Shown piece by piece: positions 1 to 64,000 of a stretch of 64,000 bases of DNA (positions are counted from its first letter, which is position 1; every line of letters starts with the position of its first letter). The notes under the pieces were generated by a model. It was not told the DNA's origin. It saw only the letters and a program-made list of their open reading frames with translations, and did not search any database. Source of the DNA: an uncultured Gammaproteobacteria bacterium (lineage in GTDB: Bacteria > Pseudomonadota > Gammaproteobacteria > Pseudomonadales > Pseudohongiellaceae); NCBI GenBank assembly GCA_913060495.1, contig CAJXRP010000008.1, positions 62,001 to 126,000 of the forward strand, given 5' to 3'. A program made the translations under genes and the position numbers.

Positions 1-313
1 GATCTCCATTGACCCGTACAATCCTGTCTCCGCGTTCTATTCCAGCCTGATGTGCTGGATAACCCTCCAGTGACGCGGTAACTAAGAATCCTTCTTCGGC
101 GGCTTGTACCTCGATGCCGATGTGATTCAAGGCAATTCGATCTTTAGCTGTCGCTGCTTGGAATGCCTGTACTAGATAGTATTCGAGCGTATCAGCGGAG
201 AGGCTAGTGTTCTCGCCTTCCTGCGCGGTAGCGAGCGTGGTAAGTAGCGTTGCCGCTGCGCACAGGATTGCACAGAGGGTTCTAATGAGGTGTGGGCGAT
301 CAATTGAAAGCAT
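1..313 (-). CDS. PDZ-domain exported protein, N-terminal part (cut by window start)
   Basis: Reading the minus strand from an ATG at 313-311 gives about 104 open codons running off the window. The start encodes a hydrophobic signal peptide (residues about 8-30, ending near ATAQ), followed by a helical stretch and then the beginning of a PDZ domain. The visible part includes GIEVQAAEEGFLVTASLEG and the typical carboxylate-loop region YPAHQAGIERGDRIVRVNGD. PDZ domains of this type occur in S41 and HtrA-type periplasmic proteases and in PDZ-only scaffolds. The catalytic part, if any, lies outside the window, so the enzyme class cannot be given. The gene starts 3 nt after the stop of the upstream GST gene on the same strand, so the two are probably co-transcribed. 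The reading frame, signal peptide and PDZ signature are seen directly; periplasmic location is inferred. Confidence 0.8.
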   Translation of the reverse strand, partial: MLSIDRPHLIRTLCAILCAAATLLTTLATAQEGENTSLSADTLEYYLVQAFQAATAKDRIALNHIGIEVQAAEEGFLVTASLEGYPAHQAGIERGDRIVRVNGD

Positions 314-316
314 TTT

Positions 317-946
317 TTATTCGACTACTGCCATCGCTCGTTGCGCGGCGGGTCTTTGATAGTGTCGATCTCGCAACGCAATATATTTTTCGGGCACATC
401 AAACTCGAAACGGATTGCCCAATTAAATGTATGTGCGAGCAGAAGGTCGGCGATGCAGAAGCTATTACCGATTGCATACTCGCTGTCTGTCTCTCCTAGC
501 AAATGGTCTAGCGCTCTCACCGCCTTGTCGAATTCAAATTTGGCAGTATCAAACATCGCTGGGATTCTGTACTCCTGAGGTAGCGCAAACATATGCTTGC
601 CCTTGGACCAGAGCGGTTGCTCGAGTTCGGCTAGTATGAAATAGGATAGCTCATCGAGTTTTGCATAGGCGGGTGTGCTTACCTTAGGTAGCAGGCCGGA
701 ATCTGGTGCATTTCGTGCGATGTAATTCACTATCGCGAAACTTTCGGTCAGCACCAGATCACCATCTACCAGCGTAGGTACCTTGCCCTGAACGTTCAGT
801 TCTAGATAGCTGGGGTGCTTGGCGCTATCAGCCTCGCTGCTGTCTGTTCGCAGAGTGGTATTTATATATTCGTAATCGAGCCCGCTCTCTTCCAGTGCCC
901 ATAGAGCGCGAAAAGATCGTGATTGGCCCATGCCATAAAGTTTCAT
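317..946 (-). CDS. Glutathione S-transferase family protein
   Basis: A 209-residue protein of normal GST length. The N-terminal thioredoxin-like domain (about 1-80) begins MKLYGMGQSRSFRALWALEE, with serines at the usual catalytic position, and carries the cis-proline region GKVPTLVDGDLVLTES, where the glutathione-binding ES pair ends the domain. Residues about 90-209 form the all-helical C-terminal domain (AIGNSFCIADLLLAHTFNW is the usual N-capping segment). Members conjugate or reduce with glutathione in the cytoplasm; the substrate cannot be read from sequence. It lies 3 nt upstream of the PDZ gene, and is separated from the lectin-like gene by a clear terminator, so it starts its own transcription unit. 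Confidence 0.88.
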   Translation of the reverse strand: MKLYGMGQSRSFRALWALEESGLDYEYINTTLRTDSSEADSAKHPSYLELNVQGKVPTLVDGDLVLTESFAIVNYIARNAPDSGLLPKVSTPAYAKLDELSYFILAELEQPLWSKGKHMFALPQEYRIPAMFDTAKFEFDKAVRALDHLLGETDSEYAIGNSFCIADLLLAHTFNWAIRFEFDVPEKYIALRDRHYQRPAAQRAMAVVE

Positions 947-965
947 TGGGTATTCTTCCTGTCTT

Positions 966-1004
966 TAAAAAACAAATGGTGTTGTCTTTACGACAACACC
1001 ATTT
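966..1004 (-). terminator. Rho-independent terminator of the lectin-like gene
   Basis: A perfect 13-bp inverted repeat (974-986 with 992-1004, 5-nt loop) is followed on the minus strand by a run of six T (complement of 967-972). It lies 26 nt beyond the stop of the minus-strand gene 1030-1686 and just before the GST start, so it ends that transcript. Confidence 0.9.
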
Positions 1005-1029
1005 GGGGGTGTCACTAAGTTGCTAAAGA

Positions 1030-1686
1030 CTAGTCATTAGCAAAACAGTAGAAATAGCCAGCACCACCTGTTGCTACTAGATCTTCTTGACCGCAGCCTC
1101 TAGAGCCGTGTGCGCTGTTCCAAGACGTTGGATTTGCGCCGCCACCAGTTCTATCGAAGTGACCAACCTGTGCAGAACCCTCGTCATTGCTCGTCCAGTT
1201 GTTGCAGGTGTGGTTAGAGCCATCGTCGATGAGGCGTCCGCTTAGGGATGAGCCGGTTAGGATGTCATGCTGATTGGGGGTATCGCCACGACCATTTACC
1301 ATGTCGCCATTCTCGGTAAGAGAGTTCTCTTTACCTAGCTGCATGAAATCGCTATGCAGGTTATTTAGAGTGCTAGCCACTTCAACGTTATTCGCGTTGT
1401 ACCAGGGACCGAATCCAATTCTCTCTCGAGCATTCACGCGGGGAGAGCGTGCAGTCTCATGGGCGCTTAAATAGGCGACCCAGTTCTTGCCGCGCGATCC
1501 TGCTGCTCTGGCAAGGCTTGCGCAATGTCTATCGGCTCCGCGTAAGCCGCCTAGATTTGCACCATCGCCTGACCCTACGCTGGTAATGAAGAAGCTCATT
1601 GCGTCTTCTGCTGGAACGTATGTTGTGCAACCCGTGGCAGCTGCCGATATTGCGAAAGCGGAAGCTAACATTAGTTTCTTGTTCAT
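1030..1686 (-). CDS. Lectin-like secreted lipoprotein (endostatin/C-type-lectin-like fold)
   Basis: A 218-residue protein with a signal peptide ending in a possible lipobox (AATGC, Cys20), so it is probably an outer-membrane or periplasmic lipoprotein. The rest matches the bacterial proteins usually labelled lectin or DUF1554-like, which share the endostatin/C-type lectin fold. The pattern includes GLRGADRHCASLA near residue 50, the WVAYLS strand, NGRGDTPNQHDILTGS, the CNNWTS segment, and a C-terminal TSWNSAHGSRGCGQEDL...YFYCF with paired cysteines. The family is proposed to bind ligands or sugars; no catalytic residues are known. It lies 48 nt downstream of the PQQ dehydrogenase gene on the same strand and may be co-transcribed with it. 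The family resemblance is from memory of the motif pattern; function is not established. Confidence 0.7.
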   Translation of the reverse strand: MNKKLMLASAFAISAAATGCTTYVPAEDAMSFFITSVGSGDGANLGGLRGADRHCASLARAAGSRGKNWVAYLSAHETARSPRVNARERIGFGPWYNANNVEVASTLNNLHSDFMQLGKENSLTENGDMVNGRGDTPNQHDILTGSSLSGRLIDDGSNHTCNNWTSNDEGSAQVGHFDRTGGGANPTSWNSAHGSRGCGQEDLVATGGAGYFYCFAND

Positions 1687-1734
1687 TGTCCTACTCCTTG
1701 ATTGTGAATTTTCTTATTTAATAGGGTTAACTAA

Positions 1735-3738
1735 TTAATGTGCGCCAGAACTGTCTACCGCTGCGCCGGGCATTGCCATGGCGGTTAGAGTGCTTCCTGT
1801 CTGCAGGATCACGTACTGGTGTCCCTCGTGTGTCCAGGAGCTCATACCATAGCGGCTTGCCGCGGGCACTTCCACTCGTCCTACCTCTTCGCCCGTAGCC
1901 TTGTCGATAGCAAACAGATGGGGAGTTCCAGCACCGTCAACATCGGAATACATCAGCAGATTGGCTGTGGCTACCATAGGCACGGCATTGCCGGTTCCCG
2001 TGTTACCGATATCGATACCTTGCAGCGCTGGGAGATTGGCGATTCGCGCGGGGGTCTCACCCGTTGGAATCATCCAAAGGTGCTCTCCAGTATTCATATC
2101 TATCGCTGTGATTCGGCTATAGGGCGGTTTCCAAAGTGGAATACCTAACGGGTGTCTTGGTGTTGCTCCACCGCGGCCCGCTGCATATTGCGACAATGTC
2201 GTGCCAGTCGGCGCATCGTAGTAAGTGTCGGCTTCTTCGCCCGATACCAGCGGCCTAGCAGAACAACTTGATCTAGATGTGACATACAAAATGCCCGTTG
2301 TAGGATCGGCTACAGAGGGGTGCGTAATATTCACTGCGCCTGATGGGCAGATCATCGCTGAAATTTTGCCCAGCGGATTGTCTCTATGCAGAGGCGGATT
2401 AAACAGTGGTCCTAATTGGTACTCTGCTACAGCAGCGACAGCCTGAGCGCGAATCTCGGGAGTGAAGTCCACCAGTGTATCGAGACTAAGGCCCTGCATA
2501 TCGAATGGAGCAGGCTTCGTTGGAATCGGCTGGGTCGCAGCGAGTTTCTCCCCCGGGACTATCGAGGCAGGAAAGGCTACTTCTTCAATAGGCCAGATTG
2601 GCTCGCCTGTCTCTCTATTGAAGGTGTACACCAAACCTTGTTTCGTCGGCTGCGCCACAATCTTAGTCGGCCCTTGCTCAGTGTTCACGTCCAGCAGAAT
2701 GGGCGCTGTCGGTAGATCGAAGTTCCAGATGTCGTGATGCACGATTTGAAAGTGCCATGCTCGCTCGCCAGTCCTTACATCCAGTGCGATCAAGCTGGTA
2801 CCGTAGAGGTTGTCACCGGGGTGATGGCCACCGTAGTAGTCGATAGTCACTCCATTCGTTGGGATATAGACCAGACCCAGTTCAGGGTCAGCAGAAATAG
2901 GTGCCCACGATGAGATGTCGCCTGTGTACTGCCAAGCATCGTTTTCCCAAGTCTCATGTCCGTATTCGCCCGGCTGTGGAATCACATTGAACTTCCAAAG
3001 GAACTCGCCAGTACGCGCATCGTAGCCCAACATGTCGCCGGGCACGTTTTCTATCCTAGATTGGTTGTATCCCTGCTCAGCTGAATTGCCGACGATAACT
3101 ACATCGTTCACAACCAATGGTGGCGAAGAGGAGGTGATGTAACCTCGCTCCAAGGGGATGCCCTTATAAGGATCATAAGGGTGACCCAGATCTGCCAGCA
3201 GATCGACTACACCGGTGTCAGGAAAGCCATCAATAGGTACCGGGCTGCCGAATCCATCCAGTGGGGCACCGGTTTCTGCATCGAGTGCTGTCAGGAAGAA
3301 TCCCGGAGAGATGATATAAATGATGTCTTTGCCATCGACCTGACCGAAGCCTACGCCCTTGCCGTAGTCAGCCCGCATCGAGTATTGATAACGCTCGGTG
3401 TCCGGTTCGCGGTAGGACCAGATTGTTTCGCCGGTCTTAGGATCAATTGCAACGACGTGGCGACGCGCGCCTGCAACTGTGTACATGCGGCCATTGATAT
3501 AACTTGGTGTCGAACGGCCACTCTGGGCTTGAAAGCTGGAGCCGTCCCATTGCCAGGCCACTTCTAATTCGCTGAAATTTTCAGCGGTAATTTCTTCAGA
3601 GGGTGAGAAGCGCGTGTGAGCAAAGTCATTGCCGAGTGTTGTCCATTCGACGGTATCTTGTTGGGCGCTGGCCACTGTCGCTAGAGACGCTAGAAGCAGG
3701 CTCGCCGAAGTACTCAATAGTTGGCGTATTCTTATCAT
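1735..3738 (-). CDS. Soluble periplasmic PQQ-dependent dehydrogenase
   Basis: A 667-residue quinoprotein with a cleavable signal peptide (residues 1-25, ending ATVASAQ). The mature protein is an eight-bladed beta-propeller of the glucose/alcohol dehydrogenase type. Repeated tryptophan-docking strands such as GETIWSY, GEFLWKF and GERAWHF are visible, and the family motif VHHDIWNFDLP lies near residue 331. PQQ bound in the barrel centre oxidises sugars or alcohols in the periplasm and passes electrons to ubiquinone or cytochrome c. There is no membrane anchor and no CxxCH, so a separate acceptor is needed. The substrate is unknown. The downstream lectin-like lipoprotein could be a partner. It is one of four PQQ-type propellers in this window; no pqqA-E genes are present here. 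Confidence 0.85.
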   Translation of the reverse strand: MIRIRQLLSTSASLLLASLATVASAQQDTVEWTTLGNDFAHTRFSPSEEITAENFSELEVAWQWDGSSFQAQSGRSTPSYINGRMYTVAGARRHVVAIDPKTGETIWSYREPDTERYQYSMRADYGKGVGFGQVDGKDIIYIISPGFFLTALDAETGAPLDGFGSPVPIDGFPDTGVVDLLADLGHPYDPYKGIPLERGYITSSSPPLVVNDVVIVGNSAEQGYNQSRIENVPGDMLGYDARTGEFLWKFNVIPQPGEYGHETWENDAWQYTGDISSWAPISADPELGLVYIPTNGVTIDYYGGHHPGDNLYGTSLIALDVRTGERAWHFQIVHHDIWNFDLPTAPILLDVNTEQGPTKIVAQPTKQGLVYTFNRETGEPIWPIEEVAFPASIVPGEKLAATQPIPTKPAPFDMQGLSLDTLVDFTPEIRAQAVAAVAEYQLGPLFNPPLHRDNPLGKISAMICPSGAVNITHPSVADPTTGILYVTSRSSCSARPLVSGEEADTYYDAPTGTTLSQYAAGRGGATPRHPLGIPLWKPPYSRITAIDMNTGEHLWMIPTGETPARIANLPALQGIDIGNTGTGNAVPMVATANLLMYSDVDGAGTPHLFAIDKATGEEVGRVEVPAASRYGMSSWTHEGHQYVILQTGSTLTAMAMPGAAVDSSGAH

Positions 3739-3983
3739 TATTAGTTCCTCTTATTGGGGAAGCGATACTTGATAAACTATTTCGCTAAGTTGTCATGCTA
3801 GAGCCTTCTCTTTGGTATAAAGGCCAGCAAATACTGCTCCTGAGAGTAACTCAGCTCCTGCATTTTGTCATGTAACATTGCCCTGTTGACGGGCAGTGGA
3901 GGAGATTTTGCAGCCTCTAGCGGGAAAGTGTAGGAAGGTACCCGGAGAGAGTCGAATTGTGACGCTGCAACTGCAGCAATTCC

Positions 3984-4292
3984 TTACTCTAATCCAGAGT
4001 AGTCTACTTCGATGTCGGATACATAGACGGTGGACTGACTGATCGCCTTCTGCCTGAGAGTGGATAGCGCAAGCAGCCTGTCGTCGCTTCGGTAGCGATC
4101 AAACGTATCGTGATCCGGAAATTTTAAGAGGTGAACTTCATCCACATTCGGCGTCTGCTTGGATGAAGTCTTGGGTCGAAAGGCTACGTCTATTCCGCCG
4201 CCATAAGAATTCATGATGGCTGCTGCCTGCCGCTCAAACTGATCAAACGCCTCGGGGTCGCGAATTGTGAGTAGGGCTATTATGGTGATCAT
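3984..4292 (-). CDS. DUF1330-like small ferredoxin-fold protein
   Basis: A 102-residue cytoplasmic protein with the pattern of the DUF1330/antibiotic-biosynthesis-monooxygenase-like dimeric alpha-beta fold. It has an N-terminal strand ITIIALLTIRD, a helix containing FDQFERQAAAIMNSYGG, a central strand DEVHLLKFPDHDTFDRY and a C-terminal helix SDDRLLALSTLRQKAI. Proteins of this fold are often small-molecule binding or cofactor-free monooxygenase-like, but most have no assigned reaction. It has no signal peptide. It is separated from the PQQ dehydrogenase by about 245 nt and is probably transcribed alone. Confidence 0.65.
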   Translation of the reverse strand: MITIIALLTIRDPEAFDQFERQAAAIMNSYGGGIDVAFRPKTSSKQTPNVDEVHLLKFPDHDTFDRYRSDDRLLALSTLRQKAISQSTVYVSDIEVDYSGLE

Positions 4293-4689
4293 GAATTTTT
4301 CGTCTAAGGAAATGAAAGGAGCTGCTGTCCAACTCTTTTAGGAAGAATTGTGAGCAGAGGCTCTCTAGTCAGTGTTCTGTACTCGCTATTGATACTAAAG
4401 AGTGTCGATAGAAGTTACCACTGGCGCTTCGTTATTGATGACCCGATTAAACCTAGTTAGGTGGTCAATGACGATTGGGATTTAGAGATATAGGGTCTTA
4501 AGCGGCATGTATCAAAATTTCACACTCGATGTCGCGTTGAATGCTGAAATAGATAATAATATTAAAAACAAAGGCTTATATAAAAACTGAGTGAATTGAA
4601 TTAGTCTGTTGCCCAATGGGCGAGCTGATTCAGTGTCGATTCAGGTCAATCGAGTTATAAACACTGCAAATTAGTAGAATTAAAAGACT
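4293..4689. other. Divergent intergenic region, no gene seen
   Basis: About 400 nt between divergently transcribed genes. The right half (4530-4690) is distinctly AT-rich with A/T runs around 4540-4590, as expected for promoters of the TPR gene. I see no open frame of coding quality on either strand and no clear -35/-10 pair. Confidence 0.6.
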
Positions 4690-5799
4690 ATGAAAACAGC
4701 AGATAGCAGATGGGCAATTTTCATCGCCAACAAGTCGTGGCGGATTTGGCTGCCCGTGGCATTCGCTGTTTTTGTCATTTCTCTTAGTCCCACCTTTGCG
4801 CAAACTCAGAACCAGGTTGGGGATGAGGAGTTCGACCCTACTGTGGCTATAGAGGCTGCTGAGGATGACTTACGTAGCGAGCAAGAAAAAGCTCGCGAGG
4901 TGGATATAGCGCGAGAGTTAAACCTGCGCCGACAGGCAATCGATCAAATGCAGGGCAACCAGGGAATTTATGCTCCACAGTTGCAAGAGGCTTACGGTGA
5001 CCTGGCAGCACTCTACGTGGAGATAGAAGACTTTGACTCGGCGATCACGGTCTATACCGATGCGCTGCAGATTAGTCGAATCAATACCGGGCTCTATAGC
5101 GACCAGCAATTACCCATTATTTCCTCTCTGATTGAAAGCAATAGTGCGCTGCGCAATTGGCAAGAAACCGATGATCTACATGAACTGCGCTACCATATTA
5201 GCAGTCGCTTGTATGAGCTAGGTGATAGGGCTTATCTAGAGGAGGCGGAGAATTATGGTGCCTGGAAATTACGTCTGTTGCGACAGAATCTTCTCGATCT
5301 AAGTTACCGAGCCTACTCAAGTAATGCCGAAGACCTCAGCCGTTTTTATGAGCGACTCTTAGAGAATCTTGAGCTGCAAACAGGCACTAGACAGGAGGAT
5401 TTGATTGGTGTGCTCAGTGGTAAGTCTGAAACAGATTTGGTTTTGGCAAGAGCAATAGCCAGCACACCCTATACCGCGTTCGAGGGAACCGTAAGTCGAT
5501 ACATCAATCAGCAGCGTTGCCGCAATGTGCGAAATAGCTCGGGACAGATTGTTAGGGAATGCGTCAATGTTCAGGTGGAGAATCCACGCTACCGTCAATC
5601 GCAGGTGGAGGCGAAGCGGTTCGCCATGAATCGTCGTACCAGAGCGGTACAGGAATCCATCGACAGGCTGAAACAAATTTACCAGCACAGCTCTGACCTT
5701 GGCCGGGTGGAGCGGGCTGATTTAGAGGCTCAGATCGCTGAGCTAGAGACAGCGAATTCGCAACTACTTATGCAGTCTCGGTCGCGTCGACTATTCTAG
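4690..5799 (+). CDS. Exported tetratricopeptide-repeat protein, function unknown
   Basis: A 369-residue protein with a long N-terminal region and hydrophobic signal segment (residues about 19-37, ending SPTFAQ). The mature part begins with an acidic stretch. Helical repeats follow at about 95-140, with TPR-like spacing (APQLQEAYGDLAALYVEIED followed by FDSAITVYTDALQIS). A long charged helical region follows, ending in a coiled coil (about 325-365, RADLEAQIAELETANSQLLM). A CxNVRNSSGQIVRECVNV segment could form a disulfide. TPR proteins are adaptors, so it probably scaffolds an envelope complex, but no partner is indicated by the neighbours. No good Shine-Dalgarno precedes the ATG. Confidence 0.7.
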   Translation: MKTADSRWAIFIANKSWRIWLPVAFAVFVISLSPTFAQTQNQVGDEEFDPTVAIEAAEDDLRSEQEKAREVDIARELNLRRQAIDQMQGNQGIYAPQLQEAYGDLAALYVEIEDFDSAITVYTDALQISRINTGLYSDQQLPIISSLIESNSALRNWQETDDLHELRYHISSRLYELGDRAYLEEAENYGAWKLRLLRQNLLDLSYRAYSSNAEDLSRFYERLLENLELQTGTRQEDLIGVLSGKSETDLVLARAIASTPYTAFEGTVSRYINQQRCRNVRNSSGQIVRECVNVQVENPRYRQSQVEAKRFAMNRRTRAVQESIDRLKQIYQHSSDLGRVERADLEAQIAELETANSQLLMQSRSRRLF

Positions 5800-5985
5800 A
5801 ATCCGCTGTATCTCAGGCCTGACTGTAGCTTTCAAAAACCCTTTTAGATCCAGACACCACCAGTTGTCGTATTTAGAGGGGGTTTGGTTCCAGTTTTACT
5901 GGATAATACTCGACACAAAGTGTTCAATGGAGCTGTCCCGTGGCGCTTCCGCGCTCAGGGCTGTATTAAACAACCGGAGGAGATT

Positions 5986-6528
5986 ATGTCTCAATTTGTT
6001 AATCGACTAACTCGGCTTACGCTGGCTGCGCTTTTAGCGGCCGTCGCGCTGGGAAGTCAATTTGCTGCCGCATTGGAAGTGGGCGATAAAGCGCCTGATT
6101 TCTCACTGCAGGCATCGGATGGCCAGACCTACAGCATGTCCCAGTTCTTGGGCGAGAAGCCTGTAGTAATAGCCTTTTTTCCTAAAGCCTTTACCGGCGG
6201 ATGAACTATGCAATGCAAAGCGCTGCGTGACAGTGCTAGAGAAATTGAAAGTTTTGACGTTGCTTACTTCATGGCTAGTGTTGACACCCTAGAAGACAAT
6301 ACCGCCTTCGCTGAAGAGCATGCGGCTGGTTTTCCAATCCTTGCAGATCCTGAGAAGGAGATGACAAGTGATTACGGTGTGTTAATGGGAGCTGGTTTCG
6401 CTAATCGTTGGACCTATTACATTGGTGCCGACGGAACTATCTTAAAGATAGACAAAGAGACCAAGCCAGCAACGGCAGGCAAGGACTTAACCCGCACGAT
6501 GGAAGAGTTGGGTTTTCCTAAAGTATAA
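5986..6528 (+). CDS. Periplasmic selenocysteine peroxiredoxin (in-frame UGA at codon 73)
   Basis: A 180-residue AhpC/TSA-family peroxiredoxin read through an in-frame TGA at 6202-6204. The start is ATG 5986, with GGAGG at 5976-5980, five bases upstream. Residues 1-28 are a signal peptide, so it acts outside the cytoplasm. The mature domain has KAPDFSLQASDGQTYSMSQF, then FFPKAFTGG-Sec-TMQCKALRDSA. The UGA falls exactly where the peroxidatic cysteine is expected, and a cysteine four residues later may resolve the selenenic acid. Both halves (before and after the UGA) align with one peroxiredoxin, including the C-terminal part VLMGAGFANRWTYYIGADGTILKID. A SECIS-like hairpin follows the UGA. It would reduce peroxides with a Sec nucleophile. 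A strong terminator follows at 6563. Pseudogene or sequencing error is much less likely. Confidence 0.88.
6219..6237 (+). promoter_or_regulatory. SECIS element for UGA decoding in the peroxiredoxin
   Basis: Six pairs join 6219-6224 to 6232-6237 (one G-U), extended by a G-C pair (6225/6231) that closes a CGUGA loop at 6226-6230. The loop begins 21 nt after the UGA and has G in its second position followed by U. This fits the published bacterial SECIS pattern of a small G-containing apical loop 16-37 nt downstream of UGA, recognised by SelB. Confidence 0.72.
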
Positions 6529-6562
6529 GTTCACGCTCGAAGTATTCGTGAATGAGAAAACG

Positions 6563-6596
6563 AAACCCGAATGTCTTACGGCATTCGGGTTTTTTT
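6563..6596 (+). terminator. Rho-independent terminator after the selenoperoxiredoxin gene
   Basis: An 11-bp stem (6563-6573 with 6582-6592) is followed by an unbroken T run to 6596. It lies 35 nt after the stop codon of the peroxiredoxin, showing that this gene is a complete monocistronic unit ending beyond the second half of the UGA-interrupted frame. Confidence 0.9.
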
Positions 6597-6772
6597 GTGC
6601 GTAGGCAGAGCAGCTGGCCATCCGCAGGTCTAGAAACCGTGTTCGAATTAAGGCAATTCGTGGCAATAGACTGACGTAGGTATGCGCCGTGTTGTAGCCA
6701 GTCGGGTGCTGTGACAAAATGCGCCAGAGTATATCCCTCACTTGCAGTAAAACACACATACGGAGTGTTTCC

Positions 6773-7651
6773 ATGTCAAAACTTGGCCTTTGGGTAGTCG
6801 CGGCCATCGCCGTGTTTACGCTATTGTATTTAGTCTACCTGGCAGCCACTTTTGAGGCGCCTACCGGCACTACGACCGTAATTGTGCCAGCGAATAATGC
6901 GCAGCCAGTTGCTGAACCTGCACCGATTATCACGCCGACTTTGCCCCAGACGCGGTTGCCGCCTCGGCAAGAGCCGCCAGCCGTTGCTGCTGCGCCCGTA
7001 ATCATCGATGCTCCAGTGGCGGTGGAAATCGTAGAACCGCTTATCGAAGAACTACCGACTGATCTCGTTGAATTACCTAGCCTTAATAATAGTGATGAAT
7101 TTGTATTTGAAGGTTTGCGTGCGCTACAAAATGGTGCCGCGCTAATTCGAGTGTTGGCTGATGAGCAGCTCATACGCAGTATCGTCGTGTTCGTCGATAA
7201 TATTAGCCGAGGTGAATTTCCACAGAATGGCTTGCCCTACAAGCGCATAGGACAGGAAATGTCTGTGCGCAATATCGACGAGAACCTGTTCGTGATGGAA
7301 GCGAATTCCCATGATCGTTTTAACCAAATCATAGATACCTTTGTGGCTGTTGATGCTGATCAGGCATTGGTTCTCTATCGAACCCTACAGCCTTTATTTC
7401 AGCAAGCCTACGCTGAGATCGGGTCTAGGAATGTCAACTTTGATGACACGCTGCGCTCGGCGATAAACGCTGTGCTGCGATCATCAAATGTCGAGGGTCC
7501 TTATCAGTTAGTTAAGCCTTCAGTTATGTTTCTTTATGCAGACGCTAACATCGAAAACATGGATGAAATGCAGAAGCAGTTAATTCGCATTGGTCCGGAA
7601 AACACAGAAAAGCTAAAAGCCAAGCTGCGACAATTTTCGGCTCAATTGTAG
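6773..7651 (+). CDS. DUF3014 membrane-anchored protein
   Basis: A 292-residue protein starting at ATG 6773, behind CGGAGTG at 6761-6767. Residues about 5-27 form one transmembrane helix with a short cytoplasmic N-terminus. A proline/alanine-rich linker follows (about 35-90). The C-terminal domain (about 100-290) has the DUF3014 pattern: LPSLNNSDEFVFEGLRAL, LIRSIVVFVDNISRGEFP, a tyrosine-rich middle with QQAYAEIG, and the end MQKQLIRIGPENTEKLKAKL. Members are widespread in Gammaproteobacteria, with no known reaction. The topology puts the domain in the periplasm. It precedes sseA by 38 nt and may share its transcript. Confidence 0.8.
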   Translation: MSKLGLWVVAAIAVFTLLYLVYLAATFEAPTGTTTVIVPANNAQPVAEPAPIITPTLPQTRLPPRQEPPAVAAAPVIIDAPVAVEIVEPLIEELPTDLVELPSLNNSDEFVFEGLRALQNGAALIRVLADEQLIRSIVVFVDNISRGEFPQNGLPYKRIGQEMSVRNIDENLFVMEANSHDRFNQIIDTFVAVDADQALVLYRTLQPLFQQAYAEIGSRNVNFDDTLRSAINAVLRSSNVEGPYQLVKPSVMFLYADANIENMDEMQKQLIRIGPENTEKLKAKLRQFSAQL

Positions 7652-7689
7652 TTGCTTGATTTGTACTAAATAATTTTACAGGCTAACTA

Positions 7690-8541
7690 ATGCTACAACT
7701 TCCATCTCCACTCGTTGACGTCAATTGGTTATACGACAACCTGCAAGCTGCAGAGTTGATAGTTTTAGATGCATCGGTTCCTCCAGTGGTGCCGGGCTAC
7801 GAATCTCTTAATAGCGAAGATGGTTTTCAGGCCATTTCTGGTGCGCGGCGCTTCGACTACGACACAAAGATCTGCAAACAAGATTCTTCCCTGCCGCATA
7901 TGATGCCTGGAGCAGAGTTGTTTCAGGAAGAAGTGCGCAAGCTCGGTATAAATAGTAATAGCGTCATCGTGATCTATGACGACGTCGGACTGTATTCGAG
8001 TCCCCGTGCTTGGTGGATGCTTCGCGCTATGGGTCATGTTCAAGTTGCTGTTCTGGATGGCGGTTTACGCGCATGGATTGCTGCCGGTCTTGCTACAGTC
8101 GATAGTCTGCAGTTGGGCTCGGCGGTGGGGGATTTTGAAGCTAGCTATGATGAAGAGACATTCTGTGACTTCAGTGTTGTTCTGTCGGCTTTGGATGATT
8201 CAAACTGTGCGATTCTTGATGCGCGTTCCAAGGGCAGATTCTATGGAACGGCTCCGGAACCGCGAGCGGGCATTCGCGGCGGTCATATGCCTAATGCGCA
8301 GAATTTGCCCTTCCCCGAGCTATTGAACGAAGGCAAGATGAAGCCAGTTGCAGAATTGCGTGAAATTTTCAATGCATTCCTCACAGACGATACGCGGCTA
8401 ATCACTAGCTGTGGTTCGGGTCTTACCGCTTGCATTCTCACCTTTGCGGCTTATCTTGCTGGTTATCGTAATTTGTCTGTCTATGATGGTTCCTGGATAG
8501 AGTGGGGAGCCCCTTCAAAACTCCCCGTAGTTACTGGCTAG
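7690..8541 (+). CDS. sseA: 3-mercaptopyruvate/thiosulfate sulfurtransferase
   Basis: A 283-residue two-domain rhodanese. The N-terminal inactive domain (about 1-140) contains IVIYDDVGLYSSPRAWWMLRAMGH, and the catalytic domain (about 160-283) carries Cys241 in CGSGLTA. The CG-S/T-G-x-T loop is the 3-mercaptopyruvate-type rather than the CRxGxR loop of thiosulfate sulfurtransferase. The interdomain FYGTAPEPRAGIRGGHMPNA segment is also typical. It transfers sulfane sulfur to thiols or cyanide in the cytoplasm, linking cysteine breakdown to sulfur trafficking. No signal peptide is present. Length and motif order are canonical. Confidence 0.9.
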   Translation: MLQLPSPLVDVNWLYDNLQAAELIVLDASVPPVVPGYESLNSEDGFQAISGARRFDYDTKICKQDSSLPHMMPGAELFQEEVRKLGINSNSVIVIYDDVGLYSSPRAWWMLRAMGHVQVAVLDGGLRAWIAAGLATVDSLQLGSAVGDFEASYDEETFCDFSVVLSALDDSNCAILDARSKGRFYGTAPEPRAGIRGGHMPNAQNLPFPELLNEGKMKPVAELREIFNAFLTDDTRLITSCGSGLTACILTFAAYLAGYRNLSVYDGSWIEWGAPSKLPVVTG

Positions 8542-8668
8542 CAGCCGCCAGTTGCGGTATAAAAACGCATGTCGTCGCCCTTGCTTGGGTTGTGTAACTA
8601 CCCCCCTTGGGATTGCATGGCAGCAATGTGATTCAAGCGATTAGAATAAGAAGCGCGGAGTAGCTAGT

Positions 8669-9271
8669 TTGAAGTGTGGAAATCACCCCGGTGCAAATGC
8701 AATTGCGGAATGTGCGAAGTGCGCAGAGCCTCTTTGTGGCATCTGTGCCGATTTCAGTAAGGACGATGTGTTCTGTGAAAAATGTGCCAAGGATAATGAA
8801 AACTCTGTCTTCGTTGAATCGCAAGCCAAGCCTAAAGGCGCCTTCGAGGAAATTCTAAGCGAGCCTGATACTGAATTTCAAGCACCGAAGAAGCAGCGTC
8901 TTGAAGCGAGTATAGAAAAGCGCGAAAAGATGCACATGGCCATTGTTATATTTGGCTGCGTGTTTGTTGCCTTTCGGTTATTCACGGATATTGGTTCTCG
9001 GCAGATATTGAGCGTGCAACAAATTGAGCAAGAAGAAATTGGTATTGAGCGGCGTACGCTATGCATGCAAGTATTCTGGGAGATAGCCGCGGTTTTGCAA
9101 AATGGCGAAGAGCCAGAAGCATCGCTGCGTTGCGAAGAGACTCCTGATATCAATATCGTAACGCGCACAAACGATGACATTGTCGTCAGGCACCCGAATC
9201 CTAAAATACTTGGTTTCAGTGAGCTCTATGTTAGTCGCAGTAATCCCGTTCCTACGGCATTGGTGCTCTGA
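8669..9271 (+). CDS. B-box/zinc-ribbon membrane protein upstream of a pilin-like gene
   Basis: A 200-residue protein starting at TTG 8669 with GCGGAG at 8655-8660. Residues 1-40 contain a dense CxxH/CxxC array (CGNHPGA, CAKC, CGIC, CEKC) resembling a B-box type zinc finger with two metal sites. A charged linker follows, then one hydrophobic helix (about 91-108, [14 protein letters not shown]) and a soluble C-terminal domain with cysteines near 132 and 155. The zinc finger would be cytoplasmic and the C-terminal domain periplasmic. Its TGA stop overlaps the ATG of the next gene (TGATG), so the two are translationally coupled; a role in pilus-like assembly or regulation is inferred only from that. 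No stronger family match is recognised. Confidence 0.72.
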
Positions 9272-9810
9272 TGATTAAGCGAATGCACAATAGAGGGCGC
9301 TCCAAGGCTTTGGGATTTACCCTCATCGAACTAATGTCGGTCACGGCGCTTATAGGTATTCTTTCGAGCGTAGCCTTGCCGGCATTTGTTGACTATAGAA
9401 CGAAGGCAAAAGTTACCGAGGGTGTGTTACTGCTAACTGAGCTGCGTCGGCGTGTCGAAATTGGCTTCAATAGAACGCGAACACTCGATACCGTTATCCC
9501 CTCATCGCCAGCGGCGGATGGTGAAAGATTTGGCGGTCCCTATTACAGCTATGAGACGTTGTTTGGTGCCACGAGTGATATGTGGGAAAGAGTTGAGTAT
9601 CAGCCTAAAGGGCCCCATAGAGTGCTTGTGTTGCGAGCATATAGGAAGCCTGAATGGGGTAATTCAGATATCGGTTTGCACTTGCAGGTTAGGCTGCGTG
9701 ACGATGGAGCTCTAGATTTTCGATGTACGATTAATGCATTAGCCAGTCGTGAGCCCTACGTACCATCTACCTGTATGGCAGGTAGTGTGGACGATTGGGA
9801 TTCTTGGTAG
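9271..9810 (+). CDS. Type IV pilin-like protein (prepilin)
   Basis: A 179-residue prepilin. The 15-residue basic leader ends in Gly15 before the prepilin peptidase site, followed by FTLIELM with Glu at mature position 5 and a hydrophobic helix to about residue 42 ([18 protein letters not shown]). The globular part has two cysteines near the C-terminus (about 151 and 168) that can form the D-loop disulfide typical of PilA/PilE. It would be processed by PilD and assembled as a major or minor pilin. Unlike most pilins it is paired, by a 1-nt stop/start overlap, with a zinc-finger membrane protein rather than with other pil genes. A minor pilin or pseudopilin cannot be excluded. Confidence 0.85.
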
Positions 9811-9825
9811 TTTCAAGAACCGGGC

Positions 9826-10341
9826 TTAGTCTTCGCGTTTAGCGCTTGTGGTGTTCTTTCTTAGTTTTACAAATGGTCTTTGAATTAACAGGTTGTTTGG
9901 GTAGTTGATGGTGTTTCCTTCGCCATCTTCCAGAAGCACCTGAAACATGCTGATATCTACAATCGTACCTTCGACCGTGTTTTCGCCATCTATGATACGA
10001 ATGTTGTCCCCTATGCGAGCCGGATAGTTAAAGAATATAACTACGCTCGCTGTAAGGTTGCTCAATATCGACCACTGGGCAAACAAGGCGACACCAGTAA
10101 TGGCGAGAAGTGAAGAGCCGAATAGAAGAATGCCGTTGTAGTCTATTCCCCAGATGAAAAACAGAGCAAATATACTCAGGCCGGCTATCGCGATATTGAA
10201 AATCTTAGATATATAGACGGCACGCTCAGGTGCGGCCTTCTTCGTAATACCTAATTCTCGAATAAGGCGCGATGTCCCATTCGATGAAACGATGTACACC
10301 ACCAGCACTAGAGCACTGAATAACCAGTTGTAGTAATTCAT
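9826..10341 (-). CDS. Small MscS-family mechanosensitive channel
   Basis: A 171-residue protein with three predicted transmembrane segments (about 5-22, 45-65 and 72-105) and the MscS pore/beta-domain signature. The pore-helix region GSSLLAITGVALFAQW is followed by SNLTASVVIFFNYPARIGD and the beta-domain IVDISMFQVLLEDGEGNTINYPNNLL. It stops after the beta domain and lacks the large alpha-beta cage, so it is a minimal MscS. It would release ions or osmolytes on hypo-osmotic shock in the inner membrane. It faces away from trhO, and the two share the intergenic region. Confidence 0.85.
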   Translation of the reverse strand: MNYYNWLFSALVLVVYIVSSNGTSRLIRELGITKKAAPERAVYISKIFNIAIAGLSIFALFFIWGIDYNGILLFGSSLLAITGVALFAQWSILSNLTASVVIFFNYPARIGDNIRIIDGENTVEGTIVDISMFQVLLEDGEGNTINYPNNLLIQRPFVKLRKNTTSAKRED

Positions 10342-10402
10342 AAAAAACCTTCCTGTCGAGGATTTGGATTATCTAGCATTTCTTCGCGTCTAGTGAGTGT
10401 TT

Positions 10403-10431
10403 TTTACAAACGAGCCAAATTTCATTAGAAT
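10403..10431 (+). promoter_or_regulatory. Sigma-70 promoter for trhO
   Basis: TTTACA at 10403-10408 and TAGAAT at 10426-10431 are separated by exactly 17 nt. They match the consensus at 5 of 6 positions each, about 55 nt upstream of the trhO start. Position and spacing are good; transcription was not tested. Confidence 0.6.
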
Positions 10432-10484
10432 CCCTGCTTATCAATTGCGCTGGATTTACGTTCCAGTCAGCTATAAGGATGATT

Positions 10485-11498
10485 ATGAATACCACTACTA
10501 CCGGCGTAGTTGTCGCCGCACTCTATCGCTTTGCAAAATTCCCAGACTATGAGTCCTTTCGAGAACCCCTTCTTGAGATAATGCTCGCCCATGAGGTGCG
10601 TGGCACGTTGTTGCTGGCGGCCGAAGGGATAAATGGCACTATCGCTGGAAGCAGGAGCGGTGTTGATGCTGTGCTTGCTTGGCTGGCAAAGGATCATAGG
10701 CTTGCTGGGATACATGCAAAGGAATCTTATGTTGATGAAAATCCTTTCTATCGCACCAAGGTGAAGTTGAAGAAAGAGATAGTAACGATGGGTGTTGAGG
10801 ATATAGACCCGACACATATCGTGGGCACCTATGTGGAGCCTAAGGATTGGAATGCTTTGATAGCAGATCCAGAGGTCCTCCTGCTCGATACCCGTAATCA
10901 GTACGAAGTTGAGATAGGTACTTTCGAGAATGCCATAAACCCTGAGACGGATTCCTTCAGAGAATTTCCCGAATACGTGAAGAGGAACCTCGACCCCAAA
11001 GTGCATAAGAAAGTCGCGATGTTCTGTACTGGCGGAATACGTTGCGAGAAATCGACGGCTTATCTCAAACAACAAGGTTTCGAAGATGTGTTTCACCTCA
11101 AGGGCGGGATACTTAAATATCTGGAGGAACAGCCGGAAGATGAAACCAGGTGGCAGGGCGAGTGTTTCGTATTCGACAATCGAGTGACGGTAAATCATCA
11201 GTTGGAGCAGGGAGAGTACGATCAATGCCATGCCTGTCGTCGCCCGATCACAGAGGAAGACAAGGATAGCGAGTATTACCAAGCGGGTGTGAGCTGCCAT
11301 CACTGCTATGACCAGCACAGCAAGGAACAGGTAAAGCGATTCGCGGAGCGTGAACGGCAAATGCAGCTCGCTAAGCAGCGTGGAGAGGCTCACATAGGTG
11401 CGCCGATGCAATCAGCGATAGAGCGAGGCAAGCAAGAAAAGCTGCGCTTCAAGGAAGAGCAGCGGATGCGTGAGAAGGGAAAGTTAGAAAACCAATAA
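10485..11498 (+). CDS. trhO: tRNA uridine(34) hydroxylase, rhodanese family
   Basis: A 337-residue protein of the YceA/TrhO family, which oxidises uridine 34 to 5-hydroxyuridine in certain tRNAs using oxygen. Start ATG 10485 is preferred to ATG 10479 because the AAGGA at 10475-10479 is then 5 nt away. The N-terminal acylphosphatase-like domain (about 1-95) contains [16 protein letters not shown]. The rhodanese domain (about 115-215) has Cys181 in [16 protein letters not shown]. The C-terminal tail has paired CxxC motifs (CHACRRP, CHHC) and a basic helix, as in the family. It is cytoplasmic and monocistronic with its own promoter. Confidence 0.92.
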
Positions 11499-11677
11499 TC
11501 CTTTCACGGTGGCCCGGGCTGCCGTCGACACTACCTTTCAGAGTTAGTGAAGAGCTCGAATTTAGTCGCTATTCGTCCAACATAGCTCCGCTCCAGCTTT
11601 TTGGGTATAGTCTTTTGTTAATGCTATGACGGATTAGTTAGGCCGCAGTAGCTGGAAAATAATAAAAGGCGACTACT

Positions 11678-14029
11678 ATGAATGCCGATTCAGTCAGTAA
11701 AGCTCCGCGTATTTTTCCTGTTCTACTCTTGCTCTTCGCTGTTCCCATGATACTGGGTGGTCTGCAGCTGATTATTCTGGGCGGCTCATTCTATTATTTA
11801 ATTGCAGGATTCTTGCTAGCTGCCTGCGCTGGAAGGTTGTGGAAACAAGATCCTGTGGCGTCCCTGATCTATGGCGCTCTAATGATTCTTACGGTGCTTT
11901 GGTCGCTTTCTGAATCAGGCAGCAATCACTGGGCGCTGCTGCCTAGAATCCTGCCTTTCGCCGTGCTTGGCTTGTGGTTTTTAACTCCCTGGTTACGACG
12001 CTCCCTGCATCAAGGTAATCCACCACCGCTACTCGCGACTAAATATCCACTCTATGCTGCTGCGGCCGGGTTAGCGTTATCGGCTTATGTAGCTATAGAT
12101 GGGGCAGGCTATGAAGTTAATCCGCTGACTGAGCGCTCTGGAATTAATACCGTGAACACGGCAACTGATTGGCCGAGCTACGGCAACACCGTGGGTGGTA
12201 GTCGTTATTCTCCGATTGATCAGATAAATAGAGATAACGTAGATAGCTTGGAGGTTGCGTGGACCTATCGGACCAATGCCGGTGGTTCTTTTAAGGCGAC
12301 GCCTTTGCAGGTGGGCGAATTGCTCTATGTTTGTACCGGTGGAAACAGGATCATCGCGTTGGATGCAGATAGCGGAGAGTTGCGTTGGCAATTTGATCCG
12401 CTGATCGACCCCGAGCATCTGGAATTTGCGCGCTATTTCACAACGGGTTGTCGTGGTGTTTCCTACTTCGAGGCGCCGGAGGATTATCGGGGTGAATGTG
12501 AGCAGAGAATATTAACGGCAACTACAGACGCTCGACTGATCGCGGTCGATGCGCTTAGCGGTGCTCGTTGTTCTCAGTTCGGTGAGCAGGGCGAGATAGA
12601 CCTAACAATTGGTATGGGTAACGACCCACGAATATTCAATTTCCAAACTTCTCCCCCAGGGATCGTGCGTGGTAATGCAGTGGTTGGAGGGTGGGTTTTC
12701 GATAACCGTAGCGTGGGCGAGCCCTCGGGTGTCGTTCGTGCTTTCGATGCTCTCTCAGGGGAATTCGCTTGGGCATGGGATATGGGTAGGCCTGGTGTAA
12801 ATACCGAGCCGTTGAGGGGTGAGGTCTACACGCGAGGCACACCTAATGTGTGGAGTTTATTCAGCGTCGATGAGGAGCTGGGTTTGATCTATGCCCCTAC
12901 AGGAAATGAGACTCCGGATTATTTCGGCGGTCAGCGCATGGAGGCCAGCGAACAGTATGCAAGTTCCATAGTGGCGATCGATGGTGAGACCGGATCGGTG
13001 CGCTGGTCGTTTCAGACTGCCCATCATGACTTATGGGACTACGATGTTCCCTCACAACCTGTTTTGATAGATCTGCCCGGTGAGGATGGTGAGAAAGTCC
13101 CAGCAGTTCTGGTTCCAACCAAGCGTTCTGAGGTTTTCGTATTGAATAGAGTGACGGGCGAACCGTTATTCGATATTCAAGAATTGCCTGTGCCGCAGGA
13201 GGGAGGAGTTCCTGAAGATTATGTGGCGGCAACTCAGCCCTTCGCTGTAGATCTTCCGAACTTTCGCCCGGACTTTACTGAGGCAAAGATGTGGGGAGTA
13301 ACCCCGCTCGATCAACTCTGGTGTCGCATCGAATTTAAAAAGATGCGCTATGAGGGGCATTTTACGGTGCCTGGTGCCGATACGATATTTCAATTCCCCG
13401 GTAATGCGGGAGGCCACAACTGGGGCTCGGTTAGTATTGATCAGCTGAATAACATCATGGTCGTCAATCCTTTGGTTCTAGGCAATCAGCTAACGCTAAT
13501 TCCCAGAGATGAATTGCCAGAGGGAGAGACGGGCAACCAAGTCGGTACACCATACTCGATGACTACCGTTCGTTTCATGTCGCCGTTAGGAATTCCCTGC
13601 AATCAACCACCCTATGGTGTTCTCGCTGCCATCGATCTTGAGACGAAGCAATTGCTCTGGGAGAGGCCCATAGGCACGGCGAAGGAGAGCGGACCCTTCG
13701 GAATAAAGACACGACTGCCAATCACCGTAGGTACTCCACAGAGTGCGGGCACGGTTACGACTGCGGGCGGTTTGATTTTTAGCGCAGGTACTTTCGATAA
13801 TACAATTCGTGCGACGAACATAAGTGACGGAAAAGAATTGTGGAGTGCTGATCTGCCATTCACAGCCCATGCGACTCCGATGAGCTATCTGTCTCCGGCT
13901 GGAGATCAGACTGTAGTAATCACGGTGCCGGTTTTTAATTCGACCAGCGGGTCGGGTTTTAGAGCGCTTCCCGCGGACCAAGAAGATCCAGAGGGCGGAT
14001 ACATCATTGCCTATCGATTGCCACAATAA
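11678..14029 (+). CDS. Membrane-bound PQQ-dependent dehydrogenase, glucose/quinate/shikimate type
   Basis: A 783-residue quinoprotein with the GCD architecture. About five N-terminal transmembrane helices (to residue about 140) bind ubiquinone, followed by a periplasmic eight-bladed PQQ propeller (about 160-783). Seen motifs are DWPSYGNTVGGSRYSPIDQI at the domain start, AHHDLWDYDVP near 448, and WGVTPLDQLWCRIEFKK near 541, whose Asp matches the catalytic-region Asp of E. coli GCD. PGNAGGHNWGSVSID is also conserved. It oxidises a sugar or cyclic polyol in the periplasm and feeds electrons straight to the quinone pool. Glucose versus quinate cannot be decided. It lies 9 nt before a peptidase-like gene, so an operon is likely. 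Confidence 0.9.
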   Translation: MNADSVSKAPRIFPVLLLLFAVPMILGGLQLIILGGSFYYLIAGFLLAACAGRLWKQDPVASLIYGALMILTVLWSLSESGSNHWALLPRILPFAVLGLWFLTPWLRRSLHQGNPPPLLATKYPLYAAAAGLALSAYVAIDGAGYEVNPLTERSGINTVNTATDWPSYGNTVGGSRYSPIDQINRDNVDSLEVAWTYRTNAGGSFKATPLQVGELLYVCTGGNRIIALDADSGELRWQFDPLIDPEHLEFARYFTTGCRGVSYFEAPEDYRGECEQRILTATTDARLIAVDALSGARCSQFGEQGEIDLTIGMGNDPRIFNFQTSPPGIVRGNAVVGGWVFDNRSVGEPSGVVRAFDALSGEFAWAWDMGRPGVNTEPLRGEVYTRGTPNVWSLFSVDEELGLIYAPTGNETPDYFGGQRMEASEQYASSIVAIDGETGSVRWSFQTAHHDLWDYDVPSQPVLIDLPGEDGEKVPAVLVPTKRSEVFVLNRVTGEPLFDIQELPVPQEGGVPEDYVAATQPFAVDLPNFRPDFTEAKMWGVTPLDQLWCRIEFKKMRYEGHFTVPGADTIFQFPGNAGGHNWGSVSIDQLNNIMVVNPLVLGNQLTLIPRDELPEGETGNQVGTPYSMTTVRFMSPLGIPCNQPPYGVLAAIDLETKQLLWERPIGTAKESGPFGIKTRLPITVGTPQSAGTVTTAGGLIFSAGTFDNTIRATNISDGKELWSADLPFTAHATPMSYLSPAGDQTVVITVPVFNSTSGSGFRALPADQEDPEGGYIIAYRLPQ

Positions 14030-14038
14030 GGAATAGAA

Positions 14039-16147
14039 ATGAAGTGGAATAGAAGTGTTGCAGCAGTCTCAACGTCAATATTGGTGTTGTTATCTGGCAC
14101 GGCCGGGCTTGCTCAGGAGTCTGATCTCTCAGCGCTGGCAAGCTGGATAGCGATCGATGCGCCTACTGGTCATGAGCACTTGGCAATCGAGCAGATTCAG
14201 AATGAATATGCCGGTTGGAGTCGCGACTCTTATGGTAATTTAAGTAAGCTGATAGGTCGCGGTGAACCACAGCGCGTAGTCGCTTGCGCACTAGATTCTT
14301 ATAGCTACGCGGTGAGTCAGATTACCGAAGATGGTTATCTGCGTCTCCATAGAATCGGCGTAGGGTCACGTCACCCACTTTGGGATCAGTCGCATCAGGG
14401 GCAGCAGCTACGTATTCTAACTCGAAGTGGCCCAGTAGTAGGCGTTACTGCGGTGGCGAATGGACATTTCGCTGCCCAACACCGTAGTGAGACTGCAATC
14501 ATTAGCCAGAACGACCTTTGGCTAGACGTGGGGGCAGAGTCTGCCTTAGAAGTAGCCGACATGGGAATCGCTCTGTTAGATCCGGTGCTGCGTCATATCC
14601 CTGGATGGTCTTACGCCAATGAGGTGGCTGGCCCCCGCGTCGGCGCAAGAGTGGGTTGTGCGGCTCTACTTGCCGCCGCCGAGGCGGGTATAAATGGCTC
14701 AGCAGGTAGCACAAAATACCTAATTAGTGTGCAACAGGTATTCGGTTGGATCGGGCTAGGAGCAGGAATCAGCAACGATGCCAGCCCCGCTGAGCTTATT
14801 GTGCTAGGTGCTGGAGCGGCGGAATTTTCCAATCGAAACGTCGATGGCCTTGGAGTACTAGCCGATGTCATATTGACCCGGAATGACAGGGCAGAGATAC
14901 AACTTATCAATCCCGCTGTAAACGATGTCGATGCGCTTATGGAAAGAATGAGTCTCGATAGCGCCAATCAAGTGTTGGATGCAATGGTGGGGGCAATCAA
15001 CCCAGATGCGGTTAGGCCTGCTTGGCTTGCTGTTCCCGAACAGGCTGCTGTGGTGAATAACCAAGCTTCTCGTTGGGGCAGTGCAGAGAACATCGATCGC
15101 CTGATAGAGATCGAGGGGTTGCTCGATGAGGTGACGGAAAAATCAGCGGTCCCCGGTCACGAGGGACCTATCCGCTACACTATCTATAACGCAATGCCGG
15201 AATGGGCCAAGGAAATAGCGCAGATAGATGAGATGGGCAATATGTGGGTTGAGCTTGGCCCAGCCGGTCAAGCAACTGTGTTTTTAGCGCATATGGATGA
15301 GGTAGGTTACGAGATAGAAAGTATTCGTAGCAATGGAGTGGTTAACCTGACCCGTTTGGGCGGGGTGGTCGAAACAGCTTGGGAGGGTCAGCCCGCGCTG
15401 TTGCAGCTAGATCCCTTTATCAATAGAGAATCACAGCCCGAGGCGCCGTCCCTGCGTGGCGTATTCAACATCCGTAGCGCGCCAGAACAGAAACAGCCCA
15501 ATGCCGTGACAGCCTGGTTCGGTATGAATAAAGGGCAATTGGAAGCGTCTGGTGTTCGCGTGGGAATGGGTGTTACCGGTTACAAAGAAGGGCATAGGAT
15601 GGGGGCCTTTCGTTACTCGTCACGATCGTTAGACGATCGTGTAGGCACAACGTCATTGCTCTTTGCTCTGCATCAGATAGACCCAGAGGAGCTCCAAAGC
15701 AGAGTTGTGTTTACATGGACAGTTCGTGAGGAAGGCGGGTTGCGCGGTGCTGCGGCAATGGCTGCTCGTTTGGGTGACAGAACTCGCCGAGCTTATAGCA
15801 TAGATACTTTCGTCTCCTCCGATACGCCTTTGGAATCATCTCACTTCGCCTACGTACCACTTGGCACCGGGCCAGTACTGCGCTCGATTGAGAATACGAG
15901 TATGGCAACTCCCTATGAGCTTGATCGCAACCGAGGCATCGCAGCGGCAGCAGGTATCGATGCGCAGATTGGAGTCACACAGGGTGGCACTGACGGTACG
16001 ACCTTCACTATCTATGGTGCGCCAAATGCGGGATTATCGTGGCCTGGTCGATACAGCCATTCTCCTGCTGAAATTGCAGACCTCAGAGATGTGGCCGAAT
16101 TGATTGATCTAATACAAGCCATGGCTGAGGCACCCCAGGGTCCTTAG
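14039..16147 (+). CDS. Exported M42-type metallopeptidase with degenerate N-terminal duplicate
   Basis: A 702-residue protein with a signal peptide (1-26, ending GLAQ). The C-terminal half (about 355-702) is a complete M42/M20-like peptidase: AHMDEVGY, SRSLDDRVG, the REEGGLRGA pair of glutamates, SIDTFVSSD and RYSHSP supply the expected metal ligands and catalytic Glu. The N-terminal half (about 30-290) follows the same order but has lost the key residues: ACALDSYSY for AHMDEVGY, GPRVGARVG for LDDRVG, VFGWIGLGAG for REEGGLRGA. It thus looks like an internal duplication with one dead copy. It would cleave peptides (aminopeptidase-type) in the periplasm. It lies 9 nt after the PQQ dehydrogenase and 40 nt before a thioesterase. 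Confidence 0.78.
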   Translation: MKWNRSVAAVSTSILVLLSGTAGLAQESDLSALASWIAIDAPTGHEHLAIEQIQNEYAGWSRDSYGNLSKLIGRGEPQRVVACALDSYSYAVSQITEDGYLRLHRIGVGSRHPLWDQSHQGQQLRILTRSGPVVGVTAVANGHFAAQHRSETAIISQNDLWLDVGAESALEVADMGIALLDPVLRHIPGWSYANEVAGPRVGARVGCAALLAAAEAGINGSAGSTKYLISVQQVFGWIGLGAGISNDASPAELIVLGAGAAEFSNRNVDGLGVLADVILTRNDRAEIQLINPAVNDVDALMERMSLDSANQVLDAMVGAINPDAVRPAWLAVPEQAAVVNNQASRWGSAENIDRLIEIEGLLDEVTEKSAVPGHEGPIRYTIYNAMPEWAKEIAQIDEMGNMWVELGPAGQATVFLAHMDEVGYEIESIRSNGVVNLTRLGGVVETAWEGQPALLQLDPFINRESQPEAPSLRGVFNIRSAPEQKQPNAVTAWFGMNKGQLEASGVRVGMGVTGYKEGHRMGAFRYSSRSLDDRVGTTSLLFALHQIDPEELQSRVVFTWTVREEGGLRGAAAMAARLGDRTRRAYSIDTFVSSDTPLESSHFAYVPLGTGPVLRSIENTSMATPYELDRNRGIAAAAGIDAQIGVTQGGTDGTTFTIYGAPNAGLSWPGRYSHSPAEIADLRDVAELIDLIQAMAEAPQGP

Positions 16148-16187
16148 TTTCTAATGGTAATAACAGCTTTTCAAACAGGATGTAAAG

Positions 16188-16583
16188 ATGAGTGAAGTAG
16201 AGCTGCCTTCTAGCCCCTATGGGGATTTTCTGGGCATACAGATCGTAGAAGCCGCGGCTGGGAAGAGTGTTTGCCGTCTAGCGTTACAAGAGCATCACAT
16301 GAATACCGGCGGCCGCGTACACGGCGGCGTGTTGACTTCGCTGACCGACACGGCAGCGGGAGTCGCTGTTCGATCGGTTCGTCCCGAAGGTAAGTCTTCG
16401 GCGACGACCGATCTGAGTATCTCCTTCATTCGTCCCCCACTAGGAAAGACTATCGAGGCACATGCCGAGGTGATTCACGCAGGAAAGCGTCTGTTTCGCA
16501 CAGAGATATCTGTATTCAGCGATGAGAAATTAGTAGCGAAGACGACTGCGACGTTTATGATTGTTGATGCTGCTAAGAATTAA
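16188..16583 (+). CDS. PaaI-type hotdog thioesterase
   Basis: A 131-residue protein of the PaaI/DUF4442-like hotdog family. The catalytic-helix region HMNTGGRVHGGVLTSLTDTAAGVAV contains the conserved HGG and the Asp/Thr of the active site, followed by TTDLSISFIRPP and a C-terminal strand KTTATFMIV. It would hydrolyse acyl- or aryl-CoA thioesters in the cytoplasm as a homotetramer. The specific acyl group is not readable. It follows the peptidase gene by 40 nt and is closed by the hairpin at 16585-16630, which makes it the last gene of the transcript starting at 11678. Confidence 0.88.
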   Translation: MSEVELPSSPYGDFLGIQIVEAAAGKSVCRLALQEHHMNTGGRVHGGVLTSLTDTAAGVAVRSVRPEGKSSATTDLSISFIRPPLGKTIEAHAEVIHAGKRLFRTEISVFSDEKLVAKTTATFMIVDAAKN

Positions 16584-16584
16584 A

Positions 16585-16633
16585 GAGCCACTACTCTTCG
16601 AATTTGCTGAAGGGCGGTGGCTCCATTTTTGTT
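16585..16633 (+). terminator. Terminator between the thioesterase and the convergent TonB receptor
   Basis: The arms GAGCCAC (16585-16591) and GTGGCTC (16617-16623) enclose a further CTCTTC/GAAGGG-type pairing and are followed by five T. The element ends 3 nt before the stop of the convergent receptor gene. Confidence 0.75.
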
Positions 16634-16635
16634 GC

Positions 16636-18855
16636 TTAGAAGTTGAGTCGAAGTCCTGCTGTTACTGTGCGGTCCTTATTTGGGCGAGCGCCATAGGGCT
16701 GTCGACCTAAGATATTTTCCTCGCTCGTTAAGTTCTCAACACGACCATAGAAAGTCAGTGCATTGCTAAATTGATAGTTCGCAGAGATATCCACGGTGAA
16801 GGTATCGTCGGTTTTTTCGAAGACATTGCATGATGCGCGAACACAGACTTCATCCACATAATTCCCCGTGAGATAAGTTGCCCAGTTATCTTTTTCAAAG
16901 CCTATCGAGGCGAGGAATTGATTTTCAGGCAAATACGGCAAAGGGTCTCCCTTGCTCACAGAGCCGAAGAAGGCAGTGTCGGCGATGTCGGTATCGAACT
17001 CACCGTTAATATGGGTGTAGCTCAGCGATACCGGAATTCGATAGTTGCTGCCAATAGCCAGATTCGCGCTTACCAATAGCTCAAGACCAGCGACGGTGGC
17101 GGCGTCGCCGTTGAATGCATCGCCTATCACACAGTCTGAACCAGACGAAGACGTGCATTGGCCAAGTATATTGTCGTAGTCGCTTAGAAAACCGATGAGT
17201 TCTGTAGACAAGGAGCCGCTGTTATAGCGAAAGCCTAGCTCATAGTTGACAGCAGTTTCTTCATCGACATTTGGCGAGTTACTAGGCGCAGTAAAGCCCT
17301 TGTGTACACCACCCAGCAAAGATAGAGAGTCGCTAAGCTGATACAGAATTCCTAGGCCAGGAAGAAAAACCTGGGTAGCGTTACTGCGTGAGTCGCGGAA
17401 TGTTCGCAATTCTCCATCGCTGTAGCGGGTGCGCTGCTGATCTATGTCTTCATAGCGTAAACCCGGTGATAGCGTCCAATTGCCGATCTGGATGTTGTCA
17501 TGAATATGAACTGAAACTGCCTGGGCCTCCTGAACACGATTGCCTGCGTTGCCCAGAATTCCAAGGTCGTCCAAGACGAGCGCACCATCAATCTGACTGT
17601 AGTTACTATTACGCTGCAGGCGATCTTCTTCGTCTTCGTGAAAACGGATGCCGAATTCGAGGTCATGTACAGTGTTGCCGACTATGGCATTCCAATTTAG
17701 ACCTAGCTGTAAACCTCTTGAAAAATACTCACGATCATTGGCGCGCAGTTGAATGCTGCCTGTGGCCGTGTCGCTGGTTCCGTCCAAGATAGATTGCAGT
17801 TGATCGGGGTTGAAACCACTCAGGCTCGTGCCGCTATTAATAGCCTGAATCACGTTGAACCAACTGGTGCGGCTGAAGTCCTCGGCACTCGAACTACCGT
17901 CGAAGTCGATGCCTTCCGTCTTGAACCAGTTGCGTTGATGCTCATTGTTGTAAGCGGTAACCGACACATCTAGAGAGTCGCTAAGGTCATAGCTATAACG
18001 CAGAATTTGTTGTTCGTGTTCGGTTTCGATGTTATCGAGTTCCGACATGCCGTAGCGGCGAAAGGCACTGTCGCCGAAATCGTTATCGCTTAGCCCGAGA
18101 TAACTCTGGTTAGAGTTTTGATCTGTAGTCTGCAATTTTAGTTCGATAGCATGGGGTGAATTCATCGGTGCATAGCTTAGCTTCACCGTGTAGTCCTCAA
18201 CATCTAAGCCGGTATTGTTGCTGCCACGGTCGATAGACTGAAATCCATCCGACTGCCATTGGTGAGTCTCAAGTAGAAAGCCGAATCCTGAATCTGTGCG
18301 ACCGCCATAGGTTGCATGCACGCGATAAGTTGCATTTTGACCTGCTTCGGTAACTACGTTGCCAGACATCTGGGTTGGAATAGGGGTAGATACCATATTT
18401 AACGCGCCACCTATTGTGTAAGGCCCCTGCGTTATAGCGGCGGGCCCTTTAACCACCTCAATAGCGTTTAATCTGCCAACGGTAGGAAAATAATAAGCTG
18501 AAGGAGCGGAGTAGGGGGCGGGTGCAATAAGTACGTTGTCTTCCAGCAAGGTGATTCGACCACTGCGTTCTGTGGCTACTCCACGAATGCCGATATTCGG
18601 TCGCAAGCCATAGCCGTCTTCTATCTGAATAGCCACACCGGGCACTTCCCGCGCGATGCGTTGAATATCGCTATAAGAGAACTGCGCCAGTTTCTCGGCA
18701 CCTATAAAGTGCGCTGAGCCAGCGATTCTTTGTGCCTGCTGTTGGCTGCCTATAATGGTGACTTCTTCGATAGTGCTGTCTTGTTCCTGAGCGAAAACAA
18801 GAGGGGTGCTTATGGCAGAGATGGCTAAAGAAAGTAGTAAATTAGAGTGATGCAT
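16636..18855 (-). CDS. TonB-dependent outer-membrane receptor, FecA-like siderophore type
   Basis: A 739-residue receptor with signal peptide (1-22, ending VFAQ). A TonB-box-like TIEEVTIIG lies near residue 30. The plug domain (about 35-165) has IQRIAREVPGVAIQIEDGYG, IGIRGVATERSGRITLLEDN and EVVKGPAAITQGPYTIGGALN. A 22-strand barrel follows, ending in an aromatic C-terminal strand TVTAGLRLNF. The plug pattern resembles FecA and related ferric-citrate or siderophore receptors. It imports an iron chelate using TonB/ExbBD energy. A Fur-box-like site upstream supports iron control. The long extracellular loop has paired cysteines (QCTSSSGSDC). Confidence 0.88.
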   Translation of the reverse strand: MHHSNLLLSLAISAISTPLVFAQEQDSTIEEVTIIGSQQQAQRIAGSAHFIGAEKLAQFSYSDIQRIAREVPGVAIQIEDGYGLRPNIGIRGVATERSGRITLLEDNVLIAPAPYSAPSAYYFPTVGRLNAIEVVKGPAAITQGPYTIGGALNMVSTPIPTQMSGNVVTEAGQNATYRVHATYGGRTDSGFGFLLETHQWQSDGFQSIDRGSNNTGLDVEDYTVKLSYAPMNSPHAIELKLQTTDQNSNQSYLGLSDNDFGDSAFRRYGMSELDNIETEHEQQILRYSYDLSDSLDVSVTAYNNEHQRNWFKTEGIDFDGSSSAEDFSRTSWFNVIQAINSGTSLSGFNPDQLQSILDGTSDTATGSIQLRANDREYFSRGLQLGLNWNAIVGNTVHDLEFGIRFHEDEEDRLQRNSNYSQIDGALVLDDLGILGNAGNRVQEAQAVSVHIHDNIQIGNWTLSPGLRYEDIDQQRTRYSDGELRTFRDSRSNATQVFLPGLGILYQLSDSLSLLGGVHKGFTAPSNSPNVDEETAVNYELGFRYNSGSLSTELIGFLSDYDNILGQCTSSSGSDCVIGDAFNGDAATVAGLELLVSANLAIGSNYRIPVSLSYTHINGEFDTDIADTAFFGSVSKGDPLPYLPENQFLASIGFEKDNWATYLTGNYVDEVCVRASCNVFEKTDDTFTVDISANYQFSNALTFYGRVENLTSEENILGRQPYGARPNKDRTVTAGLRLNF

Positions 18856-18905
18856 GGATCTTTCCAGAATGCTGTAAGTACATAGTGGAGCGATATTAAT
18901 CTAAA

Positions 18906-18920
18906 TGAGAACGATTATCA
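18906..18920 (-). promoter_or_regulatory. Fur-box-like operator upstream of the TonB receptor
   Basis: The site TGAGAACGATTATCA matches the 7-1-7 Fur consensus (TGATAAT-N-ATTATCA) at 12 of 14 informative positions. A second half-site, TTATCATTT, follows at 18932-18940. It lies about 50 nt before the receptor start codon, where a repressor would block transcription when iron is abundant. Confidence 0.65.
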
Positions 18921-19100
18921 ACTGAGTATAGTTATCATTTAGATTTGTTTTGGGCTGGGCTATCCCGAGGGCAAATAACGACTATAGAACTGCTCTTCAC
19001 TTTGGTGAGATACTTAAGTGACTCACAAAAGAGCCGGCATGCAGGCCCAGCGAACTAGGGCCCAGTATCAAATTTCCAAAGTAACTAAATGGAGGTGTTT

Positions 19101-19295
19101 ATGAATCAATACGAATTCAAAAAGCTACGCCTAACAGGACAATTGCTTGGAGGAATCCTACTCGTGTTAAGTGTTGTGCTCATGATTAGTCAGGGCAATG
19201 GACTATATCTGCTAGGAGGGTACTTAATATTTTGGGTAATCAATTACGGGATTATTCATGGTTATATCGGACCGCGCTATGTGCGCGATGAATAA
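19101..19295 (+). CDS. Small two-helix membrane protein, unknown
   Basis: A 64-residue protein starting at ATG 19101, behind GGAGG at 19091-19095. An in-frame ATG at 19089 overlaps that ribosome site and is rejected. Two hydrophobic helices (about 11-33 and 36-54) are joined by a short SQGNGLY turn, with a basic N-terminus (EFKKLRL) and a charged tail GPRYVRDE. It is probably an inner-membrane protein with both ends in the cytoplasm. I do not recognise the family. It is transcribed alone, between the Fur-controlled receptor (divergent) and a long gap. Confidence 0.7.
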   Translation: MNQYEFKKLRLTGQLLGGILLVLSVVLMISQGNGLYLLGGYLIFWVINYGIIHGYIGPRYVRDE

Positions 19296-19727
19296 TTTGG
19301 TATCGAAGGAGTAGGGCGATCGTCCTAGATCACTCTAAGCTAGACTCTAAGCAAGTGTTAAAACGCTGCATCGGCCTTGGGCTTCAGTATATTAAGTTGA
19401 AGCATTTTCCGCTACTCGGTGCATGGGCTGTTTGGTAGGTGGAAGCAGCTTGCCTCCTAATCTATTTCCACGCTCCTTCAAGTATCGCTCTGTGGTTCGA
19501 CCGCAATTTCCATTCCCAGTAAACCGTTTTCATTGTGCCGCGTTATATATACCATGAGCGCCAGAGTTCGTTCAGAAGCGGGCTGCAGATGGGCACAAGG
19601 TCTATGTATTACAGGCAGCTAGTCTCAAGTCTCTCGGCTGTGGCACTGAGTCAGAACTGTGGCCTACTTGGCAGTTAGATTAGTTGAATATGATTAAATA
19701 AGCTGTGTTTTCTGGGATAGAGTAATT
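19296..19727. other. Intergenic region of about 430 nt, no gene supported
   Basis: There is a short inverted repeat (GCTTCA/TGAAGC, 19381-19403). There is also an 86-codon plus-strand frame (19423-19683) interrupted by TGA at 19555; it has no ribosome site and no recognisable family. It is more likely leader sequence for the next gene, or a decayed fragment. The last 60 nt are AT-rich, suiting a promoter for 19728. Confidence 0.5.
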
Positions 19728-22520
19728 ATGAATATGAAAAATCAAAGAACGAACTTAGCCCACCTTCGGAGGAAAATACTGGCATGTTGCCTGTTGTTTT
19801 CCTGCTTCGGGCTGTTTTCCTCGATTGCTTCTGCACAACTGCCTGAATTGGGGAGTCCGTCAACGGCAACGGGAGCGTCGACCACGGCTAAATTTTTCGG
19901 TGGAGCTACTGCAGATAATAGCGCCTCGTTTGGGTCTAGCTTCGGCGCAGATCAAGCGCTGGATCTATTCACCGAGATTCAGGTCGAGGGGGCTCATGTG
20001 AATACGGTGGGCAATATCTACCTGTTGATTCAATTGGGTGCGGATATTTTTATGCGCCTCGAGTCGGGTGAGTATGCTATCTGGGATCAAACCCTGCCGA
20101 ATCTGCAGGCGACCCTACCTGGTAGGACTCTGCAGGCGAGCGAGCCCATCACGATCCTGGAGAATGTGGCATTCGGGCCCGCAGGCCTGGCTGGCGCAAC
20201 ACTAAGTATCTTCCTTGCCTATGACACTACCGCCGCAACCGGTGAGTTGTACTACAGCGGCGTGCCGTTAACGGTTGCGATTGATGCGGAAGTTACAGAG
20301 GCGGCAAGTCTAACTTTTTTCAGATCCAATATCTCCTCGCCGATAATACAGAGCAATTGCATTGGCTGTCATGTTAGCGGGGGCCCTGCTGGGGGTACTC
20401 CGCTAGTCTATGTTTCGAGCGGTGTTGAGGGCTTTCAGGATACAAACTACAACACGCTTCTCGAATATATAAAGAATGTGCCAAATGGCAGCTCCAAGAT
20501 TTTATCAAGACCACAGGGTATTGGTCATGGTGGAGGCGCAGTCCTTGCAACTGAGAGTGCAGGTTTCGCTGATTGGTCGCAATTCGTGTCGAGTGTGCAA
20601 AATGAAGTCGCAGGCAATGGCAGCAATGTGCAGAGCATCTTCGCCGCCGTCGCGAAGATGGACAACGAGCAAACCCTGCGCAAGGCGGCTCTGCTCTACG
20701 CGGGTCGACTGCCGACAGAGCAGGAGAGCGCCAGCGTCAGCGGCGGTAGCGAGGAAGACCTGGCGCTAGCAGTTCGTGCGCTGATGTCTGGCGAGGGCTT
20801 CGAGAGTTTCTTGATGGAGACGGCAAACGATCGCCTGCTGACTGAGGCATTCTCCACAAGCCTCTTCAGTATTGTCCATCGTGCCTACTACCCGAATTCC
20901 TATCAGTATTATCAGGTGCCTAGCCCCATCGGCTCCGACAAGCGTCTCACCTCCGAGGCGCTTGCTCAAGAGCCGCTGCGTCTGGTCTCCCATGTGGTAA
21001 CAAACGAAAGACCCTATACCGAAGTATTAACTGCGGATTACATCATGGTGAATCCCTACTCGGCGGAGGTCTACGGGGGAAATGTTACCTTCGACGATCT
21101 AGGTGATCCTGATGAGTGGCGTGAAGGCAGGATCACCGAATATTACCGTTGCACCGTATGTGGACAGAACAATCCGAACGCCAGTTATAACATCGCTACA
21201 GATTACCCCCATGCAGGTTTACTAAACTCTCCAGCATTTCTAAGCCGCTTTCCATCGACAGACACTAACCGCAATCGCGCCCGTGCACGCTGGGCTTACT
21301 ATTTCTTTCTCGGAGTCGACATCGAAGGACTCTCGGAACGCACTACCGATCAATCTGCCCTAGCAGATGAGAACAACCCTACACTGAATAATGAAAACTG
21401 CACCGTGTGTCATAACATCATGGACCCCGTTGCAGGTGCCTTCCAGAACTACGGTGATGAAGGATTCTACAAAGACCAACCGGGTGGTCAGCATTCCTTG
21501 CCCGGCTCCTATCGACTCGATTCTGGCAGCGACTACCAGTTTGGCGACACTTGGTACTCCGACATGCTTGCACCTGGTTTTTCTGGTGAGCTAGCCCCGA
21601 ATAGTGACAACTCCATTCAATGGCTTGCTGACAAATTTGTGAATGACCCGCGTTTCGGTTACGGCACAGTTTATTTCTGGTATCCGGCAGTAATGGGTCG
21701 CGATGCTTATGCTCTTCCTGAGAACCCGGAAGACCTTGACTACGAATCCAAGCTTGCTGCGTACAGTACGGAGCAACAGATGATACAAGATGCAGCGGCT
21801 AGATTTGTCGCAGGCAGCGCTGGTAATGGCGCTCACAACCTTAAAGATTTATTGGTAGACCTGACCCTTAGCGATCACTTCAGGGCAAACTCTGTGGACG
21901 CGATTACTGCCAGTCAGGATGTGGAGCTCGACAGAGTAGGAACAGGAAAATTACTTACTCCTGAGCAACTGAACAGAAAGCTCGAAAGCACTACAGGCTT
22001 TAGTTGGGACTATGGCAGCTTCAGTGCTCTGGATGAGGTGTACTTATTGATTTACGGCGGCATCGATTCATTTGGCATCACTGACCGTGCTACCGACCTG
22101 ACGACGCTAATGAGTACGGTAGTAACTACCATGGCAAACGAAGTGTCCTGCCCGATCACCTCGCAGGAATTTGGTTTGAGTCAAAATCAGCGAAAGTTGT
22201 TTCCATTCGTTGAGCTAAATGATCTGCCAACAAACTCAGAGAATGCCATACGCACTAATATTCAGCACCTACACAGCACCCTGCTCGGTGAAGAGCTTGC
22301 AATCAATGATCCTGAAATCGACGCTAGCTATGACTTATTTGCAGCTGTCTGGAATGCGCGCATCGCAGCAAACAAGGGTTCTAGTGTGGTGAGTGCGTCT
22401 GAGATCTGCATTACCGGCAATGTCGTCAACCCAGTGTTAACAGATTCGAACCAGACACTGCGCAGCTGGGCTGCAATCCTTAACTACATGATCCGTGACT
22501 ACAAATTCATTCACGAATAG
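19728..22520 (+). CDS. Large secreted CxxCH (cytochrome-like) protein, DUF1592/DUF1588-like
   Basis: A 930-residue exported protein with a long basic N-terminus and signal segment (about 15-36, ending SIASAQ). Heme-c type motifs are CIGCH near residue 213 and CTVCH near 562, plus a CTVC without His near 478. Two covalent hemes are therefore possible. The region after the second motif (NIMDPVAGAFQNYGDEGFY) resembles the end of planctomycete-type cytochrome/DUF1588 proteins, and RKAALLYAGRLPTEQES resembles their DUF1592 part. Such proteins are typically encoded, as here, directly before a Tat-exported DUF1501/DUF1552 protein, and are thought to form secreted redox or surface complexes. Reaction unknown. 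Gap to the partner gene is 38 nt. Confidence 0.65.
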   Translation: MNMKNQRTNLAHLRRKILACCLLFSCFGLFSSIASAQLPELGSPSTATGASTTAKFFGGATADNSASFGSSFGADQALDLFTEIQVEGAHVNTVGNIYLLIQLGADIFMRLESGEYAIWDQTLPNLQATLPGRTLQASEPITILENVAFGPAGLAGATLSIFLAYDTTAATGELYYSGVPLTVAIDAEVTEAASLTFFRSNISSPIIQSNCIGCHVSGGPAGGTPLVYVSSGVEGFQDTNYNTLLEYIKNVPNGSSKILSRPQGIGHGGGAVLATESAGFADWSQFVSSVQNEVAGNGSNVQSIFAAVAKMDNEQTLRKAALLYAGRLPTEQESASVSGGSEEDLALAVRALMSGEGFESFLMETANDRLLTEAFSTSLFSIVHRAYYPNSYQYYQVPSPIGSDKRLTSEALAQEPLRLVSHVVTNERPYTEVLTADYIMVNPYSAEVYGGNVTFDDLGDPDEWREGRITEYYRCTVCGQNNPNASYNIATDYPHAGLLNSPAFLSRFPSTDTNRNRARARWAYYFFLGVDIEGLSERTTDQSALADENNPTLNNENCTVCHNIMDPVAGAFQNYGDEGFYKDQPGGQHSLPGSYRLDSGSDYQFGDTWYSDMLAPGFSGELAPNSDNSIQWLADKFVNDPRFGYGTVYFWYPAVMGRDAYALPENPEDLDYESKLAAYSTEQQMIQDAAARFVAGSAGNGAHNLKDLLVDLTLSDHFRANSVDAITASQDVELDRVGTGKLLTPEQLNRKLESTTGFSWDYGSFSALDEVYLLIYGGIDSFGITDRATDLTTLMSTVVTTMANEVSCPITSQEFGLSQNQRKLFPFVELNDLPTNSENAIRTNIQHLHSTLLGEELAINDPEIDASYDLFAAVWNARIAANKGSSVVSASEICITGNVVNPVLTDSNQTLRSWAAILNYMIRDYKFIHE

Positions 22521-22558
22521 CAGTTCGTACTAAACAACATACAGAGAGTCGAGTCATT

Positions 22559-23836
22559 ATGAACAGACGCGAATTTACAAAATTTTTGGGTATGGCGGGT
22601 TTGAGCGCGACTGCTGCTTTGCCACTGGGTATTGCGCAGGCTGCCGAATCTTACAGCGGGCCCTTCTACATAAACCTTGCGGCGATCGGTGGTTGGGATG
22701 TGACTAGCTTCTGTGACCCGAAAGCGAATATTGCTGGCGAGCGCACGATCAACAACTGGGCAGACTCCGCTAGCATAGGGCAGATCGGTAATATTGCCTA
22801 CGCGCCAGTCGCTAACAATCAGACATTCTTTGAGCGCTTTTATCAAGACATGATGGTGATCAATGGTATCGATACTCAAACCAATTCTCACGATGACGGA
22901 AGGCGGCACACCTGGAGTGGTCGTCTAGGTTTTGGCTATCCCAGTTTCGGTGCCATTGCCTCAAACGCAATCGGACCCGAGTTGCCGTTGTCCTTGGTGC
23001 ACGCGGCTGGCTACAACGAGACCGCAGGTATTGCGCGCTTCAGTCGTCTGCAAGACCCTGATGTAATTCGCAATCTTGTTAACGATTCTGTGGTGCAGGA
23101 TGGTGACACAAGCTACGGGCTTTTCGAAGACAATGAGTTAAATCTGATTAGCCAGTATCAAAATTCTCGCTTGTCCCGACTGCAGAGCAGCAACCAGCTC
23201 TTGCCGCGACAGATCGATGGCATGAATTCTTTGCAGCTAGCAAACGCAACGCGAGACGACCTGAAACTGTTCGCCGATCTATTGCCTACTTCCTTCGAAG
23301 GAGGGCGTACTAACAGAGCCGCTCAACTCGCTCTGATTGCCTATCAGTCAGGGCTTTGTGTTTCCTGTCAATTAGGTCTCAGCGGATTCGACACTCATCA
23401 GGATCACGATGATGATCACTTCAGTTCTATGGCCGAGCTAACCGACCTGGTTACCTACATATTCGACTATGCGGAGGCGGCCGGCTTTGCTGATAAAATC
23501 GTGATTACTCTAGGCTCAGATTTTGGTCGCAAGCCCTACTACAATTCAGGCGGAGGAAAGGATCACTGGCCCATCGGCAGTGCCATGTTTATTCAGCAGG
23601 GCGCGGCGTGGGGCAACAGAGTGGTTGGTGCAACGGATGATCTGCACAATGCCTTGAAGATTAATCCGAGCACGCTACAGGTCGATAGTTCGAGTGCTGG
23701 TGTTGGCCTCGAGCCGAAGCACTTGCAGCAGGCGATACGTGAACTTGCGGGTGTTGATCAGAGTGCAGCCGCTCTGCAGTTTCCTCTTGATGCCGAAGAC
23801 ATAGATTTCTTCAGTCCGTCGAAGCAAACTGCATAG
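22559..23836 (+). CDS. Tat-exported DUF1501-family protein
   Basis: A 425-residue protein with a Tat signal (NRREFTKFLGMAGLSATAAL, cleavage near AQAAE). The mature part has the alkaline-phosphatase-like layout of DUF1501: YINLAAIGGWD at the start, MMVINGIDTQTNSHDDGRR near 100, GLSGFDTHQDHDDDH near 280, and VITLGSDFGRKPYYNSGGGKDHWPIGS near 320. The Asp/His clusters are suitable for metal binding. Family members are secreted, with unproven sulfatase- or phosphatase-like activity. It follows the CxxCH protein and precedes a selenoprotein by 73 nt, forming part of a secreted redox block. Tat export implies folding with a cofactor or metal in the cytoplasm. Confidence 0.78.
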   Translation: MNRREFTKFLGMAGLSATAALPLGIAQAAESYSGPFYINLAAIGGWDVTSFCDPKANIAGERTINNWADSASIGQIGNIAYAPVANNQTFFERFYQDMMVINGIDTQTNSHDDGRRHTWSGRLGFGYPSFGAIASNAIGPELPLSLVHAAGYNETAGIARFSRLQDPDVIRNLVNDSVVQDGDTSYGLFEDNELNLISQYQNSRLSRLQSSNQLLPRQIDGMNSLQLANATRDDLKLFADLLPTSFEGGRTNRAAQLALIAYQSGLCVSCQLGLSGFDTHQDHDDDHFSSMAELTDLVTYIFDYAEAAGFADKIVITLGSDFGRKPYYNSGGGKDHWPIGSAMFIQQGAAWGNRVVGATDDLHNALKINPSTLQVDSSSAGVGLEPKHLQQAIRELAGVDQSAAALQFPLDAEDIDFFSPSKQTA

Positions 23837-23909
23837 ACGCGTCTGGGTTATTGCTCAAGCCCTAGACTGTGTTAAGTTAGAGTTTGATTAAGCGACAGGC
23901 AAGTACTCC

Positions 23910-24398
23910 ATGAACAAATTAAATCCTGGCGATATTTTTCCGGACATGCGGCTGCAACTCGTGGGCGGTGGCTCGCTGTCTCTTCCCGGCGATATAACTT
24001 CTCCTATGACGGTGGTGTTGTTTTTCCGTGGACATTGGTGACCTTACTGCCGCCGGCTCTTAGCTGGCTTTGAAGAGCGCCGTGCAGCGTTCGAAGAGCA
24101 AGGGGTTTCCATCATTGCGGGTAGCGTCGATCCTGAAGAGAAGCTGATTGATATAGCCGCTGGACTGGGCTATCCACTTGCTTACGGAATGACTCGAGAC
24201 GACGGCGATTCTATCGGTGCTTGGTGGGAGGAGCGAAGGGATCACATTCAGCCCTCAGAGTTTGTCCTCACAAATAGCGGCAAAGTGATGTTTGATACCT
24301 ACAGTAATTCCCCTGTTGGAAGAATGGATCCGGAAGAGACGCTGACGCTTATCAAGTACCTAAATCAACTGCGCGCCAAGGCCAATGCAGCTAGCTAG
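23910..24398 (+). CDS. Peroxiredoxin-like selenoprotein with UxxC motif (in-frame UGA at codon 44)
   Basis: A 162-residue thioredoxin-fold protein read from ATG 23910 through TGA 24039-24041. The first 43 codons (DIFPDMRLQLVGGG, TVVLFFRGHW) and the rest (PYCRRLLAGFEERRAAFEEQGVSIIAGSVD, then FVLTNSGKVMFDTYSNSPVGRM) form one AhpC/TSA-like protein whose active site reads HW-Sec-PYC. Cysteine homologues have HWCPYC, so Sec replaces the attacking Cys and leaves a UxxC redox pair. No signal peptide is present, so it is cytoplasmic. A candidate SECIS follows the UGA. A thiol-disulfide or peroxide reductase role is inferred. Taken as separate halves the frame would appear as a small orphan protein starting at 24189, which has no plausible fold. 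Confidence 0.88.
24056..24078 (+). promoter_or_regulatory. SECIS element for UGA decoding in the peroxiredoxin-like gene
   Basis: GCTCTT (24056-24061) pairs perfectly with AAGAGC (24073-24078), leaving an 11-nt loop with G in the second position and an internal GG. The loop starts 20 nt after the UGA, almost the same spacing as in the other selenoprotein gene (21 nt). A competing hairpin (24052-24057 with 24063-24068) has no G in its loop and fits the SelB pattern less well. Confidence 0.58.
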
Positions 24399-24507
24399 GC
24401 TGTGCTAGACTGTGCGGCATCTATTTGGTCCATGGCATCGACTCCGGAGCGGGTTTTTGCCAGGTTAGCTCGGCCAAAACTGTAGGCATATTTTGGGGGG
24501 AACAGCA

Positions 24508-25089
24508 GTGACTAATACACAACTTACTAGGCGTGCATTCTTGAGCTCAGCCAGTAGTGCGGCTAAAAGTTCAATCATCGTACTCAGCCTTCCGGCAATT
24601 CTCGTTTCCTGCGAGAGGTCGAAACAAGCGATTCTAAACAATGAAGAATTTTCTTTGCTTACTGAAGAAGAGGCGCAGGAATTCAATGCGATAGCCGCGC
24701 GGATAATTCCTACCGATGAGACGCCAGGTGCAACCGAGGCCGGCGTCATTTATTTTATCGACAATGTGCTCAGTGACAACAGAGAGGAAGAGCATGAAAC
24801 GCTTCGTCTGGGCCTTAGGGAATTGCAGATTGCGGCGGCTCTAAATTTTAATGCTTCCTATTTTCATGAACTGGAACCCGAGCAACAAGATCAGTTATTA
24901 ACAGAGGCCGAAGACACGCCATTTTTCGGCACTATTCGTTTTTTAACAATTGCAGGCATGTTCTCGCTACCCGAGTACGGTGGAAATCGCGACAAGATTG
25001 GCTATGAACTTATCGGATTCGAAGATCGTCATGCCTGGCAGCCTCCCTATGGCTCCTATGATGCTGACTATGCCGAGAGGGGGGAATAG
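24508..25089 (+). CDS. Gluconate 2-dehydrogenase subunit 3-like protein (Tat, lipoprotein)
   Basis: A 193-residue protein, best started at GTG 24508 behind the G-run at 24495-24500. It has a twin-arginine signal (LTRRAFLSSASS) that ends in a lipobox (ILVSC), so it is Tat-exported and probably lipid-anchored. The mature domain has the subunit-3 pattern LLTEEEAQEFNAIAARIIPTDETPGATEAGVIYFID and a C-terminal segment MFSLPEYGGNRDKIGYELIGF. In known enzymes the small subunit carries the Tat signal and takes the folded flavoprotein subunit through the membrane. The GMC gene starts 2 nt after its stop, as expected of that pair. Confidence 0.85.
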   Translation: MTNTQLTRRAFLSSASSAAKSSIIVLSLPAILVSCERSKQAILNNEEFSLLTEEEAQEFNAIAARIIPTDETPGATEAGVIYFIDNVLSDNREEEHETLRLGLRELQIAAALNFNASYFHELEPEQQDQLLTEAEDTPFFGTIRFLTIAGMFSLPEYGGNRDKIGYELIGFEDRHAWQPPYGSYDADYAERGE

Positions 25090-25091
25090 AC

Positions 25092-26765
25092 ATGGCTGAA
25101 GAAAATACTCAACCAAGCTACCCGACTCGCGAAGAAGTAGACTTTGTCATTGTTGGCTCCGGTGCTGCCGGAGGTGTCATGGCCAAGGAGCTCTCAACTG
25201 CTGGATTTTCAGTCGTTGTTTTGGAGCAGGGGCCGCATCTGCAAGCCGCCGATTTCAAGCACGACGAATGGGGCTACGATGTAAATAAGGATCTCACTTG
25301 GGGAGCGCGACAAGGTTATCCTCAGACATTTAGGAAGTCGGTAAATGATGAGGTCGAGCTGCGGGAGAGTGTGCTCGACTATGCACATAACGTTGGTGGA
25401 AGTAGCGTGCATTTCTCCGGTAACTTCTGGCGTTTTAGGCCTATCGATTTTATAGAGGCGAGTGTTCGCGGTCCTATAGCCGGAACGAACTTTGCGGATT
25501 GGCCCATCACTTATGATGACCTTGAGCCCTATTACACAAAAGTAGATTGGGAAGTAGGTGTGTCGGGACTGGCAGGTCCATGGGATCCGCCTCGGTCTCG
25601 GGAATACCCTTGTCCGCCTATGCCGGTGAAGTCCTCCGATGTCTTATTAGAGCGTGCCGCGAAACAAATGGGCCTTACGCCGTATCCGGCTCCGGTAGCA
25701 ATTCTTTCGCAGCCGCATAACGGTCGTCCTGGTTGCATCCATTGTGGTTTCTGTAACGGCTACGGCTGTGAGGTCAATGCGAAGTCTTCATCTATGGCCT
25801 CGATGATTCCGCTGGCTCTTGCTTCAGGCAATTGTGAGTTGCGTACTGGCTGCACTGTATCGCGAGTGAATACTGATGAGGGTGGTCGCGCCAACGAAGT
25901 AGTCTATTGGAAAGAAGATGGCACCGAGCAGGCACAGTTGGCGAAGGCCGTTGTGCTGTGCGCAAATGGAGCGGAGACGCCACGTCTGCTGTTGGCATCT
26001 GAGTCCGAACAGCATCCAAATGGCTTGGCAAATTCAAGTGGCGTCGTAGGCACAAACTTGATGTTCAATGGTTACTCTACAGCTGTCGGTCTATTCGACG
26101 AGCCGGTTAATGCCCATAAGAGTGTGCCGGCAACACGAGTCTTGCATGACTTCTATGAGCTCGACCCCAGCCTCGGTTTCTATGGCGGCGGTGGTATCGA
26201 TGCGCGGCACTTCAGTGCTGGCCGACCTATGAATATGGCCCTAGCGGGGGGTCTTATAGGAGACGGTCCCACTTGGGGTAGCGAGTACAAGAAAAACCTT
26301 CAGAAAGAGTTTACCCATACAGCTGCATTCGACGGACATACCACGTCATTGCCATTGGCTACTAACACGGTAACTCTGGATCCGGATGTGTTGGACAAGT
26401 GGGGTCGTAAGGCGATGCGCACTACCTACACGGATCATCCGGATGACATCTCTACGATGAAATTTTTCTACGACAAGACCATGGAATTATTGGATGTCGC
26501 AGGCGCTACAAAGTCTGTTGGTTTCTACGCCGAGGATGGTCAGGATGGAAACGTACATCTTTTAGGCACCTGTCGCATGGGTAACGATCCAACTACTTCT
26601 GTCGTCGACAAGTTCAATAGATCCCACGATGTGGAGAATCTTTTTATGGTCGATGGTAGCTCGCTGGTGACGTCCGGTCGCGGACAACCTACCATGACTA
26701 TTATGGCCTTGGCTTTTCGCGCAGCGGACAACATTATTCAGTTTGCACGAAGGGGTGAGATCTAA
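25092..26765 (+). CDS. GMC-family FAD dehydrogenase, gluconate 2-dehydrogenase large-subunit type
   Basis: A 557-residue flavoprotein. FAD-binding DFVIVGSGAAGGVMAKEL lies at about 17-34, with VVLEQG after it, and VGGSSVHFSGNFWR near 105 is the second FAD motif. The GMC C-terminal domain has LLGTCRMGNDP (about 490) and MVDGSSLVTSGRGQPTMTIM. Residues about 218-229 hold CIHCGFCNGYGC, the cysteine cluster that in bacterial FAD glucose dehydrogenase binds a 3Fe-4S centre. It has no signal of its own and should be carried through Tat by the upstream subunit. It oxidises a sugar, sugar acid or polyol in the periplasm. The usual third, multi-heme c subunit is not adjacent; the CxxCH protein at 19728 is a possible acceptor. 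Confidence 0.88.
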   Translation: MAEENTQPSYPTREEVDFVIVGSGAAGGVMAKELSTAGFSVVVLEQGPHLQAADFKHDEWGYDVNKDLTWGARQGYPQTFRKSVNDEVELRESVLDYAHNVGGSSVHFSGNFWRFRPIDFIEASVRGPIAGTNFADWPITYDDLEPYYTKVDWEVGVSGLAGPWDPPRSREYPCPPMPVKSSDVLLERAAKQMGLTPYPAPVAILSQPHNGRPGCIHCGFCNGYGCEVNAKSSSMASMIPLALASGNCELRTGCTVSRVNTDEGGRANEVVYWKEDGTEQAQLAKAVVLCANGAETPRLLLASESEQHPNGLANSSGVVGTNLMFNGYSTAVGLFDEPVNAHKSVPATRVLHDFYELDPSLGFYGGGGIDARHFSAGRPMNMALAGGLIGDGPTWGSEYKKNLQKEFTHTAAFDGHTTSLPLATNTVTLDPDVLDKWGRKAMRTTYTDHPDDISTMKFFYDKTMELLDVAGATKSVGFYAEDGQDGNVHLLGTCRMGNDPTTSVVDKFNRSHDVENLFMVDGSSLVTSGRGQPTMTIMALAFRAADNIIQFARRGEI

Positions 26766-26780
26766 AAGGCGAGATATAAC

Positions 26781-26822
26781 GCAAGTCTATCAGGTGGCGA
26801 CGCCGCACCCTGATAGACTTGC
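26781..26822. terminator. Inverted repeat between convergent genes, possible bidirectional terminator
   Basis: A perfect 14-bp inverted repeat (26781-26794 with 26809-26822, 14-nt GC-rich loop) lies in the 60-nt gap between the GMC gene and the convergent DUF411 gene. No T run follows on either strand, so termination would rest on stem strength alone. Confidence 0.6.
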
Positions 26823-26825
26823 GGC

Positions 26826-27320
26826 TTAGTATTGCTCTGCTTGCGTCTTCACTGTGGCGAACACTTCAGAAGTGCCGTCTTTCTTCATTAGAATCACATC
26901 ATAGCTATTGAAGCTATCACCGATTTCCATTCCCGGGCTGCCCATAGGCATGCCTGGTGCTGTTAAGCCGAGCGCGTTCGCCGGAGGTGACGCGAGAAAT
27001 TGGCTGATGTATTTCGCAGGAACATGTCCCTCAAAAACGTAGCCGTCTTTGGATACAGCCGTATGGCAGGATTGCCATTTAGGCAGTACGCCTAGCTCTT
27101 CTTTAATGGAATAGATATCGGTGGGGTGGAATACAGTGGAGTCGAATCCACGTTCGTCCATATGCGTGATCCAGCCGACGCAGCAGCCGCAGGTTTCTTC
27201 TTTGTACACGTTTAGTGTTATGTCATCTAGCGACTGCGCATGAGCGCGTTCGGCACCAGAGAGTCCTAAGGTGGCCACTAGGGCGAATACGGATAGTGAC
27301 GAGAAAAGTAGTGATTTCAT
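26826..27320 (-). CDS. Periplasmic DUF411 metal-binding protein
   Basis: A 164-residue protein with a signal peptide (1-28, ending RAHAQ). The mature part is a DUF411 domain: TLNVYKEETCGCCVGWITHM with a CGCC cluster near 43-46, a CHTAV segment near 83, the strand GHVPAKYISQFL, and the PGMPMGSPGME methionine-rich loop. Members are periplasmic and associated with copper or other metal handling, often near copper-resistance genes; no such gene is adjacent here. It is a single gene in the opposite direction to its neighbours. Metal binding is inferred from the family and the Cys/Met residues. Confidence 0.85.
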   Translation of the reverse strand: MKSLLFSSLSVFALVATLGLSGAERAHAQSLDDITLNVYKEETCGCCVGWITHMDERGFDSTVFHPTDIYSIKEELGVLPKWQSCHTAVSKDGYVFEGHVPAKYISQFLASPPANALGLTAPGMPMGSPGMEIGDSFNSYDVILMKKDGTSEVFATVKTQAEQY

Positions 27321-27432
27321 TGCTAGCTCCTGTTTGCTTCGAGCCCATAATAAATGATGAGTCTTTTCGTTTATTATTCTGGCTCAACTAATTCTGTCTC
27401 AATATGGCAGTAAAGATAACATAAGCCTGTAT

Positions 27433-28812
27433 ATGGCTGCCATTCTCGCTCCTGCATCCCTCGACTTTCCTAGTATTCCTTACTATGCTGATCGCATGAT
27501 CCAGAACATGCCCGCCACTGCCGTTACACCCGTAACAGGCAAGAGCAGAATTCAGTCTATCGATGTCCTTCGTGGCTTCGCGTTGCTGGGTATACTGTTG
27601 ATGAACATTCTGGTGTTCGCCTTTCCCTTTGCCGCCTATTCTGATCCGAGAGTCGATGGTGCCACCGAGGGAATTAATCTAGCCGTCTTTGCCTCGATGG
27701 ATATTCTTGTCGAAGGAAGTATGCGTGCAATCTTCTCTATGTTGTTTGGTGCAGGCATGCTTATTTTTCTCGCTAAGCGTGATACCGATGAAGATACCCT
27801 GCGTGGCCTATTTTATCGCCGCACAGTCTTGTTGATTATCTTCGGCTTGGTGAATGCATATATCTTCGTCTGGCCTGGCGATATTCTCTACAGTTATGGA
27901 ATGGCGGGGTTGCTGCTGTATTTCTTTCGTGATTTTTCCGCGGTGCAATTGACAAAATACAGTCTGGCAATTTTCTCACTTCTGGCGCTAATTCATCTCT
28001 CTTTGCATATGGATGCTAGAACCTTACGTAACGATGTTAAGGCTGTTGAAGGATTGCCGCCGGGAGTGAGTTTAAGTATCGAGCAAGAACAGACGCTAAC
28101 GGACTGGGATGCATTCCTCGAAGAGCAGTTAGTCTCGCCAGAGTTAATTGCGCAAGAATTTGAGGCGAGGAAATCTGGCTACATCGATAACGTCATCGCC
28201 TATGCGCCATTCAATATTTTTCTGCAAACGGCGGTCTTTCTATTTAGTACTCTCTGGGATGTGCTGGCGATGATGTTGCTGGGCATGGCATTCTTCAAAT
28301 GGGGTCTGCTCGATGCCTCGCGAGATTCGCGAGACTACTGGCTTCTTGCTATCGCTGGTATTGGACTGGGTTTGCCACTTAACTATCTAGAGACCGCGAC
28401 CTATATCAGCAGTGGTTTCGAGATCTATTGGGCTGGTGGGTTTCGGCCTAGCTACGATGTGAGTCGGCTCTCTCTAGCCGTAGGCTATATCGGGCTAGTC
28501 ATGCTTATCTGTAAGCATGCCTTAATGCCCTGGGTTCGCAAGGCTCTGGCTGCCGTGGGGCAACTCGCCCTAACTAATTATTTGTCTCAATCTGTCATCT
28601 GCAACTTCATTTTCATGGGCTTTGGTCTTGGCCTGTTCGGTGAGTTGCAGCGCTATCAGGCCTATCTGGTGGTAGTCGCGGTGTGGATATTTCAGATTAT
28701 TTTCAGTTTAGTCTGGCTGCGCTTCTATCGGTTTGGGCCTGCTGAGTGGCTGTGGCGAAGTTTGACTTACAAGCAGTCACAACCGTTGCGCTTGGCAGCG
28801 TCCCGCCGTTAA
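27433..28812 (+). CDS. DUF418 (YeiB-type) inner-membrane protein
   Basis: A polytopic membrane protein of up to 459 residues. The family opening RIQSIDVLRGFALLGILLMNILVF starts near residue 39; an alternative start at ATG 27496 gives 438 residues. Neither start has a good ribosome site. Hydrophobic segments continue to the C-terminal DUF418 domain (about 290-450), with VGQLALTNYLSQSVICNFIFMGFGLGLFG and GPAEWLWRSLTY. Members are inner-membrane proteins related to acyltransferase-3 folds, with no assigned substrate. It stands alone, 139 nt before the MATE gene. Confidence 0.83.
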   Translation: MAAILAPASLDFPSIPYYADRMIQNMPATAVTPVTGKSRIQSIDVLRGFALLGILLMNILVFAFPFAAYSDPRVDGATEGINLAVFASMDILVEGSMRAIFSMLFGAGMLIFLAKRDTDEDTLRGLFYRRTVLLIIFGLVNAYIFVWPGDILYSYGMAGLLLYFFRDFSAVQLTKYSLAIFSLLALIHLSLHMDARTLRNDVKAVEGLPPGVSLSIEQEQTLTDWDAFLEEQLVSPELIAQEFEARKSGYIDNVIAYAPFNIFLQTAVFLFSTLWDVLAMMLLGMAFFKWGLLDASRDSRDYWLLAIAGIGLGLPLNYLETATYISSGFEIYWAGGFRPSYDVSRLSLAVGYIGLVMLICKHALMPWVRKALAAVGQLALTNYLSQSVICNFIFMGFGLGLFGELQRYQAYLVVVAVWIFQIIFSLVWLRFYRFGPAEWLWRSLTYKQSQPLRLAASRR

Positions 28813-28951
28813 TCTACGACTTCGTCGCTAGCTCCGTGGTTGTCTTCAAATTTTCAATCACGTACCATGCTTGCCGTCTCCGCTGTTGATAATGTAGCAG
28901 CGGCAAGCAGTTCTTCCTGTTCCCCATCTGACAGTCATATCCAGATAACTA

Positions 28952-30340
28952 GTGAATGCCATGTTGTTGCAGCGCCTACATTTCAATAGAGAAACGATGC
29001 TAGAACTCATGCGGATTGCCATTCCCATGATCGTTTCTCAAGGCACCTTTGCGGTAATGATTTTCACCGATCGTTATTTCATGTCACAGATAGATCCAAT
29101 TCATATGGCCGCTGCGCTGGGTGGTGGTGTCGCTGCATTTTTCTCGTTCTGTTTCTTCTCCGGTTTGTTTTCCTACTCGAATGCTCTTTCGGCTCAGTAT
29201 ATGGGCGCGGGTGAATTAGCAAAATGTCCGAAGGTTGTGACGCAGGGATTCATCATGGTTGCCATGAGCGTTCCCGTTCTGCTGATTATTAGTCTGTTCG
29301 TCGCTGGGATTTTCGAAGGCATGGATCATGATCCGGTGCAGGTGGAGTTGGAGCGCAGTTATTATCAGATCCTCATGTTAGGTACAGTTGTGACCCTAGC
29401 GAAGATTTGTATCTCTTCCTACTTTGCCGGCATCGGAAGAACTAACTTGGTAATGATCTGTGATCTGTGTGGCTTGGTTCTGAATGTGCCGCTCTGTTAC
29501 GCCATGGTGTTTGGGGAATTTGGTTTTCCAGAATTAGGTATCGTCGGTGCAGGCGTGTCGACAATCATCGCAACGGCATTCGCCTTGATACTGTTTCTTT
29601 TTTGCTACTACCGTAAAGAGCATCGCGAAAAATTCAAGGTCATGGATTCTTTTAAGCTAGATCGCGGCATACTGAAACGTTTTATCCGGCTCGGTTTTCC
29701 TTCTGGTCTTGAGTTGTTTCTAAATGTTGCCGCCTTCAATCTGTTTCTGCTCATGTTTCAAGGCTACGGCATTGTGGAGGGAGCGTCGGCGGCTATCGTT
29801 TTTAACTGGGATATCCTTTCATTTGTGCCGATGGTGGGATTGAATATAGGCCTGATAAGCATGATAGGCCGATTTGTAGGTGCGCAGAATATGCTAAGGG
29901 CGAACGAAGCTATCACCGCCGGCTTCGTGTTGGGGCTCACTTATTCGGCGATACTCGCCTTCATCTACATCACCTTTCGCTTTGCTCTGGTGGAGATTTT
30001 CGCTCCACCGCAGGGGGACTTTAGTGAGATTCTGGAGTTGGCCGGATTTATGATGGTGGGCTTATCCAGCTACGCGATGGCCGATGCGATTATTCAGGTC
30101 TGTGGCGGGGTATTGCGCGGCGCAGGGGATACACGCTGGATCATGTATACCTCAGTCACCCTCCACTGGATCATGCTTGTAGCGCAGTACCTTATTATCA
30201 GGGTGTTCGAATGGGGCCCGAAGGCATCCTGGCTGGCTTTCGTCGTTATGATTCTAGCGATCGCAGTGGTGTTCGCCGGTAGGCTGTATGGCGGCCGTTG
30301 GCGCGATGAGGAAGCCCTGCGGCGAGTCATGGCTGAATAG
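28952..30340 (+). CDS. MATE-family multidrug/toxin efflux transporter
   Basis: A 462-residue protein with twelve predicted membrane helices in two related halves, each of about 220 residues. The first helix region RIAIPMIVSQGTFAVMIFTDRYF is typical of NorM/DinF-like MATE proteins, and the second half restarts at FIRLGFPSGLELFLNVAAFN. It exports cationic or organic compounds by H+ or Na+ antiport. The start is either GTG 28952 or ATG 28961; no clear ribosome site separates them. Regulation is not evident. Confidence 0.85.
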   Translation: MNAMLLQRLHFNRETMLELMRIAIPMIVSQGTFAVMIFTDRYFMSQIDPIHMAAALGGGVAAFFSFCFFSGLFSYSNALSAQYMGAGELAKCPKVVTQGFIMVAMSVPVLLIISLFVAGIFEGMDHDPVQVELERSYYQILMLGTVVTLAKICISSYFAGIGRTNLVMICDLCGLVLNVPLCYAMVFGEFGFPELGIVGAGVSTIIATAFALILFLFCYYRKEHREKFKVMDSFKLDRGILKRFIRLGFPSGLELFLNVAAFNLFLLMFQGYGIVEGASAAIVFNWDILSFVPMVGLNIGLISMIGRFVGAQNMLRANEAITAGFVLGLTYSAILAFIYITFRFALVEIFAPPQGDFSEILELAGFMMVGLSSYAMADAIIQVCGGVLRGAGDTRWIMYTSVTLHWIMLVAQYLIIRVFEWGPKASWLAFVVMILAIAVVFAGRLYGGRWRDEEALRRVMAE

Positions 30341-30433
30341 CGCAAACCCCCGCCATTCTCGGCTTGCAGCATCTTCTGCGAGCAGGTAGCCTGCAAGTAT
30401 CCAATAATTTAAGGCTCCGCTAGAGAGTGACTT

Positions 30434-31645
30434 ATGAAGAAGATTATCGCCAGTGCCAGCTTGCTCATCGTTGCAGCAGTTGCATCATTAACCCAGGTCT
30501 ATTCTCAGTCGGATGATGGCTATACCGACGGCCTCCTCAATACCAAGCGTGTGTTCTCTCGTGGGCTAGCCCAGGCGATCGGGCAGCCCTTTCGCGGCGT
30601 CGCGACATCCGATGGCATCGTTAGCAATCTGTTTCCGTTGAAGTCTACTGGTGCGTCTACAGCATCGATCGTGTCGGCGGCTTCTAGCTTTCTCGGCACG
30701 CTTAGTAATGCCGAGTTGAGTAGAACGCAGTACGCGGTCGATGACCCTGAATGGCGGAATTGGTCAAACGTAGATGTGGGGATTTTTTCTCGGCATGGCG
30801 TCAGTCTCGAAGAAATGTCCGAGCAACAGAAGACGGCAGCATGGAATCTGTTGCGCGCGTCGTTGAGCGCCGAAGGAGTGGCCCAAACTCAAGACATCAT
30901 GAAGACCGAGCAATCGCTGTTTGAGTTAAATGGCGAGCCGATTCGGTACGGCGAAGAAAAATACTATTTCACAGTAATGGGTATCCCATCTACTACCGAG
31001 CCCTGGGGTTGGCAATTAGATGGCCATCACCTCGTCATCAATTTCTTCGTGGTAGGTGATCAGGTGGTCATGACTCCTGCATTCTGGGGTGGGGAGCCTG
31101 TATTCACCGAGCGAGGTAAGTACGCGGGCAATCGAATAATGCAGGACGAGCAGGATCAGGGGCTTGCTTTTATGCAGTCACTGGGAAGGAGTCAGCAGGC
31201 GGTTGCGACTATCGACCCTAACAAGACGCGCAACAATCAGCTGGCAGCTGCCAACGAAGATAATCTTACTCTCGATTTTGAAGGACTGCGTGGCAGCGAA
31301 TTAAGTACTGCGCATAAGTCGCAACTTCTTAACCTTATACGTGTTTATATCGCGAACCTTCGCGAGCCTCATGCCAATATCACCATGGATGAGATAGGGC
31401 AGCATATCGATGAGACTTATTTCTCATGGATAGGAAATGCTGAAGATGATGCGGTCTTCTACTATCGAATACACAGTCCAGTGATTTTGATTGAATTCGA
31501 TCATCAGAACCCAGTTGGCACGACGATGATAAATACTCCTGGAACACCTACTCGCGATCATATCCATACGATAGTTAGAACGCCGAATGGAAACGACTAC
31601 GGGAAAGACTTGTTGGGGCAGCATCTTGCTGCACATCCACATTAA
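30434..31645 (+). CDS. Secreted DUF3500-family protein
   Basis: A 403-residue protein with a signal peptide (1-24, ending VYSQS). The rest follows DUF3500: QPFRGVATSDGIVSNLFPLKSTG, DVGIFSRHGVSLEEMSEQQKTAAWNLLRASLSAEG, a WGWQLDGHHLVINFFVVGDQVVMTPAFWGGEP core, and a C-terminal HQNPVGTTMINTPGTPTRDHIHTIVRTP. The conserved histidines and acidic residues hint at metal binding, but no reaction is known. It is followed after 38 nt by a gamma-glutamyltransferase, so the two may be co-expressed and both act outside the cytoplasm. Confidence 0.82.
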   Translation: MKKIIASASLLIVAAVASLTQVYSQSDDGYTDGLLNTKRVFSRGLAQAIGQPFRGVATSDGIVSNLFPLKSTGASTASIVSAASSFLGTLSNAELSRTQYAVDDPEWRNWSNVDVGIFSRHGVSLEEMSEQQKTAAWNLLRASLSAEGVAQTQDIMKTEQSLFELNGEPIRYGEEKYYFTVMGIPSTTEPWGWQLDGHHLVINFFVVGDQVVMTPAFWGGEPVFTERGKYAGNRIMQDEQDQGLAFMQSLGRSQQAVATIDPNKTRNNQLAAANEDNLTLDFEGLRGSELSTAHKSQLLNLIRVYIANLREPHANITMDEIGQHIDETYFSWIGNAEDDAVFYYRIHSPVILIEFDHQNPVGTTMINTPGTPTRDHIHTIVRTPNGNDYGKDLLGQHLAAHPH

Positions 31646-31683
31646 AAATTTAAGTATTAACGAAGTAAGGGGAGAAGTGAAAT

Positions 31684-33528
31684 ATGACATTATTTAGGAT
31701 TAATTTGCAGGGAATCCTGCTTCGTAGCGTTGCAGTTATTTCATTCGCTGCCCTGCCTCTGGCGTCATCTATAGCGCAATCTCCAAATGCTTTTGGCATC
31801 CCAACAGAAAAAGTTAATAATCCTGCTGCAAATGTTGTGGCTGCGCCAGGTTCGCGCGGGCAGGGTTGGCTAGGTCAGGGTCGTTCAGAAGTAATTGCCC
31901 GTCATGGCATGGTCGCAACTAGCGACCCGATCGCCGCACAGGCAGGTTTGGAAATTCTACGAAATGGAGGCAACGCAATCGATGCTGCTGTTGCCGCTGC
32001 GGCAGTTCTAGATGTCACTTCACAAAACGATACCGGCATTGCGGGAGACTTATTTGCCTTAGTCTGGAGTGCGCAAGATAAAAAGCTGTATGCGCTTAAC
32101 TCTGCAGGTTGGGCTCCGGCAGGATGGACGCCCGAGTATTTTAAAGAGAACCTCGGCGTTGAACGTATACCTGGTAATGGCGTCAATGCGGCAACCGTGC
32201 CCGGCGCGATCAGCGGTTACGATGCCCTATTGAATCGCTTCGGGACACTGGGATTTAAAGAGACATTTGCCAGGGCGGTGCAGGTAGCTGATGAGGGTTG
32301 GGGCCAAGCGGAACGCAGGCACCAGGATCTCAATTCTGTGCGAGAGAAATTACGCGGCGACGCTGATTCCGCAGCGACTTTCCTCAATGACGGTGACGTG
32401 CCGCCCTTGTATAGCATCATCCGTAATCCTCAGTTGGCGGATGCGCTGCGCCTGATTCAGGAGCAAGGTAGAGATGCTTTCTATAAGGGGCCTATCGCCG
32501 ATGCAATCGTAGCGAAGATGCAGGCCGATGGCGGCGTGATGACTCATGCGGATCTAGCCGAATTCGAATCGGAATGGGTAGAGCCAATTAGCACAAACTA
32601 TCATGGCTACGATGTGTTTCAGTTGCCGCCTCCTGGGCAGGGCTTTGCAGCGTTAGAGATGCTGAATATTCTAGAGGTATGTGCGCCGGTTCATGACGTT
32701 AATCTTTCTGCTCTGGGACCATCGAATCCTGATTATTGGCACTTTTTAGTCGAAGCGAAGAAGCTCGCCTACTCGGATCTGCAGGCCTATAACGGCGACC
32801 CTTTGTTCTCCGATATTCCTGTCGACAGATTGTTATCGAAGAGCTATGCGGCAACTCTCTGCGACCGGATCGATATGGATGTGGCGACCGACCCGTCTAT
32901 CAAGGGCGGCTTGAATGGCGGCACGATCTATCTCACCACGGCTGATCGCTGGGGTAACATGGTTTCATTCATACACAGTATTTTTTCTGTCTACGGGAGT
33001 GGGGCGACGATACCTCCCTACGGAATGATGTTGCATAACCGCGGTGTAGCCTTCTCGCTGGAAGAGGGGCATCCGAATGAGGTTGCGCCACGCAAACGGC
33101 CTTTTCATTCCATCATAGCCGGATTTGTTATGCAGAATGACGAGCCATTGATGACATTCGGCAATATGGGAGGCTCCGTGCAGCCCGAGACACATGTTCA
33201 GCATATGGTGAATGTTATAGATAACGGCATGAATATTCAGATGACCACCGATGCGGCGCGTTTTACCCACAGTCAAAACAGCAATGCACTATCTCTAGAA
33301 GACAATCTCTATAGTCTGGTAGGACGAGCACTGCAGGCCAAGGGTCACGATGTCCGTTCTGTAAATGGAGGTAGAGTAGGTGGGTATCAGGGAATTTTAT
33401 TTACTAAAGACTCTTCATTGCCTGAACCGGTTTTCGGTCAGCAAAGTATTGATCAGGACCACCCAGTGAATGGTGTCTACCGGGCTGGATCGGATCATCG
33501 CAAAGATGGTCAGGCAGTAGGATGGTAG
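31684..33528 (+). CDS. Periplasmic gamma-glutamyltransferase-family enzyme
   Basis: A 614-residue Ntn hydrolase precursor with signal peptide (about 10-32). The large-subunit region shows HGMVATSDPIAAQAGLEILRNGGNAIDAAVA and DTGIAGDLFALVW. The self-cleavage nucleophile Thr is in GGTIYLTTADRWGN near residue 414, so maturation would give about 380- and 200-residue subunits. The small subunit has RKRPFHSIIAGFVM and FGNMGGSVQPETHVQH. It hydrolyses or transfers gamma-glutamyl groups of glutathione and related compounds. The GGSVQPE loop departs from the usual GGxxI of classical GGT, so a GGT-like hydrolase with another amide substrate is possible. Ribosome site GGGGAGAAG precedes the ATG. Confidence 0.85.
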   Translation: MTLFRINLQGILLRSVAVISFAALPLASSIAQSPNAFGIPTEKVNNPAANVVAAPGSRGQGWLGQGRSEVIARHGMVATSDPIAAQAGLEILRNGGNAIDAAVAAAAVLDVTSQNDTGIAGDLFALVWSAQDKKLYALNSAGWAPAGWTPEYFKENLGVERIPGNGVNAATVPGAISGYDALLNRFGTLGFKETFARAVQVADEGWGQAERRHQDLNSVREKLRGDADSAATFLNDGDVPPLYSIIRNPQLADALRLIQEQGRDAFYKGPIADAIVAKMQADGGVMTHADLAEFESEWVEPISTNYHGYDVFQLPPPGQGFAALEMLNILEVCAPVHDVNLSALGPSNPDYWHFLVEAKKLAYSDLQAYNGDPLFSDIPVDRLLSKSYAATLCDRIDMDVATDPSIKGGLNGGTIYLTTADRWGNMVSFIHSIFSVYGSGATIPPYGMMLHNRGVAFSLEEGHPNEVAPRKRPFHSIIAGFVMQNDEPLMTFGNMGGSVQPETHVQHMVNVIDNGMNIQMTTDAARFTHSQNSNALSLEDNLYSLVGRALQAKGHDVRSVNGGRVGGYQGILFTKDSSLPEPVFGQQSIDQDHPVNGVYRAGSDHRKDGQAVGW

Positions 33529-33580
33529 AATAGCTTGGTAAAATAGATTGGTGCACACAGTAGAGGACTTGGTTGATTTC

Positions 33581-34156
33581 ATGACAGCAGTAGTTTGGCG
33601 ATTACAGAAGACAGGTAGTAACAGTAGAAAGTCATTATTCATTGTGGCGGCTTGTCTATTTTTGGCTTCTTGCATTGGGCCCAATCTGGAAGATTGGCCA
33701 AATTCGATTCCGCAAACTGAAGTATTTAGAGTTGCCTACAATGCGGACGAACAGAATCAGCTACGCCAATCGGAGACAGAGTACCTAGAGTGGGTGCTGA
33801 GTTTTTATCAAGGCAACCTCGCGTATCAGTCCGGATGGCAGGACATTCAAGGCTACGTCTATGAGGCGCCAGCTCCAGAGGATGAGCGGGAGCTTCTCGA
33901 TCAGCTTAGTCGCTTAGGCATAGCAATTGGTAGTGAATGGTCTAAGCACAATGATATTCGCCAGATTGATACCCGCATGCTGTCGCTTTGGGGGTCAACC
34001 ATTCAGCTTGCTCCAGATTTTGAAACCCAAAAACAGACGGTAGAGGTCATCGCGTCAGACATCGATCTCTTGCTCGATGGAAGTCTCAGAAAACAAGATA
34101 TTTTGGAAGAGCGCTACGCGGACATTTTAGGGTTAGAGATGTTTGGGGATTTTTGA
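33581..34156 (+). CDS. Putative lipoprotein of unknown function
   Basis: A 191-residue protein if started at ATG 33581; TTG 33548 is an alternative. A basic N-terminus, hydrophobic stretch and lipobox LASC (about residues 26-29) indicate a lipoprotein. The mature part is acidic and helical (EVFRVAYNADEQNQLRQSETEYLEWVLSFYQG), rich in Gln/Glu/Asp, with no motif that I recognise. It lies between gamma-glutamyltransferase and amidase genes on the same strand (gaps about 50 nt), so it may belong to that transcript. No function is proposed. Confidence 0.6.
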   Translation: MTAVVWRLQKTGSNSRKSLFIVAACLFLASCIGPNLEDWPNSIPQTEVFRVAYNADEQNQLRQSETEYLEWVLSFYQGNLAYQSGWQDIQGYVYEAPAPEDERELLDQLSRLGIAIGSEWSKHNDIRQIDTRMLSLWGSTIQLAPDFETQKQTVEVIASDIDLLLDGSLRKQDILEERYADILGLEMFGDF

Positions 34157-34201
34157 CAGCGCCACGTTATTCATTGAATTATTAATCTAGGGGTACTCGA
34201 T

Positions 34202-35725
34202 ATGAAGCGCCGAGAATTTTTGAACGCATCGCTGCAAGGCTCTCTTGCGGTTTCGGCCTCGATGTTTCTGCCAGCCCGGCTGCTAGCAAGCGAACTGCCC
34301 GCTGACATCACCGAGCTTTCTGCATCAAAGCTCTCCGCTGCAATTCGCGCACGGCAAGTTAGTTGTCTCGAAGTCATGCAGGCCTATCTACAACGCATCG
34401 ACCGTTATAATCCCGTTTACAATGCGATTGTTAACCTTGCTGAACACGATGCTCTGTTTGATCAGGCACGTCGCGCGGATATCGCTTTGGATAAAGGCGA
34501 GTACTGGGGATGGATGCACGGTATGCCGCATGCTGTTAAAGATCTCGCTAATGTCGAGGGCATGATTACTACCAGCGGTTCGCGAGTTTTTAGGAACCGT
34601 GTTGCAACAAGCGACAGTGCACTGGCTGCAAATATTAGAGGGGAGGGTGCGATCTTTATTGGCAAGACCAATACGCCTGAATTTGGTGTTGGATCACAGA
34701 CCTACAATGAAGTATTTGGGGCTACCGCTAGCGCTTGGAATCCCATGCTAACGGCTGGTGGTAGCAGCGGTGGAGCCGCCTCTGGTCTTGGCACACATAT
34801 GTTGCCGGTAGCAGATGGCAGCGACCTGATGGGCTCTCTTCGAAATCCGGGAGCCTATAACAATGTCATAGGTTTTAGGCCTTCTGTGGGTAGGCTAGGC
34901 GGCGGAGATCCGACGAATCGGAGTCTAGCGACCGCGGGTCCTATGGGCCGGAATACCGAAGATACGATTCGACTTCTTCTGAGCATCTCGGGGCCGGTAA
35001 ACGGTCAGCCAAATGCGATATCAGATAGGCTGCCCGAAGCCGGTCAGTTTACGCCACTCAATCTACAGGACATTAAGATCGGTTGGATGGGAGACTTCGA
35101 GGGTTATCTCGCAATGGAAGAAGGTGTGCTCGACGTCTGTGAATCGAGCCTCAACATATTGGAGACGGCTGGAGCGAAGGTTGAGCCCTGCATGCCAGAT
35201 TTTGATATGGCAGTGCTTTGGCGCACTTGGGTCGATCTTCGTAACTTGGGCCGCAGTGGGGCTCTTTCAATGTACAACGATCCTGCACAGCGAAAGTTAC
35301 TTAAGCCGGAATATATTTGGGAGATCGAGCGCTCCTTGGAGTTAACGGCAGAGCGGATTTACGATGCTCAAAGAGCCCGAAGCAGATGGAATCAAGAAGT
35401 AGTTCGTCTTCTAGGCCAGTTTGATTTTCTGGTGCTGCCTACGGCTCAGGTCTTTCCTTTCTCAAAAGAGGTTCACTGGCCTAGCGAAGTAGCTGGAAGA
35501 GAGATGGATACCTACCACCGTTGGATGGAGGTAGTAATAGGCGGTAGCCTCGCAGGAAATCCTATCGTAAATGTTCCGGCAGGTTTCGATGAACTGGGAA
35601 GGCCTATGGGGATGCAAGTCATGGGTCGCTTCGGAGAAGATAAGAAAGTAATGGAATTTGCACTGGCCTATGAACAAGTAACCGACTTCTTACAGCAACG
35701 GCCCAACCTAGTCGCAGCTGACTAG
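34202..35725 (+). CDS. Tat-exported amidase (amidase signature family)
   Basis: A 507-residue enzyme with a Tat-type signal (KRREFLNASLQGSLAV, to about residue 30). The Ser-cisSer-Lys triad is visible: Lys near 112 in HAVKDLANV, the cis-Ser near 186 in AGGSSGGAASGLG, and the nucleophile Ser in DGSDLMGSLRNPG at about 205-217. Length and order are standard. It hydrolyses amide bonds of unknown substrates in the periplasm; export by Tat is unusual for the family but consistent with the other secreted hydrolases here. The stop codon sits inside an inverted repeat that may end transcription. Confidence 0.86.
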   Translation: MKRREFLNASLQGSLAVSASMFLPARLLASELPADITELSASKLSAAIRARQVSCLEVMQAYLQRIDRYNPVYNAIVNLAEHDALFDQARRADIALDKGEYWGWMHGMPHAVKDLANVEGMITTSGSRVFRNRVATSDSALAANIRGEGAIFIGKTNTPEFGVGSQTYNEVFGATASAWNPMLTAGGSSGGAASGLGTHMLPVADGSDLMGSLRNPGAYNNVIGFRPSVGRLGGGDPTNRSLATAGPMGRNTEDTIRLLLSISGPVNGQPNAISDRLPEAGQFTPLNLQDIKIGWMGDFEGYLAMEEGVLDVCESSLNILETAGAKVEPCMPDFDMAVLWRTWVDLRNLGRSGALSMYNDPAQRKLLKPEYIWEIERSLELTAERIYDAQRARSRWNQEVVRLLGQFDFLVLPTAQVFPFSKEVHWPSEVAGREMDTYHRWMEVVIGGSLAGNPIVNVPAGFDELGRPMGMQVMGRFGEDKKVMEFALAYEQVTDFLQQRPNLVAAD

Positions 35726-35729
35726 GTTG
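35704..35729. terminator. Inverted repeat over the amidase stop codon, possible terminator
   Basis: Perfect 10-bp arms (35704-35713 and 35720-35729) with a 6-nt loop lie between convergent genes and include the amidase TAG. No T run follows, so this is a weaker call. Confidence 0.45.
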
Positions 35730-35753
35730 CAAGCACGCTGATTCAGACGATGT

Positions 35754-37616
35754 TTACGGTAGCCTGAATGCTCGTAAGGTATCTGTGGCGCTAATCACCA
35801 CATATTGATTTCCATCCGCGCCTCGGTAGGTCATGGGGTTCGCATTTCCGCGTTTAGCTAAACTCGTTTCCCAGAGTTGCCGCCCAGTCATCGTGTCCAA
35901 CGCACGCAGACGATTGTCGTCTGTAGCGGCTATGAATAATAGATTGCCTGCGGTAACCAGAGCAGAAGCGCGCCCCGGTCGACCGGTGTTCTGATTTCCT
36001 TCTGGAAGTACGCCGCTTACTCCGATCGCTTGCTGCCAAGCAATATCACCGCTTGTGGTGTCTACGGCTGAGAGAGTTCCCCAGGGTGGTTTCTGACACG
36101 GCAGTGACATGCCGTCGATGTTTACCTGAAAGTTGCCAGGTCTAGGGCCGCGACGCTGCATCGGATATTGAGCACCGTCTTCAGATTCTTCAACCCAGCC
36201 AAAACTACCTATATCGCCTGCAAAGACGAAGGCGTATTTGCTTGCAGGATCGAATGCAACACCACCCCAGTTCGGCCCGCCAGTCAGTCCGGGGAAGAGC
36301 AGTGTGGTGTTATCTCCAGCACCATTAGGTCTATACGCCCAAGGTGTAAAAGGGCCTTGGTTAGTAACGTTGCCTGCGTTCGCGTATAGCTCAGAACAGG
36401 CTGCAGCGTGCTCCGCGGATGTGTCGGCCGCCGTTACTAGATCGGATGCATCAAAGCTCACTCTCGCTAATGCGGGTGGGTTGGTAGGGATCGGTTGTGT
36501 GGGAGAAGCATCCTCTCCTGGGACATCGCTGGCAGGAACTGCGCGCTCCTCAATGTCGAAGATAGCTTCGCCGGTTTCGCGATTTAGTAGATACAGATAG
36601 CCAGACTTGGTGGTAACGCCTAATGCAGGAATCAATACACCCTCTCTCTCGATGTCGAACAACGCAGGAGGTGCGGGCGGATCATGATCCCATAGGTCAT
36701 GATGAATGGTTTGGAAATGCCAGCGGTATTCTCCGCTGCGAATATCGACGGCCACTAGTGAATTTGAAAAGAGATTGTTGCCGGCGCGGTCGCCACCGTA
36801 ACCAAAGGGAATTGGTGAGGCGAGGGGGAGATAGATTAATCCGCGCTGCTCGTCTACGGTGAAGTAGAATGGCCAGGCATTGGCGCCTAGTCTTCCGCGC
36901 CAACTGTCGCCTTCCCATGTTTCGTGTCCTAGACTTCCCGGTCCGGGTACCGATTCGAACTCCCACACCTTCTCGCCGCTGCGTGCATCGAAGGCTCGAG
37001 CATTTCCGAGTCCACCCGCAGCACCTCTGGGGGTGTTTGCCCCTACTACTACCGTGTTCTCAAACACCATAGCCACTGAGTTATAAGGGATTTGCATATC
37101 GATCTCGCCGGAGTCACCAAATTCAGTGGCGAGCTCTCCCGTGGCAGCATCGAGAGCAACCAGCCGCCGGCCGGCTGTATAGAGGATGCGTGGCCTAGTG
37201 CCATTATCGCCGGGCCAGTAGGAGACCCCGCGTCTAGATGCGGCGCTTTCTGTGACGCGGTGGGTCCATAGCTCTTCGCCGCTTATCGGGTCGAGCGCAA
37301 TCACGCGATCTGCAGCTGGCAGATACATGACGCCATCGACAACGATTGGCGTCACTTGGGAATTTGGTGCTCTAGGGTTGTCGTCAGCGTTAAGAGCATT
37401 GGCGAGCAGCGAATAAGACCAGGCGCTCTCTAAGCTAGCCACATTCTCTTGATTAATCTGCGTTAATGGCGAGAAGCCTGTGCCCGATAGGTTGCCGCGA
37501 TACTGAGTCCACTCGCTTCCCGAGGATATGGCATCGGGGCTTTGAGCGAAGATTGCGGGAATAATTGCGGCGCTAATTAGGCTGCCTAGTACAGCTGTGA
37601 TTTGCGAGGCTCGCAT
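35754..37616 (-). CDS. Soluble periplasmic PQQ-dependent dehydrogenase
   Basis: A 620-residue quinoprotein with signal peptide (1-24, ending IFAQ). Propeller repeats begin EWTQYRGNLSGTGFSPLTQI, with docking strands GEELWTH, GEKVWEF and GEYRWHF. The family motif IHHDLWDHDPP lies near residue 302, and the C-terminal part has LTGGPNWGGVAFDP and a final propeller blade GNQYVVISATDTLRAFRLP. It resembles the periplasmic half of glucose-type PQQ dehydrogenases but has no membrane helices or heme site, so it needs a separate electron acceptor. Substrate unknown. It is divergent from the OYE-type gene at 37821, leaving 204 nt for two promoters. Confidence 0.85.
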   Translation of the reverse strand: MRASQITAVLGSLISAAIIPAIFAQSPDAISSGSEWTQYRGNLSGTGFSPLTQINQENVASLESAWSYSLLANALNADDNPRAPNSQVTPIVVDGVMYLPAADRVIALDPISGEELWTHRVTESAASRRGVSYWPGDNGTRPRILYTAGRRLVALDAATGELATEFGDSGEIDMQIPYNSVAMVFENTVVVGANTPRGAAGGLGNARAFDARSGEKVWEFESVPGPGSLGHETWEGDSWRGRLGANAWPFYFTVDEQRGLIYLPLASPIPFGYGGDRAGNNLFSNSLVAVDIRSGEYRWHFQTIHHDLWDHDPPAPPALFDIEREGVLIPALGVTTKSGYLYLLNRETGEAIFDIEERAVPASDVPGEDASPTQPIPTNPPALARVSFDASDLVTAADTSAEHAAACSELYANAGNVTNQGPFTPWAYRPNGAGDNTTLLFPGLTGGPNWGGVAFDPASKYAFVFAGDIGSFGWVEESEDGAQYPMQRRGPRPGNFQVNIDGMSLPCQKPPWGTLSAVDTTSGDIAWQQAIGVSGVLPEGNQNTGRPGRASALVTAGNLLFIAATDDNRLRALDTMTGRQLWETSLAKRGNANPMTYRGADGNQYVVISATDTLRAFRLP

Positions 37617-37820
37617 GTTGTCTCCTTTTTCTGGATAGCTGCCAAGAGTTAGTCTATTGAGTCTACGTGAATCTGCTCAGTGTATCCAAGTAGGGCAAGC
37701 AGTGGTTTCGTATATCTGCTTAAACGTGTAATCTTTCGCCTGCTTTTCGCGGCAAATCAATTCAATTGATCGAGCTGCCAAATTATTATAGCTATCTACA
37801 GAATAGGAACAGCCACCAAA

Positions 37821-38900
37821 ATGAGTCAACTTTTGCAACCACTTACCTTTAGCCGTGGGCCAACCATGAACAACCGTTTCATGTTAGCGCCTCTTACTAA
37901 CACGCAGAGTCATGAAGATGGCGTGCTTTCGGACGAGGAGTTTAGATGGCTCACTATGCGCGCCGAAGGCGGGTTCGGCTTGACCATGACTTGTGCTGCA
38001 CACGTACAGGCGGTTGGTCAGGGATTTCCGGGACAACTTGGCGTGTTCTCGGATAAACATATTGAAGGCTTGAGTCATCTTGCGGCAACGATCAAGGCGT
38101 ACAATAGCGTGGCGGTTTGTCAGCTCCACCATGCGGGCATGCGCTCGCCGAGTGAGCTAATCGGCACAGAGCCCGTCAGTCCTTCTGGAGATGAGAAGAC
38201 AGGCGCCCGAGCGCTTAGCTTGGTCGAGGTTGAGCAGTTAGTCGCTGACTTTATCGCGGCAGCTGTGCGTTCAGAGAAGGCTGGGTTCGATGGTGTCGAA
38301 ATTCACGGTGCCCATAGCTATATCCTCTGCCAGTTTCTGAGTAGTGAGAACAACCAACGCGACGACCGTTATGGTGGTTCTCTAGAGAACAGGAGCCGCA
38401 TCTTCTTCGAAATACTCGATGGTATTCGCGAGCAATGTTCAGATGATTTTATGGTTGGTGTGCGTTTGTCTCCCGAACGTTTCGGCTTAGTGCTCAGCGA
38501 AATTCAAACCGTGGCACAGCAGCTGATGAGTACAGGGCAAATCGATTTTCTAGATATGTCGCTCTGGGATGTCTTTAAGGAGCCGAATGAAGAAGCTATG
38601 CAGGGTAGGACTCTCATGTCCTATTTCACCGAACTGGACCGAGGCGAGGTTCGGCTAGGTGTTGCGGGTAAGATTCGCACGCCCGAAGAGGCTGAGAAGG
38701 CATTGGCAGCGGGTGCCGACTGGATCATGTTGGGGCGTGCGGCAATCTTGCACCATGACTTCCCTAATCGTTACCAGGCAGACCCTGATTTTAAGCCGGT
38801 CGAGAACCCCGTAGCACGGGCTCATTTGGTAGAAGAGGGGCTTTCGGATAAGTTCATCACCTACATGGAAAGTTGGGAAGGCTTCGTCGCTAAGGAGTAG
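37821..38900 (+). CDS. NADH:flavin oxidoreductase, Old Yellow Enzyme family
   Basis: A 359-residue FMN-dependent TIM barrel. N-terminal MNNRFMLAPLTNTQSHEDG is the usual start of strand 1; CQLHHAGMRSP and EIHGAHSYILCQFLSSENNQRDDRYGG carry the substrate-binding His and the family signature. GVAGKIRTPEEAEKALAAGADWIMLGRAAI is the phosphate-binding end of the barrel. It reduces activated C=C bonds or nitro groups with NAD(P)H in the cytoplasm. There is no C-terminal FAD/Fe-S domain, so it is the short OYE type. It opens a plus-strand block of catabolic genes. Confidence 0.9.
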   Translation: MSQLLQPLTFSRGPTMNNRFMLAPLTNTQSHEDGVLSDEEFRWLTMRAEGGFGLTMTCAAHVQAVGQGFPGQLGVFSDKHIEGLSHLAATIKAYNSVAVCQLHHAGMRSPSELIGTEPVSPSGDEKTGARALSLVEVEQLVADFIAAAVRSEKAGFDGVEIHGAHSYILCQFLSSENNQRDDRYGGSLENRSRIFFEILDGIREQCSDDFMVGVRLSPERFGLVLSEIQTVAQQLMSTGQIDFLDMSLWDVFKEPNEEAMQGRTLMSYFTELDRGEVRLGVAGKIRTPEEAEKALAAGADWIMLGRAAILHHDFPNRYQADPDFKPVENPVARAHLVEEGLSDKFITYMESWEGFVAKE

Positions 38901-38988
38901 CCGTCAGGGGCTGCAAGGTCTGTAGATTGGTATTCAAATTGCTGAGTAAGTGCTAGAGTCTGGGGACTAAAATGAAGGTGAATAGTCT

Positions 38989-40335
38989 ATGTCCTCGATC
39001 ATTTATCCAGTTACCAATCTAGCTGCTGTCGAACAAATAAACATTGTCAGCGGTAAAGGCGTCTACGTCTACGATGACGCGGGCAATCAGTATCTAGAAG
39101 GCTTGTCAGGGCTCTGGTGTTCAGCCCTGGGCTATGGCAATGAAGAGCTCATTGCTGCTATCAACTCTCAGCTAGAAACTCTCTCCTATAGCCATCTCTT
39201 CGGCGGTCGTACTCACCCTGTTGTTATTGAATTGGCGGACAAGCTTGCTGCGATGGTACCGATCCCCGATGCTAAGTTTTTCTTCAGTAATTCAGGCAGC
39301 GAGGCGAATGATTCCCATGTAAAAATGCTGCGCTACTACAGCAATGCCATTGGCAAGCCCCAGAAGAAAAAAATCATCGCATTGGATCGGGGCTATCATG
39401 GCGTGACTGTCGCCGCCGCTTCGCTTACAGGCTTGCCTGTGATGCATAGTCACTTCGATCTGCCGGTAGACGCTCTCGGAATTCTGCGAGCGGATTGTCC
39501 CCACTACTTCCGCGGTAAAGTGGGGGATGAATCGGAAGATGAATTTGTTTCCCGCCTATTACGAAATCTAGAGCAGATGATTTTTGATGAGGGCGCAGAC
39601 ACCATCGCCGCCTTCGTAGCCGAACCATTGATGGGCGCTGGCGGTGTGATAGTGCCCGCTGAAGGCTATCTCCCCAAGGTGCAAGCTTTGTTAAACAAGC
39701 ACGATATTTTCCTTTGGGCTGATGAGGTGATCTGCGGATTCGGCAGAACGGGGAATGATTTTGGTTCCACGACCATGGGTATCAAGCCGGACCTTATGAG
39801 TTTAGCGAAACAACTATCGTCTGCCTATGTGCCGATTAGCGCGGCTGTTATTCCTGGGGCGATGTACGAGGCTATGGCTGAACAGAGTGCCGATGTGGGC
39901 ATGTTCGGGCATGGCTATACCTACACGGGACATCCTGTAGCCTGCGCCGCAGCTTTAAAGGCGCTGGAGATTTATGAGCGCGACGATCTTTACGCACGAG
40001 CGGCGACTATGGGTGCTCATTTGCAATCCCGGCTGCAGGAGTACGCAGACCATGATCTAGTTGGCGAAGTGCGGGGTAAGGGTCTCATTGGAGCGATCGA
40101 ATTGGTGGCGAATAAAGAAACTGGTCAGGCCTTTGCTGATGGTCGAGTTGGCGCGTTTGCACAGCGTGCCTGTCAGAATGAAGGCTTACTGCTGCGCGCG
40201 GTAGCGGGAAGTTCAGTTGCCTTCTGCCCGCCACTCATCATAGAAGAGAGCCAGATCGATGAGATGATTGAAAAATTCGGTAGGGCGCTTGTCGCAACAC
40301 TTGAGTATGCAAAGAAAGAGAACTTAATAGAATAA
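38989..40335 (+). CDS. Class III PLP aminotransferase (omega-amino acid:pyruvate type)
   Basis: A 448-residue fold-type I aminotransferase. Seen are YLEGLSGLWCSALGYGNEEL near the start, FFSNSGSEANDSHVKMLRYY (phosphate-binding loop), the ring-stacking GYHGVT, LWADEVICGFGRTG with the PLP-nitrogen Asp, and the Schiff-base Lys in DLMSLAKQLSSAYVPISA. FGHGYTYTGHPVACAAAL supplies the second phosphate contact. Members move amino groups from omega-amino acids, diamines or amines to pyruvate. The exact amine is not readable. It lies 88 nt after the OYE gene and 59 nt before an amidohydrolase. Confidence 0.9.
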   Translation: MSSIIYPVTNLAAVEQINIVSGKGVYVYDDAGNQYLEGLSGLWCSALGYGNEELIAAINSQLETLSYSHLFGGRTHPVVIELADKLAAMVPIPDAKFFFSNSGSEANDSHVKMLRYYSNAIGKPQKKKIIALDRGYHGVTVAAASLTGLPVMHSHFDLPVDALGILRADCPHYFRGKVGDESEDEFVSRLLRNLEQMIFDEGADTIAAFVAEPLMGAGGVIVPAEGYLPKVQALLNKHDIFLWADEVICGFGRTGNDFGSTTMGIKPDLMSLAKQLSSAYVPISAAVIPGAMYEAMAEQSADVGMFGHGYTYTGHPVACAAALKALEIYERDDLYARAATMGAHLQSRLQEYADHDLVGEVRGKGLIGAIELVANKETGQAFADGRVGAFAQRACQNEGLLLRAVAGSSVAFCPPLIIEESQIDEMIEKFGRALVATLEYAKKENLIE

Positions 40336-40394
40336 GTTGGTTTTGTTTAAACAGTATTAATCACCCAAATAAAATAATAGAACAGGTCTACAAT

Positions 40395-42050
40395 ATGAAG
40401 AACCTCAGTAGCGTATTCCTCATCTCAGTTTTAGTAGCTTCGCTTGCGGCGTGTCAGCCTGAAGATGACTCAGTAGATAAAATCAGTGCTGATTTAATAT
40501 TAAGCAATGGCAAGATTGTTTCCGTCGATGAGGCATTTAGAATCTTTGATACAATCGTGGTTACCGACGGTAAAGTCGTCGAGCTAGGAGATGCTTCGCT
40601 GTTAGAGAAATACGATGCCGCTACTGTTCGAGATCTCGATGGTAAGACGCTCATGCCTGGTTTTATCGATTCCCATACGCATATAAGCGGAGATCCGAAG
40701 CGTTATATCGATTTGAGTGAAGTCACTTCAATTACAGAGATACAAGATCTAATCCGAGCCAAGGCTCTCGAGCTAGGGCAGGGCGAATGGATTACGGGCT
40801 ACGGCTGGTCGGAGGATGAGCTAGCAGAAGGTCGTAAACCGCTTCGTGGTGATCTTGATGTTGCCGCCCCATTCAATCCCGTTACCCTTACGCGAGCAGG
40901 AGGCCATAGTGCAGTTGTTAGTACGTCGGCGCTTGGTTTGGCGGAGATCAACAACAATACGCCCGATCCCGAAGGTGGGGTAATCGAACGTGACGAAAAC
41001 GGTGTGGCGAATGGGATAATTCGCGAGCGACAGAACATTGTAGGCCGCCTAGTGCCAGAGTCCACCTATGACGAGTTACTTGCTAGCCTCGAGATTAATT
41101 TAGGTGATTTGCTCGCTAAGGGGATCACGAGTATTACCGACGCCTCAACAGCCCCTGATGAATATGCGATGTGGGAAGAGCTCTACGCCAAGCCGGGAGT
41201 AAATCTTCCGCGCTCAGCTGTACAGTTTCAGTGGTTCGACCTTGAAGGAATTGAAGAGGCGAAAGCGAGGTCTGGCGAGGGCAGCGAGTTCCTTAAGATT
41301 GGCCCTATTAAGGTATTTGCCGATGGAGGTTTCACAGGCCCAGCCGCCTTCACGAAGGAACCCTATCTCAATCAGGGTGACTACCGCGGCTATTTGAATA
41401 TGCCTGCCCAAGACCTAGTCGATCACATTACAGAGATTCACGATGCAGGCTGGCAGATGGGTATCCATGCGATAGGTGACGCGGCTATTGAATTGGTTGT
41501 CGATACGCTGGTAGAGGCGCTTTTGAGGAACCCACGGGAGGATCACCGAACCTATCTGAATCATTTCTCTATGCGACCCTCAGACGAGACCATGGAGAAG
41601 ATGGCAGAACATGGTATTCATATAACGCAGCAGCCGAACTTTACCTACACCTTAGAGGGGCGCTATGTAGCGAATCTCGACGGTTGGCGGCTTGAGCACA
41701 ATAATCCGCTGCGTTCGCCGATGGATCACGGGATCCATGTCGCTATCTCCAGCGATATCTTGCCTATAGGCCCGCTGGTGGGTATCTATGCCGCTGTTAC
41801 CCGAAAGGGCATGAGTGGAAGAGTATTTGGAGCGGACGAGGCGATTACTATCGAAGAAGCGATTCAGGGCTATACGATCAAGGGTGCCTATCTAGGATTT
41901 GAAGAAGACATCAAAGGTTCATTGGAGCCCGGCAAGTTGGCGGACATGATCGTTCTTTCCGATGATATCTTGACGGTTGATTCAGAAGAGATCATGAATA
42001 TCGAGATCGAACAGACCTACGTGGGTGGGGAGCTGGTCTATCAAAACTAA
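40395..42050 (+). CDS. Lipoprotein amidohydrolase, YtcJ-like
   Basis: A 551-residue metal-dependent hydrolase with a lipoprotein signal (lipobox LAAC at about 17-20, followed by QPEDD). The amidohydrolase barrel is indicated by GFIDSHTHISGDPKRYIDL (metal HxH), HAIGDAAIELVVDTL, HFSMRPSDETMEKMAEHGIHITQQPN and VAISSDILPIGPL, and the chain ends with the small beta domain GSLEPGKLADMIVLSDDIL. YtcJ-like proteins are broad or unknown amide hydrolases. The lipobox places it in the periplasm, on the inner or outer membrane. Genes around it suggest breakdown of an exogenous nitrogen compound, which is inference. Confidence 0.87.
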   Translation: MKNLSSVFLISVLVASLAACQPEDDSVDKISADLILSNGKIVSVDEAFRIFDTIVVTDGKVVELGDASLLEKYDAATVRDLDGKTLMPGFIDSHTHISGDPKRYIDLSEVTSITEIQDLIRAKALELGQGEWITGYGWSEDELAEGRKPLRGDLDVAAPFNPVTLTRAGGHSAVVSTSALGLAEINNNTPDPEGGVIERDENGVANGIIRERQNIVGRLVPESTYDELLASLEINLGDLLAKGITSITDASTAPDEYAMWEELYAKPGVNLPRSAVQFQWFDLEGIEEAKARSGEGSEFLKIGPIKVFADGGFTGPAAFTKEPYLNQGDYRGYLNMPAQDLVDHITEIHDAGWQMGIHAIGDAAIELVVDTLVEALLRNPREDHRTYLNHFSMRPSDETMEKMAEHGIHITQQPNFTYTLEGRYVANLDGWRLEHNNPLRSPMDHGIHVAISSDILPIGPLVGIYAAVTRKGMSGRVFGADEAITIEEAIQGYTIKGAYLGFEEDIKGSLEPGKLADMIVLSDDILTVDSEEIMNIEIEQTYVGGELVYQN

Positions 42051-42092
42051 AGCAGTGCAATAACTCATAACAATTACTATAAGGAGTATCGC

Positions 42093-43076
42093 ATGAAAGC
42101 CAGAACTCTATGTGGAACTACTCTAGCCTTGGCTTCTGTATTCATAGCGCCAATGCTCGCGGCGCAGTCAGGGGATATCCCACGCACCGAAAACGGTGTG
42201 CCAGATTTTCAAGGCACCTATACCTTCCGAACACTCACCCCGTTGAATAGGCCCCCTGAGCTTGCCGACAAGGCGACGCTGACTGAAGAGGAGGCTGAGG
42301 AATGGGCAGCATTCGAAAATCGACGGCAGAATCGTGACTTGATTATCGATTCGGTAGGTGGCGCCGGCTACCCACCAGGGGTGATCTCCTATAACGAATT
42401 TTGGTATGAGCGTGGTGTCGAAACAATCGCCGACCGCAGAACCTCATTAGTTTACGACCCTCCGAATGGTCGCGTACCTGCTCTCAATGATATCGGAAAA
42501 GAGCGCGCCGCCGAAAGATCCGAGAAGCTCAGGTTGAGTGAAGGCCCAGAGTCGAGGACGTTGAATGATCGCTGCCTACTTAATGCGCGCACAGGCCCGC
42601 CGATGATATCTGGCTCCTATAACAATAATATGCAGCTCGTGCAGACCAAGGATCATGTCATGATTCTTAGTGAGATGATCCATCACGCGCGCATCATCCG
42701 TTTCGACGATGAGCACCATACTAAACAGCTGAAATGGGAAGGGGATTCGATCGCTCACTGGGATGGCGATACGCTGGTTATCAATACGCAAAACTACTAC
42801 TATTCAAATGGCTGGAGGAATACATCGAAGGCTATGAAGGTCGAGGAGCGCTTTACCTGGCTCGATGAGAATACGCTGGACTATGACTTCACCGTCGAAG
42901 ATCCAAATACCTGGGACGTATCTTGGTCGGCTCGATTGCCGATGCGCCGCATCGAAGATCCGATCTATGAATATGCCTGTCATGAAGGCAATCACGGCTT
43001 GGCAGGAATTTTAGCGGGTTGGAGACGTTACGAGTCGATGGGTATGAATGGGGATGGTACGCCGAAGGAAGATTAA
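42093..43076 (+). CDS. Secreted protein of a conserved family without known function
   Basis: A 327-residue protein with a signal peptide (1-25, ending MLAAQ). It opens GVPDFQGTYTFRTLTPLNRPPEL, followed by acidic ADKATLTEEEAEEWAAFE. The C-terminal half has IAHWDGDTLVINTQNYY, VEERFTWLDENTLDYDFTVEDPNTW and YEYACHEGNHGLAGILAGWR. This order recurs in many secreted proteins of Proteobacteria and Acidobacteria annotated as hypothetical. A related but shorter protein lies at 55181. No catalytic residues are assigned. It sits 42 nt after the amidohydrolase and 92 nt before a cytochrome-PQQ fusion, and probably acts with them in the periplasm. Confidence 0.72.
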   Translation: MKARTLCGTTLALASVFIAPMLAAQSGDIPRTENGVPDFQGTYTFRTLTPLNRPPELADKATLTEEEAEEWAAFENRRQNRDLIIDSVGGAGYPPGVISYNEFWYERGVETIADRRTSLVYDPPNGRVPALNDIGKERAAERSEKLRLSEGPESRTLNDRCLLNARTGPPMISGSYNNNMQLVQTKDHVMILSEMIHHARIIRFDDEHHTKQLKWEGDSIAHWDGDTLVINTQNYYYSNGWRNTSKAMKVEERFTWLDENTLDYDFTVEDPNTWDVSWSARLPMRRIEDPIYEYACHEGNHGLAGILAGWRRYESMGMNGDGTPKED

Positions 43077-43168
43077 CAGAGGAACTGCCTGGTCTAGGTA
43101 GTAGTATTAGACGAAGAATGATTGAATGAATTATATTCGCGGTAATCAACGAAACAAGGAAGCAGGGC

Positions 43169-45025
43169 ATGCAGCATAAGATGGTCAGAATTTTCACCGC
43201 AGCGAGTTTTCTCTTTCTCGCTCCTGTAATGGCATCATCTCAGGATGTCCAACACGAAGCAGAGATTGCGGACGGAGCAACGCAATATGGATTGTTCTGC
43301 GCAGAATGCCACGAAGGCGCATTGTTGGAAGCTCCGCGGCGAGCCGCGTTTGAACTTTACACTCCAAGACGAATAATAGAAGCGCTCGAATCTGGCTCTA
43401 TGGCCACTTCAGGCATGGCTATACCGCGAGAACAAAAACGCAATATTGCCTACTTTCTTACCGGTGAACGTTTCGATGAAACACGAACAGAAAATGTGAG
43501 TTTCAGCTGCGAGGCGAATCTTTCCGCAACAGCATCTCTAAGCCAGTCTGTTAGTTGGAATGGATGGGGGGGAGTGAGTGGAAATACACGCCATCAGGCG
43601 AATGAAACACTTCTCAACAAGAGCAACGTTGAACAATTAAAACTCAAGTGGGCATTTGCATTTCCCGATGCAACCCGATCACGATCGCAGCCGGTAGTTA
43701 CTCCCGAAGTGACTTTCATCGGCAGCCAGGAAGGAACTATCTATGCGCTAGATAATTCTAATGGCTGTCCTTGGTGGACCTTTAGCGCCGATGCAGAAGT
43801 GCGTGGAGCAATCTATGTCGATACCGATGATCAGGGCGTGCCTGAAACGCTGCTGTTTGGAGATTTTGCTGGCAGTGCTTACTCGGTAAATGCGCAGACT
43901 GGCAAATTAAATTGGAAGAAGGAAGTGCATGATCACCCACAGGCGACAATCACCGGTTCAGTGATTGCGCATGAGGATACGCTCATTGTTCCTGTGTCTT
44001 CCCTAGAGGTCCTGCTAGCCGCTAGAGTGAATTATTCCTGCTGTTCGTTCCGTGGTGCGCTGGTGGCGTTAAGCATCAGTACTGGCGAGGAATTGTGGCG
44101 TACCTATACAACCGATGAGCCACGCCCAACTATCTTGAGCACCGCTGGCATTCAGCAGTACGGCCCGTCAGGCGCACCTATCTGGTCTAGCCCTACAATC
44201 GATGCGAAGAGAAATTTGGTTTATGCCGGTACCGGTGAGAACTATTCTTCCCCTGCAAATGGCTATAGCGATGCCGTGTTGGCTATGGATTTAGCGAGCG
44301 GTGAAATTGTTTGGGCCGCTCAACTTACCAAGGACGATGCTTGGAATGGTGCCTGCTCAAGAGGAACGCCGAACTGTCCTGAAGAGGATGGTCCCGATTA
44401 TGATATCGGGGCCTCACCGATATTGGCGGAGGATGAAAATGGCCGCGAGTTAATTTGGGTCGGTCAAAAGTCAGGCATGGTATATGCCCTCGATCCTGCA
44501 AACGGCGGTGAATTGGTCTGGGAGCAACGCGCTGGAAGTGGCGGCACTATGGGTGGCATTCACTATGGCATGAGCACGAATGGCGAGAAGCTATTTGTTG
44601 GTGTTTCAGATTTACCGACAAACAATCCTTACAATGTCGGTGAGGCGCATCCGGGAATCCATGCCTTGCAGCCTAGCACTGGCGAAGTACTCTGGCGTAA
44701 CGACCTGCCGGACAAGTGCGAACAGAGTCGATTTCTCTGCTGGCCAGGAATCTCAGCCGCTGTTACAAGTACCAGCGATCTAGTATTCGCTGGGGGGCTT
44801 GATGGCATCTTACGTGCCTTCGACGTCGACGACGGCAGCATACTTTGGGAAACAAATACGCGGCAAAGTTTCGGTACTCGTAATGGTATCGAAGCTACGG
44901 GAGGTTCCATCGAATCAGATGGACCGGTAATTATGAATGGTCAGGTTTTCATCACCTCTGGTTATGAAAAATGGGCCGAAGCGCCGGGCAACGTCTTATT
45001 GGTTTATTCGCTTGGTGGAAACTAA
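43169..45025 (+). CDS. Cytochrome c-PQQ propeller fusion (polyvinyl-alcohol-dehydrogenase-like)
   Basis: A 618-residue exported protein with signal peptide (1-23, ending VMASSQ). An N-terminal cytochrome c domain (about 35-105) has the heme motif CAECH near 41 and methionines (SMATSGMAIP) as possible axial ligand. The remaining part is a PQQ-type propeller: WNGWGGVSGNTRHQAN, GTIYALDNSNGCPWWTF, VNYSCCSFRGALVALS with vicinal cysteines (typical of PQQ alcohol dehydrogenases), and VQSGMVYALDPANGG-like blades. The cytochrome-first order matches polyvinyl alcohol dehydrogenase and related enzymes. It oxidises an alcohol and passes electrons through its own heme to a terminal oxidase. It is the only one of the four propellers here with a built-in acceptor. 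Confidence 0.85.
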   Translation: MQHKMVRIFTAASFLFLAPVMASSQDVQHEAEIADGATQYGLFCAECHEGALLEAPRRAAFELYTPRRIIEALESGSMATSGMAIPREQKRNIAYFLTGERFDETRTENVSFSCEANLSATASLSQSVSWNGWGGVSGNTRHQANETLLNKSNVEQLKLKWAFAFPDATRSRSQPVVTPEVTFIGSQEGTIYALDNSNGCPWWTFSADAEVRGAIYVDTDDQGVPETLLFGDFAGSAYSVNAQTGKLNWKKEVHDHPQATITGSVIAHEDTLIVPVSSLEVLLAARVNYSCCSFRGALVALSISTGEELWRTYTTDEPRPTILSTAGIQQYGPSGAPIWSSPTIDAKRNLVYAGTGENYSSPANGYSDAVLAMDLASGEIVWAAQLTKDDAWNGACSRGTPNCPEEDGPDYDIGASPILAEDENGRELIWVGQKSGMVYALDPANGGELVWEQRAGSGGTMGGIHYGMSTNGEKLFVGVSDLPTNNPYNVGEAHPGIHALQPSTGEVLWRNDLPDKCEQSRFLCWPGISAAVTSTSDLVFAGGLDGILRAFDVDDGSILWETNTRQSFGTRNGIEATGGSIESDGPVIMNGQVFITSGYEKWAEAPGNVLLVYSLGGN

Positions 45026-45095
45026 GTTAACGAGTTAAACCTGACTCGTAACTAGTAGATCAACCCCTAATTTATAATTTTTTGAGTAGCCTTAT

Positions 45096-46205
45096 ATGAA
45101 CAAGATTTTTCCAAACCGAAACAATGTTAACGGCAGATCTATCTTATCGAGCGTGCTTTTTTCAACAGCGATCAGTCTTTTCGTTTCGACACAGGCCTTT
45201 TCCTACGAGATAGATGTAGATGCGACAATCTCTGATTCCACTGCCAGCTTAATGGGCGTCAATCACATCGGCTTATCGGTGCGAGATTTGGATGCGTCTC
45301 TAGCATTCTATCAGGAGGCCTCGGGCTTCAAGTTGATTAGCAGAGAAGTGGTGCGTAGCAATAGTGCCGCTGACAAGTTGTTCGGACGTGAGGGCATAGA
45401 GTATGAGGTAGCAGTGCTCGAAGCGCCTAACATGCTCTTCGAGCTCACAGAATTTAGTCATAACCGCGACATTCCCATCAGCAAGATGCCTGTAGAAGGT
45501 CCGGGTATGACCCATACCTGTTTTCAGTCGCCATCACACCTATCGGGATACGACAAATTCAAGCGTGCAGGCGCCGAGATGCTCAGTCGTGGAGATGGCC
45601 CTGTCGATTTGCTGGGGCAGGGCGTGACCTATGCCTATGCCTACGATCCGGAAGGCAACATGATTGAGCTTGAGCAACTGGATTTCGATCGTTTAGGGGG
45701 AGACCGACGTAGTCCTGAATGGATAGAACAGGGGCTAGATCTGTGGATGACACAAGTTGCGCTGGTAACCCATGACATCGAGCGATTGACCGACTTCTAC
45801 TCAAAAATAATGGGCTTCAATCCATATCGAACTGCTGATATCGCGGGTCGCCCGACTTTCGATGACGCCACCGATATCGATGATGTCGAGCTAAAAGTCA
45901 TGTTCTTCAGAATGGCTGAGCGCTCGAAGAGTATGGAATTCTGGCAATATGATAACCCGCAAACGGGCCAGTTTAATGGCAATCGAGAGTCTTCTGCGCT
46001 TGGTTATACCTACTCAATTGAAGTGGGTGACATTCAGGCAGAGTATGCGCGCATGTCGGATCTTGGCGTGGAATTTGTAAGTGAGCCGGTTTTATTAGGC
46101 AACTTTTGGCAGGTATATGCGAATGATATCGATGGAAATGCATTCGCACTCCGTCAGGCCGTAGATCCAAATTCTCCCTACTCGGTGCCCCAACTGGAAC
46201 TGTAG
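45096..46205 (+). CDS. Exported double-VOC (glyoxalase/dioxygenase-like) protein
   Basis: A 369-residue protein with a signal-like N-terminus (to about 37, ending AFSYE). There are two VOC domains: the first at about 50-190 (MGVNHIGLSVRDLDASLAFYQE through YAYDPEGNMIELEQL), the second at about 210-360 (WMTQVALVTHDIERLTDFYSKIMGF through YANDIDGNAFALRQ). His and Glu at the expected metal positions remain in the first domain (NHIG and MIELEQ); the second has QVAL in place of the first His and so may be structural. VOC proteins include glyoxalases, extradiol dioxygenases and epimerases. The reaction is not determined. A secreted VOC protein is unusual. Confidence 0.78.
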   Translation: MNKIFPNRNNVNGRSILSSVLFSTAISLFVSTQAFSYEIDVDATISDSTASLMGVNHIGLSVRDLDASLAFYQEASGFKLISREVVRSNSAADKLFGREGIEYEVAVLEAPNMLFELTEFSHNRDIPISKMPVEGPGMTHTCFQSPSHLSGYDKFKRAGAEMLSRGDGPVDLLGQGVTYAYAYDPEGNMIELEQLDFDRLGGDRRSPEWIEQGLDLWMTQVALVTHDIERLTDFYSKIMGFNPYRTADIAGRPTFDDATDIDDVELKVMFFRMAERSKSMEFWQYDNPQTGQFNGNRESSALGYTYSIEVGDIQAEYARMSDLGVEFVSEPVLLGNFWQVYANDIDGNAFALRQAVDPNSPYSVPQLEL

Positions 46206-46214
46206 CTAAAGATG

Positions 46215-46242
46215 AGCGGTGCTTTAAATATCGAGCACCGCT
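46215..46242. repeat. Hairpin between convergent genes, possible terminator
   Basis: The 9-bp arms 46215-46223 and 46234-46242 are perfect complements with a 10-nt AT-rich loop. The element spans the stop codon of the minus-strand symporter. There is no T run, so termination is only a suggestion. Confidence 0.45.
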
Positions 46243-47720
46243 TCCATGTCTGCAGCGAGTTCTGGTTTCTTCGTCACTAGCGACACACCGATAAACAATG
46301 TCAGCGAAACTATAAAGGCGATGAGTCCGCCGAGTATGCCGTAAGGCAATACAATGCCGGCCAGCTGTATGATGAAGTTTATCAACAAGGCGGAAACAAT
46401 TGCTGCAACGGCGCCCATCGCTGTCGCCCCCTTCCAGTTTAATCCGATAGCCAGCACTGGGAATATCGATGCGGCAAATGTCGCCCATCCGAATGCTCCG
46501 AGTATCGCTACTAATGTGGCGTCCTGAAAGTGTGAATACAGAGCGAAGCTTGCAGCCACGATCGCCAAGATTACGGTAACCACGCGGGCCCAGAACAGCT
46601 CATTTTCTATGGCGCGTCCTCGAATAGCTTTGGGTATGTCGTGAATGATTGCGGCGGTACCTATGTTAAGGAAGGCATCAGACGTCGACATGATTGCAGC
46701 AAACAAGCCGGCGAAGACAATGCCTGCGAGAAGTGGGTTGGTAAATATCGAGAGAAAGAGAGATGCAGCATCATCGGGAAGAGCCAGCGGTTCTATAACG
46801 CCATCGATAACTGCTGCACGCATGATCACGCCAATGGAAACCCAGAGTAGGGCCGCCATGACGTAACCGAACAACGACATCGGGAGGATGGTTCTGTTGT
46901 CGGCTATGCTTCTGTTCATCATCATCTTCGTTACGAGATGGGGTTGTCCTGCTAGCCCTAATCCGAAGACGAAGAACCAGCCCAGTGAGGCCATGATACC
47001 GGCGGCGCCGAAGGGCATCATTGCCTCGCCGTCGTCTGCAAGAATTATTGAGGTCGCTTCCTGCATGCCGCCATCGAAGACAGACATCGCGGTCAGTAGA
47101 ATTAGAACTCCGGCAACCATCATGATTCCGCCTTGCACTACATCCGTGTAGACCGAGGCAATGATTCCTCCGGTGACGCAGTAGAAGATTAAGACGGCAG
47201 ATGAAATAACAACGCAGGTGACGAGTCCTATGTCAGCGAACATGGCAGTGCCAGAGAGAATCGCCTGCATTACTACAGCCATGGCTAGAATCTGTGTTGC
47301 TAGATAGCCCATTACCCCGAGAACGATTGTAACGGCAATTAGAAATCGAACCGCTTCACTGTTGTATCTTGCGGCAAGGACATCGGGAAGAGATATGCAA
47401 TTGCGAACGTCGGCGATCATGCGGATTCGTTTTGCGACAAGGAAAAACCCTAGCGCATAGCCAGTGGATGAGATTACGATCATCCAGAAGGAACTCACAC
47501 CAATCGAATAGACTAGCCCTGGGCCACCTACAAATCCAAAGCCGCTCAGTGTGGAAGAAAATAGTGCGAGTGAGACGACGATCGGTCCGAGGCCACGTCC
47601 GGCGATAAAGAAGTCGCTGGAGTTCTTTGTGAGCCGCATGGCCCAAAGGCCAGTCACGACGCAAAAAACCATATAGATGATTACTGCGCCGATGATTATT
47701 TCCTGTCTATAAGCTTCCAT
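46224..47720 (-). CDS. Sodium:solute symporter (SSS family)
   Basis: A 498-residue membrane protein with about thirteen helices. The SSS start TKNSSDFFIAGRGLGPIVVSLALFSSTLSGFGFVGGPGLVYSIG contains the conserved unwound first-helix region. FCVTGGIIASVYTDVVQGGIMMVAG and FAGLFAAIMSTSDAFLNIGTAAIIHDI (with the Ser/Thr pair of the sodium site) are also family signatures. It would take up a small organic solute with sodium; proline-, pantothenate- or acetate-type cannot be separated. A 4-TM protein gene lies 4 nt upstream, so the two are likely translated together. Confidence 0.88.
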   Translation of the reverse strand: MEAYRQEIIIGAVIIYMVFCVVTGLWAMRLTKNSSDFFIAGRGLGPIVVSLALFSSTLSGFGFVGGPGLVYSIGVSSFWMIVISSTGYALGFFLVAKRIRMIADVRNCISLPDVLAARYNSEAVRFLIAVTIVLGVMGYLATQILAMAVVMQAILSGTAMFADIGLVTCVVISSAVLIFYCVTGGIIASVYTDVVQGGIMMVAGVLILLTAMSVFDGGMQEATSIILADDGEAMMPFGAAGIMASLGWFFVFGLGLAGQPHLVTKMMMNRSIADNRTILPMSLFGYVMAALLWVSIGVIMRAAVIDGVIEPLALPDDAASLFLSIFTNPLLAGIVFAGLFAAIMSTSDAFLNIGTAAIIHDIPKAIRGRAIENELFWARVVTVILAIVAASFALYSHFQDATLVAILGAFGWATFAASIFPVLAIGLNWKGATAMGAVAAIVSALLINFIIQLAGIVLPYGILGGLIAFIVSLTLFIGVSLVTKKPELAADMEAVLDI

Positions 47721-47724
47721 TCGA

Positions 47725-48258
47725 CTACTGCTCCGTTTCTTTCGCGATTTTTTCTAGCAGCGCTTCGTATTTCATTTCGTCTTCATCGGTGAAGATGAAC
47801 TTCCGAAAGCCTACGCTATACAAGATAATCAACGGAATCGCTCCCAGCCAGGTGCCGTATACCTGCCAGGCAGTCGCCACAGGAAACCCCATGAAATAGC
47901 TAGTGACTCCGGTTTCCAGAAAGGCCTGATGACCAGAGTACATCTGCCACCAGACGAAGAGGCTGAAGAGGAGTGTGCCGCCCATATAGGCCCACAATTG
48001 TGGGCTGCGTCGCTCTTCTGCTACGCCCAGTGCTGAGAGGCACACAATGAGTAAAAGCAGCAATGCCTGAAAGGCGAAGGCCAAGCCACCTATGTGTTCT
48101 AGTCGCGCGGCACCATCGCCGCCCACCCGCATGCCATTGAACTGAGCATGGGCAAGACCTGCGCCATTTGGGACTGATTCAGCAAGGCAGATAGCAATTA
48201 GAATGCCTGCCATCAATAGTACGGTAGCGAAAATCACGTATATCAATTTACTGTGCAT
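47725..48258 (-). CDS. Four-helix membrane protein paired with the symporter
   Basis: A 177-residue protein, best started at ATG 48258 behind AGAGAGG. The longer frame to 48291 lacks that support. Four hydrophobic segments are seen (about 5-22, 55-75, 85-105 and 130-150), with a tail EDEMKYEALLEKIAKETEQ that could form a short coiled coil. An ordered non-membrane loop NGAGLAHAQFNGMRVGGDGAARLEHIGGLAF follows helix 1. The stop is 4 nt before the symporter start, so a symporter-associated subunit is plausible by analogy with the small DUF485/DUF4212 partners of SSS carriers; this one is larger and I do not recognise its family. Confidence 0.65.
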   Translation of the reverse strand: MHSKLIYVIFATVLLMAGILIAICLAESVPNGAGLAHAQFNGMRVGGDGAARLEHIGGLAFAFQALLLLLIVCLSALGVAEERRSPQLWAYMGGTLLFSLFVWWQMYSGHQAFLETGVTSYFMGFPVATAWQVYGTWLGAIPLIILYSVGFRKFIFTDEDEMKYEALLEKIAKETEQ

Positions 48259-48586
48259 GGAAGCCTCTCTTTTTGTTGTGAGCACGAGCATAAACAGCGA
48301 ATAGACGGGAGTCTAGGGATTCCGACCTGTATTGCTAACGCTAGGCCGTAGCTCACGATAAGCCGTCTTGACAACGTCCTCGTGAGAGTCCATGTTCTCA
48401 GGTTCGCCGGATTTATAATTACTATAAAATGGAGTGTTTAGCCGGTCGCCGCTCTGTATTCAGTTCTGAGGCTGTCCTCAGGAACATCAGGGCTCGCCTG
48501 CAAGCGGAACGATAAGAAAGACTTCGTACGAAGTAAATTCGAGTGTTAATCAAGAGAGTTAATTAAGTAGTACTAAGAGGTGAATA
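48259..48586. other. Divergent intergenic region with promoter-like elements
   Basis: About 330 nt between the symporter pair and the beta-propeller gene. There is an exact TATAAT at 48414-48419 and TTGACA at 48368-48373, but they are 40 nt apart and so do not form one promoter. Ribosome site AGAGGTG lies before the ATG at 48587. No open frame is supported. Confidence 0.5.
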
Positions 48587-49756
48587 ATGAACAAGACTAA
48601 TAAAACTGCAAGTGGAGGAGCGCGTCTGCTTCTTACCGCTGGTGTTGCCAGTATCGCGTTGTCATTGCTTTCGACTGCAGCTGTAGCACAGCCAGCACGT
48701 CCGGGCGCTATCCAACCGGCTGCGCATGCTGATCAGGAGCCAATCAACCATCTACCTAATCCTTACGAAACGCAGCGCAATTTTGGCACACTGCCCGATG
48801 GCCGTAGCTGGGGTTCAGTGAGTGCGGTAAACATTGATATCGATGGTATCCACGTTTGGGCTGGCGATCGTTGCGGTTCAAATTCTTGCGCAACATCTAA
48901 TGTTGATCCAATCGTAAAATTGGATCCAGATGGCAATGTAGTGCAGAGTTTCGGTGCTGGACAAATAATCTGGCCACACGGCATGGACGTCGATAGCGAA
49001 GGCAATGTTTGGGTCGTTGATGCACGCGCAGCAAACGCTAACGAATTGGCTGAAAATCCAGCGGCGGCAGGCAAGGGCCATACGGTCATGAAGTTTAGCC
49101 CAACTGGTGAATTGCTAATGACTTTAGGTACAGGGGGTGAGGCTGGTGATCCGCCGACTCATTTCGATGCGCCAAACGATGTTCTTGTTGCGCCCAATGG
49201 CAACATTTACGTAGGCGATACCCACGGTGCACAGTTTCAGAATGAGGCAGGCCCAACGGCGAAGAGCCGCATGTCTATCTTTGCTCCAGACGGTTCTTTC
49301 ATTAAGAGCTTCGGTGAATTTGGCTTTGAGGACGGACAGTTTCGTTCACCTCACTCGCTAGGTATGGATTCGCAAGGCAGATTGTTTGTAGCTGACCGTG
49401 GTAACAGTCGTATTCAGATTTTCACTCAAGATGGTGATCACCTAGATACTTGGTATCAGTTTAGCCGCATCAGTGGTCTGTTCATCGATCCGAATACTGA
49501 CATGTTGTACGCAATTGATTCCGAGTCAGATGAAAACTACAACCCAGGTTGGCAGAAAGGTCTGCGTGTAGGCAGCGCTCGCACAGGTGAAGTTCTGTAC
49601 TACATCAAGGCACACGATTCCGAGCGCGGCTCTGGCATGGGTGGTTTAGGTTCTATGGGAGAGGGTGTTACGGTTGACCGCAATGGCGTTGTCTACGCTG
49701 GCGAAGTTGGACCGATCCAAGGTATGACTAAGTTCATCCCACGCTTGATTCCATAG
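48587..49756 (+). CDS. Secreted NHL-type six-bladed beta-propeller protein
   Basis: A 389-residue protein with a signal peptide (about 12-36, ending AVAQP). NHL-type repeats fill the rest: IVKLDPDGNVVQSFGAGQIIWPHGMDVD, VMKFSPTGELLMTLG followed by FDAPNDVLVAPNGNIYVGDTHG, and FRSPHSLGMDSQGRLFVADRGNSRIQIF. The sequence resembles bacterial homologues of peptidylglycine alpha-amidating lyase, but no zinc-site pattern can be assigned with confidence. A binding or scaffold role in the periplasm is equally likely. A strong terminator follows at 49814. Three 13-bp tandem repeats follow the stop. Confidence 0.8.
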   Translation: MNKTNKTASGGARLLLTAGVASIALSLLSTAAVAQPARPGAIQPAAHADQEPINHLPNPYETQRNFGTLPDGRSWGSVSAVNIDIDGIHVWAGDRCGSNSCATSNVDPIVKLDPDGNVVQSFGAGQIIWPHGMDVDSEGNVWVVDARAANANELAENPAAAGKGHTVMKFSPTGELLMTLGTGGEAGDPPTHFDAPNDVLVAPNGNIYVGDTHGAQFQNEAGPTAKSRMSIFAPDGSFIKSFGEFGFEDGQFRSPHSLGMDSQGRLFVADRGNSRIQIFTQDGDHLDTWYQFSRISGLFIDPNTDMLYAIDSESDENYNPGWQKGLRVGSARTGEVLYYIKAHDSERGSGMGGLGSMGEGVTVDRNGVVYAGEVGPIQGMTKFIPRLIP

Positions 49757-49795
49757 TATGAATCGATGGTATGAATCGATAGTATGAATTGACAG
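49757..49795. repeat. Three 13-bp tandem repeats
   Basis: Units at 49757-49769, 49770-49782 and 49783-49795 share TATGAAT-x-GA-x-x-G. The first two differ at one base; the third differs from the second at two. They start one base after the stop codon of the propeller gene. No function is suggested. Confidence 0.75.
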
Positions 49796-49813
49796 GACTG
49801 TAACGGTCTAATC

Positions 49814-49853
49814 AAAAAACGGGTGCAAATGAAAATTTGCACCCGTTTTTTTT
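49814..49853. terminator. Strong bidirectional terminator
   Basis: A perfect 17-bp stem (49814-49830 with 49835-49851, GAAA tetraloop) has an A run on the left and a T run on the right. It can end both the plus-strand propeller transcript and the convergent helicase transcript. Confidence 0.93.
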
Positions 49854-49899
49854 GTAGCTCAATAATGTTTTTCTAAACAGTCGATCTACTGCTGTGGTT

Positions 49900-51864
49900 T
49901 TACTTTCCAGTTCCTACACGATTCCTGTGACGAGATTTCTTCTTCGCAGCAGCCTTCTTCTTCGGATCGTCTTTGTCTTTGGCCTTCGCGTTAGACTTAC
50001 CCTTTGACGCGGGTTTGCGCTTAGGCTTCTTGTCTTTCTTAGGTCCTTTGTCTGGCCCTTTGCTGGGCTTTTCAAATGTAGGACGTGCGGATCGAGACGG
50101 TTTTCCGTCCGTAGCTAAGCGCGAAATTTTTAGAGTCTGCCCAGAGACCCATACATTTTTGAGCTCTTTGAATATCTCATCTGGCATGTCGTCCGGCAGA
50201 TCTACGGTGCTGTGATCATCGTGTATATTGATGCGGCCGATATGCTGAGCATCTAGTCCGGCTTCGTTGGCGATAGCGCCGACGATGTTGCCGGGCATAA
50301 CATCATGGTTGTGACCGACTTCTAAGCGAAATCGTTCCATGCCTTTTTCCGGTGGGCTATCCGCTCTTGCAGGGCGTGAGCGCGATTCACCTCTGGGGCT
50401 TCTGTTCTCATTTTGGGGCCGAGAGCGTGACTCGCCTCTGGAACTTCTATCCCCTGTGGGAGGTAGTGAGCGTGACCGGCCTCGTGGGGAACCTTCCTCT
50501 GCGCGCGTGAATTTTTCTGCTTTCCGCATCGGCTTGTTTTGTAGCAGCAAAGGCGTACTACCTTGAGATAGCTTGGCGAGCGCTGCGGCGATGCCTAGCA
50601 TTGGGAATTCGTTCTCTTCTTCAAATTTTTCGAGGAGTTTGGTGTATTGAGATAGGTCCTCGTTAGCGATGGTCTCTGTTATCGACTGCTTGAATTGCTC
50701 AATGCGCTTATCGTTGATCAGTTGCGTGGAAGGCAACTCCATCATCTCGATCTTCTTGTTTGTTGCCCTCTCGATGGCGGCCAACATTCGTTTCTCGCGG
50801 GGAGCAACAAATAGGATCGCATCTCCTTCACGACCGGCTCTGCCGGTGCGGCCGATTCGGTGTATATAGGATTCTGTGTCGTGGGGTATGTCGTAGTTCA
50901 CTACGTGACTGATTCGATCTACGTCTAATCCTCTGGCGGCGACATCGGTTGCGACCAAAATATCCAGCTGCCCCTTCTTAAGCCTCTCAATCGTTCGCTC
51001 GCGTGTTTTCTGCGCTATATCACCGTTCAGTGCTGTAGCCGAGAATCCTCTAGCAGATAATTTTTCGGCTAGGTCGACGGTAAGAATGCGCGTGCGCACA
51101 AAGATCAGCATGGCGTCGAAAGTTTCAGCTTCTAAGATTCGAGTGAGCGCGTCGAGTTTATGCATGCCGCTAACCGGCCAGAAGCGCTGGCGGATTGCCT
51201 CGGCGGTGGCGGTCGTCATCTTGACGGTAACTTGAACCGGATCGTTCAAGTACTTCGTAGCGATGCGTCGAATTTGCGTGGGCATCGTTGCGGAGAAAAG
51301 GGCGATCTGCCTCTGGCTAGGTGTCTGCTCGAGAATCCACTCGACATCATCGATGAAACCCATGCGCAACATCTCATCGGCTTCGTCCAAAACAAGGGTG
51401 CTTAGTTGATCTAGTTTCAATGTGCCGCGACGCATATGGTCCATGACGCGGCCGGGTGTTCCGACTACCACATGTACACCACGCTTCAATGCACGAATCT
51501 GACCGCTGTAGTCCTGGCCGCCATAAACGGGAAGGACGTGAAAGCCTTTTATGTGAGTAGCATATTTCTGAAAGGCTTCGGCTACCTGAATCGCGAGCTC
51601 GCGCGTCGGAGCCAGAACCAGAACCTGAGGATCTTTCTGCTTCAAATCCAATCTTGACAGGATGGGCAGGGCGAACGCAGCAGTCTTGCCCGTTCCAGTT
51701 TGTGCCTGACCCAGCACATCTCTGCCTTCTAGCAGCAAGGGAATGGTTTGTGCCTGAATAGGAGACGGTGTTTCGTAGCCCACATCTTTGAGCGACTTTA
51801 ATAGAGGCTTGCTCAGCTCCATTTGCTCGAAGGAGGTAATTTCTTCGATTTCTTCGCTGCTCAT
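49900..51864 (-). CDS. deaD: DEAD-box RNA helicase, DeaD/CsdA type
   Basis: A 654-residue helicase. The core (about 10-370) holds the Q motif region, AQTGTGKTAA (motif I), PTRELA (Ia), DEADEM (II), SAT (III), and HRIGRTGRAG (VI). The C-terminal DbpA-type RNA-binding domain (about 510-590) has FRLEVGHNHDVMPGNIVGAI and VWVSGQTLKISRLA. An arginine/glycine/serine-rich linker of repeated SRSRP-type units (about 445-505) and a lysine-rich tail (600-654) flank it. It unwinds RNA during ribosome assembly and cold growth. Length and domain order fit DeaD, not the shorter RhlE or DbpA. Confidence 0.88.
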   Translation of the reverse strand: MSSEEIEEITSFEQMELSKPLLKSLKDVGYETPSPIQAQTIPLLLEGRDVLGQAQTGTGKTAAFALPILSRLDLKQKDPQVLVLAPTRELAIQVAEAFQKYATHIKGFHVLPVYGGQDYSGQIRALKRGVHVVVGTPGRVMDHMRRGTLKLDQLSTLVLDEADEMLRMGFIDDVEWILEQTPSQRQIALFSATMPTQIRRIATKYLNDPVQVTVKMTTATAEAIRQRFWPVSGMHKLDALTRILEAETFDAMLIFVRTRILTVDLAEKLSARGFSATALNGDIAQKTRERTIERLKKGQLDILVATDVAARGLDVDRISHVVNYDIPHDTESYIHRIGRTGRAGREGDAILFVAPREKRMLAAIERATNKKIEMMELPSTQLINDKRIEQFKQSITETIANEDLSQYTKLLEKFEEENEFPMLGIAAALAKLSQGSTPLLLQNKPMRKAEKFTRAEEGSPRGRSRSLPPTGDRSSRGESRSRPQNENRSPRGESRSRPARADSPPEKGMERFRLEVGHNHDVMPGNIVGAIANEAGLDAQHIGRINIHDDHSTVDLPDDMPDEIFKELKNVWVSGQTLKISRLATDGKPSRSARPTFEKPSKGPDKGPKKDKKPKRKPASKGKSNAKAKDKDDPKKKAAAKKKSRHRNRVGTGK

Positions 51865-52015
51865 AGTATTGCCTTGCTATGCCCGTGGGGCGGTAATCTG
51901 CGGATAGTTAGACGGCTAATTAGGTGGACAATTATACCGATAGTTAAGAGGATGCGAAGGATAGAGACTATCCCCTGCTAAGTCCATCTCCTAAACCCTG
52001 TAATTTACGCTATTT

Positions 52016-52046
52016 TTGACAATTTTAAGCGGTATTCCTCTACAAT
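52016..52046 (+). promoter_or_regulatory. Promoter candidate for the acyltransferase gene
   Basis: TTGACA (52016-52021, exact consensus) and TACAAT (52041-52046, 5 of 6) are 19 nt apart, slightly wider than the optimal 17. They lie 33 nt upstream of the TTG start codon. Confidence 0.5.
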
Positions 52047-52078
52047 CGGGTAAATAATAAGAGCTGTGGACGGCCGCC

Positions 52079-53488
52079 TTGACCTCAACTGTCACCCTAC
52101 CTAGCTGGATATTCCTATCGCTGCTGTTGGCCGCCAGCTACGCTTTAATAATGAGTGTGCTCTTTCCCAGTGTTCGTTGGTACCTGCGCCGCCGCCTAAA
52201 CCGGACTGTCGACAAGCTAAACAGTAGTCTGCAGATCAAGATTCGCCCGCTACAGCGTAGTAAGCGACAGATATTGATCGACCAGTTGATGTTCGATCGC
52301 GAGATCCTGGCAATTATCGAGGAGCAGGCACAGCGCGACAATATTCCTCGAGATGTATTGCAGCAGAAGGTTAAGAGTTATGCTCGCGAGATTGTTCCCT
52401 CCTTTAACGCCTATATCTACTACCAAGTCTTCTACTGGCTAGCGAAGAAGGTCTCTCGCTTCATCTATCGTGTGCGGGTTGCTGCGGCGCAGCCAAGCAA
52501 GCTGCAGGCAGTAGATCCAGACGCGACTGTAGTCTTCGTGATGAATCATCGCAGCAACATGGACTATGTGTTGATCAGTTATCTTGCCGCGGAGCGCGTT
52601 ACGCTCTCTTATGCTGTTGGCGAGTGGGCGCGGATATTTCCCTTAGAGATGTTGATACGTGCGATGGGTGCGTTCTTTGTGCGTCGTGGATCGCAGAATC
52701 CCCTATATCGCAAAGTTCTTGAACGCTATGTGTATATGGCCACTCAAAGCGGCGTCTGTCAGGCGGTGTTTCTTGAGGGAGGTTTGAGTCGTGATGGAAT
52801 GTTGGGTGAGCCCAAGCTCGGTTTTTTAGATTACATACTGCGCCACTATGATTGGAAGACGGATCGAGATGTCGTATTCGTGCCAGTCGGAATTAATTAC
52901 GACCGAGTCTTGGAGGATGAGAACCTCCTAGCCTGGGATAAAAAAGAGGCGCGTCTATCGACGATGCAGCACCTCGCTAAGCTTTGGAAATTCCTTCGGA
53001 TCAATTTGTTTGCCGGTTCTCGTAAACGCTGGAAACGCTACGGCTACGCGAGCGTGAATTTCGGGGTGCCTATTTCTATGCGTGAGTACAGTGAAGAGCA
53101 AGGCCTCGAATTTAATCATCTTGAAAAAGAGCAGCGTATTCCGCAAGTAGCCAAACTTGCAGAGTCATTAATGGAATCGCTGCGCTATGTTATGCCTATT
53201 ATCCCAGTGCCTATTATCTGTGCTGCTTTAATTCGAGGGGGTGACAAGCCAAGTACTTCTTTGGAGATTCTTGGTGATTGCGATACCTTGATTGATGAGA
53301 TGATAGAGAAAGGGGCGGCAATGAAGGCCGAAGAGAAGCCTAGGCAGCGAACGCTGTCTAGAAGTTTAGATCTACTCAAATCTAGAAATTTCCTCATCGA
53401 AGATCACGATTACTATCAGATTAATCCCGAACACAGGCGCCTTATTCAATACTACGCGAATTCCATAGAGCACTGGTGGAATGAATAA
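52079..53488 (+). CDS. PlsB-like glycerol-3-phosphate acyltransferase family protein
   Basis: A 469-residue membrane-associated acyltransferase, started at TTG 52079 (no strong ribosome site). One N-terminal hydrophobic segment (about 10-28) is followed by a basic region. The acyltransferase core has block I MNHRSNMDYVLISYL with the HxxxxD residues, block II GAFFVRRGSQNPLYRKV, and block III VFLEGGLSRDGMLGEPKLG, which carries the phosphate-binding Gly/Arg. The chain then matches the PlsB C-terminal part but is far shorter than E. coli PlsB (about 800 residues). It would acylate glycerol-3-phosphate or a related lipid at the inner membrane. Short PlsB-like forms may prefer another acceptor. Confidence 0.8.
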   Translation: MTSTVTLPSWIFLSLLLAASYALIMSVLFPSVRWYLRRRLNRTVDKLNSSLQIKIRPLQRSKRQILIDQLMFDREILAIIEEQAQRDNIPRDVLQQKVKSYAREIVPSFNAYIYYQVFYWLAKKVSRFIYRVRVAAAQPSKLQAVDPDATVVFVMNHRSNMDYVLISYLAAERVTLSYAVGEWARIFPLEMLIRAMGAFFVRRGSQNPLYRKVLERYVYMATQSGVCQAVFLEGGLSRDGMLGEPKLGFLDYILRHYDWKTDRDVVFVPVGINYDRVLEDENLLAWDKKEARLSTMQHLAKLWKFLRINLFAGSRKRWKRYGYASVNFGVPISMREYSEEQGLEFNHLEKEQRIPQVAKLAESLMESLRYVMPIIPVPIICAALIRGGDKPSTSLEILGDCDTLIDEMIEKGAAMKAEEKPRQRTLSRSLDLLKSRNFLIEDHDYYQINPEHRRLIQYYANSIEHWWNE

Positions 53489-53589
53489 GTCCAATAATTT
53501 TGATAATATCGCTTGAAGACGAATTGCTGCTGCCAAAGCATTGATTCAGTGCTCTTTCATAACAGTAGCAATAGGTTTGTAGACTAAAG

Positions 53590-54060
53590 ATGTTTGCCAC
53601 GCTAGAAACAACTGAATTAGCAACATGGGTTGCAGTCTCGCTTTGGGGCTATCCCATTATGCTGAGCCTGCACGTCGTGGGGCTTGCTGTGGTTGTTGGC
53701 ATATTCTCGATGCGTGACTTGTGCCTGCTGGGATTATTCCCCGGCATTAAGCCATCTGCTTTTCTGGGCTTGGGTAAGTTGGGCTGGGTGGGATTCATTG
53801 TTAACGCTCTGTCAGGTTTTGCTTTATTTGCGTCTCAAGCGACGGTATTTGTGGATAGCATCCCATTTCTTGTGAAGATAGCCTGCATAGCGGCCGGCAT
53901 GGTGCTCGCTGGCGTCATACAGTCGCGATTACGCGCTGAGGTCGGTCTAGGCGATTCGTCAGCGACAATCAGTAAGTCGACAAAAACAATCGCCGTAATT
54001 TCACTTCTGCTCTGGCTAGCGGCGATTATTGCCGGTCGCCTGATCGCGTATATTTTTTAG
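53590..54060 (+). CDS. DUF6644-like four-helix membrane protein
   Basis: A 156-residue protein with four membrane helices (about 15-40, 48-75, 82-105 and 130-155). The first helix WGYPIMLSLHVVGLAVVVG holds a conserved-type His, and GKLGWVGFIVNALSGFALF forms the second to third region. This matches the DUF6644 family of small membrane proteins, which may bind heme through the helix histidine. It precedes another member of the same family by 10 nt and a convergent cytochrome b561. No reaction is known. Confidence 0.72.
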   Translation: MFATLETTELATWVAVSLWGYPIMLSLHVVGLAVVVGIFSMRDLCLLGLFPGIKPSAFLGLGKLGWVGFIVNALSGFALFASQATVFVDSIPFLVKIACIAAGMVLAGVIQSRLRAEVGLGDSSATISKSTKTIAVISLLLWLAAIIAGRLIAYIF

Positions 54061-54070
54061 AGGCCTGATC

Positions 54071-54556
54071 GTGGAAGCATTTGCAGAATCAATTGTCGGT
54101 GGCTCGCTCAACTTGTTGATTCAGGAGACCTACTGGCTGTGGCCAATTCTGGAGATTAGCCATTTTGTCGGGCTATCGCTTTTGCTGGGCGGCTTACTCG
54201 TTATCGATCTGCGCATGGCTGGGCATTTCCGTAGCTTTGATCCAGCAGCTACCCATCGTTTGTTACCCTTGGTTCTGATTGGTTTCGGCATCAACTTGCT
54301 CACCGGGATACTGTTTTTTTATGGCGACCCGATGCGCTATTCGATAAATGTAGGTTTTCAGATCAAGATGGGCTTGGTGGTATTGGCTGGACTAAACGCT
54401 CTACTGTACTACTGGAAAGTAAGCCCAATAATGCATGGCTGGGATGCTACAACTCAGTCGCCACCTATCGCTAAATTCGTCGCTTATACTTCGCTGGCAG
54501 TTTGGACTGGTGTTTTGCTGTGTGGGCGCCTAATTCCCTACGTCGGAACTGGCTAG
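54071..54556 (+). CDS. Second DUF6644-like membrane protein (paralogue)
   Basis: A 161-residue protein starting at GTG 54071, with AGAGG at 54058-54062. It has the same layout as its neighbour: WPILEISHFVGLSLLLGGLLVIDLRMAG (His in helix 1), LLPLVLIGFGINLLTGILFFYGDP, then two more helices. Two related four-helix proteins in tandem suggest a heterodimer in the inner membrane. It ends 7 nt from the convergent cytochrome b561 gene. Function inferred only as a possible heme or redox membrane subunit. Confidence 0.72.
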   Translation: MEAFAESIVGGSLNLLIQETYWLWPILEISHFVGLSLLLGGLLVIDLRMAGHFRSFDPAATHRLLPLVLIGFGINLLTGILFFYGDPMRYSINVGFQIKMGLVVLAGLNALLYYWKVSPIMHGWDATTQSPPIAKFVAYTSLAVWTGVLLCGRLIPYVGTG

Positions 54557-54563
54557 AGCAATA

Positions 54564-55091
54564 CTAGTCTTCGTCTTGCGCATTCTCGATGCGCGGCACA
54601 AAAATCCTAGCTACAGTCTCATCTTCGTGAAACATAAGGTGTTTCAGTGCCGCCAGTATGTGCAGTACTACCAATACCGCAAGTGCCTTGGCTGCATTGG
54701 AATGAAAGGTGAAAGCGAATTCCGATAGGCTGCCTCGATCTGGCATCGCCCAGGCCATTAGGGGGCCCGATATCAACATGATTATCAGCACCAACAACAT
54801 GGCATAGTGTGCCGCCTTAGCCAGGCGATGTGTCAGCTGGGTCTGCCCGTTGACACGAGGATGGCCTGACTTAAAGCGCCACGCTATTCTAGCTACAAGT
54901 GGCAACCACGCGATGAGTCCAAGTGTGACGTGCAGTGATCTGCGAGTATCGATTAGCTCGATTGATTGTGAGGCAATGCTCTGACCTATGAACCAGAGAA
55001 GAATAATTGCGAGCGTAGCGAACCAGTGCAGACCTATCGAGAGCCAACCAAAGGAATTACTTTTGTCGAAAAGAGCGCGGGTCTTGCTCAT
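54564..55091 (-). CDS. Cytochrome b561 family protein
   Basis: A 175-residue four-helix protein of the bacterial b561 type. Helix 1 LHWFATLAIILLWFIGQ, helix 2 SLHVTLGLIAWLPLVARIAWR, helix 3 AKAAHYAMLLVLIIMLISGPLMAW and helix 4 AKALAVLVVLHILAALKHLMFH supply histidines placed to bind two b hemes. It transfers electrons across the inner membrane, often with ubiquinone or superoxide. Its start codon lies about 90 nt downstream of the secreted 243-residue gene on the same strand, separated by a long hairpin (55113-55169). Confidence 0.87.
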   Translation of the reverse strand: MSKTRALFDKSNSFGWLSIGLHWFATLAIILLWFIGQSIASQSIELIDTRRSLHVTLGLIAWLPLVARIAWRFKSGHPRVNGQTQLTHRLAKAAHYAMLLVLIIMLISGPLMAWAMPDRGSLSEFAFTFHSNAAKALAVLVVLHILAALKHLMFHEDETVARIFVPRIENAQDED

Positions 55092-55112
55092 GGTGAGTGG
55101 CTGGGGTTCGTG

Positions 55113-55169
55113 CTAATTGAGCGAATCTTCGCCATCATTCGATGATGAAGATTCGTGTCGCTCAATTAG
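55113..55169 (-). repeat. Long imperfect hairpin between b561 and the 243-residue gene
   Basis: The outer arms 55113-55121 and 55161-55169 pair over 9 bp, the middle arms 55122-55129 and 55148-55155 over 8 bp, and the inner arms 55133-55138 and 55142-55147 over 6 bp, closing a 3-nt loop. Bulges separate the segments. No T run follows on the minus strand, so it may be a leader, processing or operator structure for the b561 transcript rather than a terminator. Confidence 0.7.
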
Positions 55170-55180
55170 GATATTACGGA

Positions 55181-55912
55181 TTAGTACTTCGAGGGAAAGA
55201 AACGCACAGATGCGCGTGACGATTCAGCATCGCAATCGTATGCTTGTAGCTTGTAGCCCTCAGATGCCGGAAGCCATCGAGTGGTGTAAGAAGTCGGCTC
55301 GAGTAAGAACATTGGGTCTTCGACTTCTAAAGTTACCTTCAAGTCTTCTCCGTCCATCCAGTAGCGTTCGCGGACTATCTTCTGCGAAGAAGAGGGGATG
55401 CCGTTGTAATCATCAAAGCCAGCAACATCGAACACGAAGTGCGTAGTGGTAATGATTAGAGCGTCATCTTCATAGTGACCCACAGAAAACCCTTGAACGC
55501 CGAAGTCCGTTGCCTTGGGCTCGCGGCCGTCTAGCCATATCGTGCGTAGCTGATCATCTTTCTCATAACGAAACAGGACACGGTCGGGCCATTGCACGAC
55601 TTCCATGTGGTAAGGGTCGTATTGAATTGCCGGTGAAGAGGCGGGCTGGCAGTCGTACTTTGGCGCTATGATCTCTTCCCAGACTTCTTGATAGGCTAAG
55701 GCGCGCGCATTCAGCTTTGGAAAATTTTCCTCGCCCCATGGAACTGTTTCTCCATTCACGGGTCTAGCGCTAAAGCCACCGTTCCAAGTCCCTGCAATAT
55801 CTGGAATCTGATTATCGTTTTGTGCGTTTAATTGACCTGCGGCAGCGCCAATTGCTAGAGAAAGCAAGGCTGCTAAAACAGGCTTCCCTCTCATAAATTT
55901 AGATGCTCTCAT
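55181..55912 (-). CDS. Secreted protein of the same unknown family as 42093-43076
   Basis: A 243-residue protein with a signal peptide (about 8-30, ending QLNAQ). It starts IPDIAGTWNGGFS. The C-terminal part has VGHYEDDALIITTTHFVF, IPSSSQKIVRERYWMDGEDLKVTLEVEDPMFL and TTRWLPASEGYKLQAYDC, in the same order as the 327-residue protein at 42093 (hydrophobic strand, ERF/ERYW, VEDP, then Y-C). The C-terminal CHEG of that family is reduced to YDCDAES here. No catalytic residues known. It lies 110 nt downstream of a DUF6152 gene on the same strand, a common association of these secreted families. Confidence 0.68.
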   Translation of the reverse strand: MRASKFMRGKPVLAALLSLAIGAAAGQLNAQNDNQIPDIAGTWNGGFSARPVNGETVPWGEENFPKLNARALAYQEVWEEIIAPKYDCQPASSPAIQYDPYHMEVVQWPDRVLFRYEKDDQLRTIWLDGREPKATDFGVQGFSVGHYEDDALIITTTHFVFDVAGFDDYNGIPSSSQKIVRERYWMDGEDLKVTLEVEDPMFLLEPTSYTTRWLPASEGYKLQAYDCDAESSRASVRFFPSKY

Positions 55913-56022
55913 AGTGTTCCCACCTTAGTGCTGGTTGTGTGCTGATTTATTATTTTGCGAGGCCGCTTTAGAAAATTGCAATGGGGCCTCGTTCAGGTTT
56001 ACTTGGACAATTCGCTAGCTAG

Positions 56023-56448
56023 CTATCGTGGTGGCTGTGTGCGTTCTTCAACACGGCCGCCTTCTAGAACAGGAGTGCCATCAGCGCGAGTCATGCGCAC
56101 ACAACACAGGCCTGTAGAGCCTTCTGCGCGGGAGCGGCTACCGGTTGCTTTTACGATCATGCCTACTGGTAGTGAATCTGGAGTCCAGCCGGCGCGGCGG
56201 ATACTTACGGGGGCGCCTAGCTCGATCTGCCATTCGACAGTCGCGCCGCTTTCGTCAACTACATCTAAGTAAAGGAAGGCGTGTGGGTTTCTAAACACGA
56301 AGCGCGTAACGGCGCCTTCGATCTCGACGCGTTGGTCAGGGTCGTAGAAAGGCGTGCTCGAATGATGAGCGAGAACGGGTATAACTACGAATGCAGCTCC
56401 CAAGGTGACCGCTGAGACGGCTGCTGTTATCCATCGTTTAATGCTCAT
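56023..56448 (-). CDS. Secreted DUF6152-family protein
   Basis: A 141-residue protein with signal peptide (1-26, ending PVLAHH). The mature start HHSSTPFYDPDQRVEIEGAVTRFVFRNPHAFLYLDVVDESGATVEWQIELG is the typical DUF6152 beta-rich domain with a His pair after the signal cleavage site. A CC pair lies near residue 121. The His-His N-terminus and RNPHA segment could bind metal, but the family has no assigned function. In many genomes it is encoded beside secreted proteins like the neighbour at 55181. Confidence 0.78.
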   Translation of the reverse strand: MSIKRWITAAVSAVTLGAAFVVIPVLAHHSSTPFYDPDQRVEIEGAVTRFVFRNPHAFLYLDVVDESGATVEWQIELGAPVSIRRAGWTPDSLPVGMIVKATGSRSRAEGSTGLCCVRMTRADGTPVLEGGRVEERTQPPR

Positions 56449-56571
56449 TACTCTCTCCTGTGCTCCGGAATCGCCGGACTCTTATGATTTACAGGGAGAA
56501 TAATGACTATGACAGCCGTAGTCAACGGCGCGCTGGTAGCAGAAATCTAGCCGCCCCAGTGTAGGGGTTAG

Positions 56572-57513
56572 CTAGATTTGTTCGAACGACTCCAGCGTAA
56601 ACAAGAGCTGCTCTGCATCACTTAGAATAAACACTAGATTGCGAAACGCAGCGGTTCCCGATACGACAAGTTCTGGCAAGACCAATCGACCGGTTGTTGC
56701 GTCGAAAGTGGCTATTTTGTCTACAGTCTCGGTGAGGACAACAACGCTGCTAAGATCAAGTTGTACAATTACATTAGGCTCGGTTGCTGTAATCGAGAAC
56801 GTCAGCGAAGCTAGACCGGATGTTCCCGCATCGACAGTGACGTGCAATAGGCCGCCGGATTCATCGAAGTAATTGGGAGCCGGTGCCGCTTCTTCTTCAA
56901 CGACTACCGCAATACTAATGAAGTTATTTTCTACCACTGCGCCGCCGACGTAGTTTATTAATGGGAAATCAGTAATGCCGGCAAGTGTGTACGTTTGCTG
57001 GGCTGCGATATTGTCTACCACAGTCATGCCATCGCCGATGACTCGGCCGAATGCGGTGAAGCCGCCATTCTGACCATCGAGATTGCTGCTGTTATCCGCC
57101 AGATTCACAAACCATTGGCTAGTGGCACTATTCGGATCACCTTCTAGTTTTGCCATGGAAACCGTTCCTCGAGTATTAGAGACGATGGGCTCATTTTGTA
57201 CAGGTGGATCCAGGGTAACTTGGTTCAAGCTATTGCTTGCAGCGTCGAAGGATAGCCAGCCTCCTTGAATAACAAAACCAGGCACTGAGCGATGAATTTC
57301 CGTGCCGTTGAAGCGTCCAGAATTCACATAGTTTAGAAAATTGGCTACAGTTGCAGGTGTAATATCATCGAACAATTCGATGGAGAAGTTTCCAAGTGAG
57401 GTGATTACGCGAACGGTCGTCGCTGATGCCGTCTGCGCGGATAGTAGGAAGACTATTGCTATAGCCAGGCACTGTTTAACAAAAGTTTGGCTTAGAAGAT
57501 TACTGCGATTCAT
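56572..57513 (-). CDS. Secreted cyclophilin-type peptidyl-prolyl isomerase with C-terminal extension
   Basis: A 313-residue protein with signal peptide (about 12-31, ending ASATT). The cyclophilin domain (about 32-205) has VRVITSLGNFSIELFDDITPATVANFLNYVNSG, the catalytic-region HRSVPGFVIQGGW, and MAKLEGDPNSATSQWFVNLADNSSNLD followed by FTAFGRVIGDG. The extra C-terminal 100 residues are beta-rich with no family I recognise, joined by an acidic EEEAAPAP linker. It would catalyse proline isomerisation of secreted proteins in the periplasm or outside; the extension may be an adhesion or anchoring module. Confidence 0.88.
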   Translation of the reverse strand: MNRSNLLSQTFVKQCLAIAIVFLLSAQTASATTVRVITSLGNFSIELFDDITPATVANFLNYVNSGRFNGTEIHRSVPGFVIQGGWLSFDAASNSLNQVTLDPPVQNEPIVSNTRGTVSMAKLEGDPNSATSQWFVNLADNSSNLDGQNGGFTAFGRVIGDGMTVVDNIAAQQTYTLAGITDFPLINYVGGAVVENNFISIAVVVEEEAAPAPNYFDESGGLLHVTVDAGTSGLASLTFSITATEPNVIVQLDLSSVVVLTETVDKIATFDATTGRLVLPELVVSGTAAFRNLVFILSDAEQLLFTLESFEQI

Positions 57514-57680
57514 GTAGAGGCCTTTTACTGATAATCAAATGTAGTGTGTATCAATTAGAGTAGTACGGGATTTGGACAAAAAACTGTCACAAATGTACTA
57601 ATCTTTCTCCTACAGGGTGTTGATTCAATATGGCAAATTATAGTCTAAACCCTGTTGTAGTGGTGCATTTTTTTAGGCGT

Positions 57681-58523
57681 TTACGTCGCTAGCCCTTTGT
57701 AACGCTTTTGGATAGCCGGCAGTTGGCTCAGCAGCTGCTCGATTGATTCATCAAATCCTTCAATATCTCGCAGGCTGTCGAAGCTATGCAAGAAAACTCT
57801 AATCCCGAAGACGATTACACCGCTAATAGGAAGTCGGGTGAATGTCTGACGCTCGATACGCCAATACACATTGGGACTATCGCTCTTTAATACGCCGGGT
57901 GTGGGATGTAGATCGTCACGCCAGAATAGTTCGTTGCCCGATTGTATTGACCAGTTGTATCGCAGCAAGACTCGTCCACTTCTCATTCCCCCTAGGAAGC
58001 GATTTACTCGTTCACTAAGAACTCTGTCGTAATCCGGGACAGGACCGTGAATGGCGTCTACGGTTTGGCCAATTTTCTTTTGTAGATTCCAGTTGCTAGG
58101 TGAACAGACGCTGGCAGCTGTCATTACATAGCCGTCTGCTTTTTTCTCCAGCAGACAGAAATCTTCGGGCACCCAGAGCGATGCCTGCCAGAGTTTTTTA
58201 TCATCTATTTCCCAGGCGAGCTTCTCCTGACGATGGAGGAGTTGTTTGTCGACCCGACTATAACCCAGTCTTGGATTTACGCAGAGATGATGCAAGAGAA
58301 CATCATGAAATTCCTGTTGTGCTGCAACAGACTGTTGGGTGAAGGCATAGCATTCGTCTATTTTCGACTGGCTAAGTTCAAGCTTGTGTTTGTAGAAAAC
58401 GGGGAGGTCAATTGCGGGGGATATCCATTCATTTTCTGAACAGTTTTCGAAACCAAGTTGCAGCACAGATGTCTGCTCTTTATTCGGTAAATATATAGGT
58501 GGGTTAGAGCTGTCGAGTTTCAT
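57681..58523 (-). CDS. DUF3445 / heme-dependent oxidative N-demethylase-like protein
   Basis: A 280-residue protein if started at ATG 58523; an ATG at 58592 would add 23 residues but leaves only 41 nt to the divergent gene. The DUF3445 pattern is present: LLHHLCVNPRLGYSRVDKQLLHRQEKLAWEI near the first third, WVPEDFCLLEKKADGYVMTAASVCSPSNWNLQKKIGQTVDAIHGPVPDY in the middle, and RLPISGVIVFGIRVFLHSF at the end. The characterised family member is the alpha subunit of a heme-dependent dimethylamine demethylase. The other subunits are not nearby, so the substrate here is open. It is cytoplasmic, as no signal is seen. Confidence 0.82.
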   Translation of the reverse strand: MKLDSSNPPIYLPNKEQTSVLQLGFENCSENEWISPAIDLPVFYKHKLELSQSKIDECYAFTQQSVAAQQEFHDVLLHHLCVNPRLGYSRVDKQLLHRQEKLAWEIDDKKLWQASLWVPEDFCLLEKKADGYVMTAASVCSPSNWNLQKKIGQTVDAIHGPVPDYDRVLSERVNRFLGGMRSGRVLLRYNWSIQSGNELFWRDDLHPTPGVLKSDSPNVYWRIERQTFTRLPISGVIVFGIRVFLHSFDSLRDIEGFDESIEQLLSQLPAIQKRYKGLAT

Positions 58524-58633
58524 TGTCGTTGTCGCAGGTTTTAAATAAGGTATGCGAAATATTCTTTTCTCGCAATAAATACCGCTATGCATTTCGAGAG
58601 CTCATGGCAAAAATGCTGTGATAGACTCAATGC

Positions 58634-60091
58634 ATGCGTTTATTCAAGTATTTATTGCTCAGCCTCCTCATCTTACAAGGCTGCAGTGCGCAACTTCATT
58701 CATCCTCGGAGGAGTTCGAGGGGCGAGCGGGTGTTCGTGAATTGACTGTGCTCTACAGCAATGATGAGCACGGCTGGATGGAGGGTACAGAGCCCGGTCG
58801 CGGGGCAGCAAATCTTTTGGGTTTGTGGCATGAAAAAGAAGGATACAGCGAAGACGGATCCTTTCTCTTGCTGAGCGGAGGTGATCATTGGACCGGTCCA
58901 GCGATCTCAACCTGGTTCGAGGGAGAGGGCATGGTGGAAGTAATGAATACCATGGGTTATGACGCTACTGCCATTGGGAATCATGAATTTGACTTTGGAT
59001 TGGATAACTTAGAACAGCGTATTGATCAGGCTAACTTTCCTTATTTGGCGGCAAATATCCAGTGGGCTGCGAGTGAGGCCCTGCCTTCAGAGCTAGGTAT
59101 TCTTGCTCATACCACAATGCAGGTTAACGATCTGATTGTCGGAATTATCGGGCTATCGACTACCGATACACCTAACACTACAAACCCAATTAATATTGTT
59201 GATCTGTCCTTTCTAGAGTATGAGCCTGTGCTTCGTGAAACCGTGGCTCAGTTAGAAGCGTCGGACCCAGACCTAATTTTTGTGGTTGCCCATGTTTGCA
59301 TGGCAGCGCTGCGCCCCCTGGCCGCAGCAGTTGCAGACTTAAATATCGATCTGATGGGGGGCGGGCACTGCAACGAGCTGGTGGCCGAAAGAGTGGGTGA
59401 TACTATTCTTTTGGAAAGTGGCGGGCACTTCCGCAGCTATGCGCGTGCACACTTCGAATACGACCTTGCTAGCAACAGTGTAATTGCTGCCAGTTTCTCG
59501 GCGGAACAGAATGAGGGGGGAGATAGCGATGAATCTGTGGCGCAAGTCGTCGCGAACTGGCGTGCTGAGACCGAGACGGAATTGAGTGCGGTGGTGGGTT
59601 TTATGTCTAGGGAGTACTTGGAGAGCGATGATCGATTGCAGCGAGCGGTGGTAGAGAGTTGGTTGCAGATCGATAGTGCCGCAGACATTGCCATCAACAA
59701 TCGAAGAGCCTTGCGCGCTCCCTTGTCCCGTGGAGAGCTAACGCTTGCCGACGTAGTGGGCTTGCTGCCCTTTGAGAACACGGTGTATGCGGTTGAATTA
59801 ACTGGTGCTGAAATATTTCAGGTTTTGGGAGAAGGGCAGAGCCCCTTCTTTGCAGGCCTAGTGCGTACTGAAAACGATTGGCTGCTTGCCAAGACGGGCA
59901 GGCTTATCGAAGCGAGTCAGACCTACCGTGTGCTGATAAACAGTTTTATGTATGAGGGAGGAGCGGGCTATGATGCAATTGCAGAATTCGATACGGCTGG
60001 ATTTGATACCGAGATTCACTATAGGCAGCCCTTGGTCGATTGGTTGATAGAACAAGATAGTTCTTCGAGCCAAGCAATTACACTTCCTTAG
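58634..60091 (+). CDS. Lipoprotein 5'-nucleotidase/cyclic phosphodiesterase-type metallophosphatase
   Basis: A 485-residue two-domain enzyme with lipobox LQGC (Cys17). The N-terminal metallophosphatase domain has LYSNDEHGWMEG (DxH), LSGGDHWTGP, AIGNHEFDFG, VVAHVC and GGGHCNEL, the full two-metal site. The C-terminal 5'-nucleotidase domain (about 330-485) binds the nucleoside, with LPFENTVYAVELTGAEIFQVL and YEGGAGYDAI. It cleaves phosphate from nucleotides in the periplasm, anchored to a membrane. The next gene, 22 nt downstream, is a nucleoside carrier, so the pair takes up nucleotides as nucleosides plus phosphate. Confidence 0.88.
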   Translation: MRLFKYLLLSLLILQGCSAQLHSSSEEFEGRAGVRELTVLYSNDEHGWMEGTEPGRGAANLLGLWHEKEGYSEDGSFLLLSGGDHWTGPAISTWFEGEGMVEVMNTMGYDATAIGNHEFDFGLDNLEQRIDQANFPYLAANIQWAASEALPSELGILAHTTMQVNDLIVGIIGLSTTDTPNTTNPINIVDLSFLEYEPVLRETVAQLEASDPDLIFVVAHVCMAALRPLAAAVADLNIDLMGGGHCNELVAERVGDTILLESGGHFRSYARAHFEYDLASNSVIAASFSAEQNEGGDSDESVAQVVANWRAETETELSAVVGFMSREYLESDDRLQRAVVESWLQIDSAADIAINNRRALRAPLSRGELTLADVVGLLPFENTVYAVELTGAEIFQVLGEGQSPFFAGLVRTENDWLLAKTGRLIEASQTYRVLINSFMYEGGAGYDAIAEFDTAGFDTEIHYRQPLVDWLIEQDSSSSQAITLP

Positions 60092-60113
60092 AATAGCTAC
60101 GTAAAGAGCCCGA

Positions 60114-61385
60114 TTGCCCATGGATTTGTTATTCGTTATACAGGCCTTATTTGGCATTGCAGTCTTCGTTGCAATCGCTATCGTTCTAAGTGAGAAGCGT
60201 ACGCTGCCAAGTTGGCGACTGTTAGTAGCAGGTTTGGGTCTGCAATTCCTGTTTGCCTTCGCTGTATTTAATTTCAGTTTCCTGCAACAAGTTCTAAGCT
60301 TGATAAACAACGGTGTGAACGCCGTGGTCAAAGCGACCGAGAGCGGCACTCTGTTTATTTTTGGCTATCTCGGTGGCGACCCACTCAACGTAGACTATCC
60401 GTTTGCTATCGATGAGCCCGGCGCCACACTGATATTGGCGTTTCGAATTCTTCCCCTGATACTTATGTTCACTGTTCTCTCGGCGATCCTCTGGCATTAC
60501 CGTATTTTGCCTTTTATCATCAAGGGCTTCTCATTGATTCTGCGTAAGAGTTTGAAGGTGAGTGGCGCGGTCGGGCTGAGTAGTGCTGCCAATATCTTTA
60601 TCGGCATGGTCGAATCCCCTGCGCTGATCCGTCCTTACATTGCAGTGCTCACGCGCAGCGAGCTTTTTGTTGTCATGTCTTGCGGGATGGCGACCATTGC
60701 CGGTTCGGTCATGGTGTTCTATTCGATAATTCTGCAAGGTACTTTGGACGACCCTCTAGGACATATCATAACGGCTTCGGTCATTAGTGCACCGGCGGCG
60801 ATAATGATCGCGCTGATCATGGTGCCGGAAAGTGGCGTAGCGGCTAGCGAGGAAGTGGAGCTGGGGGTTGAGTATCAGAGTCTGATGGATGCGATAACCA
60901 AAGGGACCTACGATGGTGTGCGCCTAATGGTGAGTGTGGGAGCGATGCTATTGGTGTTGGTTGCACTGGTAGCCTTGCTCAATAGTTTGTTCTCACTAAT
61001 TCCATTCCCTGGTGATGACCCGCTTACCCTGCAAAGATTGTTCGGCTATGTGTTCGCGCCTCTAACCTGGTTAATGGGCATTCCGTGGTCCGAGGCGCAG
61101 CTTGCAGGTGCGCTTATGGGGACGAAGACGGCCTTGAATGAGTTGTTAGCATTTCTGGCTCTCGCGGAATTACCGCCCGGTAGTCTGTCGGAAAAATCGA
61201 CAGTCATTCTCACTTATGCGCTGTGTGGCTTTGCTAACTTCGGCAGCTTGGGCATCATGATTGCTGGATTAACCGGTATGTGTCCTGAGCGAGCTACTGA
61301 AATAGTCGAGCTCGCGCCTAGATCGCTGATCTCTGGAACACTCGCTACCTGTATGACCGGAGCCATCGCTGGGCTTTTAAGTTAA
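60114..61385 (+). CDS. Concentrative nucleoside transporter (NupC family)
   Basis: A 423-residue membrane protein of the CNT family. Signatures are SSAANIFIGMVESPALIRPYI, LTRSELFVVMSCGMATIAGSVM, ALMGTKTALNELLAFLAL (with the GxKxxxNE substrate motif) and YALCGFANFGSLGIMIAGL. About ten membrane helices are seen, plus a soluble hairpin, as in Vibrio CNT. It imports nucleosides using a sodium or proton gradient. It follows the 5'-nucleotidase gene and completes a salvage unit. Confidence 0.9.
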   Translation: MPMDLLFVIQALFGIAVFVAIAIVLSEKRTLPSWRLLVAGLGLQFLFAFAVFNFSFLQQVLSLINNGVNAVVKATESGTLFIFGYLGGDPLNVDYPFAIDEPGATLILAFRILPLILMFTVLSAILWHYRILPFIIKGFSLILRKSLKVSGAVGLSSAANIFIGMVESPALIRPYIAVLTRSELFVVMSCGMATIAGSVMVFYSIILQGTLDDPLGHIITASVISAPAAIMIALIMVPESGVAASEEVELGVEYQSLMDAITKGTYDGVRLMVSVGAMLLVLVALVALLNSLFSLIPFPGDDPLTLQRLFGYVFAPLTWLMGIPWSEAQLAGALMGTKTALNELLAFLALAELPPGSLSEKSTVILTYALCGFANFGSLGIMIAGLTGMCPERATEIVELAPRSLISGTLATCMTGAIAGLLS

Positions 61386-61445
61386 CCATTATTTCCACTG
61401 CTGGGTGTAAGCATCCGTCGAAAATCTAAGAAAGGACTATTAATC

Positions 61446-62525
61446 ATGACAATCAATCGTCGTCAGTTTTTGAAGAGAAGTGTCATCGCTGGAATGGCCG
61501 CCAGTAGCTATCCTCTATCTTCGCTCGGTGCTGAGAATGCAGCCGTCAGGCCTGCGCCAATGATGCCTGCGCCACACTATGTTGCGTCTAACGGCATCAA
61601 CATGGCTGTGTATGAGAAGGGCGAGGGACCAGCGGTGTTGTTCTGTCATGGCTGGCCTGAACTGGCTTTCAGTTGGCGTGATCAGATCGATGCGGTTGCC
61701 GCTGCAGGTTATCGTGCTATCGCACCAGATCAGCGCGGTTTCGGATTGACTGGCGGGCCCGACGATCCATTGCAATACGATATGCAGATCTTCTGTGATG
61801 ATCTGGTTGGGCTGCTGGATGCCAAGGATATCGACAAGGCAGTGTTCTGTGGTCACGATTGGGGTGGTGCGGTAGTTTGGTCAATGGCTAGACTGTACCC
61901 AGATCGCTGTAATGGAATTATTGGTCTAAATACTGGGGCGGGGAGACCTGCAGGATTGCCGCCGGTCGAGAATAGCGTTCCTTCAACTATAGTCATGACG
62001 CCAAACTACTATTTCGCAACTTTTCAGCAGCCAGGGCGCGCCGAGCCTATATTGGAGAATGATGTTCGACATACCTTTGATTTTATTCTCAGTCGCGGCG
62101 GCATCTGGAATCAGGAAGCCTTCGCACAAATGCCCGAAGATTCTGCAGAACGACAGATGGATTTTCTCAAGTTGATTCAGCGTGAAGACCCGCCGGGCGA
62201 ACCATTCATGTCGGAACAGGTCATGCAGTACTTCACCGAAACCTACGAGGCGACTGGGTTTACCAAGGGACTGAATTGGTATCGCGCGGCTGGAAGGATG
62301 GGGCCAATAATGGCTAATGCGGCGCCAAGAATCGAAGTGCCGAGTCTTTATATAGGCGCCGAGAATGATGTGATCTTGCCTCCGTCATCCGCAGATGGCA
62401 TGGAAGACTTCATCACCGACCTTGAGAAGCACACTGTCATGGATAGCGGTCACTGGACACAGCAAGAGAAGCCTGAAGAAGTAAATCGAGTGATCGTCGA
62501 CTGGCTAAATCGTAAGATTGCCTAA
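61446..62525 (+). CDS. Tat-exported alpha/beta hydrolase, epoxide-hydrolase-like
   Basis: A 359-residue alpha/beta hydrolase with a Tat signal (INRRQFLKRSVIAGMAASS, to about 33). The oxyanion strand FCHGWPELAFSWRDQI, the nucleophile elbow CGHDWGGAVVW (Asp nucleophile, not Ser), a cap region with Tyr-rich NYYFATFQQPGR, and the catalytic His in DSGHWTQQEKPEEVN near the end define the epoxide hydrolase subgroup. It would hydrolyse epoxides or related esters in the periplasm. Tat export of this family is notable. Ribosome site GAAAGGA precedes the ATG. Confidence 0.87.
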   Translation: MTINRRQFLKRSVIAGMAASSYPLSSLGAENAAVRPAPMMPAPHYVASNGINMAVYEKGEGPAVLFCHGWPELAFSWRDQIDAVAAAGYRAIAPDQRGFGLTGGPDDPLQYDMQIFCDDLVGLLDAKDIDKAVFCGHDWGGAVVWSMARLYPDRCNGIIGLNTGAGRPAGLPPVENSVPSTIVMTPNYYFATFQQPGRAEPILENDVRHTFDFILSRGGIWNQEAFAQMPEDSAERQMDFLKLIQREDPPGEPFMSEQVMQYFTETYEATGFTKGLNWYRAAGRMGPIMANAAPRIEVPSLYIGAENDVILPPSSADGMEDFITDLEKHTVMDSGHWTQQEKPEEVNRVIVDWLNRKIA

Positions 62526-62558
62526 TTCGTCTTAGTTGGCTTCTCTAGCTAGGAATCG

Positions 62559-64000
62559 CTACTGCCTCGCACTCTGGGAGGCATCGCGAATTCCTTTGAA
62601 TTCGTTGCCATCAAGCCAGTTGGGAAAGCCAGTCTCACGGCTGAGTTTATTGGCAACATCGAAATACAGCAGTATGTCTTGTGCGGCGCCTTCTAAGTTC
62701 CAGTTCGGATCGTATTCGTCTGAAGGTGCGTGGTAGCGATTCTCGTTGTAGTCCTGCGCCTGCTGCGCTCCCCACTCCTTGCCAAACTCAACGCTATCTT
62801 CACCGGACTCAGCATAGAGTGCAGGTACGCCAGCCTTGGCAAAATTAAAATGGTCTGAACGATAGTAATAGCCACGCTCGGGATTGGGTTCTTCTACTAG
62901 ATGACGACCCTGAGCAGTCGCCGCCAGTTCGAGATAGCCTTCCAGTTCGCTGCTGCCATTTCCCACCACCACGATGTCATGCATCGGGCCGTAAGTATTG
63001 AGCACGTCGATGTTGATATTTGCGACGGTAGTCTCAAGTGGAAATACTGGATGCTCGGCGTACCAGCGCGAACCTAATAGACCAGATTCTTCGGCTGTGA
63101 CTACTAGGAAGACGATGCTGCGAGGGGCTGGTCCTGCATCCGCATGCATTTTCGCCATGGCGAGTAATGCGGCTGTGCCGGTAGCATTGTCAGCAGCGCC
63201 ATTATAGATATTGTCGCCTGGCAGTTCTGGATTGACACCAAGATGATCCCAGTGAGCCGTGTAGATAATTGTCTCCATCGGTCTCTCGGTGCCAGGGATC
63301 ATAGCGATCACGTTCTGCGATTGGGATGTGCGTACAGAATTTTGAATAGTCACCGAAGCGGTAACATCCCCAAGAGGAACGGCAGTGAAGTCAGGTTGCG
63401 CGGCCCTGTCCTTGAGTGCTTGATAGTCTAGACCGGCGCCTGCAAATAGCGCCTCGGCAGACTCTAAAGTTAGCCAGCCTTCGATATCGTTCTTGTCACT
63501 GTTGAGGTTGTCTGCCTGCAATCCAATCTGCGGTCCTGACCAGCTGCCGCTCACGACCTCCCAGCCGTATCCCGCCGGGCCAGTTTCATGCACGATCAGG
63601 GCTCCAGCGGCGCCTTGTCTGGCGGCCTCTTCATATTTGTAGGTCCAGCGGCCGTAGTAGGTCATCGCATTGCCATTGAAGACTTCTGGATCTTGAGTAG
63701 CGTAGCCCGGATCGTTCACGAGAATGACTACGGTCTTGCCCGTAACGTCGATACCCGCGTAGTCGTTCCAATTTCTTTCCGGCGCTACTACGCCGTAGCC
63801 TACGAAAACGAGCTCGCTGTCGGCAATAGAAGTAGTTGGGATTTGTTGTTGGCTGCCCACGATCATTTGGGTAGCGTATTCCAGTTCAGCGTTATAGTTG
63901 CTGCCGCTGAAGGTGAGCACTGCATCGCTGGCTGTAGTAATTTCAGTTACAGAAACACTCTGGAAATAGGATTCGCCATTGCCGGGGCCAATGCCTAGCG
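62559..64000 (-). CDS. M28-family zinc metallopeptidase (N-terminus beyond the window)
   Basis: The C-terminal 480 or so residues of an M28 peptidase with a PA-type insert. The frame stays open to the window edge, and the visible start (GIGPGNGESYFQSV) already belongs to the domain, so the signal peptide is missing. Zinc-site motifs are YTAHWDHLGV, GAADNATGTAALL, VTAEESGLLGSRW, INIDVLN and the late RSDHFNFAKAG, supplying the His/Asp/Glu ligands. The earlier part (about 60-170) is a protease-associated domain. Members are secreted aminopeptidases or carboxypeptidases. With GGT and the amidase it supports peptide use. It is convergent with the hydrolase gene. Confidence 0.88.
   Translation of the reverse strand, partial: LGIGPGNGESYFQSVSVTEITTASDAVLTFSGSNYNAELEYATQMIVGSQQQIPTTSIADSELVFVGYGVVAPERNWNDYAGIDVTGKTVVILVNDPGYATQDPEVFNGNAMTYYGRWTYKYEEAARQGAAGALIVHETGPAGYGWEVVSGSWSGPQIGLQADNLNSDKNDIEGWLTLESAEALFAGAGLDYQALKDRAAQPDFTAVPLGDVTASVTIQNSVRTSQSQNVIAMIPGTERPMETIIYTAHWDHLGVNPELPGDNIYNGAADNATGTAALLAMAKMHADAGPAPRSIVFLVVTAEESGLLGSRWYAEHPVFPLETTVANINIDVLNTYGPMHDIVVVGNGSSELEGYLELAATAQGRHLVEEPNPERGYYYRSDHFNFAKAGVPALYAESGEDSVEFGKEWGAQQAQDYNENRYHAPSDEYDPNWNLEGAAQDILLYFDVANKLSRETGFPNWLDGNEFKGIRDASQSARQ

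Follow-up and report, generated by a model that had tools for sequence, protein, structure and literature searches.

Peroxiredoxin (Prx)-like selenoproteins with a UxxC motif, classed in PF00578 or its COG, are described from the Sargasso Sea (PMC1088965) and from bacterial genomes (PMC1794560). Table 2 of PMC2398784 enters 225 GOS sequences under 'Prx-like 1', and a UxxC Prx-like selenoprotein is again listed in a table of a 2026 review (PMC13188914). The same review gives a consensus for the bacterial SECIS (bSECIS) in which 16-37 nt separate the UGA from the hairpin loop, with exceptions noted. bSECISearch missed at least 40 known selenoprotein genes (13.0%) in the genomes examined in PMC12013277, and some bacterial selenoprotein genes escape detection because the SECIS rules fail for them. 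Among titles and abstracts, which leave subscription papers mostly outside and give no proof of absence, we recognised no bacterial SECIS that is displaced behind a second conserved hairpin.

The gene at 23910-24398 (+) of the window, by which we mean the whole 64,000-nucleotide stretch of DNA that was analysed, shares its Pfam family, its motif and the existence of Cys homologues with Prx-like 1, and it differs in the 39 nt that separate its UGA from the predicted recoding hairpin. Since UxxC Prx-like selenoproteins are already published, the protein itself belongs to a known kind, and we provisionally assign it to 'Prx-like, PF00578, UxxC' by family, motif and Cys homologues rather than by alignment with published members. 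The putative signal, called hairpin 2 below, has the published bSECIS shape (loop of 3-9 nt, stem of 4-16 bp and a G among the first two bases of the loop): its loop is CGUGCA, with G second and then U, its stem has 6 bp, and it lies in-frame 3' of the UGA. It departs from the consensus in its distance (39 rather than 16-37 nt) and in its place behind a second conserved hairpin. The published energy is -7.5 kcal/mol or lower; the 18 nt of hairpin 2 alone give -6.9 kcal/mol, and the 60 nt that hold both hairpins give -19.5 kcal/mol.

A closer comparison is available within the window. An earlier note, made from the sequence alone, had called the gene the second selenoprotein of this DNA, and that description stands. 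The other one, which we take to be that reader's first, is a TGGU peroxiredoxin of the TxxU type (5986-6528, +) with its TGA at 6202, a signal peptide for export judged by eye, and a SECIS-like hairpin at 6219-6237 with the loop CGUGA. The two proteins belong to the same Pfam family and their predicted signals have the same CGUG loop. They differ in that Sec is fourth in the motif of the TxxU protein and first in the UxxC protein, an offset of three residues, and in the signal peptide and the 21-nt distance from UGA to loop that the former has. Cys versions of the TxxU peroxiredoxin occur in related genomes (L167, L168 and L169). The profile of the SelL-related redox protein NF040769 matches residues 27-78 of the UxxC protein weakly, scoring 18 bits where its cut-off is 120.

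The reading frame and its product

Translation from ATG 23910 to TAG 24398 gives 162 residues with a single in-frame TGA (24039-24041) at residue 44, in the motif GHW-U-PYC that ends at C47, exactly as the earlier note had described it. That note also expected a gene caller working without recoding to report only the C-terminal 69 codons; in agreement with this, the frames callable on this strand are one of 43 residues (23910-24041) and one of 69 residues (24189-24398). Comparison of the full protein with Prx-like families, which had been proposed as a check, gives an AhpC-TSA domain match (PF00578) at 54.5 bits, above the Pfam cut-off of 26 (E = 1.4e-14 for the 162-residue product). Eleven NCBIfam models are listed for the product, and all of them score below their own cut-offs. 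The N-terminus, MNKLNPGDIFPDM, has no signal peptide that can be seen by eye, and on this judgement the UxxC selenoprotein probably sits in the cytoplasm, as had been suggested for it as a peroxiredoxin-like protein.

Relatives and the Sec/Cys exchange

A genome-contig collection yielded 113 confirmed relatives, 80 of which were kept for codon counts. The codon aligned with U44, first in UxxC, is TGA in 29 of these and TGY (TGT or TGC, Cys) in the remaining 51, with no other codon found, and C47 is present in all 80. The TGA loci match across at least 148 residues at 42-90% identity; the Cys loci match at 23-44% identity, mostly over partial lengths. In each of 11 aligned Cys relatives (26-34% identity), CPxC aligns on UPYC. 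Homologues with Cys at the TGA position had been anticipated and exist, and the suggested comparison with related genomes recovered them at 23-44% identity; no high-identity Cys orthologue was found. The family thus has Cys homologues, but its close orthologues were seen in the Sec form alone.

The protein has a match at E <=0.001 in 35 of 58 related genomes, its own included. Thirteen of them (again with its own), all of the window's genus, match at E <1e-60 with a TGA inside the match in every case, and in two of these (G004 and G028) a TAA is also reported inside the match. A class-wide draw of 369 genomes, in which the window's genus is represented by the window's own genome alone, gave 37 genomes with matches at <=1e-12: the TGA is present in the window's own genome, and the other 36 are stop-free in all matches. 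The analysis of the RNA used 37 distinct sequences that align gap-free from the UGA onward: the window, L046-L074 and, once repeats of the same 120 bases had been removed, seven of L016-L028. All 37 have the TGA, and constraint on the protein persists past it, which is more than chance would give. The set labelled A2 omits loci from genomes of the window's genus as well as L054, which has an extra TAG near the C-terminus, a few codons ahead of the family's usual end.

The window's genome (3.6 Mb, 45 contigs) encodes what is required to make Sec. It holds one tRNA-Sec above the Rfam cut-off (66.9 bits), which ARAGORN also reports as tRNA-SeC with anticodon tca, together with genes for SelA (572 bits), SelB (387 bits) and SelD (286 bits). 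The lack of SelB or SelC, which had been named as grounds for abandoning the recoding, is thus not what the genome displays. Among the 13 genus genomes that carry the gene, a tRNA-Sec above cut-off is found in nine and is missing in four, and SelB at E <=1e-70 is found in 10 and is missing in three; at those cut-offs G016 (89% complete) and G019 (85% complete) have neither. The SelD match (L157, G000:C21:23878-24798) lies inside a 786-residue open frame, as expected of a fused SelD. The Sec/Cys exchange and the Sec machinery of the genome indicate that the selenoprotein call for TGA 24039 is right.

Fold and active site

An AlphaFold model built from a 29-sequence alignment has a pLDDT of 94.6 and is confident across the TGA, with the motif opening a helix at residues 45-56. 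Foldseek found 686 PDB matches at E 0.001, and the peroxiredoxins and redox proteins that make up the best 50 reach a query TM of 0.85; at the top among those listed are the peroxiredoxins 6q5v, 3hjp and 5ovq. A sequence search of the PDB gave one weak match, to 3c71 (ResA). When the window's two selenoproteins are aligned, U44 pairs with the TxxU protein's motif Thr and C47 with its Sec, so they place selenium at opposite ends of one four-residue motif. The canonical peroxiredoxin site (PxxxTxxC/U) is consequently not what is found here, as Sec44 occupies the Thr position.

By analogy with UxxC chemistry, Sec44, at the N-terminus of the helix, would most likely attack an oxidised substrate (a disulfide or a peroxide). 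Cys47, at the position of a peroxidatic Cys, would then resolve the intermediate as a selenenylsulfide, which could be reduced in turn by thioredoxin or a low-molecular-weight thiol. The same alignment can be read in the opposite sense, with the protein acting as a true peroxidase whose peroxidatic residue is Cys47 and whose Sec44 only resolves. The place of Cys47 on the peroxidatic residue and of Sec44 on the motif Thr agrees with that reading, as does the prevalence of peroxiredoxins as the best fold matches among those listed. Selenols are more strongly nucleophilic than thiols, which weighs against a resolving role for Sec44, and PMC1088965 sets UXXC beside the CXXC redox motif as its counterpart. 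We regard a true peroxidase as unlikely, and attack by Sec44 with resolution by Cys47 as the most likely chemistry.

Two conserved hairpins downstream of the UGA

The earlier note had pointed to a 6-bp hairpin with G in its loop that begins 20 nt past the TGA, and a SECIS near that place is not supported. The only 6-bp stem that we find there is GCUCUU/AAGAGC (24056-24078), which begins 14 nt past the TGA rather than 20, so that its match to the intended hairpin is uncertain. It is rejected as a SECIS: 67.1% of its cells are paired in orthologues compared with 66.5% in shuffles, and its stability is no better than that of shuffles (z = 0.27). Minimum-energy folding of the region is likewise no better than shuffles over 52 or 60 nt (z = 0.11 and -0.51), and Rfam gave no match.

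The orthologue alignment instead shows two other hairpins, both on the forward strand. Hairpin 1 (24052-24068) is GCCGGCU-CUU-AGCUGGC and begins 10 nt past the UGA. Hairpin 2 (24075-24092) is GAGCGC-CGUGCA-GCGUUC, with its loop at 24081-24086. Jointly they are 88.1% paired in the 37 sequences, and their covariation score is reached by none of 500 shuffles. The sequences fall into 30 of a far type, the window included, and seven of a near type (L056, L062 and L070-L074). RNAalifold, with no structure supplied, draws both hairpins for the far type and hairpin 1 alone for the near type.

Hairpin 1 is conserved as a stem with a variable loop. In the far type, 89.0% of its cells are paired and it covaries (0 of 500 shuffles as high), and in the window its stability has a z of -4.37 relative to shuffles. 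The stem is interrupted in L019, L063 and L067. Its loop base 24059 varies among the 30 far-type sequences (10 have A, 10 have G, seven have T and three have C), and the Leu codon that ends in this loop uses all six of its synonymous codons. In the window the loop contains no G, though its spacing from the UGA is within the published range. Since the loop has G in 10 of the 30, those 10 could use either hairpin. In the near type, 24059 is G in 7 of 7 sequences.

Hairpin 2 hardly varies in the far type. In the 30 far-type sequences its CGCCGTG and GCG bases are invariant and 97.2% of its cells are paired; five of its six pairs are kept in every sequence and the sixth fails in five. With so little variation in these sequences, its covariation does not exceed that of shuffles (69 of 500), and its support comes from codon invariance and the 97.2% pairing. 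Codon use was examined at 64 columns where 25 or more of the far-type sequences share one degenerate residue. Among the 46 columns with at least four synonymous codons, three are restricted to a single codon (CGC at 24078, CGT at 24081 and GCG at 24087), all of them in hairpin 2 and invariant in 30 of 30, and none is in hairpin 1; no such restriction occurs in the 18 columns of lower degeneracy. This pattern indicates that the constraint 3' of the UGA acts on the RNA. Near-type orthologues do not keep hairpin 2 (50% paired), and in L056 a different small hairpin, one without GUG, is possible at its place.

Loop sequence and spacing in other selenoprotein genes

Further selenoprotein genes of the clade share the GUG loop. 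Both strands of the window contain 201 TGAs that are preceded by 20 or more open codons and followed by 25 or more. Two of these TGAs, those of the two selenoprotein genes, have a GUG-loop hairpin of at least 6 bp after them; with each of the remaining 63 triplets in the loop there are at most five matches, 48 in total. The scan rules were fixed, as for the scan near the tRNA-Sec gene and the 17-gene scan below, after the hairpins had already been seen. The latter scan sought GUG loops alone in 17 other selenoprotein genes, of which 10 are loci of the longer UPYC relatives and seven are Prx genes. All 17 place the G of GUG 21-22 nt past the UGA, with the base of the stem at 14-16 nt. This count leaves out the TGA-bearing Prx-related loci L170, L171, L172, L178 and L184. 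Unrestricted folding of the Prx genes draws the CGUGA loop in 7 of 7.

The longer UPYC selenoproteins are found in the window's genus (L032 and L037-L045), with SADWUPYC and SFDWUPYC forms in open frames of ~200-450 codons. Their SECIS-like hairpin has compensated stems, GCAACUC/GAGUUGC or GCAGCUC/GAGCUGC. At E 0.001, the window's own genome yields no match to this longer form. Near the tRNA-Sec gene, a GUG-loop hairpin, AGCUGGCGUGGACCAGCU, follows the TGA of a short open frame (L156, position 18147), probably by chance.

In the UxxC gene, the G of GUG is at 40 nt and the stem base at 33 nt. The loop distance of 39 nt is a small excess over the published range and is far from the clade's own habit of 21-22 nt. 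Subtracting the 17 nt of hairpin 1 brings the two positions to 23 and 16 nt. On the strength of the CGUG loop in the clade's genes and of this corrected distance, which approximates 21-22 nt, we propose hairpin 2 as the SelB site and hairpin 1 as a spacer.

A proposed displaced recoding signal

The gene would accordingly encode a Prx-fold thiol/selenol oxidoreductase in which UGA 24039 is read as Sec by means of hairpin 2, hairpin 1 serves as spacer, and Sec44 attacks with resolution by Cys47. We consider this joint explanation probable. The frame, the Sec/Cys exchange, the Sec machinery and the downstream RNA constraint are its sequence-based parts, and from them we infer the roles of SelB and the hairpins. 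With the UGA in the ribosomal A site, SelB and its Sec-tRNA are predicted to bind hairpin 2 at its CGUG loop. Folded between the UGA and hairpin 2, hairpin 1 would absorb 17 nt and thereby hold the CGUG loop at ~23 nt, near the spacing of the clade's other selenoprotein genes. Several observations weigh against the explanation: the spacing beyond 37 nt, the -6.9 kcal/mol of hairpin 2 alone, its covariation at the level of shuffles and its sixth pair, the 10 far-type sequences with a G in the loop of hairpin 1, the genomes that carry the gene but show no tRNA-Sec or SelB at the cut-offs used, the lack of an Rfam match, the minimum-energy folds and the late choice of the scan rules.

If SelB touched both hairpins, the two might instead constitute one composite SECIS, and the fact that both stems are largely kept in the far type is compatible with this. 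A composite element seems improbable given how unequally they are kept, with a variable loop and a sometimes interrupted stem in hairpin 1 and five of six pairs in 30 of 30 sequences in hairpin 2. Still more doubtful is a reading in which every orthologue uses hairpin 1 as its SECIS and hairpin 2 is kept for another reason, such as protein or codon preference. Hairpin 1 does begin 10 nt past the UGA and covary, and its loop G in all near-type and 10 other sequences fits the published model. Against it stand the far-type loop base (A/C/G/T = 10/3/10/7) with no G in the window's loop, the three interrupted stems, the confinement of single-codon columns to hairpin 2 and the recurrence of the GUG loop across other selenoprotein genes. 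An ordinary stop or nonsense mutation at TGA 24039, leaving a pseudogene or two small genes such as the 43- and 69-residue frames that a standard caller sees on this strand, has a negligible probability, as conservation already argues against it (TGA is kept in 37 of 37 distinct orthologues, dN/dS 3' of the TGA is 0.03-0.08 in four of eight close pairs with the remaining four saturated, and it is low on both sides where computable), and so do the absence of any further stop in the window's frame, the complete Sec machinery and the confident fold across the TGA.

With hairpin 2 as the preferred signal, the family offers a concrete case of an apparently displaced SECIS in which near and far versions of one gene can be compared. 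The measurement of distance by SelB on the mRNA becomes directly testable through silent codon changes.

History of the near and far types

In a protein tree of 34 rows, where 10 of 31 inner branches are well supported and a long branch leads to the Cys outgroup, the near-type L070-L074 lie apart from a supported 24-row group (100/99) in which every far-type row used is placed. The near-type L056 and L062 are inside this group, at an unresolved fork. The placement of L070-L074 suggests that near may be the older state and that a single move occurred within the 24-row group, though L056 and L062 may have reverted. A changed loop preference of SelB behind the switch is unsupported: in the genomes of L056 and L062 the Prx gene has the CGUGA loop 21 nt past its UGA, and a change of SelB preference is thus unnecessary.

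It is conceivable, though we are slightly more inclined to doubt than to accept it, that the signal shifted ~20 nt downstream as the family evolved: an old near hairpin with a GUU loop would have lost the identity of that loop and persisted as the spacer, and a new hairpin with the CGUG loop typical of the clade would have replaced it. If so, bacterial SelB would read a SECIS across an intervening hairpin that holds the through-space distance constant.

Gene neighborhood

The earlier note had linked the gene by position to a secreted redox block. The neighbors themselves are real: DUF1501 (22559-23836, +) upstream, Gluconate_2-dh3 (24493-25089, +) and a GMC oxidoreductase (25092-26765, +) downstream, and also DUF1588/PSCyt3. 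The association is not conserved. DUF1501 and Gluconate_2-dh3 are found by the gene in 4 of 29 contig-collection loci (L046, L047, L048 and L050), all close relatives, and in L050 Gluconate_2-dh3 is ~2 kb farther downstream; some locus flanks are short, so a missing neighbor does not amount to absence at every locus. L049, whose protein is 90% identical, has neither nearby. L053, L054 and L061 have just a weaker DUF1588-type relative (~45% identity) and L051 a DUF411 fragment. Ten neighbor proteins at eight other loci include aminotransferases, desaturases, an acyl-CoA dehydrogenase and a luciferase-like monooxygenase, and four have no family. We rejected the operon link as not conserved. The gene behaves as a single gene of mobile position, so its position tells little about its substrate.

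A promoter and terminator scan of 23700-24560 gave no promoter-like site and three terminator-like stems (0.5 expected), one of them directly 3' of the stop codon at 24399-24418.
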